DNA from: Rhizomonospora bruguierae
GTDB taxonomy: Bacteria; Actinomycetota; Actinomycetes; Mycobacteriales; Micromonosporaceae
DNA: 64,000 bases
Direction of reading: 5' to 3'
Assembly: GCF_018397995.1 (NCBI RefSeq)
Contig: NZ_BBQH01000080.1
Coordinates: 1 to 64,000 of the forward strand
Part shown: positions 1 through 64,000 of the stretch, piece by piece
Position numbering within the stretch: the stretch's first letter is position 1
Layout of the letters: the number at the start of each line of letters is the position of its first letter
The notes under the pieces: model-generated
What the model was told of the DNA's origin: nothing
Database searches by the model: none
Seen by the model: the letters and a program-made list of their open reading frames with translations, nothing else
Program-made: the position numbers and the translations under genes

Positions 1-190
1 CGAGTCGCTGAAGCGCGCCGTCGAGGAGATCGGCACGGCGCGGGGGCTGAAGCTGGGCAAGGCGCAGGCACCGGTACGGGTTGCGGTCACCGGCCGTACC
101 GTCGGCCTGCCGCTGTTCGAGTCGCTGGAGGTCCTCGGCCGGGAACGGACGCTGGCGCGTATCCGAGCCGCGATCGCCCGGCTCGGATAG
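1..190 (+). CDS. gltX: Glutamyl-tRNA synthetase, C-terminal end (5' cut by window)
   Basis: Reading in the frame that starts at base 2, the last 62 residues resemble the anticodon-binding tail of class I glutamyl-tRNA synthetases, with the stretch [18 protein letters not shown] that is typical of bacterial GltX before the final helix, then a TAG stop at 188-190. The enzyme charges tRNA-Glu in the cytoplasm. The catalytic Rossmann domain and the start lie outside the window, so function rests on this tail only. The next gene is on the opposite strand and ends 9 bp away, so transcription converges here. Confidence 0.85.
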
Positions 191-199
191 CGGCTCCCG

Positions 200-1420
200 T
201 CACGCGGCGCCGCTCCGCCGGGCGGGGACGGCGCCGCGTGCGGCACGGGGCGGTTCCAGGCGGCCGAAGCCAGTGCCGAGCAGTCGGTCGGCCGCCGCGA
301 GCGCGGCCACCGCCACCCGCTGAAGTACCACGTCCGCTGGAAGGTGGGTCCGGTGGAGACGGATCGAGGCCACCATGCCGCGGGCACCCTGGTTGAGCTC
401 GATGACCCCGTGGTGGCCACCCCGCGCTGCTGGTTCCAGCACACTGCCGTTCCAGCGCACTCCCAGCTCCGCCGCGTTCGCGGACTGGGGCGCGGGCAGG
501 CGTAGCACGAGTTCCTCCGGTTCGTCGAAGACCTGGCCGAACCACCGTTCCGACGCACAGCCGTCGACGCCGGGTAGGTTGGCCCGAGCGACGATCGCGG
601 CCGTATGGGCGGCGACGCGCACCATTGGCGGGAGCGCCTCGAATACGGAGGTGATTCGGGTGTTCAGGTCGGTCGGGCGGAAGCCGTTCCGGGTGAGGAT
701 GCCGTCGACGGAGAAGCCTCCCCGGTAGGCGAGACGGTCCCGTAGCCGATCACCCAACCACCTGGTCTGCGCGATCAACCCGGCCGGATCGGGAAGCGGC
801 CAGGCCCCCGCACACAGGTACACACCGTCGTCGGGCCGGTGCGGCACCAGCAGTTCCAGCGGCGGAAAAGCCACGGTGGCTTCCGGAAGGACCAGCCCGT
901 GCAGGCGGCACGGCGTCCCCCGCAGCGCTGGCAGCAGGCGTACCCGCAGCCGCTCGTGGCCCGCGTGAGGCTGACGGCCGCCCGTCCAGCGCCGGACGTC
1001 TCCACCCCCGGCCGATGGTGCCGCACCCCGACGCTGGCTGGATGCCACGCCGCCGACGCCGGCGAACTGACCACCGCTGAGCAACCGGCCTGGTTGGTCG
1101 AAGACGATCGACTCGGCCCGGGCCAGACCAATCGCGTCCCACAGGGCGTCAACCGTGCTCTTGTGCTCGAACATCGCCCAGCTCGGATGCTTGCCGCCGA
1201 GGTGCCGGCGGCTGCCCAGTACCGGTGGGTCGAGCGGGTCGGTCACCACCAGCCACGCGCGGCGGTCCGAATCGAACCGGTCGAGCAGCCGCGACAGTGA
1301 CGAGTCGCAGGCGAGTGTGGCGAGTAACTCGTGCCGCGCAGTAACGAGCTGGGCCGCGCTCCTGCTGGCGGAGGCCGGTAGGAGGCGGGTGAGTTCCGGG
1401 CCGTCAAACGCGAGGACCAA
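200..1420 (-). CDS. ATP-grasp-like protein, probably 5'-truncated and partly degraded
   Basis: An open frame of about 406 codons. Two parts look like a family of actinobacterial ATP-grasp proteins: an N-terminal third with GGKHPSWAMFEHK and DALWDAIGLARA, and a C-terminal part with YRGGFSVDGI followed by GFRPTDLN, where the metal/ATP-binding loop of ATP-grasp enzymes would lie (family recalled, not searched). The only start is a TTG at 1418-1420. An in-frame TAG lies five codons upstream and there is no ribosome-binding site, so the true N-terminus is probably lost. The middle (about 900-1080) is Ser/Arg/Gly-rich and unlike the family, which suggests compensating frameshifts. Its 5' end abuts the ATPase remnant at 1427-1934. 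It may be a non-functional remnant. Confidence 0.5.
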   Translation of the reverse strand: MVLAFDGPELTRLLPASASRSAAQLVTARHELLATLACDSSLSRLLDRFDSDRRAWLVVTDPLDPPVLGSRRHLGGKHPSWAMFEHKSTVDALWDAIGLARAESIVFDQPGRLLSGGQFAGVGGVASSQRRGAAPSAGGGDVRRWTGGRQPHAGHERLRVRLLPALRGTPCRLHGLVLPEATVAFPPLELLVPHRPDDGVYLCAGAWPLPDPAGLIAQTRWLGDRLRDRLAYRGGFSVDGILTRNGFRPTDLNTRITSVFEALPPMVRVAAHTAAIVARANLPGVDGCASERWFGQVFDEPEELVLRLPAPQSANAAELGVRWNGSVLEPAARGGHHGVIELNQGARGMVASIRLHRTHLPADVVLQRVAVAALAAADRLLGTGFGRLEPPRAARGAVPARRSGAA

Positions 1421-1426
1421 CGAGCA

Positions 1427-1934
1427 TCGGGCCTAAGAATACAAACCACGCGTGAGTTCCCAAGGATTCTTCCGTTTGGAAGTCCAGCGATACCCCGCCG
1501 CCGTTCGGCGTACGGTGCCACAGCCGAATCTCACCGGTCTCAGGGTCTGTATCTAGGTGTAACGGACACGGTCACGACCCAAGACAAGATCCGCCTCAAA
1601 CAGACTCGTCTCCTCACCGGAGGTGTCGTCAAGCTTGAAAGACTGCCGGGGAACCACCCCCGGCGTCTTGGCCCAATCGGCGAAAGAATCTTGTACCGCG
1701 TCACGCATGAGTCGGAACCCGCTGAGCAGGTTAGATTTCCCCGAGGCGTTGGCTCCGAACAAGCCCAGGACGGGTTGTACCGAAATATCACGACCTCGGT
1801 ACCGGAGACCGATCTCTCGTCCCGCCCCCTCGTCTCTCTCGTCCCGCCCCCTCGTCGAATTCGGTCGTGATCAGCGACAGCTCATGCTCGTCACGGATAG
1901 ACCGGTGGTTTGCTAGCCGGAACCGGATCAACAC
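1427..1934 (-). pseudogene. AAA-family (AAA_15/21-like) ATPase remnant
   Basis: Reading leftward from a GTG at 1932-1934 (AGGAGG at 1941-1946), the sequence encodes an N-terminus typical of OLD/AAA_15-type ATPases (IRFRLANHRSIRDEHELSL). A perfect 22-bp tandem duplication then shifts the frame. Removing one copy restores a continuous frame into the Walker A loop GANASGKSNLL. After RDRVRYT a stop appears, but in another frame the segment LWHRTPNGGG...EESLGTHAWFVFLGPML follows. That segment belongs near the C-terminus of this family, just before Walker B. About 200 residues are therefore missing between the halves, and the real 3' end is replaced by the ATP-grasp ORF. The gene is clearly dead. 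Confidence 0.8.
1813..1856. repeat. Perfect 22-bp tandem duplication
   Basis: Bases 1813-1834 and 1835-1856 are identical (unit beginning TCTCTCGTCCCG). Twenty-two is not a multiple of three, so the second copy frameshifts the ATPase remnant. Deleting one unit reconnects the N-terminal helix to the Walker A region, which identifies this as an inactivating slippage event. Confidence 0.9.
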
Positions 1935-2104
1935 CGAACACCTCCTATCGAGACAGGGCCCTCCGTCCTGTCATCTACGCTGTGGCGCACAGAACCTGCG
2001 CGAAGAAGCCTATGACGCCGCCGCGCGGCGGACGCCAGCAAAGAACGAGGGACGGGCCGGCGGCGGGTACAAGCTGATCATGATTCGGACCGATGGGGGC
2101 GACC

Positions 2105-2443
2105 ATGGCGACGGCGGATGTTGGGACACTGATCGAGCGCGCCAACCTGGCGGCGGGCCTCGGCCAGCGTGCCCTTGCGGACGCGACCGGGATCTCCCAG
2201 TCCACCCTGTCGCGGATCATCGGCGGCGAGCGGCGAGCGAAGCTCCCGGAGGTCGTGGCGATCGCGTGGGCGACTGGGCAGACCGTTGCCCAACTCACCG
2301 GCGCCGGGACGGCGGCCGACAGCGTTTAGTACGCGGCCCGGGCTACCGACGGCTCGGGCATGGAAGGCATGTGTCAGGCGCTTCTGCGCTTCATGGAACT
2401 GGACGACTACCTGGACGACCAGGCCATTCCTGCCACGATCTGA
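2105..2443 (+). pseudogene. XRE-family HTH regulator interrupted by an amber codon
   Basis: From ATG 2105 (alternative ATG 2093) the frame encodes a compact helix-turn-helix: IERANLAAGLGQRALADATG then SQSTLSRIIGGERR. It reaches a TAG at 2327-2329 after about 74 codons. The same frame stays open for 37 more codons, giving RATDGSGMEGM, LLRFMELDDYLDDQAIPA and a TGA at 2441-2443; this looks like the genuine C-terminus. A CAG-to-TAG change would explain the break. A shortened DNA-binding protein could still be made. Such regulators are often followed by an ImmA/IrrE peptidase gene; none is present here. Confidence 0.6.
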
Positions 2444-2571
2444 CACGCGTGGAAGAGTGTGAACGCTGAAGCCGAGAGTCCCGCCATGCCGGCCCGGCGG
2501 GATCGTACGGATCGGCGGTCTATCCTCCCACGGGCGTCGCGCTCGGGAGGCGCTCGCGGCTACGGCGGGTG

Positions 2572-3159
2572 TCAGCTGGCTTCGGCGGAGGAGGGCTCGC
2601 GGTCGGCCCGGCGGCGGTTGATCCAGGAGACGAGTTGGCTGACGGCCACGATGAGCACGAGCGCCGCCACGATGCCCTCCCACGGCTTGGGGAAGATGGC
2701 GCCGCCGAGCAGCCCGATCGCGGCGTAGGTGGCGGACCAGAGCAGGCATGCGGGGATGTTGGCGATGACGAACCGGCGGGAGTGCACACCGGCGATGGCC
2801 GCGGCCAGCAGGACCGGGATGCGGCCGCCCGGGAGTAGGCGGGAGACGAGCAGCACGCTCACGTCGTGGTCGCGCAGCCGCTCGGCGGCGGGCTTGACGC
2901 GCTCCGGGTCGCGCAGCCAGCGCAGGGTGTGGGCGAGGCGGACGCCGCCCCAGCGGGCGAGCGCGAACGTGACCAGGTCGCCGAGGTAGGCGCCGGCCGC
3001 GCCGGTGAGGATCACCAGCAGCGTGATGATGCGCCCCTCCTCGTGGTACGCGAGGACGCAGGCGGCGCTGACGGCGGCGCCGGTGGGGACGATGGGCAGG
3101 ACCGCGCCGAAGGCGACCACTCCGAGCAGCGAGGCGAGCGCGTCGAGGGGAAGGGTCAC
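2572..3159 (-). CDS. DedA-family membrane protein
   Basis: A 195-residue integral membrane protein with several hydrophobic segments and the DedA/SNARE-associated signature near residues 105-125 (VSRLLPGGRIPVLLAAAIAG, with the conserved Arg-Pro-Gly-Arg core). DedA proteins act in lipid (polyprenyl-phosphate or phospholipid) flipping and membrane homeostasis; the substrate cannot be read from sequence. The GTG start at 3157-3159 overlaps the stop of the upstream MBL gene (GTGA), so the two are translationally coupled. The charged C-terminus (INRRRADREPSSAEAS) is probably cytoplasmic. Confidence 0.8.
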   Translation of the reverse strand: MTLPLDALASLLGVVAFGAVLPIVPTGAAVSAACVLAYHEEGRIITLLVILTGAAGAYLGDLVTFALARWGGVRLAHTLRWLRDPERVKPAAERLRDHDVSVLLVSRLLPGGRIPVLLAAAIAGVHSRRFVIANIPACLLWSATYAAIGLLGGAIFPKPWEGIVAALVLIVAVSQLVSWINRRRADREPSSAEAS

Positions 3160-3929
3160 GGGGCGCGCCCGGTGGTGGCGTCCAGGGTGAGGCTCTCGCC
3201 GGGTGCGAGCACGCGCACCTGGGTCTGCGGGACGATCTGGCCGGCGTGCCGGGCGAAGTCGGTGCCCGGGGAGTGGAACAGGTCGGGGCGCATCCGTTCG
3301 CAGCCGACCGGCCAGAGCGTGCCGTAGTGCACGGGCACGGCCCAGGTGGCGCCGCAGCGGCGGACGGCCTCGGCGGCCTCGCGGGGGCCGAGGTGGCCGT
3401 CGCCGAGGGTGGGGCCCCAGCCGCCGACGGGGATCAGGGCCAGGTCGACGGGGCCGAGGCCGGCCATGCCGTCGAACAGGCCGGTGTCGCCGGCGAACCA
3501 GGTGGTGGAGGTGCCGTGGACGAGGTAGCCGAGGGCGGGTGCCCGGTGCCGGGACCAGGGGCCGCGGGAGCCGTCGTGCGCCGCGGGGACGGCGGTGACC
3601 CGTACCCCGTTGATGTCGGTCTCCTGGCCGGCCCGCAGTTCGACGCAGCGGGCGGCGGCCGCGGGGCCGAGGCGGCGGCCGATGAAGGCGGCGGCGCCGG
3701 CCGGGACGATCAGCCGGGTCGTGGGCGGCAGCAGCCGGATCGAGCCCAGGTGCAGGTGGTCGGCGTGCAGGTGGGAGACGAGGACGGCGTCCGGGCCGGG
3801 CACGGCGGGGCGTGGGCCGCGGCGGCGGCGCAGGTGGGCCACGCGCATGCCGAGCACCGGGTCGGTGAGCAGCCGGACCCCGGACTCCTCGATGCCGACC
3901 GTGCTGTGCCCCCACCACGTCACCCGCAC
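3156..3929 (-). CDS. MBL-fold metal-dependent hydrolase (UlaG-like)
   Basis: A 257-residue metallo-beta-lactamase-fold protein. Metal ligands are visible as the early WWGHSTV strand, HLHADHLH near residue 55, the AAHDGS His around residue 118, the Asp of WFAGDTGLF and the late PVHYGTL His. This layout matches the UlaG/NAPE-PLD-like branch of phosphodiesterases and lactonases; the substrate is unknown. The GTG start is supported by a -10-like TACGGT (3936-3941) exactly 6 nt upstream, the leaderless arrangement recurring in this window. It is coupled by a 4-nt overlap to the downstream DedA gene. Confidence 0.8.
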   Translation of the reverse strand: MRVTWWGHSTVGIEESGVRLLTDPVLGMRVAHLRRRRGPRPAVPGPDAVLVSHLHADHLHLGSIRLLPPTTRLIVPAGAAAFIGRRLGPAAAARCVELRAGQETDINGVRVTAVPAAHDGSRGPWSRHRAPALGYLVHGTSTTWFAGDTGLFDGMAGLGPVDLALIPVGGWGPTLGDGHLGPREAAEAVRRCGATWAVPVHYGTLWPVGCERMRPDLFHSPGTDFARHAGQIVPQTQVRVLAPGESLTLDATTGRAP

Positions 3930-3979
3930 CGCACCACCGTAACCCGGTGATCAGGGCGTCGCCGATCGCCACCTGTTAG

Positions 3980-4022
3980 TTGGAGTTCCAAACTATTGAC
4001 AGTTCACATTTGCATGTGTGAA
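3980..4022 (+). promoter_or_regulatory. Promoter/operator region of the LPMO gene
   Basis: Three elements lie close together. A 5-2-5 inverted repeat TTGGAGTTCCAA is at 3980-3991. A consensus -35 TTGACA is at 3996-4001. An imperfect 20-bp palindrome with perfect TTCACA/TGTGAA ends is at 4003-4022, over the expected -10 and start of transcription. The first repeat resembles the half-site geometry of LacI-family operators. The layout suggests regulated, possibly substrate-dependent, transcription of the secreted LPMO; the regulator is not identifiable here. Confidence 0.45.
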
Positions 4023-4034
4023 TCTCTGCCCACG

Positions 4035-4107
4035 GCGTTGCCTCGCGCGGCGGCGCCGAGCGCCGCGGAGCCACCCATCCCTACCGGCGCGGCCGCGAGG
4101 GCAACGC
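4035..4107 (+). promoter_or_regulatory. Strong hairpin in the 5' leader of the LPMO mRNA
   Basis: GCGTTGCCTCGCG at 4035-4047 pairs with CGCGAGGGCAACGC at 4094-4107, with a one-base bulge. An inner GC-rich stem (GGCGCCGAGCGCC region) lies inside. The fold sits between the promoter and the ATG at 4141 and would be part of a leader of about 110 nt. It could stabilise the message or affect translation. It does not resemble a riboswitch class I recognise. Confidence 0.4.
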
Positions 4108-4140
4108 GCCGCGCACGTTCACCCCTGACCAGGAGGCTCC

Positions 4141-5328
4141 ATGCTCACCTACGTCCAGCGACCGACGGTGTACCGGCCGCTGACCGTCGTGGCCGCGATC
4201 CTGTTGCTGCTGGCCACCGCGCTGTCCACCGCCGCCTTCGCACACGGCTCGACGATCGACCCCATGTCGCGCAACTACGGGTGCTGGAAGCGCTGGGGCA
4301 ACGACTTCCAGAACCCCGCCATGGCCACCCAGGACCCGATGTGCTGGCAGGCGTGGCAGGCCGACCCGAACGCCATGTGGAACTGGAACGGCCTGTACCG
4401 CGAGGGCGTCGCCGGCAACCACCAGGGCGCGATCCCCGACGGGCAGTTGTGCAGCGGCGGGCAGACCGGGGGCACCCGGTACGCCGCCCTGGACACCCCC
4501 GGCGCCTGGAAGGCGACCAACGTCAACAACAGCTTCAACCTGGTCGTGCACGACCAGGCCCGGCACGGCGCCGACTACTTCATGATCTACGTGACCAAGC
4601 AGGGCTTCAACCCGCTCACCCAGAAGCCCCGGTGGAGCGACCTCGAACTGATCACCAAGACCAGGAAGTACGCCCCCGGCGAGGGGCAGACCACGAACGA
4701 CCCGGTCCTCAACGGCGTCTCGATCACGATCCCGGTCAGCGCGCCGGGGCGGACCGGCCGGCACATCGTCTACACGATCTGGCAGGCCAGCCACGCCGAC
4801 CAGTCGTACTACTGGTGCAGCGACGTGATCTTCCCGGGCGGCCCAGCGGAGCCGACGACCCCGCCGACCACCCCCACGACGCCGCCCACCAGCCCGACCA
4901 CGAGGCCGCCGACCACCCCGCCGACCACCAACCCGACGACGAGGCCGCCGACCACCCCGCCGACGCAGCAGCCGACCACCCCGCCCACGACCCCGACCCA
5001 CGGCCCGACGCCGCCCCCGGGTGGCAACGCGTCCTGCTCCGTGGCGTACTCGATCGTGAACCAGTGGGAAGGCGGCTTCCAGGCGGACGTGAAGGTGACC
5101 GCCGGCGGCGCGCCGATCAGCGGCTGGACCGTGAAGTGGACGTACGCCAACGGGCAGCAGGTCAGCTCGTCCTGGGGCGCCACGCTCACCTCCAGCGGAT
5201 CCAGCGTGACCGTGACCAACGCCGCCTACAACGGCAGCCTCGCGGCCGGCACCAGCACCACGTTCGGCCTGCTCGGCTCATGGGCCGGTAGCAACACCGC
5301 ACCCACGCCCACCTGCACCGCCGCGTGA
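4141..5328 (+). CDS. Secreted AA10 lytic polysaccharide monooxygenase with CBM2
   Basis: A 395-residue secreted copper enzyme. Residues 1-34 form a signal peptide ending AAFA, so mature chains begin with His35. The histidine brace is completed by His142 in RHGADYFMIYVTK, which matches the family pattern of cellulose-active AA10 enzymes. The AA10 domain runs to about residue 232 (PMSRNYGCW, WQASHADQSYYWCSDV). A Pro/Thr-rich linker occupies about 236-298, and a family 2 carbohydrate-binding module follows from about 302 (CSVAYSIVNQWEGGF, GWTVKWTYANG) to the end. It should oxidatively cleave crystalline polysaccharide, probably cellulose (AA10 enzymes may also act on chitin), outside the cell. 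It is a single gene with its own regulated promoter and a strong terminator. Confidence 0.93.
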   Translation: MLTYVQRPTVYRPLTVVAAILLLLATALSTAAFAHGSTIDPMSRNYGCWKRWGNDFQNPAMATQDPMCWQAWQADPNAMWNWNGLYREGVAGNHQGAIPDGQLCSGGQTGGTRYAALDTPGAWKATNVNNSFNLVVHDQARHGADYFMIYVTKQGFNPLTQKPRWSDLELITKTRKYAPGEGQTTNDPVLNGVSITIPVSAPGRTGRHIVYTIWQASHADQSYYWCSDVIFPGGPAEPTTPPTTPTTPPTSPTTRPPTTPPTTNPTTRPPTTPPTQQPTTPPTTPTHGPTPPPGGNASCSVAYSIVNQWEGGFQADVKVTAGGAPISGWTVKWTYANGQQVSSSWGATLTSSGSSVTVTNAAYNGSLAAGTSTTFGLLGSWAGSNTAPTPTCTAA

Positions 5329-5333
5329 GGCGT

Positions 5334-5370
5334 CCGGGGACCGCCCGCCCGGCCCGCGGGCGGTCCCCGG
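5334..5370 (+). terminator. Hairpin terminator after the LPMO gene
   Basis: A 15-bp perfect stem (CCGGGGACCGCCCGC, 5334-5348, with its complement at 5356-5370) and a 7-nt loop begin 6 nt after the LPMO stop codon. There is no T-tract, as is common for actinomycete terminators. Confidence 0.75.
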
Positions 5371-5463
5371 ATCAGGGCCACCCGGATGGCGGGTTGACAC
5401 GATGGGGTACCCCTGGCGACGGTGTTGTGCGGACGGGGTGCTCGATCGTTGGAGGTGGCGGCG

Positions 5464-5871
5464 GTGGGCGTGCGGCGCGTGATCCTGGATATCCAGTCGG
5501 ACGCCATCGAGGCCAGCCGCGACTTCTACGCGCTGCTCGGCCTGCGCCAGGTGGTCGACCGGGGCTGGGTGGTCACCCTGACGGCCCCGGAGAACCCGGA
5601 GGCGCAGGTCACGCTGATCGGCCGGGACGCGAACGCGCAGGCCCAGCCGGACGTCAGCATCGAGGTGGACGACGTGGACGCCGTGTACCGGGCGGTGCTG
5701 GCCGACGGCGCGGAGATCATCTGGCCGATCCAGGAGGACGAGAGCGGGGTGCGGCGCTTCCTGGTCCGCGACCCGAACGGCATGGTCGTCAACGTGCTGA
5801 GCGCGACGGCCGCGGGCACGCCGCCACCGGCGCCCGCCGAGCCGCCCCACCTGGGCCCGCCGTCCGCCTGA
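5464..5871 (+). CDS. VOC-family (glyoxalase/bleomycin-resistance-like) protein
   Basis: A 135-residue single-domain VOC protein: beta-alpha-beta-beta-beta modules beginning VILDIQSDAIEASRDFYALL and closing with FLVRDPNGMVVNVL. The GTG at 5464 is chosen because GGAGG lies at 5450-5454 with 9-nt spacing and the following residues (VRRVILDI) begin the first strand; upstream in-frame codons add only a disordered stretch. The Pro-rich tail (TPPPAPAEPPHLGPP) is unstructured. VOC members include dioxygenases, isomerases and antibiotic-binding proteins, so the substrate is open. It is isolated from its neighbours by a terminator upstream and about 330 bp downstream. Confidence 0.75.
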   Translation: MGVRRVILDIQSDAIEASRDFYALLGLRQVVDRGWVVTLTAPENPEAQVTLIGRDANAQAQPDVSIEVDDVDAVYRAVLADGAEIIWPIQEDESGVRRFLVRDPNGMVVNVLSATAAGTPPPAPAEPPHLGPPSA

Positions 5872-6203
5872 TACGCGCGCCCTGCGGAAGCCGGCGTTAT
5901 AAGCGCACGAAGGCCCCTCTGCCGTTACACCCGTTCGGCTTAATTGTTCCTTAAGTCTTTCGCGGCGCCGATCCGCTCGCACGGGCAGCGCCGGGCCGGG
6001 GCGGTTTCGCCGGGCCGCGCTTTCCGCCCGGATCGCCCCAATTCAAGATCACGCGGGAGCGCTTCCATAGAGATCAATCAAATTTAAGCGCCCCTTTGCG
6101 GCCCGGCCGACCGCATTGAATCCCGCCGCCGCGATGGCTACTTTCCGGTACCGGCACCGGCCGGGACGGGACCGCCGGTCCGTCGAGGTGGGGATCGATA
6201 TCG
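5872..6203 (+). promoter_or_regulatory. 332-bp gap with a CebR-box-like palindrome
   Basis: No gene is recognisable. The notable element is CGGGAGCGCTTCCA at 6054-6067, which matches 12 of 14 positions of the CebR operator TGGGAGCGCTCCCA known from streptomycete cellulose/cello-oligosaccharide genes. It lies about 140 bp before the DUF1800 start. An AT-richer stretch follows it (AATCAAATTTAAG, around 6075-6088). This gap is the probable promoter region of the DUF1800-ApbE run. Confidence 0.4.
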
Positions 6204-8156
6204 ATGGTCGAGCGCAGCGCGCCGCGCCGTTCACGGGCCGGGCGGGGCTGGCGCCCGGCGCACCGGGCGCCGCGGCGCGGCGGCCACGCCGGGTACGACT
6301 ACGCGACCGGCACCACGCGCGTCATCGACCCGCACACCAGCCTGCACACCGACATCGAGGACGAACCGGGCGACGGGCCGAGCCGCCGCCGCGCCGTCCT
6401 GGCGCTCGGCGGCGCGGCAGCGGCCCTGCTCGGCGGGGTCGCGGCCGGCACCACGCCGACCGGGCGACGGGTGGCGGGCTGGATGGTCGGCGGCGCTCCC
6501 GACCCGACCGACGCGCTGGCCGCGCCGAAGTCGCGGGACACCGGCACCGGGGCCGAGTCCGACCGCCCGGCCGGGCAGCAGGCCAGCCTGGTCCGCACGT
6601 ACGCGGCCGAGAACGAGAGCTACATGGGGTCGACCGCGGGCGCCGGGGTCGCCAAGAACACCCCCGCCGACGGGCGCGAGTACCCGAGCCCGGCGGCAGC
6701 CGCGGCGGCCACCAAGGTCACGGCGAACACCGTGCTGGCCAAGCACCCCGTGCGGCACCTGGCCGGCCGGGCGACGTTCGGGGCGACCCCGCAACTTCTC
6801 GCGGACATCCAGACCATGGGCATCGACGCCTGGCTGGCCCGGCAACTGGCGCCGGAGACCATCCCGCCGACCGAGGCCGAGGTGAAGCTGCCCGAGCTGG
6901 GCACGCTGCGGATGGGCGTGGCGGACCTGCGCCGCGACCGGCAGAAGCTCGCCGACCGGGGCATCCGCGCCGACGAGGAGGCGGCCGAGGCGACGATCGC
7001 CCGGCAGATCTGGTCGGACCGGCAACTGTTCGAGGTCATGGTCGACCTGTGGAACGACGTCCTGCCCGTGGGGCGGGACTTCGAACGGTCCGACGTGGTG
7101 CGCGCCGCGTTCGACCGGGACGTGATCCGCCGGTACGCGTTGGACAACTACCCGGACATGCTGGTCGCCGCGAACCGGCACCCGGCCCTGCTACGCGCCC
7201 TGGACCAGGCGTACTCGCGGGCCGAGGCGGTCAACGAGAACCTGGCCCGGGAGAACCTGGAGCGCTTCTCGGTCGGCGTGGACGGTGGCTGCACCGAGGT
7301 CGACGTGCGGCAGGCCGCGCTGATCCAGACCGGACGGACCGTGGTGGACGACCGGTACGCGTACCGGGCGGAGGACCACCACGTGGGTCCGATCAAGGTC
7401 ATGGGGTTCGCGCACCCCAACCACACGGCCGGGGGCGGCGAGGAGGCGGGCGACGCGTACCTGCGCTACCTGGCGCTGCACCCGTCGACCGCGCGCGCCG
7501 TCGCGGTCGCCCTCGCCACCCGCCTCGTCTCGGACGTGCCGCCGCAATCCATCGTGGACCGGCTGGCGAAGCGGTACCTGGCGGCCAAGGGGCATATCCA
7601 GCCCGTCCTCATGACGCTGTTCTGCTCGTCGGAGTTCTGGGGCTCGGTGGGCCAGAAGGTGCGCCGGCCACGGGAGTACGTGGTCGCCACGTACCGGACG
7701 CTCGGCGTGCAGGCGAGGACGCCGGCCGCGTTCGAGGCGGACACGGGCAGCCGCACGGCGTTCGGCACCGGCCTGCGCGAGGTGCGACTCAAGCTCGCCG
7801 ACCTGGGGCACGAGCCGATGACCGGCCCGGCCCTGGACGTGTTCGTGCCGTGGGCGACCGCCGGCGCGCTGGTCGGTCAGTGGAACGAGGCGCTGACCGC
7901 GGTCACCGGTGGGCGCGCGATGTTCACCTACACCGCGCCGGAGCGGCTCGTCGCCCGACCGCCCGCCACGGCGGGCGCGTACCTGGACGCGCTCGCCCGG
8001 CGTCTGGTCCACCAACCGCTGTCTGCCAGGCAGCGGGCGCTGATCCTCGGCGTGGCCGGCCTGCCGGAGAGCGCCCGGGTCGACGCGACCTTCAACGGCG
8101 CGATCGCCGCCGTGGCCCGCGCCATCCTCGCCTCCCCCCTGCACCACCTGCGATGA
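6204..8156 (+). CDS. DUF1800 family protein with Tat-like segment
   Basis: A 650-residue protein. A twin-arginine-like motif (SRRRAVLALG, residues 60-69) and a hydrophobic stretch GGAAAALLGGVAAG follow an unusually long basic N-terminal region, suggesting Tat export or membrane anchoring. The DUF1800 core begins near residue 180 with HLAGRATFGATP and ends with the YLDALARRLVHQPLS region and an Arg-rich tail. DUF1800 proteins have no settled biochemical role; they are almost always paired with DUF1501 proteins, as here (next gene 8 bp downstream). The window's downstream flavin/haem electron-transfer genes are probably in the same transcript. The ATG at 6204 is chosen; other starts upstream are possible. 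Confidence 0.8.
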   Translation: MVERSAPRRSRAGRGWRPAHRAPRRGGHAGYDYATGTTRVIDPHTSLHTDIEDEPGDGPSRRRAVLALGGAAAALLGGVAAGTTPTGRRVAGWMVGGAPDPTDALAAPKSRDTGTGAESDRPAGQQASLVRTYAAENESYMGSTAGAGVAKNTPADGREYPSPAAAAAATKVTANTVLAKHPVRHLAGRATFGATPQLLADIQTMGIDAWLARQLAPETIPPTEAEVKLPELGTLRMGVADLRRDRQKLADRGIRADEEAAEATIARQIWSDRQLFEVMVDLWNDVLPVGRDFERSDVVRAAFDRDVIRRYALDNYPDMLVAANRHPALLRALDQAYSRAEAVNENLARENLERFSVGVDGGCTEVDVRQAALIQTGRTVVDDRYAYRAEDHHVGPIKVMGFAHPNHTAGGGEEAGDAYLRYLALHPSTARAVAVALATRLVSDVPPQSIVDRLAKRYLAAKGHIQPVLMTLFCSSEFWGSVGQKVRRPREYVVATYRTLGVQARTPAAFEADTGSRTAFGTGLREVRLKLADLGHEPMTGPALDVFVPWATAGALVGQWNEALTAVTGGRAMFTYTAPERLVARPPATAGAYLDALARRLVHQPLSARQRALILGVAGLPESARVDATFNGAIAAVARAILASPLHHLR

Positions 8157-8163
8157 GGTACCG

Positions 8164-9357
8164 ATGATTTCTGCGACCCGGCGCCAGTTCATGGCCGGCA
8201 CCGCGGCGGCGGTGACCGCGGTGGCCACCGCCCAGGTCGCCGGCGCGCGGGCCGCGGCCGGCGCGGCGACCGGCGGCACGCTCGTACACGTGTTCCTCCA
8301 CGGCGGCCTGGACGGGCTGAGCCTCGTCGCGCCCGCGAAGGACCCGGTGCTCGCGACGCTACGGCCGAACCTGCTGCTCGGGAGCGACTCGCTGCCGCTG
8401 CCCCGGGGCTTCCGGCTGACCGGCGCGTTCAAGCCGCTGGCGAGTTACCTGGGATCGGGGCACCTGGCGTTCATCCCGGGGGTCTCGGATCCGCGCATCT
8501 CACGCAGCCACTTCCAGGCACAGGATGTCTGCCACCTCGGCGGGCTGCCGGGCGAGACCGACGGCCGGGGCTGGCTGGACGCCCTGGTGAACCTGCTCGG
8601 CGGCGGTACCGTGCTGCGCGGCGTCGCCATCGGTGCCACGCTGCCCCGATCGCTGGTCGGCACCGGGAACGCCGCCGCGCTGACCGCTGTGGACTCGCTG
8701 CGGCTGGACGGTGACGCCCGGTACGCGGACGCGACCGCCGAGGCGCTGCGGGGCCTGTTCACCGGCATCGACCACCCGGCGGAGCACACCGTGCGCTCCG
8801 CCCTGGCCGCCGTGGAAACGGCCCGGCGGGTCGCCCCGCCGGCCGATGCGGCCGGGTACGACGGTGCCGCGGGTGCCGCACTGCGGCAGGTCGCCCGGCT
8901 CATCAAGGGCGGGGCCGGCGTGCGGGTGGCGACCGTCGCGGTCGGCGGCTTCGACACCCACGAGAACCAGGGCACCGGGCCGGGCGGCTACCTGTACGGC
9001 CGGCTGAACGACCTGGCCACGGCGCTGGCGGCGTTCTTCGACGACCTCGGCGACCGGCGGGCGGAGGTGACCGTGATGATCTCCAGCGAGTTCGGCCGGC
9101 GGGTAGCGGAAAACGGACGCGGCTGCGACCACGGCCACGGCGGCGTGATTTCCGTACTGTCCGGCAGGAGGCTGGCCGGACCGCTCCTGGGCGCCTGGGA
9201 CGGCCTGGCCGAACTGGACAATGGAGACGTTCCGGAGTTCACCAACATGTTCGACGTGTTCGGATCCGTCGCGCAGGGCCGGTTCGCGTTGACCACCGGT
9301 GAGGTGCAGCAGATGTTCCCGCACCGCAGGTTCACACCGATCGAGCTGTACGCGTGA
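8164..9357 (+). CDS. DUF1501 family protein, Tat-secreted
   Basis: A 397-residue protein beginning MISATRRQFMAG, a clear twin-arginine signal (TRRQFM) followed by an Ala-rich hydrophobic segment to about residue 37. The mature part belongs to the DUF1501 family, related to the alkaline-phosphatase/sulfatase superfamily: VHVFLHGGLDGLS near the start, HFQAQDVCHLGG, VGGFDTHENQG, VMISSEFGRR and DHGHGGV carry conserved Asp/His residues. It pairs with the preceding DUF1800 gene, a combination seen across bacteria. The enzymatic activity is unproven. The next start (GTG 9354) overlaps its stop codon. Confidence 0.85.
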   Translation: MISATRRQFMAGTAAAVTAVATAQVAGARAAAGAATGGTLVHVFLHGGLDGLSLVAPAKDPVLATLRPNLLLGSDSLPLPRGFRLTGAFKPLASYLGSGHLAFIPGVSDPRISRSHFQAQDVCHLGGLPGETDGRGWLDALVNLLGGGTVLRGVAIGATLPRSLVGTGNAAALTAVDSLRLDGDARYADATAEALRGLFTGIDHPAEHTVRSALAAVETARRVAPPADAAGYDGAAGAALRQVARLIKGGAGVRVATVAVGGFDTHENQGTGPGGYLYGRLNDLATALAAFFDDLGDRRAEVTVMISSEFGRRVAENGRGCDHGHGGVISVLSGRRLAGPLLGAWDGLAELDNGDVPEFTNMFDVFGSVAQGRFALTTGEVQQMFPHRRFTPIELYA

Positions 9358-10763
9358 GCGCGGCCCGCCGCACCACCCGGCAGAGCCGGCGCGCCGCCAC
9401 CGGCGTGGTGGCCCGCGCCGCCCGGCCGGCGGAGGTGCCCGCGCAGCGCGGCAGCGTGCCCCGGCACGCCGTCACCGCGATCCTGTGGATCGGGCTGGTC
9501 GCCGCCGTCGCGCCGTGGTGGGTGCAGACCAGGCCGGAGGATCTGGCCGGCTCCGGCGCGCTGCTGACCGCCGGCGGCCGGATCACCGGCCTGGTCGCCG
9601 GCTACCTGCTGCTCACGCAGGTGCTGCTGATGAGCCGGCTGCGCGTGCTGGACCGCTGGGTCGGCGAGGAGCGGCTGGTTCGGCTGCACCGCGAACTCGG
9701 CGGCGCGCTCGTGGTCGCGCTGATCTTCCACGTGGTGCTCACCGTGTACGGGTACGCCGCGCTGGACCGGGTCGGCCCGGTCCGGGAGAGCGTTACCCTG
9801 CTCACCGACTACGAGGACATGATCAGCGCCACGGTCGCCGGCGGGATCATGGTCGCCACCGGGCTGCTCGCGATCCGGTTCATCCGCAACGCCATGCCGT
9901 ACGAACTGTGGAAGCTGCTGCACGCCACCACATACCTGGTGCTGCTGTTCGGGTACGGGCACCAGTTCGCGCTCGGCCAGCAGCTGTTCCGCCCCGGGCC
10001 GTCCCGAACGTTCTGGATCGGCCTGTACGGGCTGGTCCTGCTGTGCCTGTTCTGGGGCCGGGTGGTCGTGCCGCTGGGGCTGAACCTGCGCCACCGGTTC
10101 CAAGTGGCGGACGTGGTGGCCGAGAGCCCCGGCGTCATCTCCATCTACCTGACCGGGCGCCGCCTGGACCTGCTCCACGTGCGCGCCGGCCAATACTGCC
10201 GGTGGCGGTTCCTCACCTCCGGGTGCTGGTGGCAGGCGCACCCGTTCTCGCTGTCGGCCGCCGGTAACGGGCGCTGGCTGCGGCTCACCGTGAAGATCGT
10301 CGGCTCGCACACCGAGGATCTCCAGGACCTGCGCCCCGGCACGCGGGTCTGGACCACCCCGCCGGCCGGCGAGTTCACCGCCGAGCGGCGCACCCGCCCG
10401 CGCGCCCTGCTGATCGCCGGCGGCACCGGCATCGCGCCGATCCGGGCGCTGCTGGAGGAGTTGCCGGAGGGCGCCGCCGTGATCTACCGGGCGAAAGCCG
10501 TCGAGGACATCCTGTTCCGCCAGGAACTGGACTGGCTGGCCGACGCCCGCCGCGCCGACCTGTGGTACGTCCTGGGCGACCGCGACGATCCCGGGCCGCG
10601 CTCGGTCTTCACCGTCAAGGGACTGCGGCAACTGGTCCCCGACCTGGCCGCCCGGGACGTGTACCTCTGCGGCCCGGACGGGCTGATCCGCTCCTGCCAA
10701 CGGATCCTGCGCCGGGCCGGGGTGCCCCGCCGGCAGGTCCACACGGCCGCCTTTGAATTTTGA
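9354..10763 (+). CDS. Ferric-reductase-like haem/flavin membrane oxidoreductase
   Basis: A 469-residue protein. An N-terminal membrane domain (about residues 40-240) carries four histidines, His112, His126, His190 and His203, spaced as in two bis-His haem pairs of the ferric reductase/NOX family. A ferredoxin-NADP+ reductase-type module follows: the FAD-binding motif HPFSLS (296-301), the nucleotide-binding GGTGIAP (356-362) and CGPDG (439-443). Electrons from cytoplasmic NAD(P)H would pass through FAD and haems to the outer face. It starts with GTG overlapping the DUF1501 stop (GTGA). Its neighbours, an FMN-binding protein and ApbE, suggest that the external acceptor is a covalently flavinylated protein rather than free iron. 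Confidence 0.88.
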   Translation: MSAARRTTRQSRRAATGVVARAARPAEVPAQRGSVPRHAVTAILWIGLVAAVAPWWVQTRPEDLAGSGALLTAGGRITGLVAGYLLLTQVLLMSRLRVLDRWVGEERLVRLHRELGGALVVALIFHVVLTVYGYAALDRVGPVRESVTLLTDYEDMISATVAGGIMVATGLLAIRFIRNAMPYELWKLLHATTYLVLLFGYGHQFALGQQLFRPGPSRTFWIGLYGLVLLCLFWGRVVVPLGLNLRHRFQVADVVAESPGVISIYLTGRRLDLLHVRAGQYCRWRFLTSGCWWQAHPFSLSAAGNGRWLRLTVKIVGSHTEDLQDLRPGTRVWTTPPAGEFTAERRTRPRALLIAGGTGIAPIRALLEELPEGAAVIYRAKAVEDILFRQELDWLADARRADLWYVLGDRDDPGPRSVFTVKGLRQLVPDLAARDVYLCGPDGLIRSCQRILRRAGVPRRQVHTAAFEF

Positions 10764-10809
10764 GCCCCCGAGACCCGGCCGCTTTCGACCCTTCTAGGAG
10801 TCCACCCGC

Positions 10810-11304
10810 ATGCGTCGCGCAGTTCTCGCCATCACCGGCCTGGCCGTCGGCACGCCGCTACTGGTGGCGCTGAAGCTCGGGGCGGCGGCCCCGCCGGCGA
10901 CCGCCGACGCCACAGCCGCTTCGAACACGCAAGGGCCCACACCCACCGGCACCGGGAAGGGCGCCAAGTCGACGCCCACCAAGGCGGCCCCCACGAAGGC
11001 CCCCGCCAAGAAGCCGGCCGGCACCCGCACCGTCGCGGGCACCCCGCAGGACAGCCCGTACGGCACCGTCAAGGTTCAGGTGGTGCTCGACGGCAACAAG
11101 ATCACCGACGTGCAGGCGGTCCAGCTGCCGCAGACCGAGCCGCGCTCGATCTCGCTGAACGAGCGGGCCATCCCCCAGCTGCGCAAGGAGGTCCTGGCGA
11201 AGCAGAGCGCCGACGTGGACACCGTCTCCGGCGCCACGTTCACCAGCGAGGGATACCTGAACTCGCTCCAGGCCGCCCTGGACGCGGCCGGGGTCGGTGC
11301 CTGA
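10810..11304 (+). CDS. Secreted/anchored FMN-binding domain protein (ApbE substrate)
   Basis: A 164-residue protein with an N-terminal hydrophobic segment (residues 4-30), a Thr/Lys/Pro-rich linker (about 35-75) and a C-terminal FMN-binding domain. The flavinylation motif D137-T-V-S-G-A-T143 is intact, with Thr143 the expected site of covalent FMN attachment. AGGAG lies just upstream of the ATG. It lies between the haem/flavin reductase and the ApbE transferase, and its stop overlaps the apbE start. It probably receives electrons from the reductase on the extracytoplasmic side; the final acceptor is unknown. Confidence 0.88.
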   Translation: MRRAVLAITGLAVGTPLLVALKLGAAAPPATADATAASNTQGPTPTGTGKGAKSTPTKAAPTKAPAKKPAGTRTVAGTPQDSPYGTVKVQVVLDGNKITDVQAVQLPQTEPRSISLNERAIPQLRKEVLAKQSADVDTVSGATFTSEGYLNSLQAALDAAGVGA

Positions 11305-12064
11305 GGCGCGCCTGCTGCGCCCGGGCCTGCGCCGGGTGGAGCAGGTGATGGGCACCGCGATCAGCCTCGACATCGCCGACCCGCTGCCGCCGGAGCGCCT
11401 GGAGCGCCTCGCCGACCAGGTCTTCACCTGGATGCGCGAGGTCGACCAGCGGTTCAGCACCTACCGCGACGACAGCGAGGTCAGGCGCCTGGACCGGGGC
11501 GACCTGCGGGCCGAGGACGCCTCCGCCGGGCTGCGTCACGTGCTGGACCGGTGCGCCGCCCTCTGGCGCGAGACCGGCGGGTACTTCGACGCGCACGCCG
11601 GCGGCCACCTCGACCCGTCCGGCTACGTGAAGGGCTGGGCCGTGCAGGTGGCCTCGGACCGGCTGGCCCGCCTGGGCGCCGCCAACCACTGCCTGAACGC
11701 GGGCGGCGACGTCCGCGTCCGCGGCGTGGCCGAACCGGGCCGCCCCTGGCGCGTCGGCATCCGCCACCCGTGGGACCCCCGGCACACCTGCCTGATCGTC
11801 ACCGGCACCGACCTGGCCGTGGCCACCTCCGGGGTGTACGAGCGCGGCCATCACGTCCTCGACCCGCACCCCGGCGAGCCGGCCACCGGCCTGCGCTCGG
11901 TCACCGTCGCCGGCCCCGACCTCGGCGACGCGGACGCCTACGCCACCGCCGCCCTGGCGATGGGCGTCCCCGGTCTGGACTGGGTGAGCCGGCTACCAGG
12001 GTACGAATGCGCCGTGGTCACGGACGACGGCGAGCTGTACCGCTCCCCCGGCCTGCCCACATAG
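11297..12064 (+). CDS. apbE: FAD:protein FMN transferase ApbE
   Basis: A 255-residue ApbE family enzyme. Visible features are the N-terminal VMGTAISLDI strand, FSTYRDDSEV, DPSGYVKGWAVQ, LNAGGDVRVRG and the C-terminal metal-binding region ATSGVYERGHHVLDPHPGEPA. It transfers FMN from FAD to Thr in the D-x2-SGAT motif, and the preceding gene encodes just such a protein. It is shorter than typical lipoprotein ApbEs (about 330 residues) and lacks a signal peptide, as in many actinobacterial members. The GTG start at 11297 overlaps the previous stop; a strong terminator follows directly. Confidence 0.9.
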   Translation: MPEARLLRPGLRRVEQVMGTAISLDIADPLPPERLERLADQVFTWMREVDQRFSTYRDDSEVRRLDRGDLRAEDASAGLRHVLDRCAALWRETGGYFDAHAGGHLDPSGYVKGWAVQVASDRLARLGAANHCLNAGGDVRVRGVAEPGRPWRVGIRHPWDPRHTCLIVTGTDLAVATSGVYERGHHVLDPHPGEPATGLRSVTVAGPDLGDADAYATAALAMGVPGLDWVSRLPGYECAVVTDDGELYRSPGLPT

Positions 12065-12069
12065 GACTG

Positions 12070-12109
12070 GGGCGTGCGGCGGGGCGCCGGCATGCCCCGC
12101 CGCACGCCC
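12070..12109 (+). terminator. Strong hairpin terminator closing the ApbE operon
   Basis: A 16-bp perfect stem: GGGCGTGCGGCGGGGC at 12070-12085 and its complement at 12094-12109, with an 8-nt loop, beginning 6 nt after the apbE stop. It defines the 3' end of the DUF1800-to-ApbE transcript. Confidence 0.8.
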
Positions 12110-12167
12110 CGCCCCGCCCCGCCGAAACCGTTGGCGGCGGCATCGTCCAAGCGCTTACTGTCGCCGG

Positions 12168-13172
12168 ATGGCGCGGGGGACGGTGGACGTGGCGGATCTG
12201 GGCGGCCTGGTGCGGGAGGCGTTCGGGGCGGGGCGGCGGGCCGAGACGGTCGAGCGGCTGCGGGGCGGTACCGCGAAGGGCGTGTACCGGGTCCGGCTGG
12301 ACGACGGCGGCACCGCGATCCTATACGCCTGGGGCGCCGCGGAGAGCTACTGGCCCGGCGCCGGCAACGAGGACCCCGCGCTGCCGTTCTCGGGCGCCAG
12401 CAGCCTGGACCTGTTCGTTGCCGGCCGGGCCGCGCTGGATTCGGCCGGGGTGCGCACGCCACGGGTGTACGCGGCGGACCGGGAGCGGAGCCTGGCGCTC
12501 GTCGAGGACGTGCGGGGCGGCACCCTGGAGGCGCTGCTCGAGCGGGGCCGGCATCCGGCGCTGGACGGCCTGGCCGCCGCGCTCGCGGCGATGCGGCAGC
12601 ATCGGTCCGGCCGGCTCGGCAGGCCCAGCTACCCGGCCGGGCCGGCGGCGTCCTGCGCGCAGATCATCCTTGAGCGGGCGCTCAGGCAGCTCGGCGAGGC
12701 CGCCCGCCGGGTCGAACGGATCCACGCGGTGCGGGAGCGGGTGGTGGACACCCTGCACGCCCTGGCCGACGACATCCAGCCCCGCGACCGGTACGGGTTG
12801 GTGCACGGCGAACTGGGGCCGGACCACGTCCTCATCGACGCCGCCACCCAGGAGCCGGTCCTGATCGACCTGGACGGGGTGCTGTTCTTCGACGTGGAGT
12901 GGGAGCACGCGTTCCTGGAGCTGCGCTTCGGCGATCACTACCCGACCCTGCGGCTGCCGGGCCTGGACGAGGCGCGGCTGCGGCTCTACCGACTGGCGCA
13001 GGCGGTGTCGCTGGTCGCCGGGCCGCTACAGCTGCTCGACGGGGACTTCCCGGACCGCGCCTTCATGCTCCAGGTCGTGGAATGGAACATCGCCCGGGTG
13101 CTAGGGCTCTCGGACGGCGTCCAGGGCCAGATACCCGCGGGACGCCGTGCCGGGCCGGGTCCGACGCGATGA
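12168..13172 (+). CDS. Aminoglycoside phosphotransferase-like kinase
   Basis: A 334-residue protein with the protein-kinase-like fold of the APH family. It shows a Gly-rich N-lobe (LRGGTAKGVYRVRLDDGG), the catalytic loop VHGELGPDHVLID (H-G-x-x-x-x-D-H variant) and the metal-binding VLIDLDGVLFFDVEWEHAF. Substrates of this large family range from antibiotics to sugars and choline; nothing here points to resistance. The start at ATG 12168 is supported by a -10-like TACTGT at 12156-12161, exactly 6 nt upstream, implying a leaderless mRNA. It is a single gene flanked by the ApbE terminator and serA. Confidence 0.75.
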   Translation: MARGTVDVADLGGLVREAFGAGRRAETVERLRGGTAKGVYRVRLDDGGTAILYAWGAAESYWPGAGNEDPALPFSGASSLDLFVAGRAALDSAGVRTPRVYAADRERSLALVEDVRGGTLEALLERGRHPALDGLAAALAAMRQHRSGRLGRPSYPAGPAASCAQIILERALRQLGEAARRVERIHAVRERVVDTLHALADDIQPRDRYGLVHGELGPDHVLIDAATQEPVLIDLDGVLFFDVEWEHAFLELRFGDHYPTLRLPGLDEARLRLYRLAQAVSLVAGPLQLLDGDFPDRAFMLQVVEWNIARVLGLSDGVQGQIPAGRRAGPGPTR

Positions 13173-13300
13173 CCTCGCGGACGGCCGGGAACAGCGCCTA
13201 AATTACCCGCCGTTACGGACGCCACAGCGGTACCACCGGGACCGGTATGTGGGAGCCGGTACCGTTGATCCGGCTCTGTCAAGCGAGTGATCGGGAAATC

Positions 13301-14506
13301 ATGGACAAGGTACGTGTCCTGCTGCTGGAGAACATCCACCCGGACGCCGTCGCCCGGCTGGAGTCCGAGGGCTACCTCGTCGACACGCTGCCCGGGGCGC
13401 TGGACGAGGACGAGCTGATCGCGCGGATCAACGGCGTCCAGCTGCTCGGCATCCGGTCCAAGACGAAGGTGACCGCCCGGGTGATCGAGGCCGCGCCGCA
13501 GCTCGTGGCGATCGGCGCGTTCTGCATCGGCACCGACCAGATCGACCTGGCGGCGGCCTCCCGGTCCGGCGTGGCGGTGTTCAACGCCCCGTTCTCGAAC
13601 ACCCGCAGCGTGGTCGAGCTGGCCCTGGCCGAGATCATCGCGATGACCCGCCGGCTGACCGAGAAGAACAAGGCGATGCACGAGGGCGTCTGGGACAAGG
13701 CCGCCGACGGCAGCCACGAGGTCCGCGGCCGCAGCCTCGGCATCGTCGGGTACGGCAACATCGGCACCCAGCTGTCGGTGCTGGCCGAGGCGCTGGGCAT
13801 GCGGGTCTACTTCTACGACACCGCGGACAAACTCGCCCTGGGCAACGCGCAGCGCTGCGACACCCTGGACGAGTTGCTGGAGATCGTGGACGTGGTGACC
13901 CTGCACGTCGACGGCCGCCCCGGCAACAGCGGCTTCTTCGGCGAGGCGCAGTTCGCGAAGATGCGCCCGCAGAGCCTGTTCCTGAACCTGTCCCGTGGCT
14001 TCGTCATCGACCACGCCGCGCTGCGCGAACACATCGCCTCCGGCCACCTGGCCGGCGCCGCCGTGGACGTGTTCCCGAAGGAGCCGAAGGGGCGCGGCGA
14101 ACAGTTCCACTCGCAACTGCGCGGCCTGCCCAACGTCATCCTCACCCCGCACATCGGCGGCTCGACCGAGGAGGCCCAGGCGGACATCGGTGGCTTCGTG
14201 GCGAACAAGCTCACCATGTACGTGCGCGAGGGCAACACCACGCTGAGCGTGAACCTGCCCCCCATCGCGCTGCCGATGCAGGGCGCCCAGCACCGCACCG
14301 CCTACCTGCACGCCAACACCCCCGGCGTGCTGGCGCAGGTCAACAGCGTGCTCGCCGAGCACCGGGTCAACGTCGAGGGCCAGGTCCTGGCCACCCGCGG
14401 CGAGTACGGCTACCTGCTGACCGACATCGGCGCCGACTACGCCGACGAGGTGGTCACCCGGCTGGAGGCGATGCCGCAGACCGTCCGCCTGCGGGTCCTC
14501 TCGTGA
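13301..14506 (+). CDS. serA: D-3-phosphoglycerate dehydrogenase, ACT-domain type
   Basis: A 401-residue enzyme of the short PGDH type (E. coli SerA-like, about 410 residues). Features: substrate-binding domain with SKTKVTARVIE; NAD-binding GIVGYGNIGTQ near residues 148-158; catalytic Arg in LNLSRGFVIDHAAL, Glu in DVFPKEP, His in LTPHIGGST; C-terminal ACT domain (HANTPGVLAQVNSVLAEH) for serine feedback. It oxidises 3-phosphoglycerate to 3-phosphohydroxypyruvate, the first step of serine synthesis. The ATG at 13301 is chosen because the family begins near VRVLLLENIHP. A D-2-hydroxyglutarate-dehydrogenase-like gene follows 73 bp downstream; see findings. Confidence 0.9.
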   Translation: MDKVRVLLLENIHPDAVARLESEGYLVDTLPGALDEDELIARINGVQLLGIRSKTKVTARVIEAAPQLVAIGAFCIGTDQIDLAAASRSGVAVFNAPFSNTRSVVELALAEIIAMTRRLTEKNKAMHEGVWDKAADGSHEVRGRSLGIVGYGNIGTQLSVLAEALGMRVYFYDTADKLALGNAQRCDTLDELLEIVDVVTLHVDGRPGNSGFFGEAQFAKMRPQSLFLNLSRGFVIDHAALREHIASGHLAGAAVDVFPKEPKGRGEQFHSQLRGLPNVILTPHIGGSTEEAQADIGGFVANKLTMYVREGNTTLSVNLPPIALPMQGAQHRTAYLHANTPGVLAQVNSVLAEHRVNVEGQVLATRGEYGYLLTDIGADYADEVVTRLEAMPQTVRLRVLS

Positions 14507-14579
14507 GCGCGCGCAGCGCCCGGCGCCTGTCGGCCGGGGGCCGGCGGTCGCGCCACAGCCGCGAGCGCGGGCGGGCCCA

Positions 14580-15938
14580 GTGAGCGACCTTGTCGAGCGG
14601 CTGCGCGAGGTGGTCGGCGCGGCCTTCGTGCTCACCGACCCGGACCTGCGCGCCGGCTACGAGACCGACTGGACGGGCCGGTTCACCGGCGCCGCCCGCT
14701 GCGTGGTCCGCCCGGCCGACACCGCCGAGGTGGCCGCCGTGGTGCGGGCGTGCGCCGAGGCGGGCGTCCCGCTGACCGTGCAGGGCGGCAACACCGGCCT
14801 GGTCGGCGGCGGCGTCCCGGCCGGCACCGGCGACGTGCTGCTCAGCCTCACCCGCCTGACCGCCCTGGACGACGTCGACCCGGTCGAGGCCCAGGTGACC
14901 GCCGGCGCCGGCGTCACCCTGGAACGCCTCCAGGCCCACGCCCGCGCCGCCGGCCTCGACTTCGGCGTCGACCTCGCCGCCCGCTCCGCCGCCACCATCG
15001 GCGGGATGGTCGCCACCAACGCCGGCGGCATCCGGGTGCTGCGGTACGGCAGCATGCGCGAGCAGCTCACCGGCATCGAGGCCGTCCTGCCGGACGGCTC
15101 CGTCGTCAGCCGCCTCGCCGGCCTGGCCAAGGACAACACCGGGTACGACCTCACCCACCTGCTCACCGGCAGCGAGGGCACCCTCGCGGTCATCACCCGG
15201 GTACGGGTACGCCTGGTGCCGCTGCCGCCCGCGCGGGCGGTGGCGCTGGTCGCGGTGGACGGCACCGAGGGCGCCCTGTCCCTGCTCGCCGCCGCCCGCT
15301 CCCGGCTCGCCGCGCTCGCCGCCCTGGAGCTGTTCTACGCGGACGGCCTCGCGCTCGTACGCGCGCACGGCAACCTGTCGGCACCGTTCGCGCAGGAGTA
15401 CCCGGTGTACGTGGTCGTCGAGGCGGCCGGCGCCACCGACCCGACCGACGACCTGTTGGAACTGCTCTCCGACTGCGACGCCGTCCAGGACGCCACCGTC
15501 GCCTCGGACGCCGCCGGGCGCGCCCGCCTGTGGGCGTACCGGGAAACGCACACCGAGGCCATCAACGCGGCCGGAGTGCCGACGAAGCTGGACGTGTGCG
15601 TGCCGCTCCGGGAACTACCCGGGCTGGTCGAGGCGCTACCGGCAGCGGTTGCCGCGGCTGCCCCCGAGGCCCGGACGATCGTGTTCGGGCACCTCGGCGA
15701 GGGCAACCTGCACGTGAACGTGCTCGGCGCGGGTGACCGGGCCGAAGAGGTCACGGACGCGGTGCTGAAGCTGGTGGCCGACCGGCGCGGGAGCATCAGC
15801 TCCGAGCACGGCGTCGGGCGGGCCAAGGCTCGGTGGTTGGGACTGTCGCGGGCGCCGCAGGAGATCGCGGCGATGCGTGCCATCAAGGGTGCCCTCGACC
15901 CGGCCGGCCTCCTCAACCCCGGCGTCCTGTTCCCCTAG
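14580..15938 (+). CDS. FAD-linked oxidoreductase, D-2-hydroxyglutarate dehydrogenase-like
   Basis: A 452-residue flavoprotein of the GlcD/D2HGDH/D-lactate dehydrogenase family (VAO fold). The FAD-binding PP-loop region reads VQGGNTGLVGGGVPAG, followed by GGMVATNAGGIRVLRYG. The C-terminal cap carries the metal-ligand pattern IVFGHLGEGNLHVNV and the SSEHGVGRAK segment typical of the family. It oxidises a 2-hydroxy acid and passes electrons to a carrier. Placement next to serA fits the known coupling in pseudomonads, where PGDH reduces 2-oxoglutarate to D-2-hydroxyglutarate and a D2HG dehydrogenase recycles it. Specificity for D2HG is an inference from context and fold. Confidence 0.82.
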   Translation: MSDLVERLREVVGAAFVLTDPDLRAGYETDWTGRFTGAARCVVRPADTAEVAAVVRACAEAGVPLTVQGGNTGLVGGGVPAGTGDVLLSLTRLTALDDVDPVEAQVTAGAGVTLERLQAHARAAGLDFGVDLAARSAATIGGMVATNAGGIRVLRYGSMREQLTGIEAVLPDGSVVSRLAGLAKDNTGYDLTHLLTGSEGTLAVITRVRVRLVPLPPARAVALVAVDGTEGALSLLAAARSRLAALAALELFYADGLALVRAHGNLSAPFAQEYPVYVVVEAAGATDPTDDLLELLSDCDAVQDATVASDAAGRARLWAYRETHTEAINAAGVPTKLDVCVPLRELPGLVEALPAAVAAAAPEARTIVFGHLGEGNLHVNVLGAGDRAEEVTDAVLKLVADRRGSISSEHGVGRAKARWLGLSRAPQEIAAMRAIKGALDPAGLLNPGVLFP

Positions 15939-16104
15939 GAGCGTGTCTGGGTCTGCCGGTTCATAGACGTTGGTCTCGATACCGTCGCGGCTCGACCCTG
16001 CCCTGAACGCGCTCGACTCATACCGGGCCTCGCAGGCGTAGGGCCGCCACCTTCCAGCCGAAGTAATCGGACCGGACGAAGGCGCCCACCGGTAGGATGA
16101 AAGT

Positions 16105-16353
16105 ATGACCGTGAAGCTCAGCATCAGCGTGCCGGACGATGTGGCCGCCTACCTGCAGAATCAGGGCAACGCCTCGGCAGCCGTGACCGAAGCCGTCCGC
16201 CGCGTCCTCCCCGAGGCTCGGCGCGCGCGCCAGCGGGCGGCGGCGCAGGCATACGGGGAATACCTTCGCCACAGAACCGAACGGCGACTCGCGGACGATC
16301 AGGCATTGATTGAAAGCAGCAATGACATCGCGCTGCGTGACGCCCAGTGGTGA
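16105..16353 (+). CDS. Antitoxin of a MazEF-like toxin-antitoxin pair
   Basis: An 82-residue protein with a ribbon-helix-helix-like N-terminus (MTVKLSISVPDDVAAYL, then a helix ASAAVTEAVRRVL) and a charged, probably flexible C-terminal half (RTERRLADDQALIESSNDIALRDAQW) that would wrap the toxin. The ATG is preceded by the -10-like TAGGAT (16093-16098) at 6 nt, pointing to a leaderless mRNA. The last codons overlap the toxin start. RHH antitoxins normally autorepress, but no clear operator was recognised. Confidence 0.75.
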   Translation: MTVKLSISVPDDVAAYLQNQGNASAAVTEAVRRVLPEARRARQRAAAQAYGEYLRHRTERRLADDQALIESSNDIALRDAQW

Positions 16354-16664
16354 AGCGGGGCCAGATCTGGACCCTGCTGCGCGGAGGTAGCCAGTACCGC
16401 CTACTCGTCATCAGCAACGACGAGTACAACAGCGTCGAAGAACTGGCGATCTGGGCCCTCACAATCGTTCGCGACGTGCCGCACCCCAATCAGCTGGCCG
16501 TCCGCCTCGACCACGCCGATCCCCTCGCCGGCGCCTTCGTCAGAATCCATAGCGTCGTGCAGATCCTCGACCGCAGCACACTACGTGACAACCACGGCTT
16601 CGTCTCACACGAAACGATGACCGCAGTCGAGGAAGCCCTACGGGAGTTCCTCGAACTGCCATAA
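16347..16664 (+). CDS. MazF/PemK-family toxin (endoribonuclease-like)
   Basis: A 105-residue protein with the PemK/MazF SH3-like barrel pattern: the N-terminal VKRGQIWTLLRGG strand and loop, YRLLVISNDEYN, a central acidic/aromatic segment, and LDRSTLRDNHGFVSHETMTAVEEALREFL at the C-terminus. Family members cleave mRNA or rRNA. The variant lacks the canonical G-x-E-x-x-x-x-RP start seen in many MazF proteins, so activity is uncertain. The tandem GTG starts at 16347/16350 overlap the antitoxin stop, ensuring coupled translation. Confidence 0.75.
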   Translation: MVKRGQIWTLLRGGSQYRLLVISNDEYNSVEELAIWALTIVRDVPHPNQLAVRLDHADPLAGAFVRIHSVVQILDRSTLRDNHGFVSHETMTAVEEALREFLELP

Positions 16665-16963
16665 CGCCACCGCCACAGACAGCGAAAGGTGCACGGCGAG
16701 GCACCGGATCGCGAGCTTTCACGACCAAGCAAGGCCGTGCCGATCGCGGACACCAGGCAAATACCGAAGCAACTTCCGGCGCTACCAATCGGATCTCAAA
16801 CCCTCTTGCTACCAATTCCGCAGTCGCGTTAAATACCGAGCGGCTCCGCGGGCCCGGCGTACGGGGTCTGCCGGCGAACCGTCACCGTCTGGCCTCCAGG
16901 TCCTGGCCCCTCGGTCACCGATTCTCCCCGGACGAGTTCGCTGGTGCCCGGAGTCGCATGAGT
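16665..16963. other. 299-bp gap without a recognisable gene
   Basis: Nothing with coding character or a clear hairpin was seen between the toxin stop and the 3' end of the LamG remnant. GC content falls relative to the flanks in 16700-16840 (for example around CAAATACCGAAGCAACTTCC), which may mark foreign or decaying DNA. Confidence 0.4.
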
Positions 16964-17593
16964 CTACGAGTTGTACAAGCTGACAACGTCCGCGTCGGTC
17001 ATGGCGCCCTGGAACACGGCTACGTCGTCGATGCCACCGATCCACTGGTCGACCAGCTGGCCCTGCCGGAGCGTACGGCCCACCAGCAGCGGCCCGGAGG
17101 ACGCGAACGGCGTGAACGACACGTTCACCGTGTTGTTGAGTACCCCGTTGACATAGATTCGCAACTGGCCAAGGCCGCCGTCGTAAACGCCGGCCAGGTG
17201 GACCCAGACACCGGCTTCGGCGGGAGTTGCCGAGAAGACGCCCGCCAGATGAGTCCAGCGGCCCGCAACCGGGGCGCCGCCGTTCACACCGCTGCCCGAT
17301 GCCCCGGGTGGCATCCGTTTCGTACATGTACGCACGCCACGCGCCGACCTGCGCCGAGTAACCGAGCGTCATGCGGGCGCCGATCGACCCGAGCAGCGAC
17401 ACCACCACCTGGTCGGAGGCGGTGTCGTCAAGGCGCACCCACGCCGCGACCGAGAAGTTCTCCGTGGTGTCCGCCACGGGTCCGCGCGCGTGCTCAGGTA
17501 GCCGGTGCCGTCGAGAGAGGCGGTCGCGACGCGCACGATCAGCCATGCCACACGCCCCACTCCCGCAGCGACAGTGGCAGAGACGATAAGCAT
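16964..17593 (-). pseudogene. LamG (concanavalin-like) domain protein remnant with two frameshifts
   Basis: Reading leftward, an ATG at 17591-17593 begins MLIVSATVAAGVGRVAWLI, a hydrophobic signal-like stretch, then SLDGTGYLSTR. A frame change near 17480 leads to ADTTENFSVAAWVRLDDTA and LLGSIGARMTLGYSA. A second near 17320 leads to APVAGRWTHLAGVF, VWVHLAGVYDGG, LRIYVNGVLNNTV and GGIDDVAVFQGAMTDADVVSLYNS. These are the ordered strands of a LamG/laminin-G-like carbohydrate-binding domain. The WTHLAGV/WVHLAGV element appears twice, suggesting a small internal duplication. No single frame is functional. In intact genes such domains are usually C-terminal modules of secreted glycoside hydrolases; here almost nothing else remains. 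Confidence 0.7.
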
Positions 17594-17887
17594 CGATCTT
17601 CCGGCCGCGCTGCCCCTTTCGGACGCTGAGCTACCGGGCCGATACACAACGGCGTCACCTCTGATTGATTAGCTTGAATACTTGAGCCGAAACGAACTGA
17701 CGCCATTACGTCAGTAATCGTCGCCATGTGATACGGGTCACACAGCAGGGTGCGACTCATCCCAAACAGCCTCTTACTGTCCCAATACCGCTATCTCGAA
17801 CTTTTCGCTCGGCGGCAGCAGGACCCCGGCGCGGGGCGTGACGAGAAGCACCGCGGTGGCCGGCGCGGTCTTGGGTACGGTCGTGCC
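17594..17887. promoter_or_regulatory. Gap upstream of the SDR gene with small inverted repeat and leaderless promoter
   Basis: An inverted repeat CTGACG-N6-CGTCAG lies at 17697-17714, in relatively AT-rich DNA. A -10-like TACGGT at 17876-17881 stands 6 nt before the SDR GTG start. No gene is seen in the gap. Confidence 0.4.
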
Positions 17888-18664
17888 GTGGCGCTTGTAC
17901 TGGTGACGGGGTCGGCGGATGGCATCGGGCGACGGACGGCCGCGGATCTGATCCGCGCCGGGCACCGCGTCGTAGTGCACGGACGCAGCGACCGGCGGGC
18001 CGACGAGACCCTGTCGGCGCTGCCCGACGCGGCCGGCGCGGTGGTCGGCGACCTGACGTCGCTGGACCGAACCCGGGCGCTGGCCGAGGCGGCGAACCGG
18101 CACGGCGCGTTCGACGTGGTGATCCACAATGCCGGCCTGGGCGGCCACCCGGAGCGGGTGGTGACCGGGGACGGGCTGGAGCGGATCTTTCAGGTCAACG
18201 TGGTGGCGCCGTATCTGCTCACGGCGCTGATGCACCCCCCGGCGCGGCTGGTGTACCTGACGTCCGGGCTGGAGGAGCGGGGCGTGGCGGACCTGTCGGA
18301 CGTGCACTGGGAGCGCCGCGCCTGGAACGGCATGCAGGCGTACAGCGACTCGAAACTGTACGACGTGGTGCTGGCGTTCGCGCTCGCGCGGCGGTGGCCC
18401 GGCGCGCTGAGCAACGCCGTCGACCCGGGCTGGATCAAGACCAAGCTGGGCGGCCCGAACGCGACGGACGAGCTGCCCGAGGGCGCCGAGACGCAGGTGT
18501 GGCTGGCCACATCGGACGACCCGGCGGCCCGGGTGACCGGGCGGTACTTCAAGCGCCGCCGCGACCTTCGCGCGAACCCGGCCGCCTACGACGAGACCGT
18601 CCAGGAGGGACTGCTCGCCGCCTGCGCCGCCATCACCGGCGCCCACCTGCCGTCGGGGCGATAA
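17888..18664 (+). CDS. Short-chain dehydrogenase/reductase
   Basis: A 258-residue SDR. The start is the GTG at 17888 because the Rossmann strand begins at once (VALVLVTGSADGIG); an upstream in-frame extension of about 46 codons has no similarity to SDRs. Motifs: nucleotide-binding TGSADGIG, the HNAGLGG segment, and the catalytic YSDSKLYDV (Y-x3-K). The C-terminal DPGWIKTKLGGPNAT contains the usual PG turn. NADP preference is plausible because of the HGRSDRRADE region after strand 2. The substrate is unknown. The -10-like TACGGT 6 nt upstream indicates a leaderless message. Confidence 0.82.
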   Translation: MALVLVTGSADGIGRRTAADLIRAGHRVVVHGRSDRRADETLSALPDAAGAVVGDLTSLDRTRALAEAANRHGAFDVVIHNAGLGGHPERVVTGDGLERIFQVNVVAPYLLTALMHPPARLVYLTSGLEERGVADLSDVHWERRAWNGMQAYSDSKLYDVVLAFALARRWPGALSNAVDPGWIKTKLGGPNATDELPEGAETQVWLATSDDPAARVTGRYFKRRRDLRANPAAYDETVQEGLLAACAAITGAHLPSGR

Positions 18665-18786
18665 GCCACACACGGCCCACCGCATCCGCCGCCCTCACAC
18701 CCACCATCGATCTTGGGGTCGTGCTGGGCGACAAGTGCCACTTCTCGGGTCAGGATAGGCACCACAGAGAGGGTGGCGGGGAGCGG

Positions 18787-19272
18787 CTAGACGGGGTTGC
18801 CGTGGTCGTCGACCAGGGTAAAGGGTTCACCGCGGACCAGGCGCACGATCGCCTGCTCCGGCGTCGGGCCGACGAGGAACTCGCCGGCCTCGTGCAGCAG
18901 GAAGACCCGGCCGTCGGCGGCGCAGGCGATATCGCTCTCGCCGTCCTCGTACCAGGCCAGGGGGAACACCGGTACGCCCAGGTCGGCGGCGAACTCGGCG
19001 AACAGGTCCACCAGGACGCGCCCCCGCAGCGGCCAGAACCGCACGTCGAAGCCGCCGCTGGCGGAGCCGATCCGCCGGAGTTGACGGAAGGCGAGGCCGC
19101 CGAACTCGTCGAGCAGCGCGCGGGCCACCGGGTGGACGGGCAGGGAGCCGGGTAGCTGCCGCAGCCAGGTCGCCACGCGGTCGCTAACATCGCGCCCGGC
19201 GTACCACCCGGCGGCGGTCAGGACCCGACGCACGTCCTCGGGGAGTCTCCCGGTCCGATCCGTCGCCCCCAC
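18787..19272 (-). CDS. SUKH-3 domain immunity-type protein
   Basis: A 161-residue protein resembling the SUKH-3 (SMI1/KNR4 superfamily) domain: VRRVLTAAGWYAGRDVSDRV at the N-terminus, ALLDEFGGLAFR, PLAWYEDGESDIACAADGRVFLL and a C-terminal GPTPEQAIVRLVRGE. SUKH proteins are typically immunity proteins against polymorphic or contact-dependent toxins. No toxin gene adjoins it, so it may be an orphan immunity gene or have a cellular role. GGGGAGGTGGG upstream of the start provides a good ribosome-binding site. It is divergent from the DUF4132 gene. Confidence 0.7.
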   Translation of the reverse strand: MGATDRTGRLPEDVRRVLTAAGWYAGRDVSDRVATWLRQLPGSLPVHPVARALLDEFGGLAFRQLRRIGSASGGFDVRFWPLRGRVLVDLFAEFAADLGVPVFPLAWYEDGESDIACAADGRVFLLHEAGEFLVGPTPEQAIVRLVRGEPFTLVDDHGNPV

Positions 19273-19473
19273 CTCCCCAGCCAGCCAGCCTGCCTATCGT
19301 AGGCAGCCGCGGGGACCGGCGGATGACCAAAATGGACGACCCAACCCGGCCGCCCGGAAGGCCGCTTTGCTCCGCTTCCCTACATGAAGCCAGGTCGAGG
19401 ATCTCGACGAGGTGATCGACCTGCGTTGGGTGTCCACGATGGCGTTCATCCGGCTCGTCCCGCTGGTCGGGGG

Positions 19474-21829
19474 GTGACCGTGGCGAGCTGGGTGCCCCTG
19501 CTGCCGCCGCTGACCGAGGCGGAGAGCGCCGGGTACGCCCGCGCGGTCGAGAGTGCCGGCGAGTTGGCGGCGACCGCGATGGCGGCGGCGCACGCGGCGT
19601 ACCCGGGGCGGCACGATGCGGCCCTGGCGGCGCTGCGGATCCACGCCGACGCGGTGGCCAGCCTCGGGCCGCCGGCCACCCGCCACGACCTGCCGATCAT
19701 GCTCGTTGCCCGGCATGGCGTCCGCTGGTCCCGCACGGATCTCGTGTGGAGCCTGCATCTGCTCGCCACCGAGCATGGCCTCGAGGATGGGGTCGCGTAC
19801 CAGTTGCCGGCCACGATCGCGGCCGGCCTGGAGCGCCAGCCGCTCGACGGTCTCGCACCCGCCCTGCGGGCCGTGCTGCGTCAGGTGGCGTGCAGCCAGG
19901 TCGCCACCAGCGTCCGGCAGGAGCTGGTGCGCCAGTTCGGCATGGGTGTCGACCGGGCGATCGGCAGCACCGTCCCGGCACACCTGCTGCACCCGGGTGA
20001 CGCCTTCGGCCCGGCGACGAAGGCCGCGCTCGTGGACGTCCTCGCCGCGCCCGGCGTGACCGAGGCGCTCCTGCACGCCGCGTCGCTGGGCCGACCGGTA
20101 CCGTCCGCCAGGTGGCTCCGCGAGGCGGAACCACTGCTCGCGCCCGCGGCGGGAGCCGTGCGCGCGGTGCTCGAGCGGTTCACGGCGTTCGAGGGTCACG
20201 TCCACTCCGACACGGACGTGCTGCTGCGCGGGCTCACCTGCCTGCTCAGCCTCGACCCGGCCGAGGCGGCCACCATCCTCATCGGAGAGGTGGCGCGCGC
20301 CGCCGGCGGGGCCGTCCCCCGCTCGCCGGGCGACCCGTACGCGCCGCGCACCGCCGCCGCCGCGGTGGAGGTGCTCACCGGTCGCGGCGGCGACGAGCCG
20401 GTCAGGGTGCTGGCCCGGCTCTCGATCGGCGTCAAGAACAAAACGCTGCTCACCGGGGTCCAGGCGGCGCTGGAACGGCTGGGCGCGCTGCGCGGCTGGC
20501 AGCCGGGCGAGGCGCTGGAATTCGCCGTCGACGACCACGGGCTGGCCGGGGCGGGCCGCAGGAGCTGGAGCGCCGAGGGCTACTCGATCGTCGTCGAGCT
20601 GGACGGGGAGCGGGCACGGCTGCGGGTCGACCGCGACGGTAAGCCGCTCAAGGGCGTCCCGGCGGCGCTCCAGCAGTCACCCGCGCTGGGTGAGGCGCGG
20701 GATCTGGTCAAGCGCATCGGCAAGACGCTCGGCCAGGAGCGGAGCCGGGTAGAGGCGCTGCTCGGCCAGGACCGCGTCTGGTCGGCGGTGGAGTGGTTGC
20801 CGCGCTACCTGGAGCACCCGGTCACCTCGGTGTTCGGTCGCCGGCTGGTCTGGGAGACATCGACCGACTCCCGGAACTGGACCGCCGGGCTGCCCGAGCA
20901 GCGCGACGGCGGGTGGACGCTGCCGGGGCTGTCGGCCGCGAGCGAGGTCCGGCTGTGGCACCCGGTGCTCGCCGACGTCGACGAGGTGGCCGCCTGGCGC
21001 GACCGCGTCGCCGCGACCGGCCCGCGTCAGCCGTTCAAGCAGGCGTTCCGCGAGGTCTACCGGCTCACCCCCGCCGAGGAGCGCACCGGCACCTACTCCA
21101 ACCGCTTCGCCGGCCACATCCTGCGGTACCGCCAGGCCAACGCGTTGATGCGCACCCGGGGCTGGCAGGCCGGCTACCTCGGCGCCTGGGACGGCGGGGG
21201 CGACAGCGAAGCGACGAAGCTGTTCGGGGGCGGGGCGTGCCTCGTTCTTCCACGAGGCGACGGGCGAGGTCGACCGCGACGACGACGTGCGGTACTGCGC
21301 GACCGATCAGGTCCGGATCGCCCGGCGGGACGGCGCGCTGTGGGCGCTCGCCCCGCTGGCCGAGGTGCCGCCACGGGTGTTCAGCGAGGTCATGCGGGAT
21401 GTCGACCTGTTCGTCGGGGTCACCTCAATCGCCACCGACCACACCTGGGTCGACCGGGGCGAGGACCGCTTCTGGGAGTACTGGTCGACGGCGAGCACCG
21501 GCCCGCTGAGCGCCTCGGCCGAGGTGCGCCGCGACGTGCTGGCCCGCCTGCTGCCGAGGCTGCGGATCGCGCCCCGCTGCGAACTGCGGGAGCGGTACCT
21601 ACGCGTGCGGGGCGACCGGCGGATCTACAAGATCCATCTGGGCTCGGGGAACATCCTCATGGAGCCCAACGACGCCTACCTGTGCATCGTGCCCGAGCGG
21701 GCGACGACCGGCCCGGTGCGGCTGCCGTTCGACGACGACCAGATGCTGTCCATCATCCTGTCGAAGGCGATGCTGCTCGCCGACGACGAGAAGATCACGG
21801 ACCGGACGATCCTGCGTCAACTGGCCTGA
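19474..21829 (+). pseudogene. DUF4132 (WGR-associated type) protein, interrupted by one frameshift
   Basis: From GTG 19474 a long frame encodes a helical-repeat-rich protein: TVASWVPLLPPLTEAES, SIGVKNKTLLTGVQAALERLG, WLPRYLEHPVTSVFG, then the DUF4132 region RQPFKQAFREVYRLTPAEE and RTRGWQAGYLGAWDGG. After EATKLF the frame is lost. The family sequence resumes one frame over as ASFFHEATGEVD...YCATDQVRIARR and runs to IYKIHLGSGNILMEPN and a TGA at 21827-21829. Removing one G from the GGGGG run at 21226-21230 restores a continuous 784-residue protein. The frame without correction stays open by chance to 22290. It is either a recent mutation or a sequencing error in a G-run. Confidence 0.75.
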
Positions 21830-21914
21830 CCGCGGCTCGCCCGCCGGGCACCCGGCCTACGCTCGGTGGTACACCCGACGCGGACGACCCCCTACCGACT
21901 TGGCGGAGGTCAGC

Positions 21915-22103
21915 ATGCGGCCCTGGTACATCCTCCTGGCACTGCTCTGGATCCTGCTCGCGTTGTGGCCGGCGGCCATCGCCAACCGCAAGGGTCACAG
22001 CTTCATCGGGTTCCTCATCCTCGGTCTCATCTTCTGGCCCGCGACGCTGGTCGCGGCGTTCCTCGTGCGCGACCGCGGCCGCCCGTACGCCGTCCGGCGT
22101 TAG
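21915..22103 (+). CDS. Small membrane protein, function unknown
   Basis: A 62-residue protein with two hydrophobic segments (about 4-22 and 30-52) separated by a short polar loop ANRKGHSFIG, and a basic tail RDRGRPYAVRR. The ATG at 21915 has GGAGG at 21905-21909, a good ribosome-binding site. The topology suggests both ends lie on the same side of the membrane. The Gly/Pro pattern LILGLIFWPATLVAAFLV is seen in many small actinobacterial membrane proteins of unknown role. It is tail-to-tail with the TrmH gene. Confidence 0.6.
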   Translation: MRPWYILLALLWILLALWPAAIANRKGHSFIGFLILGLIFWPATLVAAFLVRDRGRPYAVRR

Positions 22104-22115
22104 CGCCGGGCCGGC

Positions 22116-22916
22116 TCAGGCGTCGTCGCGGGACAGTTCCCAGAAGGCGACGGCCGACGCGGCGGCCACATTGAGCGAGTCGACGCCGCGGCGCATGGGG
22201 AGGATGACCCGCGCGTCGCTGGCCTCGACGGCCCGGCGGGACAGCCCCGGGCCCTCGGCACCGAGCAGCAGGGCGGGGCGCTCGCGGTAGCGGGGGTCGA
22301 GGCGGTTGAGCGGGACGGCGTCCGGGGCGAGGGTCATCGCGAGCACGGCGAAGCCCGCCTCGCGGACCGCCGCCAGCGCGTCCGGCCAGGGTTCCAGTTT
22401 CGCGTACGGGACGGCGAACACCTCGCCCATGCTGACCCGCACGCTGCGCCGGTACAGCGGATCGGCGCAGGACGGGGAGAGCAGCACCGCGTCGACGCCG
22501 AGCGCCGCGGCGCCGCGGAAGATGGCGCCGAGGTTGGTGTGGTTGTTGACGTCCTCGAGGATCGCGACCCGGCGGGCGGCGGCGAGCACCTCGGCCGCGG
22601 TGGGCAACTCCCGGCGGTGGAACGAACCGAGCACGCCGCGGTGCACGTGGAAGCCGGTCGCCTTCTCCAGCACGTCCTGGGTGGCCGCGTACAGCGGCGC
22701 GCCGGGCAGATCGGCAAGCTGGTCGGCGCGCTTGGCGTCCACCAGATAGGACCGCGGCCGATAGCCGGCCCGCAGTGCGCGGCGCAGCACCAGTTCGCCC
22801 TCGGCGATGAACAGCCCGTGCGGCGGCTCCCACCGGGTGCGCAACTCCACGTCGGTGAGGGCTCGGTAGTCGGCGATCCGCTCGTCGTCGGGGTCGGTGA
22901 TCAGCTCCACCGGCAC
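22116..22916 (-). CDS. TrmH-family (SpoU) RNA 2'-O-methyltransferase
   Basis: A 266-residue SPOUT enzyme. An N-terminal substrate-binding region (FIAEGELVLRRALRAGYRP) precedes the trefoil-knot catalytic domain with its three SpoU motifs: [29 protein letters not shown] and VDSLNVAAASAVAFWEL. It should use S-adenosylmethionine to methylate a ribose 2'-OH in tRNA or rRNA; the exact nucleotide is not predictable. The GTG start lies 3 nt after the stop of the upstream anchored protein gene, so the two are probably co-transcribed. Confidence 0.88.
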   Translation of the reverse strand: MPVELITDPDDERIADYRALTDVELRTRWEPPHGLFIAEGELVLRRALRAGYRPRSYLVDAKRADQLADLPGAPLYAATQDVLEKATGFHVHRGVLGSFHRRELPTAAEVLAAARRVAILEDVNNHTNLGAIFRGAAALGVDAVLLSPSCADPLYRRSVRVSMGEVFAVPYAKLEPWPDALAAVREAGFAVLAMTLAPDAVPLNRLDPRYRERPALLLGAEGPGLSRRAVEASDARVILPMRRGVDSLNVAAASAVAFWELSRDDA

Positions 22917-22919
22917 GTC

Positions 22920-23822
22920 TCAGCTCCCGGCCGGCTGTAGCCGGCAGACCCGGCGCAGCATGGTGTCGAGGGCGTTCCGGTCCGCGTCGCTGACCACGAT
23001 CTCGGTGTAGAGCTGTTCCATTTCGCCGTCGCCTGATCCTCGTTGGCTCAGCGTGACCCAGGCGGGGAACACGAACGGCTTCTTGATCTCGGCGAGGGCG
23101 TGCTGGTCGCACCGGCCGGGGGTGGCGGTCACCGGGATGGCCAGCCGCCGCTGGCCGGGCGCCAGGGTACCCAGCGGGCGCGGGCCGGGGGCATCGATGG
23201 TGTACATGATGCTGCCGGTGAGGTCGTCGACCCGCACCGCGGTGTCCTCCTCGCCACGGTCCACCACCAGGTTGCCGTGCAGCCCGCCCGGGTACGCCGT
23301 CCAGTCTCCGAAGTGGATGGACGCGGCGCGGTGCAGCCGGGCCGCCTCGCAGTCCAGGTGCAGGAGCTTGTCCAGCATGGGGTTCGGGTCCGCCAGGGCG
23401 AGCCGCAGGCTGCGCGCCTGGCCGCCCTCCGGGGCCACGTCGGCGACCACGGTCGACGCGGCCGCCCGGGGTGAGGTGTGCACGCCGTCGCAGCGCCCGG
23501 TGCCGAACGGGACCGGCACGTCGACGCGCAGCCCGTTCGGCGGCAGCAGCGCGTCGACCGTCACCGGCCCGGTCCCCTCGAAGGAGGGCAACTCAAGGTC
23601 GACGCGGGAGACGCGCACCGGCAGCGGACCGTCGTTGTGGAAGGCGACCTCGACCGTGCGGGCGACCTCGTCGGTGCGGTACTGCTCGACGCTGACCCGC
23701 AGCGCCAGGCCCGCGCCGGCCGGCTCGGAGCGCTCGCGCAGCGCCGCCACCGCGCCCACGGCGACGGCGGCCGCGGCAACCGCCGCGACCGCCGTCACCA
23801 CAACGGTCCTTCCGCGCCCCAT
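22920..23822 (-). CDS. Membrane-anchored or exported protein of unknown function
   Basis: A 300-residue protein with an N-terminal hydrophobic helix (residues 6-30, VVVTAVAAVAAAAVAVGAVA) and a long extracytoplasmic part rich in beta-strand-like sequence (VEVAFHNDGPLPVRVSRVDLEL). It contains four Cys: CDGVHT, LDCEAA, RCDQHAL and RRVCRL, so two disulphides are possible. No known domain was recognised. It stands between the SPFH-protein gene and trmH with 8 and 3 bp gaps, in an apparent operon. Confidence 0.65.
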   Translation of the reverse strand: MGRGRTVVVTAVAAVAAAAVAVGAVAALRERSEPAGAGLALRVSVEQYRTDEVARTVEVAFHNDGPLPVRVSRVDLELPSFEGTGPVTVDALLPPNGLRVDVPVPFGTGRCDGVHTSPRAAASTVVADVAPEGGQARSLRLALADPNPMLDKLLHLDCEAARLHRAASIHFGDWTAYPGGLHGNLVVDRGEEDTAVRVDDLTGSIMYTIDAPGPRPLGTLAPGQRRLAIPVTATPGRCDQHALAEIKKPFVFPAWVTLSQRGSGDGEMEQLYTEIVVSDADRNALDTMLRRVCRLQPAGS

Positions 23823-23830
23823 CCGGTGGA

Positions 23831-24958
23831 TTATGCGCGATCACGCTCCTGCTCGGGCTGCCCGGTGAGCGTGCCGGGCGGGGTGGGCTCCGGCGCCGGC
23901 AGCCCGGCCGGACCGGTGTTGCCGCCCCTGCTGACCTGCGCCTCGGCGGCGCGCACCTGGTCGGTGACCTCCTTGGCGGCGCGCGCGGCGGCCTCGGCCG
24001 CCGCGGCGGCCTCCTGCTCGACCTCCCGCGCCGACGGCCCGGCTGGCTCCGCGACCGGCTGGTCGTCCGCGGCCGAGGTCAGGCCGCCCAGTGCGCCACC
24101 CAGCCCTTCGAGCGCCTTGGTCAACTCGGCCGGCACGATCCAGACCTTGTTCGCCTGCCCGTTCGCAATCTGCGGCAGCGCCTGGAGGTACTGGTACGCC
24201 AGCACCTTCTGGCTCGGGTTGGCCTGGTGGACCGCGTCGAACACGGTGCGGATCGCCTTGGCCTGGCCCTCCGCCTGGAGGATGCGGGCCTGCCGGTCAC
24301 CGTCCGCCCGCAGCACCGCCGCCTGCTTCTCGCCCTCGGCGGTGAGGATCTGCGACTGCTTGTGACCCTCCGCGTTGAGGATCGCGGCCCGCCGGTCCCG
24401 CTCGGCGCGCATCTGCTTCTCCATCGAGTCGCGGATGCTCGGCGGCGGCTCGATGGCCTTGATCTCCACCCGGGTGACCTTCACGCCCCACCGGCCGGTG
24501 GTCTCGTCCAGCACCACGGACAGGTGCCGGTTGATCTCCTCGCGGCTGGTCAGCGCGCGCTCCAGGTCCAGCGAGCCGATCACGTTACGCAGCGTGGTGA
24601 CCGTCAACTGCTCGATCGCCTGGAGGAAGTTGGAGATCTCGTAGGTCGCCTTCACCGGGTCGACCACCTTGAAGTACAGCACCGTGTCGATCGAGACGAC
24701 CAGGTTGTCCGAGGTGATCACCGGCTGGGGCGGGAAGCTGACCACCTGCTCGCGCAGGTCCACCTTGGTCCGCACCGCCTCGATGAACGGCACCAGCAGG
24801 TTCAGGCCCGGCTTGAGCGTGCGCTGGTAGCGGCCCAGCCGCTCGACCACGTCGTTGCGCTGCTGCGGAACGACGCGCACCGACCGGAACAGCGTGATCA
24901 CCACCGTCAGCGCGATGATCGCGACGACCGCGGCGATCAGGTACTGCAAACCCTCCAC
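23831..24958 (-). CDS. SPFH/Band 7 (stomatin/QmcA-like) membrane protein
   Basis: A 375-residue protein. An N-terminal transmembrane helix (residues 5-24) is followed by an SPFH domain (VRVVPQQRNDVVERLGRYQ, LDLERALTSREEINRHL, GVKVTRVEIKAIEPP) to about residue 190, a long Ala/Glu/Gln coiled coil (AEGEKQAAVLRADGDRQARI), and a Pro-rich disordered tail after residue 300. Such proteins oligomerise into membrane scaffolds and recruit FtsH-type proteases or organise lipid domains. An NfeD-type gene lies just upstream in the same direction, the usual partner. Confidence 0.9.
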   Translation of the reverse strand: MEGLQYLIAAVVAIIALTVVITLFRSVRVVPQQRNDVVERLGRYQRTLKPGLNLLVPFIEAVRTKVDLREQVVSFPPQPVITSDNLVVSIDTVLYFKVVDPVKATYEISNFLQAIEQLTVTTLRNVIGSLDLERALTSREEINRHLSVVLDETTGRWGVKVTRVEIKAIEPPPSIRDSMEKQMRAERDRRAAILNAEGHKQSQILTAEGEKQAAVLRADGDRQARILQAEGQAKAIRTVFDAVHQANPSQKVLAYQYLQALPQIANGQANKVWIVPAELTKALEGLGGALGGLTSAADDQPVAEPAGPSAREVEQEAAAAAEAAARAAKEVTDQVRAAEAQVSRGGNTGPAGLPAPEPTPPGTLTGQPEQERDRA

Positions 24959-25001
24959 CGTTATCCCTTCAATCTGTCTATTCGTCCCGCATCGGGTCGG
25001 T

Positions 25002-25439
25002 TCACTCGTCGCGCCACACCATGGCGGTGGCGCCCTTGACCTCTATCACCCGCACCCGCTCCCCCGGCTCCATCACCTGGGTCGCGTCGTAGGAGCGGGC
25101 AGTCCACAATTCGCCGTCGAGCTTCACGAGCCCGGCCTCGGCGCTGACCTCCTCGAGCACCAGCCCGACGGAACCCTCGAGCGCCGTCAGCCCGAAGGGC
25201 GTCTGCTCCGGGTCCGACTCGGCGGTGCGGTGGCGCCGGATGACCGGTCGAACCAGCCCCAGCGCCAGCACCGACACCAACGCGAACACCAGCACCTGCA
25301 CGGGTTGCGAAGCGTTCAACGCCGCCGCCACGGCCGCCGCGGCCGCTCCACCGGCCAGCATCAGCAGCACGAAGGTCAGCGTGAACAGCTCGGCGACCGC
25401 GAGCACCGCCGCCAACACGATCCACAGAACCGCCTCCAT
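25002..25439 (-). CDS. NfeD-like membrane protein
   Basis: A 145-residue protein: two or three transmembrane segments (about 3-20, 24-42, 47-63) and a C-terminal OB-fold domain (LEGSVGLVLEEVSAEAGLVKLDGELWTARSYDAT, read in pieces) typical of short NfeD1b proteins. These pair with SPFH/stomatin proteins in membrane microdomains, and the SPFH gene follows 43 bp downstream. The ATG at 25437-25439 lies in a divergent promoter region shared with the hydrolase gene. Confidence 0.88.
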   Translation of the reverse strand: MEAVLWIVLAAVLAVAELFTLTFVLLMLAGGAAAAAVAAALNASQPVQVLVFALVSVLALGLVRPVIRRHRTAESDPEQTPFGLTALEGSVGLVLEEVSAEAGLVKLDGELWTARSYDATQVMEPGERVRVIEVKGATAMVWRDE

Positions 25440-25626
25440 GCGTCGATCGTGTCACGTCTGTGCACCCTCCGGCCATTACTGGGTACCGGGCGTCGTACCG
25501 GACGTACCAGGCGTCACAGCGTCGTACTCCCGCCACAACCGCGACGCCGGAGCCGGTCCGGCGGTTAGGGTGCCCAGGAGGGTGACCATCAGGGGTCGGC
25601 CCGGCCGAGAGGGGACTTCCGCCACC

Positions 25627-27021
25627 GTGTCCGACGCGCATCCGGTCACCGCGACCACCCAGCACCCGGCCGGCGGCGACGCGGCTGCCCGGCCCGCCCT
25701 GCTGCCGGAGACGAGCCGGCGGGTTGACGAACTGGTGGCCGAGGCGCAGAGCAAGGGGCGGGCGCCCGCGGTGGTGGCCGGCGTCGTCCGGGACGGTGGA
25801 CTGGTCCACTTCGCCGCCGCCGCCGACGGCCCGCCGCCGGGCCCCGACGTCCAGTTCCGGATCGGCTCCATCTCCAAGACGCTCACCGCCGTGCTCGCCC
25901 TGCAGCTGCGGGACGAGGGCGCGCTCTCCCTGGAGGACCCGCTGTCCCGGCACGTCGCCGGCACCCCGGTCGGCGGCGTGACGATCCGCCAACTGCTCGC
26001 CCACGTCGCCGGCCTCCAGCGGGAGCCCGAGGGCGACTGGTGGGAACGCTGCGCCGGCACGGACATCGAGACCATGATCAAGCAGCTCACCCCGGACAAG
26101 CTCGCCCACCCCCCGCACCGCACGTTCCACTACTCGAACCTGGCGTACGGGCTGCTCGGCGCGGTCCTGACGGCCAGCACCGGCACGTCGTGGCTGGACC
26201 TGGTCACCGAGCGGCTGCTCGCCCCGCTGGAGATGACCCGCACCACCTACCAGGCCACCGAGCCGTTCGCCCGCGGCTACGTCGTGCACCCCGCCCACGG
26301 CGCGCTGCGCGAGGAGCCCCGCCACGACGCCGGCGCCATGGCGCCCGCCGGGCAGCTGTGGTCAACCACGGCCGACCTGGCGACGTGGGCCGCGTTCCTC
26401 GCCGACCCGGCCCCGGACCTGCTCGCCCCCGGCACCGCCGCCGAACTGCGCGCCCCGGCCGTCATCGCCGACCCGGACGCGTGGACCGCCGGGCACGGCC
26501 TCGGCGTCCAACTCTGGCGCGACGGCGAACGTGTCTACGTTGGACACAGCGGCTCCATGCCGGGGTACCTGGCAATCCTGATGACCCACCACCCGTCCCG
26601 CACCGGCGTGGTCGCCTACGCCAACGCGTACACGCTACGCGGCAACGGCAGCATCGTGGGGCTGGGGCGCCGGCTGCTCACCGCCGTACTGGACAGCGAA
26701 CCGGCCGCCCGCCCGAAGCCGTGGCGCCCCGGCACCCCACCCCCGCCCGAGGTCGCGCCGCTGTGCGGCCGGTGGTGGTGGATGGGGCGCGAGTACGAGG
26801 TGGGCTGGGACACGCAGGCGCCCGAACTCCTGATGACGCCGCTGACCAACCCGGGCGCCAAGCCGTGGCGCTTCACGCCCGAGGGCCCGGACCGCTGGCG
26901 CGGCAGGTCCGGCGAGAACGACGGCGAGATCCTGGCGGTCCGCCGCGACCCGCACGGCACCCCGGTCGCCCTGGACATCGCCACGTTCATCTTCCACCGC
27001 AGTCCCGACGAGGAACCGTAG
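25627..27021 (+). CDS. Serine beta-lactamase-like hydrolase (class C/DD-peptidase fold)
   Basis: A 464-residue protein of the beta-lactamase family. The active-site triad is visible: S-x-x-K in RIGSISKTLTAVLAL, Y-S-N in FHYSNLAYGLLG, and H-S-G in VYVGHSGSMPGYL. The remaining C-terminal part (from about residue 370, CGRWWWMGREYEVGW) is a beta-rich lipocalin-like extension found in related esterases and peptidases. No signal peptide is obvious, so it may be cytoplasmic. Substrates may be esters or D-amino-acid peptides; resistance is not implied. The GTG at 25627 is chosen. In-frame GTGs at 25570 and 25582 and a TAGGGT at 25566-25571 leave the start uncertain. Confidence 0.82.
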   Translation: MSDAHPVTATTQHPAGGDAAARPALLPETSRRVDELVAEAQSKGRAPAVVAGVVRDGGLVHFAAAADGPPPGPDVQFRIGSISKTLTAVLALQLRDEGALSLEDPLSRHVAGTPVGGVTIRQLLAHVAGLQREPEGDWWERCAGTDIETMIKQLTPDKLAHPPHRTFHYSNLAYGLLGAVLTASTGTSWLDLVTERLLAPLEMTRTTYQATEPFARGYVVHPAHGALREEPRHDAGAMAPAGQLWSTTADLATWAAFLADPAPDLLAPGTAAELRAPAVIADPDAWTAGHGLGVQLWRDGERVYVGHSGSMPGYLAILMTHHPSRTGVVAYANAYTLRGNGSIVGLGRRLLTAVLDSEPAARPKPWRPGTPPPPEVAPLCGRWWWMGREYEVGWDTQAPELLMTPLTNPGAKPWRFTPEGPDRWRGRSGENDGEILAVRRDPHGTPVALDIATFIFHRSPDEEP

Positions 27022-27032
27022 CGCCGGACCGG

Positions 27033-27848
27033 CTACACCTCGCCCACCGTCACGAAGTCGATGAGGCGCTCGACGGCACCGATCAGCGGCGTCTCCACAT
27101 CCTGGTACGACGAGACGCGGGAGAGGATGAGCCGCCACATGTCGGCGGGGTCGGCCACCCCCAGGGCGGCGCAGACGCCCTCCTTCCAGGGCCGGCCGGG
27201 CGGCACCACCGGCCACGCGTCGATGCCGAGGCGGACGGGCCGCACCGCCTGCCACACGTCCACGTAGGGGTGGCCGGTGACCAGGACGTGCGGGGAGGTC
27301 ACCGAGGCGACGATGCGGCTCTCCTTGGAGCCGGGTACCAGGTGGTCGACCAGCACGCCGAGGCGGCGACGCGGGCCGGGGGCGAAGTCGCGGACGGCGC
27401 CGGCCAGGTCGTCGATGCCGGCCAGGGGCTCCACGACCACGCCCTCGATCCGCAGGTCGTCACCCCAGATCCGCTCGACCAGGGCGGCGTCGTGGCTGCC
27501 CTCGACCCAGATGCGGCTGGCCTTGGCGACCTGCGCGCGCACCCCGTCCACGGCGATGGAACCCGACGCGGTGCGGCGCCGGACCGGCTCGGCGGGCGCC
27601 GCGGCACGGGGACGCCGCAGCGTGACCACCTCGCCGTCGAGCAGGAACGCCGCCGGTTCGAGGGGAAAATTGCGGCGCCGGCCGTGCCGGTCCTCCAGAA
27701 CCACCGCGCCGTGCTCGAAGCCGACCACCGCGCCGCAGAAGCCGGAGTCGGCGTCCTCGACCACCAGATCCGGATCGGCGGCCACCTCCGGGATGGCGCG
27801 GCGGCGGCGCCAGTCGCCGGACAGCACGTCCTCGCTGTACCTCCCCAT
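27033..27848 (-). CDS. DUF3097 family protein
   Basis: A 271-residue protein of the actinobacterial DUF3097 family, with the N-terminal MGRYSEDVLSGDWRR and the central VEGSHDAALVERIWGDDLR. The latter resembles a TOPRIM-like acidic strand-turn (EGxxD), followed by GVLVDHLVPGSKESRI. The role is unknown; a nucleic-acid-related function is an inference from the TOPRIM-like motif. It converges with the preceding hydrolase gene (11-bp gap) and is divergent from the gene at 27961. Confidence 0.8.
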   Translation of the reverse strand: MGRYSEDVLSGDWRRRRAIPEVAADPDLVVEDADSGFCGAVVGFEHGAVVLEDRHGRRRNFPLEPAAFLLDGEVVTLRRPRAAAPAEPVRRRTASGSIAVDGVRAQVAKASRIWVEGSHDAALVERIWGDDLRIEGVVVEPLAGIDDLAGAVRDFAPGPRRRLGVLVDHLVPGSKESRIVASVTSPHVLVTGHPYVDVWQAVRPVRLGIDAWPVVPPGRPWKEGVCAALGVADPADMWRLILSRVSSYQDVETPLIGAVERLIDFVTVGEV

Positions 27849-27960
27849 GGGTGTCGAAACTAACCCTGTCCGCCCCGCCGATCCGGGCGGCGCGCCGGTT
27901 GGGCGACCGGCTCGCGTCGTGCCGAGACAAGGCGCGCGCACAGCACGTACCCTTGCCTGC

Positions 27961-28749
27961 ATGTCCCCCGCAGCAGGCGCGACGACCCTGGTGACCCGCC
28001 GGTCGACCCGGTTCGTGGCCTGGGTGCGCGCGTGGCGCGCGGGCCTCGTGCCCTTCGACGAAATCGCCGACGAAATCGCCGGCGAGGAGGAGCACCTGGT
28101 CGCGGACGCGCCCGGCGCGTGGATGGACGTCTCGCTAACCCAGGCGCTTCCCGCGCTGTCCCGGCTGCACCCGGACGAGATCCGCCTGGTCCTGCCGGCC
28201 CCCGGCGACCCGCGCGGGCTGCCCGGCCCGGGCCCGTTCGCCGGTGCCGCCCTGCTCGCCGGCGAGGGTGTGATCGCCGGCGAACTCGGGCTGGTGCCGG
28301 AGGTGCGCACCCACACGTCCGGCTCGGGCGACGAGTTCGAAACCGTCCTGTGGCGGGTGTTGCCGCTGCCGGCCGAGCCCCGCCCGGCCCACCTGGAGCC
28401 GACCACCGCGGAGAGCGAGTCGGACCTGTCGGTCGCGCTGGCCGAGGCCACCGCCCAGCTCACCCGGCTGGACGTGGCGCAGTGGCGCCCCGAACTGGCC
28501 GGCGCCCTCGCCGCGCTGCGCAAGCCCGACGCCGGCACCGACCTGCCGCCCGGCTTCGACCCGCGCGCCCGCCGCCTGTACGCGCGCGCCGCCGTGCTGG
28601 ACCGGGTGCTGGCGCTGGCCGGGCACACCGCGCCCGGCGGCGCGATCAACAACCACGAGGCCCAGCAGCGCGACGCCGCCCTGCGCCCGCTCACCGCCGC
28701 CTGCCGCCGCGCCCTCGTCGCCGCGTGCAACGCCCCACTCGCGACCTGA
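27961..28749 (+). CDS. Conserved actinobacterial protein, function unknown
   Basis: A 262-residue soluble protein without a recognised domain. It is rich in Ala, Leu, Pro and acidic residues, with a likely helical N-terminus (TRFVAWVRAWRAGLVPFDEIADEI) and a central strand-rich region (ALLAGEGVIAGELGLV, DEFETVLWRVLPLP). The ATG is supported by the -10-like TACCCT (27948-27953) 7 nt upstream, implying a leaderless message. It precedes the FKBP gene by 65 bp and may be co-transcribed. Confidence 0.65.
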   Translation: MSPAAGATTLVTRRSTRFVAWVRAWRAGLVPFDEIADEIAGEEEHLVADAPGAWMDVSLTQALPALSRLHPDEIRLVLPAPGDPRGLPGPGPFAGAALLAGEGVIAGELGLVPEVRTHTSGSGDEFETVLWRVLPLPAEPRPAHLEPTTAESESDLSVALAEATAQLTRLDVAQWRPELAGALAALRKPDAGTDLPPGFDPRARRLYARAAVLDRVLALAGHTAPGGAINNHEAQQRDAALRPLTAACRRALVAACNAPLAT

Positions 28750-28814
28750 ACACGCCGCTACCGGTACCGTGTGGGGCGCCGCCGAGGGCGCAGACCAACA
28801 TGGGAGTCGATGTC

Positions 28815-29474
28815 GTGAGCGAGCAGGAAACGGCCCAGCCGATGACCAAGGGGCAGAAGCGGGCCGCGGCCCGGGAGGCTGCCCAGCGCGCGGCCGCGGC
28901 GCGCAAGCGGCGGCAGTCCCAGCTCGGCGCCCTCGCCGGCCTCGCCGTCGTGGCCATCCTGATCGGCGTGTTCGTCGCGTTCGGGCCCGGCAAGGGCGGC
29001 TCCCCCGACACCGCGTCGGCGCCCGGCACCGCGGCCACCACCGAGGCCCCGGCGGGTAACGAAGCCCCGGCCGCCACGTTCCCGCCGCTGCCGCCGGGCG
29101 CCGACCCGGCGCTGGCCACCAAGCCGGTGGTCAAGGCCGGCACCGGCAACCTGACCAAGCTGCAGGTCACCGAACTGATCCAGGGCACCGGCCCGGCCGC
29201 CCAGGCCGGAAACCAGGTGCTGGTGAACTACGTCGGCGTCACGTACAAGACCGGCGAGGAGTTCGACTCGTCCTGGAGCCACTCCCAGCCGTACCCGGTC
29301 CCGCTCGGCCAGGGCCGGGTCATCCCCGGCTGGGACCAGGGCCTGCTCGGCGCGAAGGTGGGCAGCCGGGTCCAACTCGACATCCCGGCGGACCTGGCCT
29401 ACGGCGAGAACCCGCAAAACGGCGCACCCGGCGGGGCGCTCCGCTTCGTGGTCGACATCCTCGCCGTCCAGTAG
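28815..29474 (+). CDS. Membrane-anchored FKBP-type peptidyl-prolyl isomerase
   Basis: A 219-residue protein: a charged cytoplasmic N-terminus (MTKGQKRAAAREAAQ), one transmembrane helix (about 37-56), a Pro/Ala/Thr-rich linker, and a C-terminal FKBP domain (VLVNYVGVTYKTGEEFDSSW, VIPGWDQGLLGAKVGSRVQL, PADLAYGEN, GALRFVVDILAV). It should catalyse prolyl cis-trans isomerisation of exported proteins at the outer face. The GTG at 28815 has GGAG at 28803-28806; an in-frame ATG at 28800 would add five residues. Confidence 0.88.
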   Translation: MSEQETAQPMTKGQKRAAAREAAQRAAAARKRRQSQLGALAGLAVVAILIGVFVAFGPGKGGSPDTASAPGTAATTEAPAGNEAPAATFPPLPPGADPALATKPVVKAGTGNLTKLQVTELIQGTGPAAQAGNQVLVNYVGVTYKTGEEFDSSWSHSQPYPVPLGQGRVIPGWDQGLLGAKVGSRVQLDIPADLAYGENPQNGAPGGALRFVVDILAVQ

Positions 29475-29499
29475 CGGCGCCATCCGCCGAGTATCAGCG

Positions 29500-29548
29500 A
29501 GATCTTGGTACGGACACGCCGATTCTGGGCAGATCCGTACCACGATCT
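29500..29548. terminator. Inverted repeat between convergent genes, likely bidirectional terminator
   Basis: AGATCTTGGTACGGA (29500-29514) and TCCGTACCACGATCT (29534-29548) pair in 14 of 15 positions around a 19-nt loop, between the stops of the FKBP gene and purC. The loop is long for an intrinsic terminator, so it could also be a protein-binding site. Confidence 0.5.
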
Positions 29549-29562
29549 GACGCGGGACCCTT

Positions 29563-30390
29563 CTACCAGGCCTTGCCGGTGATGCGTTCGTACACGTCGA
29601 CGTATCGGTCCCGGGTGGCCGCGACGATGTGGTCCGGGACCTCGGGCGCCGGGGGGCGCTTGTCCCAGCCGGTGCCGGCGGCCCAGTCCCTGACGAACTG
29701 CTTGTCGAACGCGTGCTGGGGCCGGCCTGGCGACCAGTCGTCAGCCGGCCAGAATCGCGACGAGTCCGAGGTGAGCACCTCATCGCCGAGCGTCAGCGTG
29801 CCCTCCGGCGACCAGCCCAGCTCCAGCTTGGTGTCGGCGATGATGATTCCGCGCGAGGCGGCGATCTCGGCGCCTCGCCGGTAGACCTCGATCGTGATGC
29901 GGCGCAGCTCCGCGGCGACGTCCTCACCTTCCTGCGCGACAACGTCCTGGAAGGTGATGAACTCGTCGTGCCCCTCGGTCGCCTTCGTCGTCGGCGTGAA
30001 GACGGGCTCGGGCAGCTTCGACGCCTCGACTAGACCGGGGGGCAGTGGCACCCCGGACACGGCACCGGACTTCTCGTATTCCTTCAGCCCGAGGCCGGCG
30101 AGGTACCCCCGGGCGATGCACTCGACCGCGACCATGGTGAGGCGCCGGCACCGGATGGCCCGCCCGGCGAACTCCTCCGGCACGTCCGTCGCGGAAATGA
30201 CGTGGTTGGGCACCAGGTCCGCGAGTTGCTCGAACCACCACAGGCTGAGCGCGGTCAGCAGTTTGCCCTTATCCGGTATCGGAGTCGGCAGGACGACATC
30301 GTAGACCGACACACGATCGGAGGCCACCAGGATGACATCGCCGCGGTCGAGGTAGACATCCCGCACCTTGCCGGAGTGAAGAAGCTGCAC
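29563..30390 (-). CDS. purC: Phosphoribosylaminoimidazole-succinocarboxamide synthase
   Basis: A 275-residue SAICAR synthetase. Conserved pieces: the N-terminal LHSGKVRDVY, ILVASDRVSVYDVVLP, RCRRLTMVAVECIARGYLAG, PTTKATEGHDEFITF, and IIIADTKLELG followed by DSSRFWPADDW. It catalyses the eighth step of de novo purine synthesis, joining aspartate to CAIR with ATP in the cytoplasm. The GTG start at 30390 lies just inside the 3' part of the upstream lipoprotein frame; see that entry. Confidence 0.95.
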   Translation of the reverse strand: MQLLHSGKVRDVYLDRGDVILVASDRVSVYDVVLPTPIPDKGKLLTALSLWWFEQLADLVPNHVISATDVPEEFAGRAIRCRRLTMVAVECIARGYLAGLGLKEYEKSGAVSGVPLPPGLVEASKLPEPVFTPTTKATEGHDEFITFQDVVAQEGEDVAAELRRITIEVYRRGAEIAASRGIIIADTKLELGWSPEGTLTLGDEVLTSDSSRFWPADDWSPGRPQHAFDKQFVRDWAAGTGWDKRPPAPEVPDHIVAATRDRYVDVYERITGKAW

Positions 30391-30895
30391 CGTTGCCCCT
30401 AATCCGTGATCTCGTAGTCGTTCCCGACACCGACTCGCCGTTGACGGTAGTCCCCGCCGAGTGCATCGCTACAACGAGGGGGTCGGCGATCTCCGGCTTG
30501 AGGTTCGCCCGCCAGAACTTCTTGTCCGGGCGCACGTACTGGCGTCCGTCGACGACAAGGATCTCCATGCCGCCGTTACCGATGGACACCCGGCCGCCGA
30601 GGTTCTTGTCGTCCACCTTGATGTCGAACTTTATCCGCCCGTTCCCGGCGTCGATGTCGCCCACGATCCGGTAGGTCCGGACGCTCGTCAGCGCGGCCAC
30701 CGCGCGCTGGAGCACCTGCGCCGGCGCGAGGATCGCGATGCCGTTGTCGGTTGGGGTGGGTGTGGGCGTGACGGTGGGAGTCGCGGTCATTGTCGGGGCG
30801 GCCGACGGTCGGCCGGCACCGTCAACGCAACCGGACAGCAGCGCGACGGCCGCGGCTACCGCGATCAGGCGTGGTTGGACCGGCATCGTCCTCAT
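30269..30895 (-). CDS. Lipoprotein with Thr/Pro linker, 3' end probably frameshifted
   Basis: A protein starting at ATG 30893-30895 (GGAGGG upstream) with a lipobox LLSGC at about residues 20-24, a Thr/Pro-rich linker and a domain resembling LppX/LprG-type actinobacterial lipoproteins (TYRIVGDIDAGNGRIKFDI, VDGRQYVRPDKKFWRANLK). The frame runs 122 bp into purC and its last 50 or so residues are Arg/Ser/Gly-rich and non-native in look. Shifting by one base near 30405-30440 instead gives GNDYEITD and a TAG at 30399-30401, 8 nt before the purC start. A frameshift or 3' deletion is likely. Intact family members carry a longer C-terminal beta-fold for lipid binding. Confidence 0.65.
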   Translation of the reverse strand: MRTMPVQPRLIAVAAAVALLSGCVDGAGRPSAAPTMTATPTVTPTPTPTDNGIAILAPAQVLQRAVAALTSVRTYRIVGDIDAGNGRIKFDIKVDDKNLGGRVSIGNGGMEILVVDGRQYVRPDKKFWRANLKPEIADPLVVAMHSAGTTVNGESVSGTTTRSRIRGNGAASSLRQGAGCLPRPRRCHPGGLRSCVGLRCRPADSDTG

Positions 30896-30986
30896 GAGAC
30901 CCTCCGAATGCGACGCCACAATGAATGGGCCGAAGGCGACCATGAAACGACGCCCGGAATACCGGGTGTCAATGAATTATGTGGGA

Positions 30987-31766
30987 TCAGACTTCATCCA
31001 GAAGATCCGCCACCGACGCGACGACCCGTGAGGGCCGGTACGGGTAGCGGTCGACATCCGCCCGGGTGCTGATTCCGGTCAGGACGAGAATCGTCTCCAG
31101 GCCGGCTTCCAGGCCGCAGAGCACGTCGGTGTCCATTCGGTCGCCGATCATCGCGGTGCTCTCCGAGTGCCCCTCGATGGTGTTCAGCGCCGAGCGCATC
31201 ATCATCGGGTTCGGCTTGCCGACGAAGTACGGCTCGACGCCGGTCGCCTTCGAGATCATCGCCGCGACCGAGCCGGCGGCCGGCAGTGCGCCCTCGCTGG
31301 ACGGGCCGGTGGCGTCGGGGTTGGTGCAGATGAATCGGGCACCGCTGTCGATGAGCCGGATGGCGGTGGTGATGGCGGAGAAGCTGTAGGTGCGGGTCTC
31401 CCCCAGCACCACGTAGTCCGGCTCGTAGTCGCTGAGCACGTAGCCGACCGAGTGCAGCGCCGTCGTCAGCCCCGCCTCGCCGATCACGTACGCGGTGCCG
31501 TCCGGCCGCTGGTCCGCCAGGAACTGGGCGGTGGCCAGCGCGGAGGTCCAGATGCGCTCCTCCGGCACGTCGAAGCCCATGCGGGTGAGCCGGGCCTGTA
31601 AGTCGCGCGGGGTGTAGATGGAGTTGTTCGTGAGGATCAGAAACGGTTTGCCCGACGCCCGCATGCGGGCGACGAACTCCGGCGCACCGGGGATCGGCAC
31701 CCCTTCGTGGACGAGCACGCCGTCCATGTCGGTGAGCCAACTCTGGACGGGCTTGCGCGAGGTCAT
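30987..31766 (-). CDS. HAD-IIA family hydrolase (NagD-like)
   Basis: A 259-residue HAD phosphatase with the IIA cap. Motif I is [11 protein letters not shown], motif II LILTNNS, the cap contains [12 protein letters not shown], and motifs III/IV are VGKPNPMMM and [17 protein letters not shown]. NagD-like enzymes dephosphorylate nucleotides or sugar phosphates. The start ATG overlaps the hemH stop (ATGA), so it is the last gene of the fabG-fabI-hemH-HAD run. Confidence 0.88.
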
Positions 31767-32806
31767 GGGGTCTCCACGGAGGTCGGGCGGCGCGGCGGGG
31801 CGCAGCAGCCCTCGGGGCAACGGTGCCAGAGCGGCAGCGTACCGAGCCGCTGCCCCGGCTCGACGTCGAACAGGCCGGTGGTGACGCTCCGCTCGGCGAC
31901 CAGGTCGCCGATCATCGCCACGAAGCGCGGGTCGGTGCCCGGCGTGCCGGCGCGGGCGAAGCCGAGGCCGAGCTTCTGCGCGGTGGCGGCGGCCTCGCTG
32001 TCCAGATCCCAGATCACCTCGAGGTGGTCGGAGACGAAGCCGATCGGGCTCACCACCACCGCCGTGGTTCCGGCCTCCGCGAGCGCGGCCAGGTGGTCGT
32101 TCACGTCCGGTTCCAGCCACGGGACGTGGGCCGGGCCGGAGCGGCTCTGCCAGACGAGGTCCCAGGCGAGGCCGGGGGCGGCCCGTCCGGCGACCAGCGC
32201 CGCCGTCTCGCGCAACTGCGCCTCGTACCGGCCGCCGTCGGGGCCGGCGGTGCGCGCCGCCGACAGCGGGATCGAGTGCGCGGTGAACACGATCCGCGTG
32301 GTGGCCCGCTGCGCCGGCTCCAGCGTCGCCAGGGCGGCCCGGACCGCGTCGGCGTGCGGCTCGACGAAGCCCGGGTGGTCGTGGAAGTGGCGCAGCTTGT
32401 CGATCTCGGGCGCGTCGGGGCCGACGGCGGCCCGGGCGGCGACGATGTCGTCCAGGTACTGGCGGCAGGACGAGTACCCGCTGTAGGCGCTGGTCACGAA
32501 CGCCACCGCCCGCCGCACGCCGTCGTCGCGCATCTGCCGGACGGTGTCGGCCAGCATCGGCGTCCAGTTGCGGTTGCCCCAGTACAGGGGCAGGTCCAGG
32601 CCGCTGCCGGCGATGGCCGCGAGCAGGTCGCGGCACTGCTGGTTGATCGGCGAGACGCCGCCGAAGTGCCGGTAGTGCTCGGCCACCTCGGCCAGCCGCT
32701 CCGGCGGCACCCCGCGACCGCGCGTGACGTTCGCCAGGAACGGCAGCACGTCGTCCGGTCCCTCGGGGCCGCCGAACGAGACCAGCAGGAACGCGTCGTA
32801 CCCCAT
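31763..32806 (-). CDS. hemH: Ferrochelatase (probably coproporphyrin ferrochelatase)
   Basis: A 347-residue ferrochelatase with the N-terminal [18 protein letters not shown], the active-site His in [12 protein letters not shown] and the [14 protein letters not shown] segment with its conserved Glu. In actinobacteria this family inserts iron into coproporphyrin III. Cys residues in [10 protein letters not shown] and the C-terminal [12 protein letters not shown] match the positions of the [2Fe-2S] ligands known from mycobacterial ferrochelatase. ATG 32806 is preferred because the family begins here; ATG 32815 is an alternative. Its neighbours fabG-fabI reproduce the mabA-inhA-hemZ order. Confidence 0.92.
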
Positions 32807-32863
32807 GAACCCCATCTTGCCCCGGTACCGTCCGGGCGCCCTCACCAGGGCCCCGGACCGGCG

Positions 32864-33634
32864 CTAGGCGCCGACCGCGTGGTAGCCGCCGTCGACGTGG
32901 ACGAGTTCGCCCGTGGTCGCCGGGAACAGGTCCGAGACGAGGGCGAGGCACGCCTTCGCGGCCGGCTCGGTGTCGGTGAGCTGCCAGCCCAGCGGCGCCC
33001 GGTCACCCCACGACTCCTCGAACGCCTCAAAGCCGGGGATCGACTTGGCGGCCATCGTGCGCAGCGGGCCGGCGGAGACCAGATTGCTGCGGATGCCCTT
33101 CGGGCCGAGGTACTTGGCCAGGTACCGGGACGCCGATTCCAGGCCCGCCTTGGCCACGCCCATCCAGTCGTAGACCGGCCAGGCGACCGTGGCGTCGAAG
33201 GTCAGCCCGACGATCGCGCCACCCGGCTTCATCAGCGGCAGCGCCGCCATGGCCAGCGACTTGTACGAGTACGTGGAGACGTGCACCGCCGTGGCGACGT
33301 CCTCCCACGGGGCGTCCAGGAAGTTGCCGCCCATAGCGGTCTGCGGGGCGAAGCCGATCGAGTGGACCACGCCGTCCAGCCCGTCGACCTGCTCGCGCAC
33401 CCGGTCGGCCAGGCCAGCCAGGTGCTCGGCGTTGGTGACGTCCAGTTCGATGACGTCGCCGACCGGCTGCGGCAGCCGCTTGGCGATCCGCTCCACCAGG
33501 CTCAGCCGGCCGAACCCGGTCAGCACGACGGTGGCGCCGTACTCCTGGGCGAGCTTGGCGATCGAGAACGCGATCGACTGGTCGGTGATGACGCCGGTGA
33601 CCAGCAGCCGCTTGCCTTCGAGCAGTCCAGACAC
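32864..33634 (-). CDS. fabI: Enoyl-[acyl-carrier-protein] reductase, InhA type
   Basis: A 256-residue enoyl-ACP reductase. It shows the family N-terminus LLVTGVITDQSIAF (the SDR glycine-rich loop is altered as in FabI), LDVTNAEHL, the HSIGFAPQTAMGG segment very close to InhA, and the catalytic Y-x6-K in VYDWMGVAKAGLESAS, then VSAGPLRTMAAKSIPGF. It performs the last step of each fatty-acid elongation cycle using NADH. It lies 13 bp downstream of fabG in the same transcript. Confidence 0.94.
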   Translation of the reverse strand: MSGLLEGKRLLVTGVITDQSIAFSIAKLAQEYGATVVLTGFGRLSLVERIAKRLPQPVGDVIELDVTNAEHLAGLADRVREQVDGLDGVVHSIGFAPQTAMGGNFLDAPWEDVATAVHVSTYSYKSLAMAALPLMKPGGAIVGLTFDATVAWPVYDWMGVAKAGLESASRYLAKYLGPKGIRSNLVSAGPLRTMAAKSIPGFEAFEESWGDRAPLGWQLTDTEPAAKACLALVSDLFPATTGELVHVDGGYHAVGA

Positions 33635-33647
33635 TGTCCAACTCCCT

Positions 33648-34385
<738 letters not shown>

Positions 34386-34480
34386 CTAGTACGGGGGGCG
34401 GCGGGCGCGCGGGGTGGGCGCAGGGGTGTACTGTAATCCCGGCTTTTCCGCCCGGCACGCGTCTTTAGGAGGTGATCGCT

Positions 34481-34534
34481 GTGCGAGATAGCGATCCCCC
34501 TAGTCGTGGCCGGGTCCTTCGCCGGTCGCGCTAG
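34481..34534 (+). CDS. 17-residue small ORF with a maximal Shine-Dalgarno
   Basis: A GTG at 34481 encodes MRDSDPPSRGRVLRRSR and a TAG. It is preceded by AGGAGGTGATC (34468-34478), which is complementary over 11 nt to the 3' end of 16S rRNA (GATCACCTCCT). A -10-like TACTGT lies at 34429-34434, giving a leader of about 40 nt. The peptide is strongly basic at its C-terminus. It could be a highly expressed microprotein or a leader peptide for the small membrane protein at 34626. Existence as a protein is unproven. Confidence 0.45.
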   Translation: MRDSDPPSRGRVLRRSR

Positions 34535-34625
34535 CACGTGTCTTAGCGCCGCACCGGCACCGCCTCCCGGCCCGACATCAGGTGTGCGTCATTCCCCCGC
34601 CACGCCGTCATGTCCGGAGCCCCCC

Positions 34626-34712
34626 ATGAGCCGATACGCCGCACCGCTGGGCTTCACCCTGGCCGCCGCCTGGGTCCTCGTCATCTTCTTCCTGGTCAGC
34701 TCGACCCCGTGA
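34626..34712 (+). CDS. 28-residue single-span membrane peptide
   Basis: ATG 34626 encodes MSRYAAPLGFTLAAAWVLVI and eight more residues: a short polar N-terminus followed by a single hydrophobic helix and a TGA at 34710-34712. CGGAG lies about 10 nt upstream. Such tiny membrane proteins are common near the VWA/MoxR genes of actinobacteria (recalled, not checked). A longer frame upstream (from 34506) is Pro/Ser-rich and not convincing. Confidence 0.45.
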   Translation: MSRYAAPLGFTLAAAWVLVIFFLVSSTP

Positions 34713-34763
34713 GGCGACCGGCCCGGCCCACACGGGACCGGGCCGACCGCACCAGGTCGCCGC

Positions 34764-35714
34764 CTACACCAGCCTGGACGTCCACACCAGACCCGCCGCC
34801 GCGCCCGCCAGGGCGAGCAGCAGGGCGATCCCCGCGTACCAGTGGGTCACCTCCCGCGGGACCGTCCGGTGCCCGATCGAGGAGCCCATGTCCTGGTACA
34901 CCTTCTTCAGCTGGGACAGCGAGGCCGCCTCGTAGAAGAAGCCGTTGGTGCTCTCCGCGAGCTGGGCCAGCGACTGCCGGTCGACCGGCACCCGCTGCAC
35001 CTGGCCGGCGATGTCCACCACGCCCTCGTCGGTGCCGAACGCGATCGTGGAGACCGGCACGCTCGCCGCCGACGCGGCCGCCGCCGCCTCCTCGATGGAG
35101 CGGCCGGCCGTGCGGTAGCCGTCGGAGAGCAGCACGATGCGGGCCGGCGGGGCGCCGTCGGCCCCGTCCGCGGGCACCGAGCGGATCGCCTCCAGGCTGG
35201 TGAACACCGCCTCGCCGGTGGCGGTCGCCTCGGCGAGCTGGAGCCCGTCGATGGCCTGGGTCACGGCGGAACGGTCCTTCGTCGGCGAGACGAGCACGTT
35301 CGCGGACTTGGCGAACGACACCAGTCCGAGGTTGTAGGTGGCCGGCAGCTCGGCGACGAACTGCTTCGCCGCCTCCTGCGCCGCCTCGAGCCGGTTCGGC
35401 GCCACGTCGTCGGACTGCATGGACAGCGACACGTCGATCGCCAGCATCACCGTGGCCCGCTCCAGGGGCTCCTCCCGGTCGATCGAGGGACGGGCCATCG
35501 CCGTCGCCAGCGTCAGCATGCTCAGCAGCAGCAGCGCCGCCGGCACGTGCCTGCGCCAGCCCAGACCCTTGGGTACCAGGGTGCGCAGCAGCTCGACGTT
35601 GGTGAACCGCACCGCGTACGCGCGGCGGTGCAGTTGCCGCCAGACGTACAGCCCGGCGAGGGCCACGACCGGGATGACGGCGAGCAGCCACCACGGCTGC
35701 AGGAAACGAATCAT
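34764..35714 (-). CDS. VWA domain membrane protein (BatA/BatB-like)
   Basis: A 316-residue protein: two N-terminal transmembrane helices (about 5-24, 58-76), a von Willebrand factor A domain with a MIDAS motif D-V-S-L-S (AIDVSLSMQ), SFAKSANVLVSPTKD and LLSDGYRTAG, and a C-terminal transmembrane helix (WYAGIALLLALAGAAAGLVW). It forms the membrane subunit of a MoxR-DUF58-VWA module, thought to act as a metal-dependent chaperone or insertase. Its ATG overlaps the DUF58 stop (ATGA). Confidence 0.9.
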   Translation of the reverse strand: MIRFLQPWWLLAVIPVVALAGLYVWRQLHRRAYAVRFTNVELLRTLVPKGLGWRRHVPAALLLLSMLTLATAMARPSIDREEPLERATVMLAIDVSLSMQSDDVAPNRLEAAQEAAKQFVAELPATYNLGLVSFAKSANVLVSPTKDRSAVTQAIDGLQLAEATATGEAVFTSLEAIRSVPADGADGAPPARIVLLSDGYRTAGRSIEEAAAAASAASVPVSTIAFGTDEGVVDIAGQVQRVPVDRQSLAQLAESTNGFFYEAASLSQLKKVYQDMGSSIGHRTVPREVTHWYAGIALLLALAGAAAGLVWTSRLV

Positions 35715-36640
35715 CGGGTAGTTCCTCGGGTGCGTGCGTGCCGCTGGGCGGCGACGAAGCGGACCATGTCCAGCAGCCAGTCGGAGTCGGTGCGCAGCCG
35801 CAGGTGGCCGGCGCCGGCACCGCGCAGCGCGCCGGCGATCGCGGCCCGCTGGGCGGCGGCGGTCTGCGCGTACCGCTGCCGCAGCTTCGGGTCGGCGGTC
35901 TGCACCTCGTGGCCGCGGCCGGTCTCCGGGTCGACCACCTCGAGCACGCCCACGTCGGGCAACTCCAGCTCGCGCGGGTCGACCACCTCGATGGCCAGCA
36001 CCTCGTGCCGGACCGCGAGCTTGCGCACCGGCCGGGCCCACTGCTCGACCGGCGCCATGAAGTCGGAGATCACCACCGCCTGACCGCGGCGCCGGGGCGG
36101 GCGGTTCAGCGCGTCCACGAGCGCGCCGAGGTCCCCCCGGCCGGGGCGGCTCGGGGTGCTGGCGAGCGCCCGCAACAGCCCCTGGGCCTCCTTGCGCCCG
36201 GGACGGGCGGGCAGCCGCCGCACGTCGCCGCCGGTGCCCGGATCGCCGCTGGCGACGACCGCGCCGATCCGGTTGCCGCCGCGCACGGTCAGGTGCACGA
36301 TCGCCGCGGCCGCGGAGATCACCAGTTCGCGCTTCAGCCACCTGCCAGTACCGAAGTCGAGGCTGGCCGACATGTCCACCGCCAGCCAGCTCTCCAGTTC
36401 CCGGTCCGCCACGGTCTGGCGCACGTGCGGCAGCGTGGTGCGGGCCGTCACCGGCCAGTCCATCCGGCGCACGTCGTCACCCGGCCGGTACTCCCGGGAC
36501 TCGCCCGGCTCGGTGCCCGGCCCGGACAGCAGCCCCAGGTAGTCCCCCTGGAGCAGGCCGTCCAGCTTGCGGGTCACCATGAGCTGGAGGCGGGACAGGA
36601 CGGCGTCCGCCCGCGCGTCGTCGACCGCCGGCGGGCTCAT
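35711..36640 (-). CDS. DUF58 domain protein
   Basis: A 309-residue DUF58 protein with the family signature SREYRPGDDVRRMDWPVTAR near residues 48-67 and a VWA-like remainder (SWLAVDMSASLDFGTG, AVVISDFMAPVEQW). It is a partner of MoxR ATPases and VWA proteins. It lies between moxR (7-bp gap) and the VWA gene (4-nt overlap), so all three are one operon. No transmembrane segment is visible. Confidence 0.9.
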   Translation of the reverse strand: MSPPAVDDARADAVLSRLQLMVTRKLDGLLQGDYLGLLSGPGTEPGESREYRPGDDVRRMDWPVTARTTLPHVRQTVADRELESWLAVDMSASLDFGTGRWLKRELVISAAAAIVHLTVRGGNRIGAVVASGDPGTGGDVRRLPARPGRKEAQGLLRALASTPSRPGRGDLGALVDALNRPPRRRGQAVVISDFMAPVEQWARPVRKLAVRHEVLAIEVVDPRELELPDVGVLEVVDPETGRGHEVQTADPKLRQRYAQTAAAQRAAIAGALRGAGAGHLRLRTDSDWLLDMVRFVAAQRHARTRGTTR

Positions 36641-36647
36641 CGGCGGC

Positions 36648-37766
36648 TCACTGCAGCCGGCCGCCGCCGCCGGCGGCGGGCCACCCGGCGCCGCTGACCG
36701 GGGACGGCGGCGGCGGGCTGGCCTGCTGGCGCGGCGCCACGGTCGGCAGCGGCACGGTGGCCAGCACGCGGGCCACGATCTGGTCCGCCGGCACGTCGTC
36801 GGCGAGCGCGTCGTAGCTGAGCACCAGCCGGTGGCGCAGGATGTCCGGGGCGATGTCCTGCACGTCCTGCGGCAGCGCGTAGTCCCGGCCGCGGAGCAGG
36901 GCCAGCGCCCGGGTGGCCCGGACGATGCCCAGCGACGCGCGCGGCGAGGCGCCGTACTGGATGAGCTGCGCCACGTCCGGCATGCCGTGGTCGGCGGGGG
37001 CCCGGGTCGCCAGCACCAGGCGTACCGCGTAGTCGACCAGCGCGTTGTGCACGAACACCTGGTCCGACTTCTGCTGCAGGGCGATCAGGTCGGCGGAGGT
37101 GAGCACCGGGGTCGGGGTGGGCGGCGCCACGCCCATCCGGTACACGATCTCCCGCTCCTCGGCGTCGGTCGGGTACCCGACGAGGATCTTCATGAGGAAC
37201 CGGTCCCGCTGCGCCTCCGGCAGCGGGTAGACGCCCTCCTGCTCGATCGGGTTCTGGGTGGCCATCACCAGGAACGGGTGGGGCACCGGGTGGGTCTCGC
37301 CACCGATGGAGACCTGCCGCTCGGCCATCACCTCGAGCAGCGCCGACTGCACCTTCGCCGGCGCCCGGTTGATCTCGTCGGCGAGCAGGAAGTTCACGAA
37401 GACCGGCCCGAGTTCGACGTCGAACTTCTCGTTGGACTGCCGGTAGATCCGGGTGCCGACGATGTCCGCGGGGACCAGGTCCGGGGTGAACTGCACCCGG
37501 GCGAACGAGCCGCCCACGACCGTGGCCAGGGTCTCCACGGCGAGCGTCTTCGCCACCCCCGGCACGCCCTCGAGCAGGCAGTGGCCGCGCGCCAGCAGCG
37601 CCACGAACATCCGCTCGACCATCCGGTCCTGCCCGACAATCACCCGCTTGACCTCGAACAGGGCGCGCTCCACGAGGGTGGCGTCCTCGGCCGGGGTGCT
37701 CGGTGGCCCGCTCGCCGGTTCGCCGGCCTCGGATGCGGGCGTCGATGGGTTGGTCGGATGGGCCAC
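36648..37766 (-). CDS. MoxR-family AAA+ ATPase
   Basis: A 372-residue MoxR ATPase. It has Walker A EGVPGVAKTLA, Walker B FLLADEINRAPAK, sensor-1 region ATQNPIEQEGVYPLPEAQRDRF, and the C-terminal lid with ASPRASLGIVRATRALALL. The first 30 residues and the last 25 (Pro/Gly-rich) are disordered. With DUF58 and VWA partners it probably remodels or matures proteins at the membrane. It is the first gene of the operon; the GTG at 37764-37766 is the start. A gap of about 270 bp upstream holds the promoter. Confidence 0.92.
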   Translation of the reverse strand: MAHPTNPSTPASEAGEPASGPPSTPAEDATLVERALFEVKRVIVGQDRMVERMFVALLARGHCLLEGVPGVAKTLAVETLATVVGGSFARVQFTPDLVPADIVGTRIYRQSNEKFDVELGPVFVNFLLADEINRAPAKVQSALLEVMAERQVSIGGETHPVPHPFLVMATQNPIEQEGVYPLPEAQRDRFLMKILVGYPTDAEEREIVYRMGVAPPTPTPVLTSADLIALQQKSDQVFVHNALVDYAVRLVLATRAPADHGMPDVAQLIQYGASPRASLGIVRATRALALLRGRDYALPQDVQDIAPDILRHRLVLSYDALADDVPADQIVARVLATVPLPTVAPRQQASPPPPSPVSGAGWPAAGGGGRLQ

Positions 37767-38035
37767 CCGGTCCTCCTGTGCGAATCGACGGTGACGACCC
37801 GTCAAGCCTCTCACCTCACCCAACCTCTCGGGTGGCGAGCACGGCATTGCCGGCGAGGGTCGTACGACACGGATTGGCGTCGCCGACCGTCAACCGGGTT
37901 GCGGGATCCGACCAAAACGGCACGTCACTCGGGTAGACACGAGGGGCGCAAGCGTGTGTACGATTCGAACATCGCCGGGCGGCTTCCCCCGTGGCCGCCC
38001 GGCGTTTTCCATACCCACCTCCTAGACTTGCCGCC

Positions 38036-38233
38036 GTGGGTGACCCCCTGATCTGTTCCGCGAAGGGGTGCCGCGCGCCCGCCGCGTGGGCGCTGCGCTG
38101 GAACAACCCCAAGCTGCATCCGCCCGAGCGGCGCAAGGTGTGGCTCGCCTGCCCCGGGCACCGCGAGTCGCTGGGCGCGTTCCTGTCCACCCGCGGCTTC
38201 CTGCGCGAGGTCGCGCCGGCCGACGCGGGATGA
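38036..38233 (+). CDS. Small Cys-containing actinobacterial protein
   Basis: A 65-residue protein, MGDPLICSAKGCRAPAAWAL at the N-terminus and a later VWLACPGHRESL. The C-x4-C pair and the C-x2-H could bind zinc. The family is widespread in actinobacteria with no assigned function. The GTG at 38036 is supported by TAGACT (38023-38028) 7 nt upstream, a leaderless promoter. It is followed closely by the PH-domain genes. Confidence 0.65.
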   Translation: MGDPLICSAKGCRAPAAWALRWNNPKLHPPERRKVWLACPGHRESLGAFLSTRGFLREVAPADAG

Positions 38234-38255
38234 TCCCGTCGAATACGCTCGTTGG

Positions 38256-38771
38256 GTGACCGCCGAACCCCACAGCGCCCCCCGCAGCGCCCTTCAGCCA
38301 TGGCCCGAGACCGTCGCCTGGCGGCCGGTGTCGCCTCGGCTGATCGTCATCGAGCTGCTCGGCCTGGCGATCGGGCTCGGGCTGCTGCTGGTCGCCGCCC
38401 TGGTCGCCTGGGCGATCAGCGGCTCGAACTGGTTCGGCCTGGCCGTCGCCGCGATCATCGTGCTCGCCGCGGTCCGCGCCGCCACGATCGTCCGGGCGGT
38501 CCGCGCCTGGGGCTACGCCGAGCGCGACGACGACCTGCTGGTCCGCCACGGCCTGCTGGTCCGCCGGTTGTCCATCGTGCCGTACGCGCGGATGCAGTTC
38601 GTGGACGTCACCGCGGGCCCGCTGGAGCGGATGTTCGGGCTGGCCACCGTCCAGTTGCACACCGCCGCGGCGGCCAGCGACGCCCGGGTGCCCGGCCTGG
38701 CGCCGGCCGAGGCGTCCCGGCTGCGGGACCGGTTGACCGCGCTCGGCCAGGTCCGCGCGGAGGGGCTGTGA
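38256..38771 (+). CDS. Bacterial PH-domain protein (YdbS-like)
   Basis: A 171-residue membrane protein: two transmembrane helices (about 30-50 and 60-78) then a bPH_2 domain (DDLLVRHGLLVRRLSIVPYARMQFVDV, read in pieces; LATVQLHTAAA). The GTG start has TACGCT at 38244-38249 (6 nt), leaderless. YdbS proteins occur with YdbT; the next gene is the YdbT-type partner and its start overlaps this stop (GTGA). In Bacillus the pair is linked to bacteriocin resistance; here the role is unknown. Confidence 0.82.
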   Translation: MTAEPHSAPRSALQPWPETVAWRPVSPRLIVIELLGLAIGLGLLLVAALVAWAISGSNWFGLAVAAIIVLAAVRAATIVRAVRAWGYAERDDDLLVRHGLLVRRLSIVPYARMQFVDVTAGPLERMFGLATVQLHTAAAASDARVPGLAPAEASRLRDRLTALGQVRAEGL

Positions 38772-40291
38772 CCGATCCGGTCCGGTTCGGCGGCGGGCCC
38801 GACGCCCACGACTCCCCCGGCGCCGCCGGCACTCCCCCCGCCCCCACCCACGGTGTGCCCGGCGCTCACGGTGTGCCCGGCGGCGGCCCCGGCGCGCACG
38901 CTACCCACGGCGTGCCTGTCGCGGGGCCCGAACCGCGCCGGCGGCTCGCGCCGCTCACCCCGCTGCTGCGCAGCGCCCGCCTGCTCGCCCTGCTCATCGC
39001 CGGCATCTCCTGGCGCGGCTTCTCCGAGCTGGGGCTCAGCAAGTTCCTGCTGGTGGTGGCGCTCGGCCTGGTCGGGCTGATCGCGCTGTCCGTGGTGAGC
39101 TGGTGGGTCACCGGGTACCACGTGGTCGGCCGGGAACTGCGCATCCACGAGGGCCTGCTGTGGCGCCGCACCCGGGCCATCCCGCTGGAGCGCCTCCAGT
39201 CCGTCGAGGTGGTCCGCCCGCTCCTGGCCCGGCTCGGCGGCCTCGCCGAACTGCGCCTGGAGGTCGTCGGCGGCGCCAAGACCGAGGCGCCGCTGGCCTA
39301 CCTGTCCGTGGCGGACGCCGCCACCCTGCGCACCCGGCTGCTCACCCTCGCCGGCCACGCCGCCCCGCCCGCGCCCGCCGCCGGCGCCGCCACCGCGGGC
39401 ACGCCCGCCCCGGCGGCCGCCGCCGACCCCGGGCGGTTCATCCACCGGGTCGACAACCACGACGTATGGCTGAGCCAGTTGCTCACCCCGCAGGCCTGGT
39501 TCACGCCGCTCGCCCTCGGGTTCGTCCTCGTGCAGTTCCTGTTCGAGCACACCTGGGGCTTCATCGCCCTGGCCAGCACGCTCACCGCCATGGTCAGCGT
39601 GATCCAGCAGCCGGTCCGCCGGGTGCTCACCGACTGGGACTTCCGCCTCGCCGCCGACCACGCCGGCCTGCGCCTGCGCCACGGCCTGCTGGAGACCCGC
39701 AGCCAGACCGTCCCGCTCAACCGGGTCCAGGCCGTCGGGCTGACCTGGCCGCTGCTGTGGCGTCCCAAGGGTTGGCTGCGCGCCCGCCTCGACGTCGCCG
39801 GCATCGGGCACGACCGCGCCAGCCAGGAGAACCTCCGCTCCGGCCGGCTCCTGCCGGTCGCCACCGTCGACACCGCCCGCCGGGTACTCCCGGAGGCGCT
39901 GCCCGGCGTCGACCTGGCCAACCTGCCGGTGACCCCGCCCCCGCCCCGCGCCCGCTGGCTCACCCCGATCGCCCGCCCCGCCGCCGGGCTCACCGACCGG
40001 GTCTTCGTCACCTGGGACGGCCGCCTCACCCGGGAACTGGTGCTGGTCCCGTACGCGCGCATCCAGAGCGTGCGCGTGGTTCGCGGGCCCGTCCAGCGCC
40101 TGCTCGGGCTGGCCACGGTCCACGCCGACACCGCCGGCTCGCTGGCCGCCGCCGCCCGCTACCGCGACCTGGACGAGGCGTGGGCGATCGCCGCCGACCT
40201 CGCCAACCGCGCCCGGGCCGCCCGCGCCGCCGCCGCTCCCCCGACCCCACCCGCGTCCACCTGGGACGCGAGCGGGGGCGGCGCCCGCTAA
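38768..40291 (+). CDS. Bacterial PH-domain protein (YdbT-like)
   Basis: A 507-residue membrane protein with repeated bPH_2 domains. The N-terminal 45 residues are a low-complexity His/Gly/Val/Pro stretch with imperfect repeats (HGVPGAHGVPGGGPGAHATH). Paired transmembrane helices follow at about 78-115 and 235-275. PH-like segments are RTRAIPLERLQSVEVVRPLL, TVPLNRVQAVGLTWPLLW and LVLVPYARIQSVRVVRGPVQ. The Pro/Ala-rich C-terminus is disordered. It is coupled to the YdbS-like gene. Membrane scaffolding is the usual suggestion for the family. Confidence 0.82.
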   Translation: MTDPVRFGGGPDAHDSPGAAGTPPAPTHGVPGAHGVPGGGPGAHATHGVPVAGPEPRRRLAPLTPLLRSARLLALLIAGISWRGFSELGLSKFLLVVALGLVGLIALSVVSWWVTGYHVVGRELRIHEGLLWRRTRAIPLERLQSVEVVRPLLARLGGLAELRLEVVGGAKTEAPLAYLSVADAATLRTRLLTLAGHAAPPAPAAGAATAGTPAPAAAADPGRFIHRVDNHDVWLSQLLTPQAWFTPLALGFVLVQFLFEHTWGFIALASTLTAMVSVIQQPVRRVLTDWDFRLAADHAGLRLRHGLLETRSQTVPLNRVQAVGLTWPLLWRPKGWLRARLDVAGIGHDRASQENLRSGRLLPVATVDTARRVLPEALPGVDLANLPVTPPPPRARWLTPIARPAAGLTDRVFVTWDGRLTRELVLVPYARIQSVRVVRGPVQRLLGLATVHADTAGSLAAAARYRDLDEAWAIAADLANRARAARAAAAPPTPPASTWDASGGGAR

Positions 40292-40417
40292 GCCGGGCGA
40301 GGGGCCGCGGCGGGCCTGCCATACGCGACGGCAGCCCGCCATACGCGAGTCAGGCGGAAACGTCGGCGAGCCCGGCGGTCAGGCCCCGACGGCGGTCGCA
40401 GCGGCTAGGGTGGCGGT

Positions 40418-40813
40418 ATGGAGCGGGAGGCCACGTTGACGGCGGGTCTGGCGGCGCGGGTGGAGCTGACGGTGACCGACGGCGACACGGCCCAGGCGGT
40501 CGGCTCGGGTGACGTGCCGGTGCTGGGCACGCCGCGGGTGCTGGCGCTGGCCGAGGCGGCAACCGTGGCGGCGACCGCCAGCCAACTGCCGCTGGGCGCG
40601 ACGACCGTCGGCACCCGGGTGGAGTTGGAGCACACGGCGCCGACCGCGGTGGGGCACACGGTGGTCGCCGAGGCCCGCCTGACCAAGGTGGACGGCCGCC
40701 GGCTGACGTTCGAGGTGACGGTCGCGCAGGCGGAGCGGCCGGTGGCCAGCGGGCGCATCGAGCGGGTCCTGGTGGACCGGCAGCGCTTCGTCAGCGGGGC
40801 GTTCGCCGGATGA
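40418..40813 (+). CDS. FlK-like acyl-CoA thioesterase (hotdog fold)
   Basis: A 131-residue hotdog-fold protein resembling the fluoroacetyl-CoA thioesterase branch. The Thr-Glu-His triad of that branch is matched by VLGTPRVLALAEAA (Thr, Glu) and TAVGHTVVAEARL (His). Most members hydrolyse unknown short acyl-CoAs rather than fluoroacetyl-CoA. The ATG is preceded by TAGGGT (40406-40411) at 6 nt, a leaderless promoter. It overlaps the downstream MBL gene by ATGA, so the two probably act in the same process. Confidence 0.75.
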   Translation: MEREATLTAGLAARVELTVTDGDTAQAVGSGDVPVLGTPRVLALAEAATVAATASQLPLGATTVGTRVELEHTAPTAVGHTVVAEARLTKVDGRRLTFEVTVAQAERPVASGRIERVLVDRQRFVSGAFAG

Positions 40814-41643
40814 CCGCCACCGGCTTCGCGGAGGTGGCCGCCGGCGTCTACGCGCTGCGGTACCCGGTGTACGACGTGACGGTGACGCTGGTGGTCGGCG
40901 ACGACGCGGCGCTGGTCGTCGACACGCTGTCCACGGCGGAGCAGGCCACGGAGCTGGCCGAGGCGGTCCGGCGGGTCACCGCGCACCCGTGGACGGTGGT
41001 CAACACCCACCATCACTTCGACCACGCGTTCGGCAACGCCACGTTCGCCGCGGCGGGGGCGCCGGTGTGGGGCCACGAGGGTACCGCCAACCGGCTCAAC
41101 GCCGGCGGCGAACGAACCAAGCGCGAGCTGTCCGAGGAACTGGCGGACGCCCAGCCGGAACTGGCCGCCCAGATCGCGGCGGTGCGGGTGCACCCGCCGG
41201 AGCGCACGGTGCACCAGGAGGCGACGCTGGACATCGGTGGCCGGCGGGTCACCCTGCGGTTCCTGGGGCGCGGACACACCGACAACGACCTGGTGGTCGC
41301 GGTCCCGGACGCGGACGTGCTGGTCGCCGGGGACCTGGTCGAGTCCGGCGGCCCACCGGGCTTCGGGGACGCGTACCCGCTGGAGTGGGCGGACACGGTG
41401 GCCGGCCTGCTGCGCATGACCGGCCCGGGGACGGTGGTGCTGCCCGGCCACGGCCCGCCGGTCGACTCCGCCTTCGTGCTGGCCCAGCACGCCGACCTGA
41501 CCCGGCTGGAGTGGCTGATCCGGGAGGGGCACGCCAACCACTCCCCGGTCGAGGCGGTGGCCGCGCGGTCCCCGTTCGGCGTCGAGACGTCACTGCCCGC
41601 GGTCCGCCGCGGCTACGCCCTGCTGGACGGCACCCTCAGCTGA
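40810..41643 (+). CDS. MBL-fold metallohydrolase
   Basis: A 277-residue metallo-beta-lactamase-fold enzyme. The metal-binding H-x-H-x-D-H is NTHHHFDHAFGN near residues 66-77; further ligands are in LRFLGRGHTDNDLVV, LVAGDLVESGG and VVLPGHGPPVD, the glyoxalase II/lactonase-like pattern. The substrate is unknown; a thioester such as an acyl-CoA or glutathione/mycothiol adduct is plausible given the adjacent thioesterase. The start overlaps the preceding stop. Confidence 0.82.
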   Translation: MTATGFAEVAAGVYALRYPVYDVTVTLVVGDDAALVVDTLSTAEQATELAEAVRRVTAHPWTVVNTHHHFDHAFGNATFAAAGAPVWGHEGTANRLNAGGERTKRELSEELADAQPELAAQIAAVRVHPPERTVHQEATLDIGGRRVTLRFLGRGHTDNDLVVAVPDADVLVAGDLVESGGPPGFGDAYPLEWADTVAGLLRMTGPGTVVLPGHGPPVDSAFVLAQHADLTRLEWLIREGHANHSPVEAVAARSPFGVETSLPAVRRGYALLDGTLS

Positions 41644-41778
41644 CCGGCGGATGGCCGGGCCGGCGCGCGGTGCCGGCCCCGTCGCCCGCGCTACCGGGCA
41701 GGTGGGCGCGGTACGGTGCGAGGAGGGTCGCTACCGCGGCCCCAACTGGCGGCCGCCACCAGCGGGAGGAGCGGGCAC

Positions 41779-43317
41779 ATGAACGACGAGCAGGGCATCC
41801 GGGATACGGTGGCGGCCGGGGGTGGCGAGCAGCCGCGGGAAGCGACGGCGGTGGTGCCGGAGGTGTCGGAGAACGCCCAGGGCGACGGCACCGAGGCGCA
41901 CGACCCCGACTTCCCGGAGAAATTCCTGGTGCTCATGCGCACCGGCTGGCGGGAGGACCCGCTGGCGGTGACCCCGCGGGACGAGGCGCCGCACTACAGC
42001 AAGCGCCGCGCCGCCCTGTCCGCCGCGTTCCCCGGTGAGACCATCGTGATCCCCACCGGCGGGGAGAAGGTCCGGGCGAACGACACCGATTTCCCGTTCC
42101 GCCCCGGCAGCGACTTCGCCTACCTGGTCGGCGACCACGACCCGGACAGCGTGCTGGTGCTGCGACCGAACGGCGGCGGCCACGACGCCATCCTCTACGC
42201 GCGCCCGCGCTCGTCTCGCGAGACGGACGAGTTCTTCCGCAGCCGGCACGGCGAACTGTGGGTCGGCCGCCGGCACACGCTCGCGGAGAAGTCCACCGAA
42301 CTGGGCATCGAGACGGCGGACCTGCGCGAGTTGGAGTCCGCCCTGAACGACTGCGCGCCGGGGCGCACCCGGGTCCTGCGCGGCCTGGACTCCACGGTGG
42401 ACAAGGCGGTCCGCCCGGCGGACGGCGACGGCGGGCGGGACCGCGAACTGGCCGCCGCGATCGCCGAGGCGAAGCTGGTCAAGGACGAGTGGGAGATCGC
42501 CCAGCTCCAGGACGCGATCGACGCCACGGTGCGCGGCTTCGAGGACGTGGCCCGCATCCTGCCGGCCGACCGGCCGGTGGCCGAGCGCCTGATCGAGGGC
42601 GTGTTCGGGCTGCGCGCCCGGCACGACGGCAACGAGGTCGGGTACAGCTCGATCGTCGGCGCCGGCCGGCACGCGACGATCCTGCACTGGATCCGCAACG
42701 ACGGGCACACCGCGCCGGGCGAGTTGCTGCTGATGGACATGGGCGTGGAGAACCGTCACCTCTACACCGCCGACGTGACCCGCACGATCCCGGTCTCCGG
42801 CACGTACACCCCGCTGCAGCGGCAGGTCTACGACATCGTGTACGCCGCGCAGCAGGCCGGCATCGACTTCATCCGGCCCGGCGTGAAGTACATGGACATC
42901 CACGAGACCTGCATGCGGGTGCTCGCCGAGGGCCTGGCCGACCTGGGCGTGCTGCCGGTCAGCGTGGAGGAGGCGATGGCCAAGGAGTCCACGGTGTACC
43001 GCCGGTGGAGCCTGCACAGCTTCGGCCACATGCTCGGCATCGACGTGCACGACTGCGCGCGGGCCCGCAAGGAGATGTACCGGGACGGCACGGTCGCCGA
43101 GGGGTACGTGCTCACCGTCGAGCCGGGCCTGTACTTCCAGCCGGAGGACGACCTGGTCCCCGAGGAACTGCGCGGGATCGGCGTGCGCATCGAGGACGAC
43201 GTGCTGGTCACCTCGTCCGGCGCGGTGAACCTGTCCGCCGGCCTGCCCCGCCGCTCCGACGAGGTGGAGGTCTGGCTTGCCGCCCAGCGCGAGGCCGGCC
43301 CCCGCCTCCCCGGCTGA
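41779..43317 (+). CDS. pepP: Xaa-Pro aminopeptidase (aminopeptidase P, M24B)
   Basis: A 512-residue pita-bread metallopeptidase. The N-terminal domain (FLVLMRTGWREDP, RPGSDFAYLVGDHDPDS) precedes the catalytic domain with all metal ligands visible: Asp in LLMDMGVEN, Asp in YTADVTRTIPVSG, His in HSFGHMLGIDVHD, Glu in VEPGLYFQPEDD and Glu in VGVRIEDDVLVTSSG-like IGVRIEDDVLV. It removes N-terminal residues before proline. GGGAGGAG lies before the ATG at 41779. The first 45 residues are acidic and disordered. Confidence 0.92.
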   Translation: MNDEQGIRDTVAAGGGEQPREATAVVPEVSENAQGDGTEAHDPDFPEKFLVLMRTGWREDPLAVTPRDEAPHYSKRRAALSAAFPGETIVIPTGGEKVRANDTDFPFRPGSDFAYLVGDHDPDSVLVLRPNGGGHDAILYARPRSSRETDEFFRSRHGELWVGRRHTLAEKSTELGIETADLRELESALNDCAPGRTRVLRGLDSTVDKAVRPADGDGGRDRELAAAIAEAKLVKDEWEIAQLQDAIDATVRGFEDVARILPADRPVAERLIEGVFGLRARHDGNEVGYSSIVGAGRHATILHWIRNDGHTAPGELLLMDMGVENRHLYTADVTRTIPVSGTYTPLQRQVYDIVYAAQQAGIDFIRPGVKYMDIHETCMRVLAEGLADLGVLPVSVEEAMAKESTVYRRWSLHSFGHMLGIDVHDCARARKEMYRDGTVAEGYVLTVEPGLYFQPEDDLVPEELRGIGVRIEDDVLVTSSGAVNLSAGLPRRSDEVEVWLAAQREAGPRLPG

Positions 43318-43414
43318 AGCGGGTCAGCGCCGGGCGGCGACCCGGCCGCCCGCCGGTGTGACGGACCGGCCGTTTCGGCCACGGCACGCCCCCACCTGCG
43401 GTTAGCGTCGTTGC

Positions 43415-43666
43415 GTGGCCGAAGGCTTGCTCCCTGGCGATGTCGTGGCGGTGCGGGTGCTGGAGCGGCACCCGTGGGGGCTTGACGTTGCCGTGGCGCA
43501 GCGGTCCGAGCAGATCGGCTTCGTCGAACCCAACATGATCGGCGACGGGCACCTGGCCGGGGTGGAGGAGTTCCCTCCCCCCGGCCGGGTGCTCGACGCG
43601 ACGTACCTGGGCGACACCGAGCAGGGCCTGCTGCGGTTCAGCCTGAACCCGGCCGACCGCCCGTAG
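43415..43666 (+). CDS. Small S1-like/OB-fold protein
   Basis: An 83-residue protein whose strand pattern (GDVVAVRVLERHPWGLDVAV, EQIGFVEPNMIG, GRVLDATYLGD, GLLRFSLNPAD) resembles an S1/OB RNA-binding barrel. No closer assignment is possible. The GTG start is backed by TAGCGT (43403-43408) at 6 nt, leaderless. It is a single gene. Confidence 0.6.
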   Translation: MAEGLLPGDVVAVRVLERHPWGLDVAVAQRSEQIGFVEPNMIGDGHLAGVEEFPPPGRVLDATYLGDTEQGLLRFSLNPADRP

Positions 43667-43923
43667 CCCGCAGGCGCCAGCATGTCGCGCCGCACCTGAT
43701 CGCCCATCGATGGGCCAAGGTCTCGCACAGCCGCTTTCAGACGTGCCCTATCTTGCGCGACGTCAGCTGGCGATCACCGGATACGCCGGCCTCTGTGGAC
43801 AGACGAGCGGCGGCCTCAGCCACACGGGCAGTAAATGTCGAGCGGTCGGGCACATGAACAACACGTTATCCGCAGGCGTCTCGATGTAGCTTCCTGGCAA
43901 CTCACGCTCACAAGGAGTCAGTG

Positions 43924-45321
43924 GTGACGGAAGAAACTTGGCTCGCCGCACGCCTCATCCCGACCTCGGGCATCAACGGAGCGGAGGAGCAGGAACGCCG
44001 AGCTACATCCGCCCTGCTCGCCGTTATGAGCTCGGTCCGGGAGTTCGGCCGGGCCTTGCTTCAACCTCTCGGTGCGCCCGCGGGCCAGGTCCGCACCTAC
44101 ATCGAGGTGCCGTTCAAGCTCGACGACAAGCAGGCGATCCCGGACGGCCTGATCCGCGTGAGCCGGGGGCAGCGCGAGTGGACGGCGCTCGTGGAGGTGA
44201 AGACCGGCGGCAACGAACTGCAGGCCGAGCAACTCGACCGCTATCTCGACATCGTCCGTGAGCAGGGCTTCGATGCGCTGATCACTATTTCGAACGAGAT
44301 CCCGGCGGTGCCCGGACAGCACCCGACGCGGGTGGACAAGCGAAAGCTCAAGAAGATCGCGCTGTACCACCTGCCATGGACGGAGATCCTCACCGCGGCG
44401 GTGATGCAGAAGGAGTACCGGGGTGTGGCCGACCCGGACCAGGCGTGGATTCTCGGCGAACTGATCCGCTACCTCGAACATCCGAAGTCAGGTGCGCTGG
44501 AGTTCGGCGACATGGGGCGTGCCTGGGTTCCCGTGCGTGAAGCGGTATCGGCGGGCACGATCCGGGCCAACGACCCGACCGTCAACGAGGTCGCCGGGCG
44601 GTTTGACGCGTTACTGCGCTACTCCTGCCTACGCTTGGGGCGCCGGCTCGGCACGGAGGTTGTGCCGGCGCTGACCCGCCGCGACCTGGCCGAGCCAGCG
44701 GCGCGAACCCAGGCGCTGGCCACCCAACTGGCGACCGCTGGCGTGATGACGGGCGGACTCAAGATCGTCGGTGCCGTGGGACCGCTCTACGTGACGGCGG
44801 ATCTGAGGGCGGGGCAGATCATCTGCCACGTCGACGTGGAGGCGCCCCGCGAGGGCCGCCCGACAACCCGGGTCAACTGGCTTCTTCGCCAACTCAGGGC
44901 CGCCCCCGAGACCCTCCGCCTGGAGGCGTTCATCATGCACGGGCGCGGCGCCGGCGCAGCTGACCTGCTACGCAACGTCCGTGAGGACCCCAACTTGCTC
45001 ATCGCGGATCCGCGAAGGGAACTGCGGTCCTTCCGGGTCGCGCAGTCCGTTGTGGCCGGAACCAAGCGGGGGACGGGCCGGGGCAGCTTCATCGACTCGC
45101 TGCTTGATGCGGTCGACGACTTCTACGAGCAGGTCGTCCAGGTTCTCAAGCCGTGGATGCCCGCGCCGCCCCGGCTGCGTGTCCCTGAGGACTTCGTTCC
45201 GGCGCAGCCCGATATGGACCCAGACCTCAGCTCGACCGCCATTTCCTCGCAGGATGGCCCCGAGCCGGCGCCCCGTCCAGCGGCGCACAACGCACCTTCG
45301 CCACCCGCACCGGCAACCTGA
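43924..45321 (+). CDS. PD-(D/E)XK nuclease-like protein, function unknown
   Basis: A 465-residue protein. The N-terminal 160 residues show a PD-(D/E)XK pattern: Glu61 in YIEVPF, Asp74 in IPDGLIRV, Glu91 and Lys93 in ALVEVKTGGNEL, and the helix-associated Gln103 and Tyr107. DALITISNEIP follows as the next strand. The middle and C-terminal parts (WAWILGEL-type helix, HVDVEAPREGRP strand region) match no domain I know; the last 60 residues are Pro/Ala-rich. AAGGAG at 43912-43917 favours GTG 43924 over 43921. It is an orphan gene without restriction, toxin or phage neighbours. Anti-phage or DNA-repair roles are speculation. Confidence 0.65.
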   Translation: MTEETWLAARLIPTSGINGAEEQERRATSALLAVMSSVREFGRALLQPLGAPAGQVRTYIEVPFKLDDKQAIPDGLIRVSRGQREWTALVEVKTGGNELQAEQLDRYLDIVREQGFDALITISNEIPAVPGQHPTRVDKRKLKKIALYHLPWTEILTAAVMQKEYRGVADPDQAWILGELIRYLEHPKSGALEFGDMGRAWVPVREAVSAGTIRANDPTVNEVAGRFDALLRYSCLRLGRRLGTEVVPALTRRDLAEPAARTQALATQLATAGVMTGGLKIVGAVGPLYVTADLRAGQIICHVDVEAPREGRPTTRVNWLLRQLRAAPETLRLEAFIMHGRGAGAADLLRNVREDPNLLIADPRRELRSFRVAQSVVAGTKRGTGRGSFIDSLLDAVDDFYEQVVQVLKPWMPAPPRLRVPEDFVPAQPDMDPDLSSTAISSQDGPEPAPRPAAHNAPSPPAPAT

Positions 45322-45345
45322 CCCACTGACGCTTGTTCATCGCGG

Positions 45346-45375
45346 CCGGGAACCGGGTCGATGATCCGGTCCCGG
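45346..45375 (+). terminator. Hairpin terminator downstream of the PD-(D/E)XK gene
   Basis: CCGGGAACCGG (45346-45356) pairs with CCGGTCCCGG (45366-45375) with one bulged A and a 9-nt loop, 24 nt after the stop codon. Confidence 0.6.
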
Positions 45376-45502
45376 TGCGGTGCGCTCACACACGGGGGCC
45401 GGGGCACATTCGTCATCCGCTCCTGCCGAGAAGACTGCGGCGAGGAATCGCTGGCAACGGGATCGGTCGGGGCAGTGACTCCGGCCCATCTGCCCGCCGG
45501 CG

Positions 45503-45925
45503 CTAGTTGTTCGGTTCGTCGGCGCTGATGTCGGCGAGCACCGCGTCGGTGTCGTCCTCGATGACCAGCGACAGGTCGCCGATGGACACGATGCCGATGA
45601 GGCGGCCGTTGTCGATGACCGGCAGCCGGCGCACCGAGTATTCGCGCATCAGGTCCGTCGCGGTGGTGACGTCCTCGTCGGCGGCGACGCCGACGACGCC
45701 GCGGGTGACGATCTGGTCGAGGGTGGCGGACTCCGGGTGCAGGTCCTCGGCGATGCCGCGGACCGTGATGTCGCGGTCGGTCACGATCCCGAGCACCTGG
45801 TCGTCCATGGTGACGATGACGTCACCGACGCCGGCGTCGCGCATCTGCTGGGCCGCGGCCACCAGGGTGTCGCTGGCGTCCATGGTCAGCGGCTCGGCCG
45901 TCATCACCTCGCGCACGGTGGGCAT
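45503..45925 (-). CDS. CBS-domain pair protein
   Basis: A 140-residue protein made of two CBS motifs: VREVMTAEPLTMDASDTLV...VIVTMDDQVLGIVTDRDITVRG, and VGVAADEDVTTATDLM...RRLPVIDNGRLIGIVSIGDL. Stand-alone CBS pairs bind adenosyl ligands such as AMP, ATP or NAD and regulate partners; related actinobacterial genes belong to stress regulons. The ATG at 45923-45925 has GAGGAG upstream. Confidence 0.85.
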   Translation of the reverse strand: MPTVREVMTAEPLTMDASDTLVAAAQQMRDAGVGDVIVTMDDQVLGIVTDRDITVRGIAEDLHPESATLDQIVTRGVVGVAADEDVTTATDLMREYSVRRLPVIDNGRLIGIVSIGDLSLVIEDDTDAVLADISADEPNN

Positions 45926-46305
45926 GGCTGGCTCCTCATGGGTTGGGTTGGGCATGTCATACCCAGGCCCACCAGCGGAAAACAGCCGGCCATGCGCACC
46001 GGAAACCTCGGCCGTCAGGCGCGCGGTATGCCGACGCGGATGCGGGGCCGCGGGGGTGGAGAACGAGAAGCGGTACGAGTCCGCGGGCACCGTGGCGGGT
46101 ACGCGTAGCAAGCGGCGCTGGCGGGCACTTCTTCGGTCGTCTGCGCCGTACCGTACCGACCAAAGAAATCGGCCAATATGTCCAGCTCAGTTGCCGTTCC
46201 CATGGGAGGCGTCGGCTCCGCCCGGGGCGCCGGCGAACCCTGGCGCCCCGCACGGCGCCGCCGCGGTGCCCCGGCCCGCGCGCCAGCACGCGTCCCGGGG
46301 GTCCG
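45926..46305. other. 380-bp divergent gap between the CBS and glycosyltransferase genes
   Basis: No gene is recognised. It must hold the promoters of both divergent genes. An AT-richer patch with AAAGAAATCGGCC around 46160-46180 is the most promoter-like part. No palindrome of note was found. Confidence 0.4.
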
Positions 46306-48381
46306 ATGAAGATCCTGTTTCTGATCGGCGACGCGTTCGGCATCGGCGGGACCATCCGCACCACGTTCAACCTGGCGCGGGCGCTGGCCGCGCGGCACGA
46401 GGTCGAGATCGTCTCGATGTTCCGGCGGCGGGACGTGCCGCACCTGGCGCTGGACCCGGCGGTGCGGCTGATGTCGCTGGTGGAGGTGCGGGAGAACCAT
46501 CCCGACTTCGCCCGGGACGATCCGCGGCGGGGCCGCCCGCCGCGGGTGTTCCCGCCGGGCGAGTTCCGGCGGCGGGACTACGACCTGCTGGTGGAGCGGC
46601 GGGCGGAGGCGTACCTGCGGGGCAGCGACGCGGATGTGGTGATCGCGACCCGGGCGGGGCTGATCGCGTTCGTGGCGCGCTTCGCGCCGGACCGGATGAT
46701 CCGGATCGGGCAGGAGCACCTGACCCGGGCGATCAACCCGCCGTCGCTGCGGCTGGCGATGGCGCGGCACTACCAGCGGCTGGACGCGTTCGTGACGGTG
46801 TCGGCGGCGGACGCCGAGGACTACCGGCGGCATTTGCGGCTGCGCCGCACCCGGCTGCTGTTCATCCCGAACTCGGTTCCCGCGCCGCCGCTGGCGCCGT
46901 CCGACGGGCGCCAGGAGCTGATCGTGGCCGCCGGGCGGCTGGTCCGCAGCAAGCGGTACGACGTGCTGATCCGCGCGTTCGCGAAGGTGGTGGCGGAGCG
47001 GCCGCGGTGGCGGCTGCGGCTGTACGGCGCGGGCGAGCAGAGCGCCGACCTGCGGGCGCTGGTCCAGGAGTTGGGGCTGTACAACTCCGTCCTGCTGATG
47101 GGGCCGCACCAGGCGATGGAGTCGGAGTGGGCGAAGGGGTCGATCGCGGCGGTGACCTCGGACAAGGAGCCGTTCGGGATGACCCTGGTGGAGGCGATGC
47201 GCTGCGGCACGCCGGTGGTCAGCACCGACGCGCCGCACGGGCCGGCCGAGATCCTGTCGGACGGGGTGGACGGCCGGCTGGTGCCGCCGGAGGACGTGGA
47301 CGCGGTCGCCGGCGCGCTGCTGGAGCTGATCAACGACCCGGCGGGGCGGTCCCGGATGGCGGCGGCGGCGCTGCGCACCGGCGAGCGGTACGACCCGGCG
47401 GCGGTCGCGGACCGGTATGAACGCCTGTTCGGCGAGTTGGCCGAGGCGAAGGGTGCGCGCGCCCGCACCGGCGCGGGCCGGATGGCGCTCGCGGTGGCGC
47501 CGATGCTCGGCGTGTTCGCGACCCTGCGCGGCACGGCGGGGGCGCTGCGCCGGCGCGAACCGGGGGCGCGGGTGGGCTTCGCCCGGCGCCCTGACGAGCG
47601 GATGGTGTTCGGGCCGGCACCGCAGGGCGGCCTGCTCACCGCGGACTGCGCGATGTCCGCCACCGACACGGTCGTGCTGCGCCTGCCCGCGGGGGTCACC
47701 GGGCGGATCGTCTGCGTCGACGGCGCTGTCGAGCACGCGGTGGACGCCGCGCCCGAGACCCCGCTCACGCTTCCCGACGGCACCTGGCTGGTCTTCCACG
47801 ACGGGTCCGGTCACAAACCGGGGGGCGGCGGGGGGCGGGAGCCGGTGCTGGCCGGCGTCCGGGACACGCGCCCGCTGTTGGACCAGCCGGGCGACCGGGT
47901 GGCGGTCGCGCTCCCCCACCGGCGCAAGGACGCGCAACTCGCCATCCGGGTCTGGCGGCGGGCCCGGCACGCCGAGGTGGGCGACGTGCAGGTGTCGGAC
48001 GGCTCGGTCACCGTGACCGGCCGGCTGATCGGCACCGATCTGGGCGGCGCGCCCGCGGTGGTGCTGCGCGCCCGGGAGGAGCCGGCGGTCACCCGGCGGG
48101 TACCGGCGCGGGCCACCGGCGGTGCGGGGTTCACCGCCGAGATCCGGTATGGGCCGCTGGTCGAGCGCCGGTGGGTCGCACACGACGCCTGGGACGCGTT
48201 CCTCGCCACCCCGGCGGGCGAGGTCCGCCTGGCCCGGCTGCTCGACGACGTCTTCGACAAGAAGGCCGCCTACGCGTATCCGGCGACGCCGGTCGGGGCG
48301 GCGCGGGTCCGGCCGTACTACACGGACGGCAACGGGTTCAGCCTGCTGGTGTCGGGTCCGGTGCCGGGTCCGTCGGGGTGA
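46306..48381 (+). CDS. Family 4 glycosyltransferase with unassigned C-terminal region
   Basis: A 691-residue protein. Residues 1 to about 390 form a GT-B, GT4-type glycosyltransferase: KILFLIGDAFGIGGTIRT, VVIATRAGLIAFVARF, AAGRLVRSKRYDVLIRAF and the E-x7-E region EPFGMTLVEAMRCGTPVV for NDP-sugar binding. The last 250-300 residues (VVLRLPAGVTGRIVCVDGAV, LLDQPGDRVAVALPHRRKD, EVGDVQVSDGSVTVTGRL) are beta-rich and unassigned. GT4 enzymes act in polysaccharide, teichoic-acid-like or glycolipid synthesis. GGGGG precedes the ATG. Confidence 0.82.
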   Translation: MKILFLIGDAFGIGGTIRTTFNLARALAARHEVEIVSMFRRRDVPHLALDPAVRLMSLVEVRENHPDFARDDPRRGRPPRVFPPGEFRRRDYDLLVERRAEAYLRGSDADVVIATRAGLIAFVARFAPDRMIRIGQEHLTRAINPPSLRLAMARHYQRLDAFVTVSAADAEDYRRHLRLRRTRLLFIPNSVPAPPLAPSDGRQELIVAAGRLVRSKRYDVLIRAFAKVVAERPRWRLRLYGAGEQSADLRALVQELGLYNSVLLMGPHQAMESEWAKGSIAAVTSDKEPFGMTLVEAMRCGTPVVSTDAPHGPAEILSDGVDGRLVPPEDVDAVAGALLELINDPAGRSRMAAAALRTGERYDPAAVADRYERLFGELAEAKGARARTGAGRMALAVAPMLGVFATLRGTAGALRRREPGARVGFARRPDERMVFGPAPQGGLLTADCAMSATDTVVLRLPAGVTGRIVCVDGAVEHAVDAAPETPLTLPDGTWLVFHDGSGHKPGGGGGREPVLAGVRDTRPLLDQPGDRVAVALPHRRKDAQLAIRVWRRARHAEVGDVQVSDGSVTVTGRLIGTDLGGAPAVVLRAREEPAVTRRVPARATGGAGFTAEIRYGPLVERRWVAHDAWDAFLATPAGEVRLARLLDDVFDKKAAYAYPATPVGAARVRPYYTDGNGFSLLVSGPVPGPSG

Positions 48382-48721
48382 GGAATTCCAGCCGGTTGCC
48401 GTGCAGGTCCTCGCTGTGGAACCGGCGCATGCCGGGCAGTTCGTCGTTGTTCCAGGTCACCGGGTAGCCGGCGGCGGTCAGCCGGGCGGCCAGGCCGTCC
48501 AGGTCCGGCCAGAGCAGGCCCGGGTGCGCCTTGCGGGCCGGGCGGAAGGCGTCCTCCACGCCGAGGTGCAGTTCGATGCCGTGCCCGGTGAACCAGGCGC
48601 CGCCGCGGGCGGCGAGGGCGGGGGGCTTGGGCTTCTCGGTGAGGCCGAGCACGCCGACGTAGAACTCGCGCAGCGCGGGCTCGCTCCCGCGCGGGCAGGC
48701 GATCTGCACATGGTGGATCAT
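48338..48721 (-). CDS. VOC-family protein
   Basis: A 127-residue VOC protein ([24 protein letters not shown] at the start, [32 protein letters not shown] at the end). His/Glu metal-ligand positions are visible (HHVQI, IELHLG, RLEFL). Its 3' end overlaps the glycosyltransferase 3' end by 44 bp in antiparallel sense. Substrate unknown. Confidence 0.78.
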
Positions 48722-48740
48722 GCCCTCAGCGTTCCAGGGC

Positions 48741-48798
48741 TTGCGCGGAATAGCAAGACGGACGTACGGTTTAGTACCGGTAAGCCTCGCCTTACCGG
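48741..48798 (+). promoter_or_regulatory. acnA promoter with AcnR-like word and leader inverted repeat
   Basis: TTGCGC (48741-48746) and TACGGT (48765-48770) with an 18-bp spacer form a promoter. The word ACGTACGG (48762-48769), shared with the acnR promoter region, overlaps the -10. The perfect inverted repeat CCGGTAAG-N6-CTTACCGG (48777-48798) begins near the predicted transcription start. It matches 14 of 19 positions of the IdeR/DtxR iron box when aligned on GGTAAGCCT. It may be an operator or a 5' mRNA hairpin. Confidence 0.5.
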
Positions 48799-48860
48799 GC
48801 CATCGATACGGTGCGTGCGCGAAACTGCATGACACGGACAGGACTGCGAAGGAGCACGAC

Positions 48861-51683
<2,823 letters not shown>

Positions 51684-52454
51684 CTACCGGCCCCGCAGCA
51701 CCTGCGCGGTCGCCGCGTCGGCCGGGAAGAACGACTCGATGAGCAGCTCCGAGACGGTCACGTCGAGCGGCGTGCCGAAGGTGGCGAGGGTGCTCACGAA
51801 GGCGAGTTCCCGGCCGTCGTGCCCGATCCGCAACGGCACCGCGAACTGGCCCGGGCCCGGCGTCTCCACGTCGGGTTCGGGCCGGTCGCACGGGTAGGCC
51901 CGCAGCTCGTCGTACAGCCGCGCCAGGTCGCCGTCCCCGGTCGCGGCGACCTGGCGGGCGAGGCCGCGCAGCAGGTGCGCCCGCCACTCGCCCAGGTTCG
52001 CGATCCGCGGCGCCATCCCCTCCGGGTGCAGCGTCAGCCGCAACGCGTTCACCGGCGGCTCCAGCAGGTGCGGCTTCGCGCCCGCCAGGAACATCTCACA
52101 GGCCGCGTTGCTGTCGACGATGTTCCACAGCCGGTCCACCACCAGCGCCGGGTACGGCTCGTGGCCGGCCAGCACCTGCCGCATCGCCGCCGTCACGGCC
52201 GCCATGGGCGGGGCGTCCAGCGCCGACTCCGGGAACGCCGGCGCGTAGCCGGACGCCACGAGCAGCACGTTGCGCTCCCGCAGCGGCACGTCCAGCCGTT
52301 CCGCCAGGTGCAGCAGCATCTCCCGGCTCGGGGTCGCCCGCCCGGTCTCCAGAAAGCTCAGGTGCCGCGTCGAGACCCCCGCCCGGTTCGCCAGTTGCAG
52401 CTGGGTCAACCGCCGGCGCACCCGCCAGTCCCGCAGCATCTCCCCCACCGGCAT
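51684..52454 (-). CDS. XRE-family regulator with MmyB-like ligand-binding domain
   Basis: A 256-residue regulator. N-terminal HTH: MLRDWRVRRRLTQLQLANRAG, then VSTRHLSFLETGRATPSREM. C-terminal MmyB-like domain: YPALVVDRLWNIVDSNAACEMF, NALRLTLHPEGMAPRIANL, LRAYPCDRPEPD. Such proteins bind DNA and a fatty-acid-like ligand. ATG 52454 is chosen over a GTG at 52475 because TACCGT (52461-52466) lies exactly 6 nt upstream, the leaderless pattern. Divergent from the SnoaL-like gene at 52531, which it may regulate. Confidence 0.85.
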   Translation of the reverse strand: MPVGEMLRDWRVRRRLTQLQLANRAGVSTRHLSFLETGRATPSREMLLHLAERLDVPLRERNVLLVASGYAPAFPESALDAPPMAAVTAAMRQVLAGHEPYPALVVDRLWNIVDSNAACEMFLAGAKPHLLEPPVNALRLTLHPEGMAPRIANLGEWRAHLLRGLARQVAATGDGDLARLYDELRAYPCDRPEPDVETPGPGQFAVPLRIGHDGRELAFVSTLATFGTPLDVTVSELLIESFFPADAATAQVLRGR

Positions 52455-52530
52455 GGGCCCACGGTACCCGCGCACCCGTTACCCGCCAGGTAATCGACGG
52501 CATGACCGGTCCGCCGGCACGCTGGGCCGC

Positions 52531-52893
52531 ATGAACGCCAACGAGATCGTCGACCGCTACCTCGACGCCTGGAACGAGACCGACCCCGACAAGCGCGCCG
52601 CGGCCGTGGCCCGGACCTGGACCGCGGACGCCACCTACACCGACCCGCTGGCGGCGGTGGCCGGCCACGACGGCATCGCCGCCGTGATCGCCGGCGCCCG
52701 GGAGATGTTCCCCGGCCTCCGGTTCACCCTCGCCGGGCCGGTGGACGCCCACCACGACGTGGTCCGCTTCACCTGGCACCTGGCGCCGGAGGGCGGCACC
52801 GAACCGGTCGCCGTCGGCTTCGACGTCGCGGTCCTGGCCGAGGACGGGCGCATCCGCGCGGTCCACGGCTTCCTCGACAAGGTCCCCGCCTGA
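52531..52893 (+). CDS. SnoaL-like / NTF2-fold protein
   Basis: A 120-residue protein with the NTF2-like cone pattern: EIVDRYLDAWNETDPDKRAAAV helix, WTADATYTDPLAAVAGHDGIAAVI and strands FTLAGPVDAHHDVVRFTWHL, VAVLAEDGRIRAVHGFLD. Members include polyketide cyclases, isomerases and binding proteins; here no specific role. It is divergent from the XRE/MmyB-type gene, a common pairing in which the regulator controls a small enzyme. Confidence 0.78.
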   Translation: MNANEIVDRYLDAWNETDPDKRAAAVARTWTADATYTDPLAAVAGHDGIAAVIAGAREMFPGLRFTLAGPVDAHHDVVRFTWHLAPEGGTEPVAVGFDVAVLAEDGRIRAVHGFLDKVPA

Positions 52894-52917
52894 CGCCAGC
52901 CGTGCGAGGGTGGGGAC

Positions 52918-53163
52918 ATGGATGAGAAGCCGGTCCTGCACCGCATCACGGAACTGGTCGAGGAGGAGCACCGCCTGCGGGCCCAGGTCCAGGCCGGGGC
53001 GCTGTCGGCGGCCGAGGAGCAGCAGCGCCTGCGGGAGGTGGAGGAGTCGCTGGACCAGTGCTGGGACCTGCTGCGCCAGCGCCGGGCGGCGCGCGACGCC
53101 GGGGCGGACGAGGGCAACGCCCACGTCCGGGACCGCGAGCAGGTCGAGCGGTACCTCCAGTAG
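52918..53163 (+). CDS. DUF2630 family protein
   Basis: An 81-residue, highly charged, helical protein: LHRITELVEEEHRLRAQVQ, then EEQQRLREVEESLDQCWDLLRQRRA. It matches the small DUF2630 family of actinobacteria and may form a coiled-coil dimer. Function unknown. It follows the SnoaL-like gene by 24 bp. Confidence 0.8.
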   Translation: MDEKPVLHRITELVEEEHRLRAQVQAGALSAAEEQQRLREVEESLDQCWDLLRQRRAARDAGADEGNAHVRDREQVERYLQ

Positions 53164-53247
53164 CCCTCCCCGGGCGGGGATCGGGGCGGGGGTAGCGGGG
53201 CGAGGGCGCCGGGCGGCGTGCCCGGCGCCGGCCCCCCGTCCCGGCGC

Positions 53248-54213
53248 TCACCGGAGGCCCGCCTCCTCCCGCAACAGGGCGGTGAGGGCGTCCCGGTTCG
53301 CCCACGGCGCCCCGGGTGGCAGCCCGTGTGCGGTGAACCAGGTGCTCACGTTGCGCACGTCCCGGGCGAGGAAGTCCGCGCCCTGGGGGTTGGCGACCAC
53401 GTCCACGATCTGCGGCAGGTCGATGAGCACGAGCCGGCCACGGTGCACCAGCAGGTTGTACGCGGACAGGTCGCCGTGGGCGAGCCCCGAGCGGGCCAGC
53501 ACCACCATCGCGTCGACCAGTTGCGTCCACAGGTCGGCCAGGTCGGCCGGGTCGGGGCGCAGTTGCGCCAGGCGCGGTGCGCCCTGGCCGGTCTCCGGGT
53601 CGCCGATGAACTCCAGCATCACTTCCGTCCCGCTGAGCTGAACCGGGTACGGCACGGTGATGGGGGCGGGAGCGTCGATGCCGGCCTGCGCGGTGGCGGC
53701 GGCGTGTTCCGCGTTGATCTGGAAGAGCCGGGCCAGCGCGCCGAACTCGGCCGCCGCCCACTGCCCGGCGATGACCTGCCGGCCGAACGCGGTGCGCCCG
53801 GCCATCGCCCGGTTCTCGCGGGAGCGGCGCATCCGGCGCCCCTCCAGGTAGCCGGCGTCGCGGTGGAACAGGCGGTGCTCGCCGTCCCGGTAGCGCTTGG
53901 CCGCGAGCAGGCACTCCCGGTCCGTGCCGGGCACGGCGCGCCGGACCAGGTGTACGTCCGCCTCCTTGCCGGTCTTGAGCACGCCCAGTTCGGTGTCGAC
54001 GGCGGCCAGGTCGGTGACCAGCCAGTCGGGGTGCGGTTCGGGGCCGTGCACGGCACCGTCCCAGGTGGACCACCGGTCCCCCTCGGGGGGCGGGTCGGTG
54101 TCGGCGTTGGTGTCGAAGGCGGCGGCGCGGGGGCCGCGCTTGGCCTGGTACGGCGCGTCTTCGAAGCTCAGGTCGTCGGTGTCGGGGCCGCGGCGGCGGC
54201 GGGCGGATGGCAC
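53248..54213 (-). CDS. RIO-type serine/threonine kinase
   Basis: A 321-residue RIO kinase: the flexible nucleotide loop GVLKTGKEADVHLV, the catalytic Lys in LLAAKRY, the catalytic loop LAHGDLSAYNLLVH (H-G-D-L-S-x-Y-N) and the metal-binding Asp in LVLIDLPQIVD. In bacteria RIO-like kinases are poorly understood; an atypical kinase or ATPase role in ribosome-related or metabolic control is possible. The N-terminal 60 residues are charged and disordered. GTG 54213 follows GGGAG. Confidence 0.85.
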   Translation of the reverse strand: MPSARRRRGPDTDDLSFEDAPYQAKRGPRAAAFDTNADTDPPPEGDRWSTWDGAVHGPEPHPDWLVTDLAAVDTELGVLKTGKEADVHLVRRAVPGTDRECLLAAKRYRDGEHRLFHRDAGYLEGRRMRRSRENRAMAGRTAFGRQVIAGQWAAAEFGALARLFQINAEHAAATAQAGIDAPAPITVPYPVQLSGTEVMLEFIGDPETGQGAPRLAQLRPDPADLADLWTQLVDAMVVLARSGLAHGDLSAYNLLVHRGRLVLIDLPQIVDVVANPQGADFLARDVRNVSTWFTAHGLPPGAPWANRDALTALLREEAGLR

Positions 54214-54376
54214 GGTGGGAACTCCCGGGTCGAAAGGAAGGAGGACAGGCGGAAGCGCCGGACAATCACGGCCATGTCTCCTCCTTCCTTCCGTCGGGCA
54301 CGCGGCCCGAGCCATCACGTCGCGGGGACTGTCCCACCCCGGCCCGGGCGGGCGCAACGCATTTACGCCGAGGGGT

Positions 54377-55144
54377 TCAGGTGCGCCAGCGATCCGGGGG
54401 CGGCGCGGCGCGCTGCGGCACCCGGGACCGTGGATGCTGCTGGGGCGGATGCTGCTGGGGCGGTGGAGGCTGGGGCCGGCGCGGGGGCGGGGCGGTGGAC
54501 TCGGCATCCAGCACGGCGGCGACGGCCTCGATCAGGCCGTCGGCGGTGCGGGTGGGGGCGTACCGGTTCTCCAGCCAGGGGCGGCCGCGGTGCAGCCACA
54601 CGCTGGGCAGCCCCATCGCGGCGGCGCCGCCGATGTCGGCCTCCGGGCTGTCCCCCACCACCCAGGCGCCCAGCAGGCGCATCCGCACCTTCTGCGCCGC
54701 CATCGCGAAGATCCGCGGGTTCGGCTTGCTGACGCCGGCCTCCTCCGAGATCACCCAGTCCGCCACGTACCGGTCCAGGCCGGTGCGGCGGATCTTCGCG
54801 TCCTGCTGCCGCACGGCGCCGTTGGTCACCAGCACCGGAATCCAGCCGGCGTCGTCGGCGATCCGCAGCGCGCACGCGACCAGCGGGTCCAGCCGGGTGT
54901 TGGCGACCACGCCCTCGTGCAGCGCGTCCACGATGTCGATCGACGGGACCCGCAGCCGGTACCGGTCGCGCAGCGCGTCGGCCACGTCCCACCGGTCGGT
55001 GAGCCCGTCCGCGTCGACCGAGAGCAGCCAGTCGAGATCCTCGGGCGGTGCACCGATGCCGGCCAGGAAGTCCCGCGCCCAGGCCCGGAATGCCCCGGCA
55101 CGGTCCAGCACCGTGTTGTCGAGATCGAGGAGCAACAGGGGCAC
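54377..55144 (-). CDS. HAD-family hydrolase
   Basis: A 255-residue HAD phosphatase. Motif I LLLLDLDNTVLD, motif II VLVTNGAVRQQD, motif III Lys in GVSKPNPRIF, motif IV VVGDSPEADIGG. The cap is helical, as in class IA (beta-PGM-like). The Gln/Pro-rich C-terminus (PPPPQQHPPQQHP) derives from a duplicated 15-bp unit (GGATGCTGCTGGGGC on the plus strand, 54432-54461). GTG 55144 has TAGGGT exactly 6 nt upstream on its strand, a leaderless promoter. Confidence 0.85.
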   Translation of the reverse strand: MPLLLLDLDNTVLDRAGAFRAWARDFLAGIGAPPEDLDWLLSVDADGLTDRWDVADALRDRYRLRVPSIDIVDALHEGVVANTRLDPLVACALRIADDAGWIPVLVTNGAVRQQDAKIRRTGLDRYVADWVISEEAGVSKPNPRIFAMAAQKVRMRLLGAWVVGDSPEADIGGAAAMGLPSVWLHRGRPWLENRYAPTRTADGLIEAVAAVLDAESTAPPPRRPQPPPPQQHPPQQHPRSRVPQRAAPPPDRWRT

Positions 55145-55242
55145 GCCGGCACCCTACGTGACATCGACCGCCCAACAACAGTCCCTGCGGCATCCGCGAA
55201 ACGCTGTCTGACCAGTCAGTAATCTCCGCGGCCCGGAACGGC

Positions 55243-56094
55243 TCAGGCAACCAGGGCCCGACGGGGCCCGCCCTGGCCCGGCAGGCGGTCGGTGAGCATG
55301 GTGTGCGCGGTGCGGACCCGGTCCAGTTCCGCGGGGAGCAACCGCGCGGTGACCACGGCGGATCCGCTGTCCGCCGCCCGCGCCAGTGGCCGCCCCTCGG
55401 GGTCGTAGACGGCGGCGCCGCCGTTGAAGCGCCACGGCTGCGCACCGTCCACATTGTTCGCGAAGGCGACGTACATCGTGTTGTCCAGCGCCCGCGCCGC
55501 GTAGTAGAGGTCCCGGCGGTGCTCCGAGCCGGCCAGGTACCCGCTGGGGCACAGGTACCCGTGCACCGAGTCCTCGGCCGCCGCCCGGCCGTGCTCGGGG
55601 AAGCAGCCGTCATAGCAGACACCCAACCCGAACCGCCAACCGTCCACGGTGAGCGTGCTGCCCGCCGCGCCGGGAGTGAACAGTGAGTTCTCGTCCGGCC
55701 CCCACAGGTGCTGCTTGTCGTAACCGACGGTGACGCCGCCCGCACGATCCACGATCAGCGCGGAGCAGGTGCGCCGCCCGTCCGGGTGGCGGACCGCGGC
55801 GCCGACCACGGCCACGACGCCGCCGGCCCGCGCGGCCGCGGACAGTGGCGCGAGGCGGGGGTCCGCGACCGTGCCGTCCGCGGCGGCGTGCACGTCGGTC
55901 GCCGGGTCGGCCAGCGCCGGCGGGTGGTACGCGGGCAGGAACAGTTCCGGCAGGACGGCGACCCGCGCGACCCGGCCCGCCGCCTCGGCGACGAGGGCGG
56001 CCGCGGCGGCGGCGTTGCCGGCGACGTCCCCCGGTACCGGCTCGGCCTGGACGGCGGCGACGGTGATCGGGGCTGGGGGCAGCGGCGCGGGCAT
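55243..56094 (-). CDS. Carbon-nitrogen hydrolase (nitrilase superfamily)
   Basis: A 283-residue nitrilase-fold enzyme. The Glu-Lys-Cys triad is visible: Glu in VAVLPELFLPAYH, Lys in VGYDKQHLWGP and Cys in GLGVCYDGCFPEHGR. Likely substrates are amides or N-carbamoyl compounds; the branch cannot be fixed. Divergent from acnR with a shared 89-bp promoter region. The ATG at 56094 is preceded by CACGAT at 6 nt on its strand, matching the leaderless spacing. Confidence 0.87.
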   Translation of the reverse strand: MPAPLPPAPITVAAVQAEPVPGDVAGNAAAAAALVAEAAGRVARVAVLPELFLPAYHPPALADPATDVHAAADGTVADPRLAPLSAAARAGGVVAVVGAAVRHPDGRRTCSALIVDRAGGVTVGYDKQHLWGPDENSLFTPGAAGSTLTVDGWRFGLGVCYDGCFPEHGRAAAEDSVHGYLCPSGYLAGSEHRRDLYYAARALDNTMYVAFANNVDGAQPWRFNGGAAVYDPEGRPLARAADSGSAVVTARLLPAELDRVRTAHTMLTDRLPGQGGPRRALVA

Positions 56095-56100
56095 GGGATC

Positions 56101-56177
56101 ATCGTGCCACCCGTCCGGCTGGACGATGCAACAAGCCGTACGTACGGATTGCATCGCGGCCCCCGACCTGTCACGAT
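56101..56177. promoter_or_regulatory. Divergent promoters and nested palindrome between the hydrolase and acnR
   Basis: Rightward: TTGCAT (56149-56154), 17 bp, CACGAT (56172-56177), 6 nt, then the acnR GTG. Leftward: TTGCAT (56131-56126), 19 bp, CACGAT (56106-56101), 6 nt, then the hydrolase ATG. Between them are the perfect palindrome CCGTACGTACGG (56136-56147) and the outer inverted repeat GATGCAA/TTGCATC (56125-56131, 56149-56155). ACGTACGG also occurs at the acnA -10. A TetR-type autoregulatory operator is likely. Confidence 0.6.
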
Positions 56178-56183
56178 CGGGCC

Positions 56184-56756
56184 GTGCCGAGGGTGAGTCA
56201 GGAGCAACTCGACGCCCGCCGACGGGAGATCCTCGGCGCGGCCCGTTCGTGCTTTGCCCGACACGGGTACGAGGGCGCCACGGTGCGCCGGCTGGAGGAG
56301 GCGACCGGGCTGTCCCGGGGCGCCATCTTCCACCACTTCCGGGACAAGGACTCCCTGTTCCTCGCGGTCGCCGAGGACGACGCCGCCGCGATGGCCGAGA
56401 CCGTCGCCCGCAACGGCCTGGTCCAGGTCATGCGGGACCTGCTGGAGCGGGCCGCCGCCCCGGACACCGCCGGCTGGCTCGGCTCGCAACTGGAGGTGTC
56501 CCGCCGGCTGCGCACCGACCCCGAGTTCGCCAAGCGGTGGGCGCAGCGCTCCGCCGCCATCGCGGAGGCCACCCGGGAGCGGCTGCACCGGCAGCGCGAG
56601 GCCGGCGTGCTGCGCGGCGACGTCCCGCTCGACGTGCTCACCCAGTTCCTCGAACTCGCCTACGACGGCCTGGTCCTGCACCTGGCGATGGGGCGCCCGG
56701 CGGACGACCTGGGCCCCGTCCTCGACCTGGTCGAGGAGGCGGTCCGCCGCCGCTGA
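56184..56756 (+). CDS. acnR: TetR-family regulator, AcnR-like
   Basis: A 190-residue TetR regulator. The HTH reads ARRREILGAARSCFARHGYEGATVRRLEEATGLSRGAIFHHF across residues 11-52 (seen in pieces), with the ATVRRLEE and SRGAIFHHFRDKDSLF elements characteristic of AcnR, the repressor of aconitase in corynebacteria and mycobacteria. The ligand-binding part has the AcnR-like LGSQLEVSRRLRTDPEFAKRW. acnA lies on the same strand 4.5 kb upstream. The gene has its own promoter with a perfect palindrome that probably binds AcnR itself. Confidence 0.82.
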   Translation: MPRVSQEQLDARRREILGAARSCFARHGYEGATVRRLEEATGLSRGAIFHHFRDKDSLFLAVAEDDAAAMAETVARNGLVQVMRDLLERAAAPDTAGWLGSQLEVSRRLRTDPEFAKRWAQRSAAIAEATRERLHRQREAGVLRGDVPLDVLTQFLELAYDGLVLHLAMGRPADDLGPVLDLVEEAVRRR

Positions 56757-57101
56757 CCGACGGCTTAGCCGCGCCTCGCACACTGGTGACCCATCCGCGG
56801 CGTGGCGAGAGGAGCCGCCAACCGCGGCGGCGGTCAGAGGACCGTCTTGCGGGCCGTGTCGCGAGCGCGGGCGGTGTGCGGCATGCGGGAGCGGACCGGA
56901 CAGCAGGCGGCGTACCCGGTCGAAGGTGCTCGAACTGTGCGAGGCCAGCCACTCCTCGTCGGCCTCGACCCGCCACTCGGCTGCCACGGCACTCACCTCC
57001 GCCGCCGGAAGCGCCGCACGGCTGGTGGCCGCCCGCACGCCCAGCAATTCTGACCGTACGGCCTGGAGCGCTCCGTCGCGAGCGTCGGCAACCGGCAACA
57101 T
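56757..57101 (-). other. Gap with coding-like 5' segment, possible gene remnant
   Basis: From an ATG at 57099-57101 on the minus strand a stretch of about 75 codons has high third-position GC and reads VRSELLGVRAATSRAALPAA then EVSAVAAEWRVEADEEWLAS and STFDRVRRLL. It then loses coding character without a fitting stop codon, although the frame stays open by chance. GACGAT lies 6 nt upstream of the ATG. It may be a small gene whose 3' half is lost. No homologue is recognised. The rest of the gap holds nothing clear. Confidence 0.3.
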
Positions 57102-57116
57102 GGCAGGATCGTCGGC

Positions 57117-57875
57117 ATGGATCTCGGACTGAGCGGTCGTGTCTACGTGCTCACCGGCGCCTCCCGCGGCTTGGGCTTCGCCACCGCGCAGGGCCTGGTC
57201 GCGGACGGCGCGAAGGTGGTCATCTCGTCCCGCGACCCGGAGCGGGTCGCCGCGGCCGTCGAGCGCCTCGGCGCCGGCAACGCCGCCGGGGTGGCCGCCG
57301 ACCTGGCCGACCCCGACGCTCCCCAACGCCTCATCGACGAGGCGACCGGCCGCTTCGGCCGGCTGGACGGCGCGCTGCTCTCGGTCGGCGGACCGCCTCC
57401 GGGCACCGCCGGCCGGGTCACCGACGAGCAGTGGCGGTCCGCGTTCGAGAGCGTCTTCCTCGGCGCCGTCCGGGCGGCCCGCACCGTCGCCGGGGCGCTG
57501 GGGTCCGGCGGCGCGATCGGCCTGGTCCTGTCCACGTCGGCCCGGATGCCCATACCCAACCTGGGGATCTCGAACGGCCTGCGCCCGGGCCTGGTGGGCG
57601 TCGCGAAGGACATGAGCGACGAGTACGGCCCCCGGGGTATCCGCGTGTTCAGCCTGCTTCCCGGCCGCATCTTCACCGACCGCAACCGTGAGCTGTTCGC
57701 CGCCACCGGCGACGCCGAACGCGCCCAGGCCGAGGCCGAAGCCGCCGTGCCCCTGGGTCGCCTCGGCGAGCCCGCCGAGTTCGGCCGCGTCGCCGCCTTC
57801 CTGCTCTCCCCCGCCGCCAGCTACCTGACCGGCCTGACGGTACCGGTCGACGGCGGCGCCCTCCGCGCCCTGTGA
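57117..57875 (+). CDS. SDR-fold protein lacking the usual catalytic Tyr
   Basis: A 252-residue Rossmann protein: TGASRGLGFATAQGL cofactor loop, ADLADPDAPQRL, then LVLSTSARMPIPNLGISNGL, PGLVGVAKDMSDEYGPRGIRV and SLLPGRIFTDRN. Where most SDRs have Y-x3-K, this region reads ISNGLRPGLVGVAK, so Tyr is replaced by Asn and the proton relay must differ. The same variation occurs in a subset of bacterial SDRs (recalled), so it may be a real subfamily. The stop overlaps the mug start (GTGA), suggesting an operon. Confidence 0.78.
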   Translation: MDLGLSGRVYVLTGASRGLGFATAQGLVADGAKVVISSRDPERVAAAVERLGAGNAAGVAADLADPDAPQRLIDEATGRFGRLDGALLSVGGPPPGTAGRVTDEQWRSAFESVFLGAVRAARTVAGALGSGGAIGLVLSTSARMPIPNLGISNGLRPGLVGVAKDMSDEYGPRGIRVFSLLPGRIFTDRNRELFAATGDAERAQAEAEAAVPLGRLGEPAEFGRVAAFLLSPAASYLTGLTVPVDGGALRAL

Positions 57876-58462
57876 CCCCGGCCCGCCGCACGCCCAGCCC
57901 GGCGGGCGGGGTCGCCGGATGGGTGCGTCCCTCGAAGGCGGAACTGCTCGCCGCGGCCGGCAAGACCCTCCCGGACGTGATCGCGCCCGGCCTGGCCGTC
58001 CTGTTCAGCGGCATCAACCCCGGCCTGTACTCGGCGGCCGTCGGCCGCCACTTCGCCCGCCCCGGCAACCGTTTCTGGCCCACCCTGCACGCCAGCGGCT
58101 TCACCGGCCGGCTGCTGCATCCGTCCGAACAGGATGATCTGCTCCGCTACGGGCTCGGCGTCACCAACGTCGCCGCCCGCGCCACGGCCCGCGCCGACGA
58201 ACTGACCGACGCCGAACTGGTCGCCGGCGGCGCGACGCTCGCCGCGAAGCTGCGCCGGTACCGCCCGGCGTGGCTGGCGGTGCTGGGCGTCACCGCCTAC
58301 CGCATCGCCTTCGACCGCCCCGGGGCGCGCGTCGGCCGCCAGCCGGACGTGATCGGCGGGGTGCCGGTCTGGGTCCTGCCCAACCCGAGCGGGCTGAACG
58401 CCCACTTCCAGCTCGCCGACCTGGCCGCCGAGTTCGCCCGCCTCCGCGAGGCGACCGGCTGA
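57872..58462 (+). CDS. mug: Mismatch-specific (G:T/U) DNA glycosylase
   Basis: A 196-residue uracil-DNA-glycosylase superfamily protein of the Mug/TDG branch. Key motifs: LFSGINPGLYSAAVGRHFA with the catalytic Asn of GINPGLYS, RPGNRFWPTLHASGF, and VLPNPSGLNAHFQ at the C-terminus. It removes mispaired uracil or thymine-derived bases. Coupled to the SDR gene by a 4-nt overlap. Confidence 0.9.
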   Translation: MTPARRTPSPAGGVAGWVRPSKAELLAAAGKTLPDVIAPGLAVLFSGINPGLYSAAVGRHFARPGNRFWPTLHASGFTGRLLHPSEQDDLLRYGLGVTNVAARATARADELTDAELVAGGATLAAKLRRYRPAWLAVLGVTAYRIAFDRPGARVGRQPDVIGGVPVWVLPNPSGLNAHFQLADLAAEFARLREATG

Positions 58463-58482
58463 GCGGCAGATGCGCCGGACGG

Positions 58483-58740
58483 TACGGGATCCCGAACCTC
58501 TGGTGGCTGGACGCGTACACCCCTGGCCGCCGGGCGGGACATCCCGGCCGGCTCGGAGTTCACCAACGACTACGTGACGAGCGCGGGCATCGCCGGGTTC
58601 ACGATGGAGTGCCGGTGCGGCTCGGCGGTGTGCCGGCAAGGCCACCGGCGAGGACTGGCGCCGCCCGGAACTGCGCACCCGCTACGGCCCACACTGGGTA
58701 CCGGCGTCGCTGCGCCGGCACCGGCGGGCGCCCGACCCGG
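58483..58740 (+). pseudogene. SET-domain protein remnant with frameshifts
   Basis: Three frames hold consecutive pieces of a SET-domain protein of the type found in actinobacteria. IPNLWWLDAYT is followed, after a +1 shift, by PLAAGRDIPAGSEFTNDYV and GFTMECRCGSAVCR, the NDY catalytic motif and post-SET cysteines. After another shift comes KATGEDWRRPELRTRYGPHWVPASL. Start and first half are missing and no frame is intact. A 17-bp tandem repeat follows directly. Intact family members are lysine methyltransferase-like; here the gene is dead. Confidence 0.65.
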
Positions 58741-58772
58741 CAGGCGCCGCAGACCGGCAGGCGCCGCAGACC
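58739..58772. repeat. 17-bp tandem direct repeat
   Basis: GGCAGGCGCCGCAGACC occurs twice in tandem (58739-58755, 58756-58772), followed by a related partial copy GGCGGGGCC, between the SET remnant and the ABC transporter 3' end. Possible slippage product. Confidence 0.7.
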
Positions 58773-58829
58773 GGCGGGGCCGGCCAGGCCCCACCGACCC
58801 GGGAGAATGCGTCGGGCGGTCGGCTCCCG

Positions 58830-60803
58830 CTACGCGGTGGCGTCGAGTTCGGGGGTGCGGGCCGGGACGACGACCGGCTCGACGTCGGCGGCACCCTCGG
58901 CGTACGGGGTGGGCGAGTCCGCGACGGCGAACTGGGTGCGGTACAGCTCGGCGTACAGGCCGCCCGCGGCGACCAGGTCCTCGTGGCGGCCGCGCTCGAC
59001 GACCCGCCCCCCGTCCAGAACCAGGATCAGGTCGGCGTCCCGGACCGTGGAGAGCCGGTGGGCGATGACCAGCGCGGTGCGCCCGGCGAGCGCCACGGCG
59101 AGGGCGCGCTGCACGGCGGCCTCGGACTCGGAGTCGAGGTGGGCGGTGGCCTCGTCCAGGATCACGATCGACGGCGCCTTGAGCAGCAGGCGGGCGATCG
59201 CGAGTCGCTGCTTCTCGCCGCCGGAGAACCGGTAGCCCCGCTCCCCGACCATCGTCTCCAGCCCGTCCGGGAGGCTGCGGACCAGGTCGGCCACCTGGGC
59301 GCCCACCAGCGCCGCCCACAGTTCCTCGTCGGTGGCGTCGGGCCGGGCGTAGCGCAGATTCTCCGCGATGGTCTCGTGGAACAGGTGCGCGTCCTGGGTG
59401 ACCACGCCGATGGTGTCCCGCAGGGACTGGAGGGTCGCGTCGCGCACGTCCACGTCGCCGACCAGCACCGAGCCGTCGGTGACGTCGTACACCCGGGAGA
59501 CCAGCATCGAGGTGGTGGACTTGCCGGCGCCGGACGGCCCGACGAGGGCCACCATCTGCCCCGGCTCGACGGCGAACGAGACGCCCCGCAGCACCGGCTC
59601 GCTGACCGTGCGGTCCAGCACGGCGACGTCCTCCAGGGAGGCGAGCGAGACCTCGGCGGCGCTCGGGTAGCGGAAGCGCACGTCCCGGAACTCCACCCTG
59701 GCGGCGCCGGCCGGCACCGGCACCGCGTCGGGCCGGTCCGCGATCGGGGGCGTGAGGTCGAGCACCTCGAAGACGCGGTCGAACGAGACCATCGCGCTCA
59801 TCACGTCCACCCGGACGTTGGACAGCGCGGTGAGCGGCCCGTACAGGCGGGTCAGCAGCAGGGCCAGGGTGACCACCGTGCCGGCCGAGACCGAGCCCTG
59901 GACCGCGAGCCAGCCGCCGAGCCCGTAGGTGAGCGCCTGGGCGAGCGAGGCGACCAGCAGCATCGCCACGAAGAACGTGCGCGAGTACATGGCCTGCTGG
60001 ATGCCGATGTCCCGGACCCGGCGGGCCCGCTGCTCGAACCGCCGCGCCTCGGCGGTCGGCTGGCCGAACAGCTTCACCAGCAGCGCGCCGGCCACCCCGA
60101 AGCGCTCGGTCATGGTGGCGTTCATCTTCGCGTCGAGCTGGTACGCCTCGCGGGTGATCTCGGCGAGCCGGCGCCCGACCCGGCGGGCGGGCAGGATGAA
60201 CGCGGGCAGCAGGAACAGCGACAGGCCGGTGATCTGCCACGACAGCGTGAACATCACGGCGGCCGTGAGCACCAGCTGGATGACGTTGCTGACCACGCCG
60301 GACAGCGTCGAGGTGAACGCCCGCTGGGCGCCCATGACGTCGTTGTTGAGCCGGCTGACCAGGGCGCCGGTCTGGGTGCGGGTGAAGAACTGCAGCGGCA
60401 TCCGCTGGACGTGGTCGTACACCCGGGTACGCAGGTCCAGGATGATGCCCTCGCCGATCCGGGCGGAGTACCAGCGCTGGGCCAGCGACAGCAGCGCGTC
60501 GGCGACGGCCAGCCCGGCGATGACCAGCGCCAGCTGCACGACGACCGTGCCGGCGCTCGGGCCGCCCTTGGTGATCGCGTTGACCACGCGGCCGGCGAGC
60601 ACCGGGGTGGCGACGCCGATCACCGCATCGAAGATGACCGTGACGAGGAACACGGTGATGTCCCGGGCGTACGGGCGGGCGAACGCGGCGATCCGCCGGG
60701 CGACCCCGCGCCGGACGCGGTGCCCACCGAGCTCGTCCCTGTTCCGCAGCGAGCGGAGCATGCTCCAGCTCGGCATTCCCCCGCCGCCCATGGGATACGT
60801 CAC
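58830..60803 (-). CDS. ABC exporter, fused TMD-NBD half-transporter
   Basis: A 657-residue type IV exporter: six-helix TMD (about 45-330, starting ITVFLVTVIFDAVIGVATPVL) and a C-terminal NBD with Walker A GPSGAGKST, Q-loop VVTQDAHLFHETI, signature RFSGGEKQRLAIAR, Walker B IVILDEATAHLDSE and the H-switch VIAHRLSTV. Family members export lipids, drugs or peptides; no substrate can be named. The protein probably forms homodimers, since no partner half-transporter is present. GTG 60803 is preferred as start. Confidence 0.88.
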   Translation of the reverse strand: MTYPMGGGGMPSWSMLRSLRNRDELGGHRVRRGVARRIAAFARPYARDITVFLVTVIFDAVIGVATPVLAGRVVNAITKGGPSAGTVVVQLALVIAGLAVADALLSLAQRWYSARIGEGIILDLRTRVYDHVQRMPLQFFTRTQTGALVSRLNNDVMGAQRAFTSTLSGVVSNVIQLVLTAAVMFTLSWQITGLSLFLLPAFILPARRVGRRLAEITREAYQLDAKMNATMTERFGVAGALLVKLFGQPTAEARRFEQRARRVRDIGIQQAMYSRTFFVAMLLVASLAQALTYGLGGWLAVQGSVSAGTVVTLALLLTRLYGPLTALSNVRVDVMSAMVSFDRVFEVLDLTPPIADRPDAVPVPAGAARVEFRDVRFRYPSAAEVSLASLEDVAVLDRTVSEPVLRGVSFAVEPGQMVALVGPSGAGKSTTSMLVSRVYDVTDGSVLVGDVDVRDATLQSLRDTIGVVTQDAHLFHETIAENLRYARPDATDEELWAALVGAQVADLVRSLPDGLETMVGERGYRFSGGEKQRLAIARLLLKAPSIVILDEATAHLDSESEAAVQRALAVALAGRTALVIAHRLSTVRDADLILVLDGGRVVERGRHEDLVAAGGLYAELYRTQFAVADSPTPYAEGAADVEPVVVPARTPELDATA

Positions 60804-60921
60804 CGGCCACCACCATCCTCACCGTCGCCGACAAGTCTCACCGACGGCTACGACAACTTTTCCGGCAACCGATTTCTTCCCCCGCGGCTACTCGCCGCCG
60901 CCACGGGCCCCGCCGGCGCGG

Positions 60922-61686
60922 CTACTCGCCGGCGCCGAACAGGTCGCTCAGGCGGCGGGTCTGCGCCTCCCGCTCGGCGCGGTCCTGCTCGGCGTACGAG
61001 CGGCCGGCGGCGCCGGCGAGCAGCGCCTTGATCTCGACGACCGCGTCCCGCGCCCCGGCGAGCAGGGCGGCGACCAGGTCGGCGGTGGCGGTCTCCAGCT
61101 CCGCCCGGGGCACCACGACGGTGGCGAGGCCGAGCCGCTCCGCCTCGGCCGCGCCGACGCGCCGCGCGGTCGCGCACAGTTCCAGCGCGCGGGCGTACCC
61201 GACCAGTTCGGTCAGCCGCTTGGTGCCGCCGAGGTCCGGTACCTGCCCGAGGGTGACCTCCGCCATGGCGAACTGGGCGTCGTCGGCCAGCACGCGCAGG
61301 TCGCAGTTGAGGGCGAGTTGGAAGCCGGCGCCGATGGCGTGCCCCTGCACCGCCGCCACGGTGATCAGGTCGGGACGCCGCAGCCAGGTGAACGCCTCCT
61401 GGTAGCCGGCGATCCGCTCCGCGCACTCCCGCGCCGGCAGTCGCGCCAGGGTGGCCAGGTCGCCGTTACCGGCGCCCTTGGCCACCGCCAGGTCAATCCC
61501 CGCCGAAAAGCTCCTGCCGGCGCCGCGCACGATCACAACGCGGATATCACCCGGCAGGCTGGTGCCGATCTCTCGCAGCGCGGACCACATCGCTGGGGTC
61601 TGCGCGTTGAGAACCTCCGGCCGATCGAGCGTGATGGTCGCGACCGGACCGTCCCGGTTAACGGTCAGACCGTTTGGCACCGTCAT
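60922..61686 (-). CDS. Enoyl-CoA hydratase/isomerase family protein
   Basis: A 254-residue crotonase-fold protein. Oxyanion-hole elements are AGRSFSAGIDLAVAKG and QGHAIGAGFQLALNCDLRV; the second catalytic region is MAEVTLGQVPDLGGTKRL, with Glu conserved and Asp/Pro altered in the usual way. Substrates are unknown acyl-CoAs. ATG 61684-61686 is the start. Codirectional with the ABC gene (118-bp gap) and the HTH gene. Confidence 0.86.
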   Translation of the reverse strand: MTVPNGLTVNRDGPVATITLDRPEVLNAQTPAMWSALREIGTSLPGDIRVVIVRGAGRSFSAGIDLAVAKGAGNGDLATLARLPARECAERIAGYQEAFTWLRRPDLITVAAVQGHAIGAGFQLALNCDLRVLADDAQFAMAEVTLGQVPDLGGTKRLTELVGYARALELCATARRVGAAEAERLGLATVVVPRAELETATADLVAALLAGARDAVVEIKALLAGAAGRSYAEQDRAEREAQTRRLSDLFGAGE

Positions 61687-61717
61687 CGGGCGCCCGACCG
61701 GAATACGGCCCGGATGC

Positions 61718-61942
61718 TCACGCCTTCTTCCGCCGCCGCGCACCGCCGCGCTGCCGCAATTGAACTCCGGATTCGGTCAACACCCGGTGGATAAAGCCGT
61801 AAGAACGGCCGGTGGAGGTCGCCAGCGCCCTAATGCTCTCACCGGAGGTGTACCGCTTTACCAGGTCTTTTGCGAGCGTCTGCCGTTCGGCACCGACGAT
61901 CCGGCGACCCTTCTCAGTGCTGGTTGTGCCGGTGGCTGCCAT
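61718..61942 (-). CDS. Small helix-turn-helix DNA-binding protein
   Basis: A 74-residue basic protein with one HTH: LAKDLVKRYTSGESIRALAT then STGRSYGFIHRVLTESGV, and the basic tail RQRGGARRRKKA. The family is highly conserved across actinobacteria as a stand-alone HTH (homologues in streptomycetes recalled). AGGAA precedes the ATG. Target genes unknown. It could form an operon with the enoyl-CoA hydratase gene. Confidence 0.75.
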   Translation of the reverse strand: MAATGTTSTEKGRRIVGAERQTLAKDLVKRYTSGESIRALATSTGRSYGFIHRVLTESGVQLRQRGGARRRKKA

Positions 61943-62618
61943 GCTGATTCCTCACGTCCCAGACTGTGCGGTTCGAGTTGCGGTCCTACCTATTAGACCG
62001 CCTCGGTCGATCATGCGCCAGATACCATCTGTACGCCAACCGACACGCATGCGGCTGTCGGCTACCCGACGCTCAAACATGAACCCCATCGATGGGTATC
62101 GGCGGCAGCCGGGCCGGTTCGACCGGGCGTCGACCGGCGTGAGCAGCGCGATCGACATTGAGGAAGATCGCCGGCAGCGGCCGAACCCGTTGGTGTGGTT
62201 GGCTTTCCCGCTCGCCGGGCTGGCCCCGACCGCCCTGCCGGTGGGCGGCGGCGCCCGGCCCGCGACGGGTGCCGGCGCCCTCCGGGCCGCTATTGAATCC
62301 ACATCGGACCGATCAGCGCGCACGCTTCGGTGGTCGCCGTGACCGTCCCGCTCGTCGCCCACCGGTGGCTGGAATCCTTACCCTGACGGGTGAACGGAAC
62401 CGGTCCCATGCCACGACGCTGGCGTGATCGTTCGCTCCGGCCATGGTGGACGGGCGCGGGGCGCGGCGCGGGCGGCCTGTCCACTCGCGACACCATTGCC
62501 GGGATTGAAAATGCACCCGGAAAGTTCCTGCCACCCATTCGGCACGCGCGGCCGGCGCTCAACCCGTTCACCGGACTGGGCGTGCTGCCGCCCCGGTGGA
62601 CAAGGCGGCGGGCGGGGG
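61943..62618. other. 676-bp gap without a recognisable gene
   Basis: No frame has convincing coding character, and neither tRNA nor a known riboswitch pattern was seen. Third-position GC bias is absent on both strands. An AT-richer patch lies at 61980-62060 and a GC-rich part at 62200-62300. The region must at least contain the promoter of the HTH gene. It may hold decayed DNA or a non-coding RNA. Confidence 0.4.

Positions 62619-64000
<1,382 letters not shown>

Follow-up and report, generated by a model that had tools for sequence, protein, structure and literature searches.

The window analysed here is a 64,000-nucleotide stretch of Rhizomonospora bruguierae DNA (GCF_018397995.1, contig NZ_BBQH01000080.1, forward-strand positions 1 to 64,000) that carries five genes in a row, all on the plus strand, with families assigned from the list of open reading frames and from Pfam. 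In order, they encode a DUF1800 protein of a long subtype (6204..8156; PF08811, 304 bits), a DUF1501 protein (8164..9357; PF07394, 61 bits), an MsrQ-like or NOX-like membrane reductase (9354..10763; Ferric_reduct 58, NAD_binding_1 41, and FAD_binding_8 25 bits), an FMN_bind protein (10810..11304; PF04205, 43 bits), and an ApbE FAD:protein FMN transferase (11297..12064; PF02424, 151 bits against a cut-off of 25.6). The successive junctions measure 7 nt, a 4-nt overlap, 46 nt, and an 8-nt overlap, and the coordinates bear out the co-directional arrangement and spacings given in an earlier note on this DNA, as well as its placement of the flavinylating enzyme after the FMN protein.

Immediately 3′ of ApbE lies a GC-rich inverted repeat (12068..12111, plus strand), which on folding of positions 12065-12130 gives a hairpin of 19 pairs at -45.9 kcal/mol. 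What had been called a strong terminator is indeed a GC-rich hairpin directly after ApbE, but it has no T run and is absent from the output of the terminator scan, so it is treated as a candidate from which termination can only be inferred. Junction spacing in relatives depends on inferred start codons; on that basis, the end of DUF1501 runs 4 nt into the reductase gene in 50 of the 58 named loci measured, the two genes lie within 20 nt of each other in 57 of the 58, and two measured loci of genus g11 have a gap near 220 nt. The recurrent 4-nt overlap makes it likely that the five genes form one operon, which upholds, by spacing, the earlier description of a single unit. An AA10 lytic polysaccharide monooxygenase (LPMO) with a CBM2 domain is encoded upstream in the window (4141-5328); a link to it was rejected, with no LPMO match in 77 named loci (many cut by contig ends), and the flanking glyoxalase, APH-like kinase, and SerA genes were rejected as unit members, with no match in the same 77.

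The putative flavin electron-transfer genes

The reductase combines a PF01794 haem domain (58.2 bits; cut-off 28) with a C-terminal NAD-binding domain (PF00175, 41.3 bits; cut-off 22). Its histidines form two pairs, H112/H126, 14 residues apart, and H190/H203, 13 apart, which are read as two putative haem sites, and all four are present in 100% of 38 relatives together with H296-P-F-S and G357/G359/P362, as expected from the four spaced histidines and FAD/NAD(P)H motifs recognized earlier. No other FMN_bind match turned up in the genome besides the FMN protein, which consists of an MRR plus hydrophobic N-terminal segment, a linker, and the FMN_bind domain, and which matches solved entry 8p2a. 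Its flavinylation motif, D137-x2-S140-G-A-T143, confirms the intact D-x2-SGAT and Thr143 noted before. Of 100 rows, counted with duplicates, 87 read SGAT, SGAS, or TGAT; the other 13 comprise five that end before the motif and eight with altered forms (SQAT in four, SDAT in two, and STAT and GGAT in one each). These domains and motifs support the assignment of genes 3-5 to a putative NAD(P)H-FAD-haem-FMN chain.

ApbE carries no recognizable signal peptide. The first start codon of its frame leaves just 17 residues upstream of the core Met18, and its N-terminus has no signal-like segment, with a hydrophobicity score of 0.95 versus 1.99 for E. coli ApbE. A signal peptide passed threshold in none of 93 family ApbE rows (ten of them shorter than 15 residues; one scored above 1.2 and none above 1.4) and in none of 20 class-wide ApbEs (best 1.05; seven too short). 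Because ApbE shows no signal peptide though the FMN protein looks exported, extracytosolic attachment of flavin is doubtful and cytosolic flavinylation before export is suggested; of the path from NAD(P)H to an external FMN proposed in the earlier note, the carriers encoded by genes 3-5 are supported.

DUF1800, DUF1501, and the FMN protein each have a twin-arginine motif ahead of a hydrophobic stretch, and the genome has one TatC gene. The twin arginine of the FMN protein recurs in 99 of 100 family rows and 14 of 23 class-wide rows; nine class-wide FMN proteins lack it, eight of them in loci with a found, signal-less ApbE, and Tat is thus not the whole story there. Tentatively, and with more doubt than confidence, we propose that in actinobacterial MsrQ-like systems a signal-less ApbE attaches flavin in the cytosol and that the FMN protein leaves the cell already folded and loaded, via Tat in Micromonosporaceae, whereas in described flavinylation systems the flavin is attached outside the membrane. 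If true, flavin attachment may be intracellular throughout a class of systems known for "extracytosolic flavinylation", and this would change how their maturation should be tested.

The DUF1800-DUF1501 pair

The long-subtype DUF1800 protein has an N-terminal tail of ~60 residues, a Tat-like SRRRAVLALGG signal or anchor, and a following domain made up wholly of helices (residues ~180-650). In an alignment of long-type relatives, the frames of these proteins also place a Met close to ATG 6204, and an RRxhh motif is found in 115 of 136 DUF1800 rows. The window protein departs from the consensus at eight conserved columns, which ties it for fifth place among 83 rows, and a locus scan for relatives with it as sole query found none. 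Its AlphaFold model (pLDDT 89.9, pTM 0.91) found no Foldseek match at E<=0.001, and its top VIA match, to a phycobilisome linker domain, has a Z of 3.7, too weak for fold assignment; by sequence, no credible solved relative was found (best E 0.29). Absence from a list of fold matches does not show a new fold.

DUF1501 carries a Tat-like TRRQFMAG signal, and its twin arginine is present in 82 of 82 aligned relatives, in which R6, R7, D50, S115, H116, D264, H266, E309, D322, and H323 are conserved at 99-100%. H325 occurs in 100% of linked rows and 38% of other rows. The earlier note had taken both DUF1800 and DUF1501 to be Tat-exported: the Tat-like motifs are there, and export itself remains putative and motif-based. 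By VIA comparison, the DUF1501 model (pLDDT 74.9, pTM 0.81) resembles the alkaline-phosphatase superfamily with Z up to 14.5 (rmsd 3.9 over 239 residues), and it reaches Z of 8 or more against 424 of 640 compared chains. Nucleotide pyrophosphatases/phosphodiesterases rank highest among these structural relatives, which also include sulfatases and alkaline phosphatases (Z 14.5 to 12.7), at identities of 7-14% in the rows listed. Foldseek gave no match with E below 0.001 (best 0.018), sequence comparison found no credible solved relative (best E 0.13), and in a profile search 24 of 24 members matched DUF1501, while the four other, weak matches included no member family of the alkaline-phosphatase superfamily. 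DUF1501 is predicted to share the alkaline-phosphatase-superfamily fold, a hydrolase-superfamily fold with no evident redox character, but its candidate two-metal ligands and nucleophile (D50, S115, D264, H266, D322, and H323) are not spaced exactly as in the classic alkaline-phosphatase set, as the D264-x-H266 pair shows.

Linkage and separability of the two halves

The five-gene arrangement exceeds chance. In Micromonospora, Asanoa, and Verrucosispora, the reductase follows the DUF1800-DUF1501 pair in 61 of 63 named loci, and the complete set is present in 56, the shortfalls being contig ends. The order recurs in several genera, and the other pairs and other triads fetched stand unlinked. 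Family-wide, the pair is linked to the triad in 19 of 60 fetched loci, which were chosen so as to include listed long-type loci; the linked pair is a distinct long subtype, its DUF1501 forming a distinct branch of the DUF1501 tree, and other subtypes are triad-linked in none of 29 family loci. Class-wide, none of 20 pair loci is linked. Conversely, the triad stands without the pair in all 20 family loci chosen away from DUF1800, and among 24 class-wide reductase loci, 20 have the FMN protein and ApbE, three the FMN protein only, and one, with a contig end nearby, neither. ApbE was found in 16 of the 19 linked family loci; L049 stops at a contig edge, and in L053 and L054 none was found in several kb past the FMN gene. 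A by-eye comparison found no reductase beside DUF1800 outside the family among the matches listed. The earlier note had held that its reading would fail if close relatives had the pair equally often without the reductase-ApbE genes, and this applies by half, to the family and class counts but not to the long subtype, whose linkage is near constant in Micromonospora and Asanoa.

Either half can be missing from one ancestral site. Two loci from two genera (L095 and L096) keep the triad and both flanks and miss the pair, and Phytohabitans-group loci L075 and L080 keep the pair and the downstream flank and miss the triad. This suggests that pair and triad do not require each other, although the loss events are few, two or three in number. 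Genomes with both modules, or with one, at a single site offer a natural experiment on these DUF proteins, which have no agreed function.

Interpretation and comparison with known systems

The locus is probably best described as an operon of two separable modules with an optional link, a flavin electron-export chain and an exported DUF1800-DUF1501 pair. In the former, cytosolic NAD(P)H would reduce the FAD of the reductase, two stacked haems would move electrons across the membrane, and FMN held covalently on Thr143 of the anchored FMN protein would hand them to an outside acceptor, for which ferric iron, quinone, and oxygen are candidates. In the latter, DUF1800 and DUF1501 would travel together, DUF1501 probably being an enzyme of hydrolase type that depends on metal, with the helical DUF1800 as its partner. 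The modules adjoin and are probably co-expressed in Micromonospora, Asanoa, and sister genera, most likely because the conditions in which each is needed at the cell surface are shared.

The leading alternative, though an unlikely one, is that a single ancestor brought the modules side by side and that they have since been co-inherited with no functional link. Flanks beyond the unit are also common to g4 (Micromonospora), g18 (Asanoa), g11, g37, and g2, so that the conserved order may in large part reflect a neighbourhood passed down by descent; in the loci fetched, no linkage was found outside one clade, and the linked/unlinked label needs only three changes on the reductase tree (which excludes rows of <350 residues, including the two L054 pieces) and two on the DUF1501 tree. 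Yet start and stop codons overlap or nearly touch in most species measured, and the window unit is intact amid flanks for which the other genera offer no match.

Less probable still is the earlier suggestion that DUF1800, DUF1501, or both are external redox clients taking electrons from the flavinylated protein. Order and close spacing conserved across genera would fit it, as would the distinct long subtype of the linked pair and, in the accessible text of a metagenome study (PMC3597751), a correlation cluster that contains both DUF1800 and ApbE. The same-site losses of either half and the predicted hydrolase-superfamily fold of DUF1501 nevertheless tell against it, as do the nearest fetched Phytohabitans-group reductases, three of three without FMN_bind or ApbE nearby, the DUF1800 domains, which in 17 of the 19 linked rows contain no Cys, and the lack of a flavinylation motif in either protein of linked rows. 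It is very improbable that DUF1501 acts on extracellular flavin nucleotides or other phosphoesters and so supplies the FMN chain with new or recycled flavin: the top structural relatives are nucleotide pyrophosphatases/phosphodiesterases, but substrates cannot be read from a fold in common, class-wide the pair often occurs without triad genes nearby, and with a signal-less ApbE the flavin is probably attached inside. DUF1800 and DUF1501 as alternative ApbE substrates were rejected, with no [ST]GA[ST] motif in linked rows.

The two modules can be compared with known systems. Among solved structures, the 8qt6/8qq7 group comes closest to the reductase in sequence, with modest similarity (57.6 bits); it is named a FAD-binding FR-type domain-containing protein, which we take to be SpNOX. 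Unlike that SpNOX-type bacterial NADPH oxidase, the window reductase is coupled to an FMN protein and to ApbE. Genes 3-5 belong to an already known class, the MsrQ-like flavinylation systems: the accessible text of Meheust et al. 2021 (PMC8238504) describes these systems as a PF01794 six-helix haem protein, often with a C-terminal NAD-binding domain, plus FMN_bind and ApbE, broadly conserved in Actinobacteria. They share haem protein, FMN_bind protein, and ApbE with the window triad, but here DUF1800-DUF1501 lies upstream, and the main text of that paper names neither DUF, nor their Pfam numbers, nor Micromonospora. No paper joining DUF1800 with flavin was found in the literature search, nor, in the accessible parts of that literature, any biochemistry of either DUF family; the main text of PMC5615132 does not mention DUF1501. 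DUF1800-DUF1501 operons, with a twin-arginine motif in DUF1501, adjoin bacterial chitin synthases in the accessible text of PMC5122149; the adjacent pair is the same, and the window adds the reductase triad, the long DUF1800 tail, and the distinct DUF1501 branch. Probably as one operon, the locus brings together a secreted DUF1800-DUF1501 pair and an electron-export chain of a known, flavin-based kind, and what is new is this junction of an MsrQ-like triad with the long subtype of the pair.

Architecture of the five-gene unit

The five open reading frames at 6204-12064 on the forward strand run in one direction with the spacings given in an earlier note, belong by Pfam to the five families named there (DUF1800, DUF1501, ferric reductase, FMN_bind and ApbE), and probably form a real operon. 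The motif claims also held: the FMN protein, the one FMN_bind match that the genome yielded, carries D137-x2-SGAT with Thr143 intact, and the reductase, whose closest solved structures are the 8qt6 group, has two His pairs (spacings 14 and 13) and intact FAD and nucleotide-binding residues, all 100% conserved in 38 relatives. As for the strong terminator proposed after ApbE, the hairpin there is strong (-45.9 kcal/mol), but it has no T run and is absent from the terminator scan. Upstream, an AA10 lytic polysaccharide monooxygenase (LPMO) with CBM2 lies at 4141-5328; no AA10 LPMO was found next to the five-gene unit in relatives, and LPMO-like ORFs lie close to other-type DUF1800-DUF1501 pairs in loci L093 and L094.

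Linkage, inheritance and same-site losses

DUF1800 is present in 85 of 121 Micromonosporaceae genomes sampled. Sixty loci were compared, comprising those among the matches listed that looked long-type (DUF1800 with an N-terminal tail of ~60 residues), a sample of the remaining types, and the second pair of this genome. The expected co-occurrence of the DUF1800-DUF1501 pair with the reductase-FMN protein-ApbE triad was found only in part: the reductase is linked in 19 loci, all long-type, and the 41 without linkage are 12 long-type and all 29 other-type loci, the second pair included. ApbE was found in 16/19 linked loci; where it was not, L049 is limited by a contig end, and L053 and L054 are not. 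In L054 (genome G001, 4814-10783), DUF1800 spreads over three ORFs and the reductase over two, so that its unit looks decayed or mis-sequenced; G001 also carries a separate triad, L104.

Among named loci, the reductase accompanies the pair in Micromonospora (56/58), Asanoa (4/4) and Verrucosispora (1/1), with complete five-gene sets in 52, 3 and 1, respectively; the incomplete loci L135, L136, L141, L143, L154, L165 and L166 all reach a contig end. With the start codon nearest that of the window's reductase taken as start, 58 named loci were measured: the DUF1501 stop and reductase start overlap by 4 nt in 50 of them and lie within 20 nt of each other in 57; two loci of genus g11 have a gap of ~220 nt. 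No reductase adjoins the pair in Phytohabitans (0/3), Dactylosporangium (0/7) or four others (0/4), among them Labedaea, with a weak match 8 kb away. Pair and triad occupy separate places in 5/5 Dactylosporangium genomes examined, the triad is complete in 20/20 reductase loci chosen away from DUF1800, and 20/20 DUF1800 loci from across the Actinomycetes have the pair without triad genes within the stretch compared. The reductase tree joins all 19 linked rows with two unlinked rows (SH-aLRT 96; the window's long branch is placed with uncertainty), and the DUF1501 tree gives the long type its own branch (support 100; 31 rows, 20 linked and 11 unlinked).

This conserved order is only partial evidence of a functional link: most linked genera also have flanking genes in common, so inheritance accounts for much of it. 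The window is an informative exception, as its flanks match no other genus (0 for all 16 loci tested) though its five genes stay together; its lone one-way flank match is an out-of-frame ORF over ApbE.

In G019 (L095) and G008 (L096) the triad stands without the pair between the same neighbors as in Micromonospora L036, a SNF2-helicase gene upstream and HTH, flavoprotein-family and NIF3-family genes downstream. The Phytohabitans group (L075, L080) has the pair directly before those downstream genes and no triad, with only the downstream flank in common and a different upstream side; in three of these genomes the closest reductases at other places (41-42% identity) were compared, and neither FMN_bind nor ApbE lies close to them. 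Since each half occurs without the other, neither seems to depend on the other, and the proposal that DUF1800 and DUF1501 are external clients of the FMN protein is unproven and, given these losses, less likely.

Site of flavinylation and export

Signals were scored as a 15-residue stretch before the core with Kyte-Doolittle hydrophobicity >1.4. Such a stretch occurs in 96/96 FMN proteins, 112/136 DUF1800 rows (14 too short) and 108/136 DUF1501 rows, the last being weak signals (30/136 pass 1.6). It occurs in 0/93 family ApbE rows (10 too short; 7 pass 1.0, 1 passes 1.2) and 0/20 Actinomycetes-wide ApbEs (best 1.05); E. coli ApbE scores 1.99 versus 0.95 for the window's, and two Streptomyces plasmid records, by their gene calls, likewise point to a signal-less ApbE. 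A signal on the FMN protein and none on ApbE make cytosolic flavinylation well suggested at the level of sequence. Twin arginines occur in 99/100 family FMN proteins versus 14/23 class-wide, those of two Streptomyces plasmids starting MIR and MKR, which makes a Tat route for this protein likely in this family only. Most ApbEs appear secreted, yet cytosolic ones exist, according to a review (PMC12052999); among the titles and passages of papers listed for Tat or twin-arginine with ApbE, no description of cytosolic flavinylation before export was found.

Eight FMN proteins (L045, L104, L140, L142, L144, L161, L204, L205) have altered motifs (SQAT, SDAT, STAT, GGAT), keep the acceptor Thr and still adjoin ApbE, making them natural tests of motif tolerance. 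Lone triads on Streptomyces plasmids (L251, L252) are divergently oriented relative to genes for a sensor kinase and its response regulator, which suggests that expression may be signal-controlled.

The pair and known systems

The 50 structural matches listed for the DUF1501 model (pLDDT 74.9) include nucleotide pyrophosphatases, sulfatases and alkaline phosphatases, at Z 14.5 to 12.7 and with an rmsd of 3.5-4.4 across 219-263 residues; Foldseek alone is weak. Residues D50, S115, D264, H266, D322 and H323, conserved at 99-100%, fit a putative metal site, with a spacing that departs from the textbook one. In L043, and in ten of the 61 named loci with linkage, the Tat-like signal of DUF1501 is preceded by a tail containing an HPDC motif; the window's protein is without this tail. 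Confidence is high for the DUF1800 model (pLDDT 89.9), for which no solved structure gave a usable match; the protein is Cys-free in 17/19 linked rows and so offers no obvious site for haem-c, iron-sulfur or thiol chemistry. The window's copy departs within 7047-7292 at columns 98-99% constant (F282L, L354R, Y363C), perhaps indicating relaxed or altered function.

A second ApbE gene (L227, G000:C11:116500-129500) lies beside a NuoF-like protein (Complex1_51K, SLBB, NADH_4Fe-4S), the genome's sole FMN_bind match being in the window and not there; PMC8238504 names a NuoF-like protein as partner in some clusters of the MsrQ-like class of flavinylation systems. The five-gene unit itself probably brings two known kinds together in a new arrangement.
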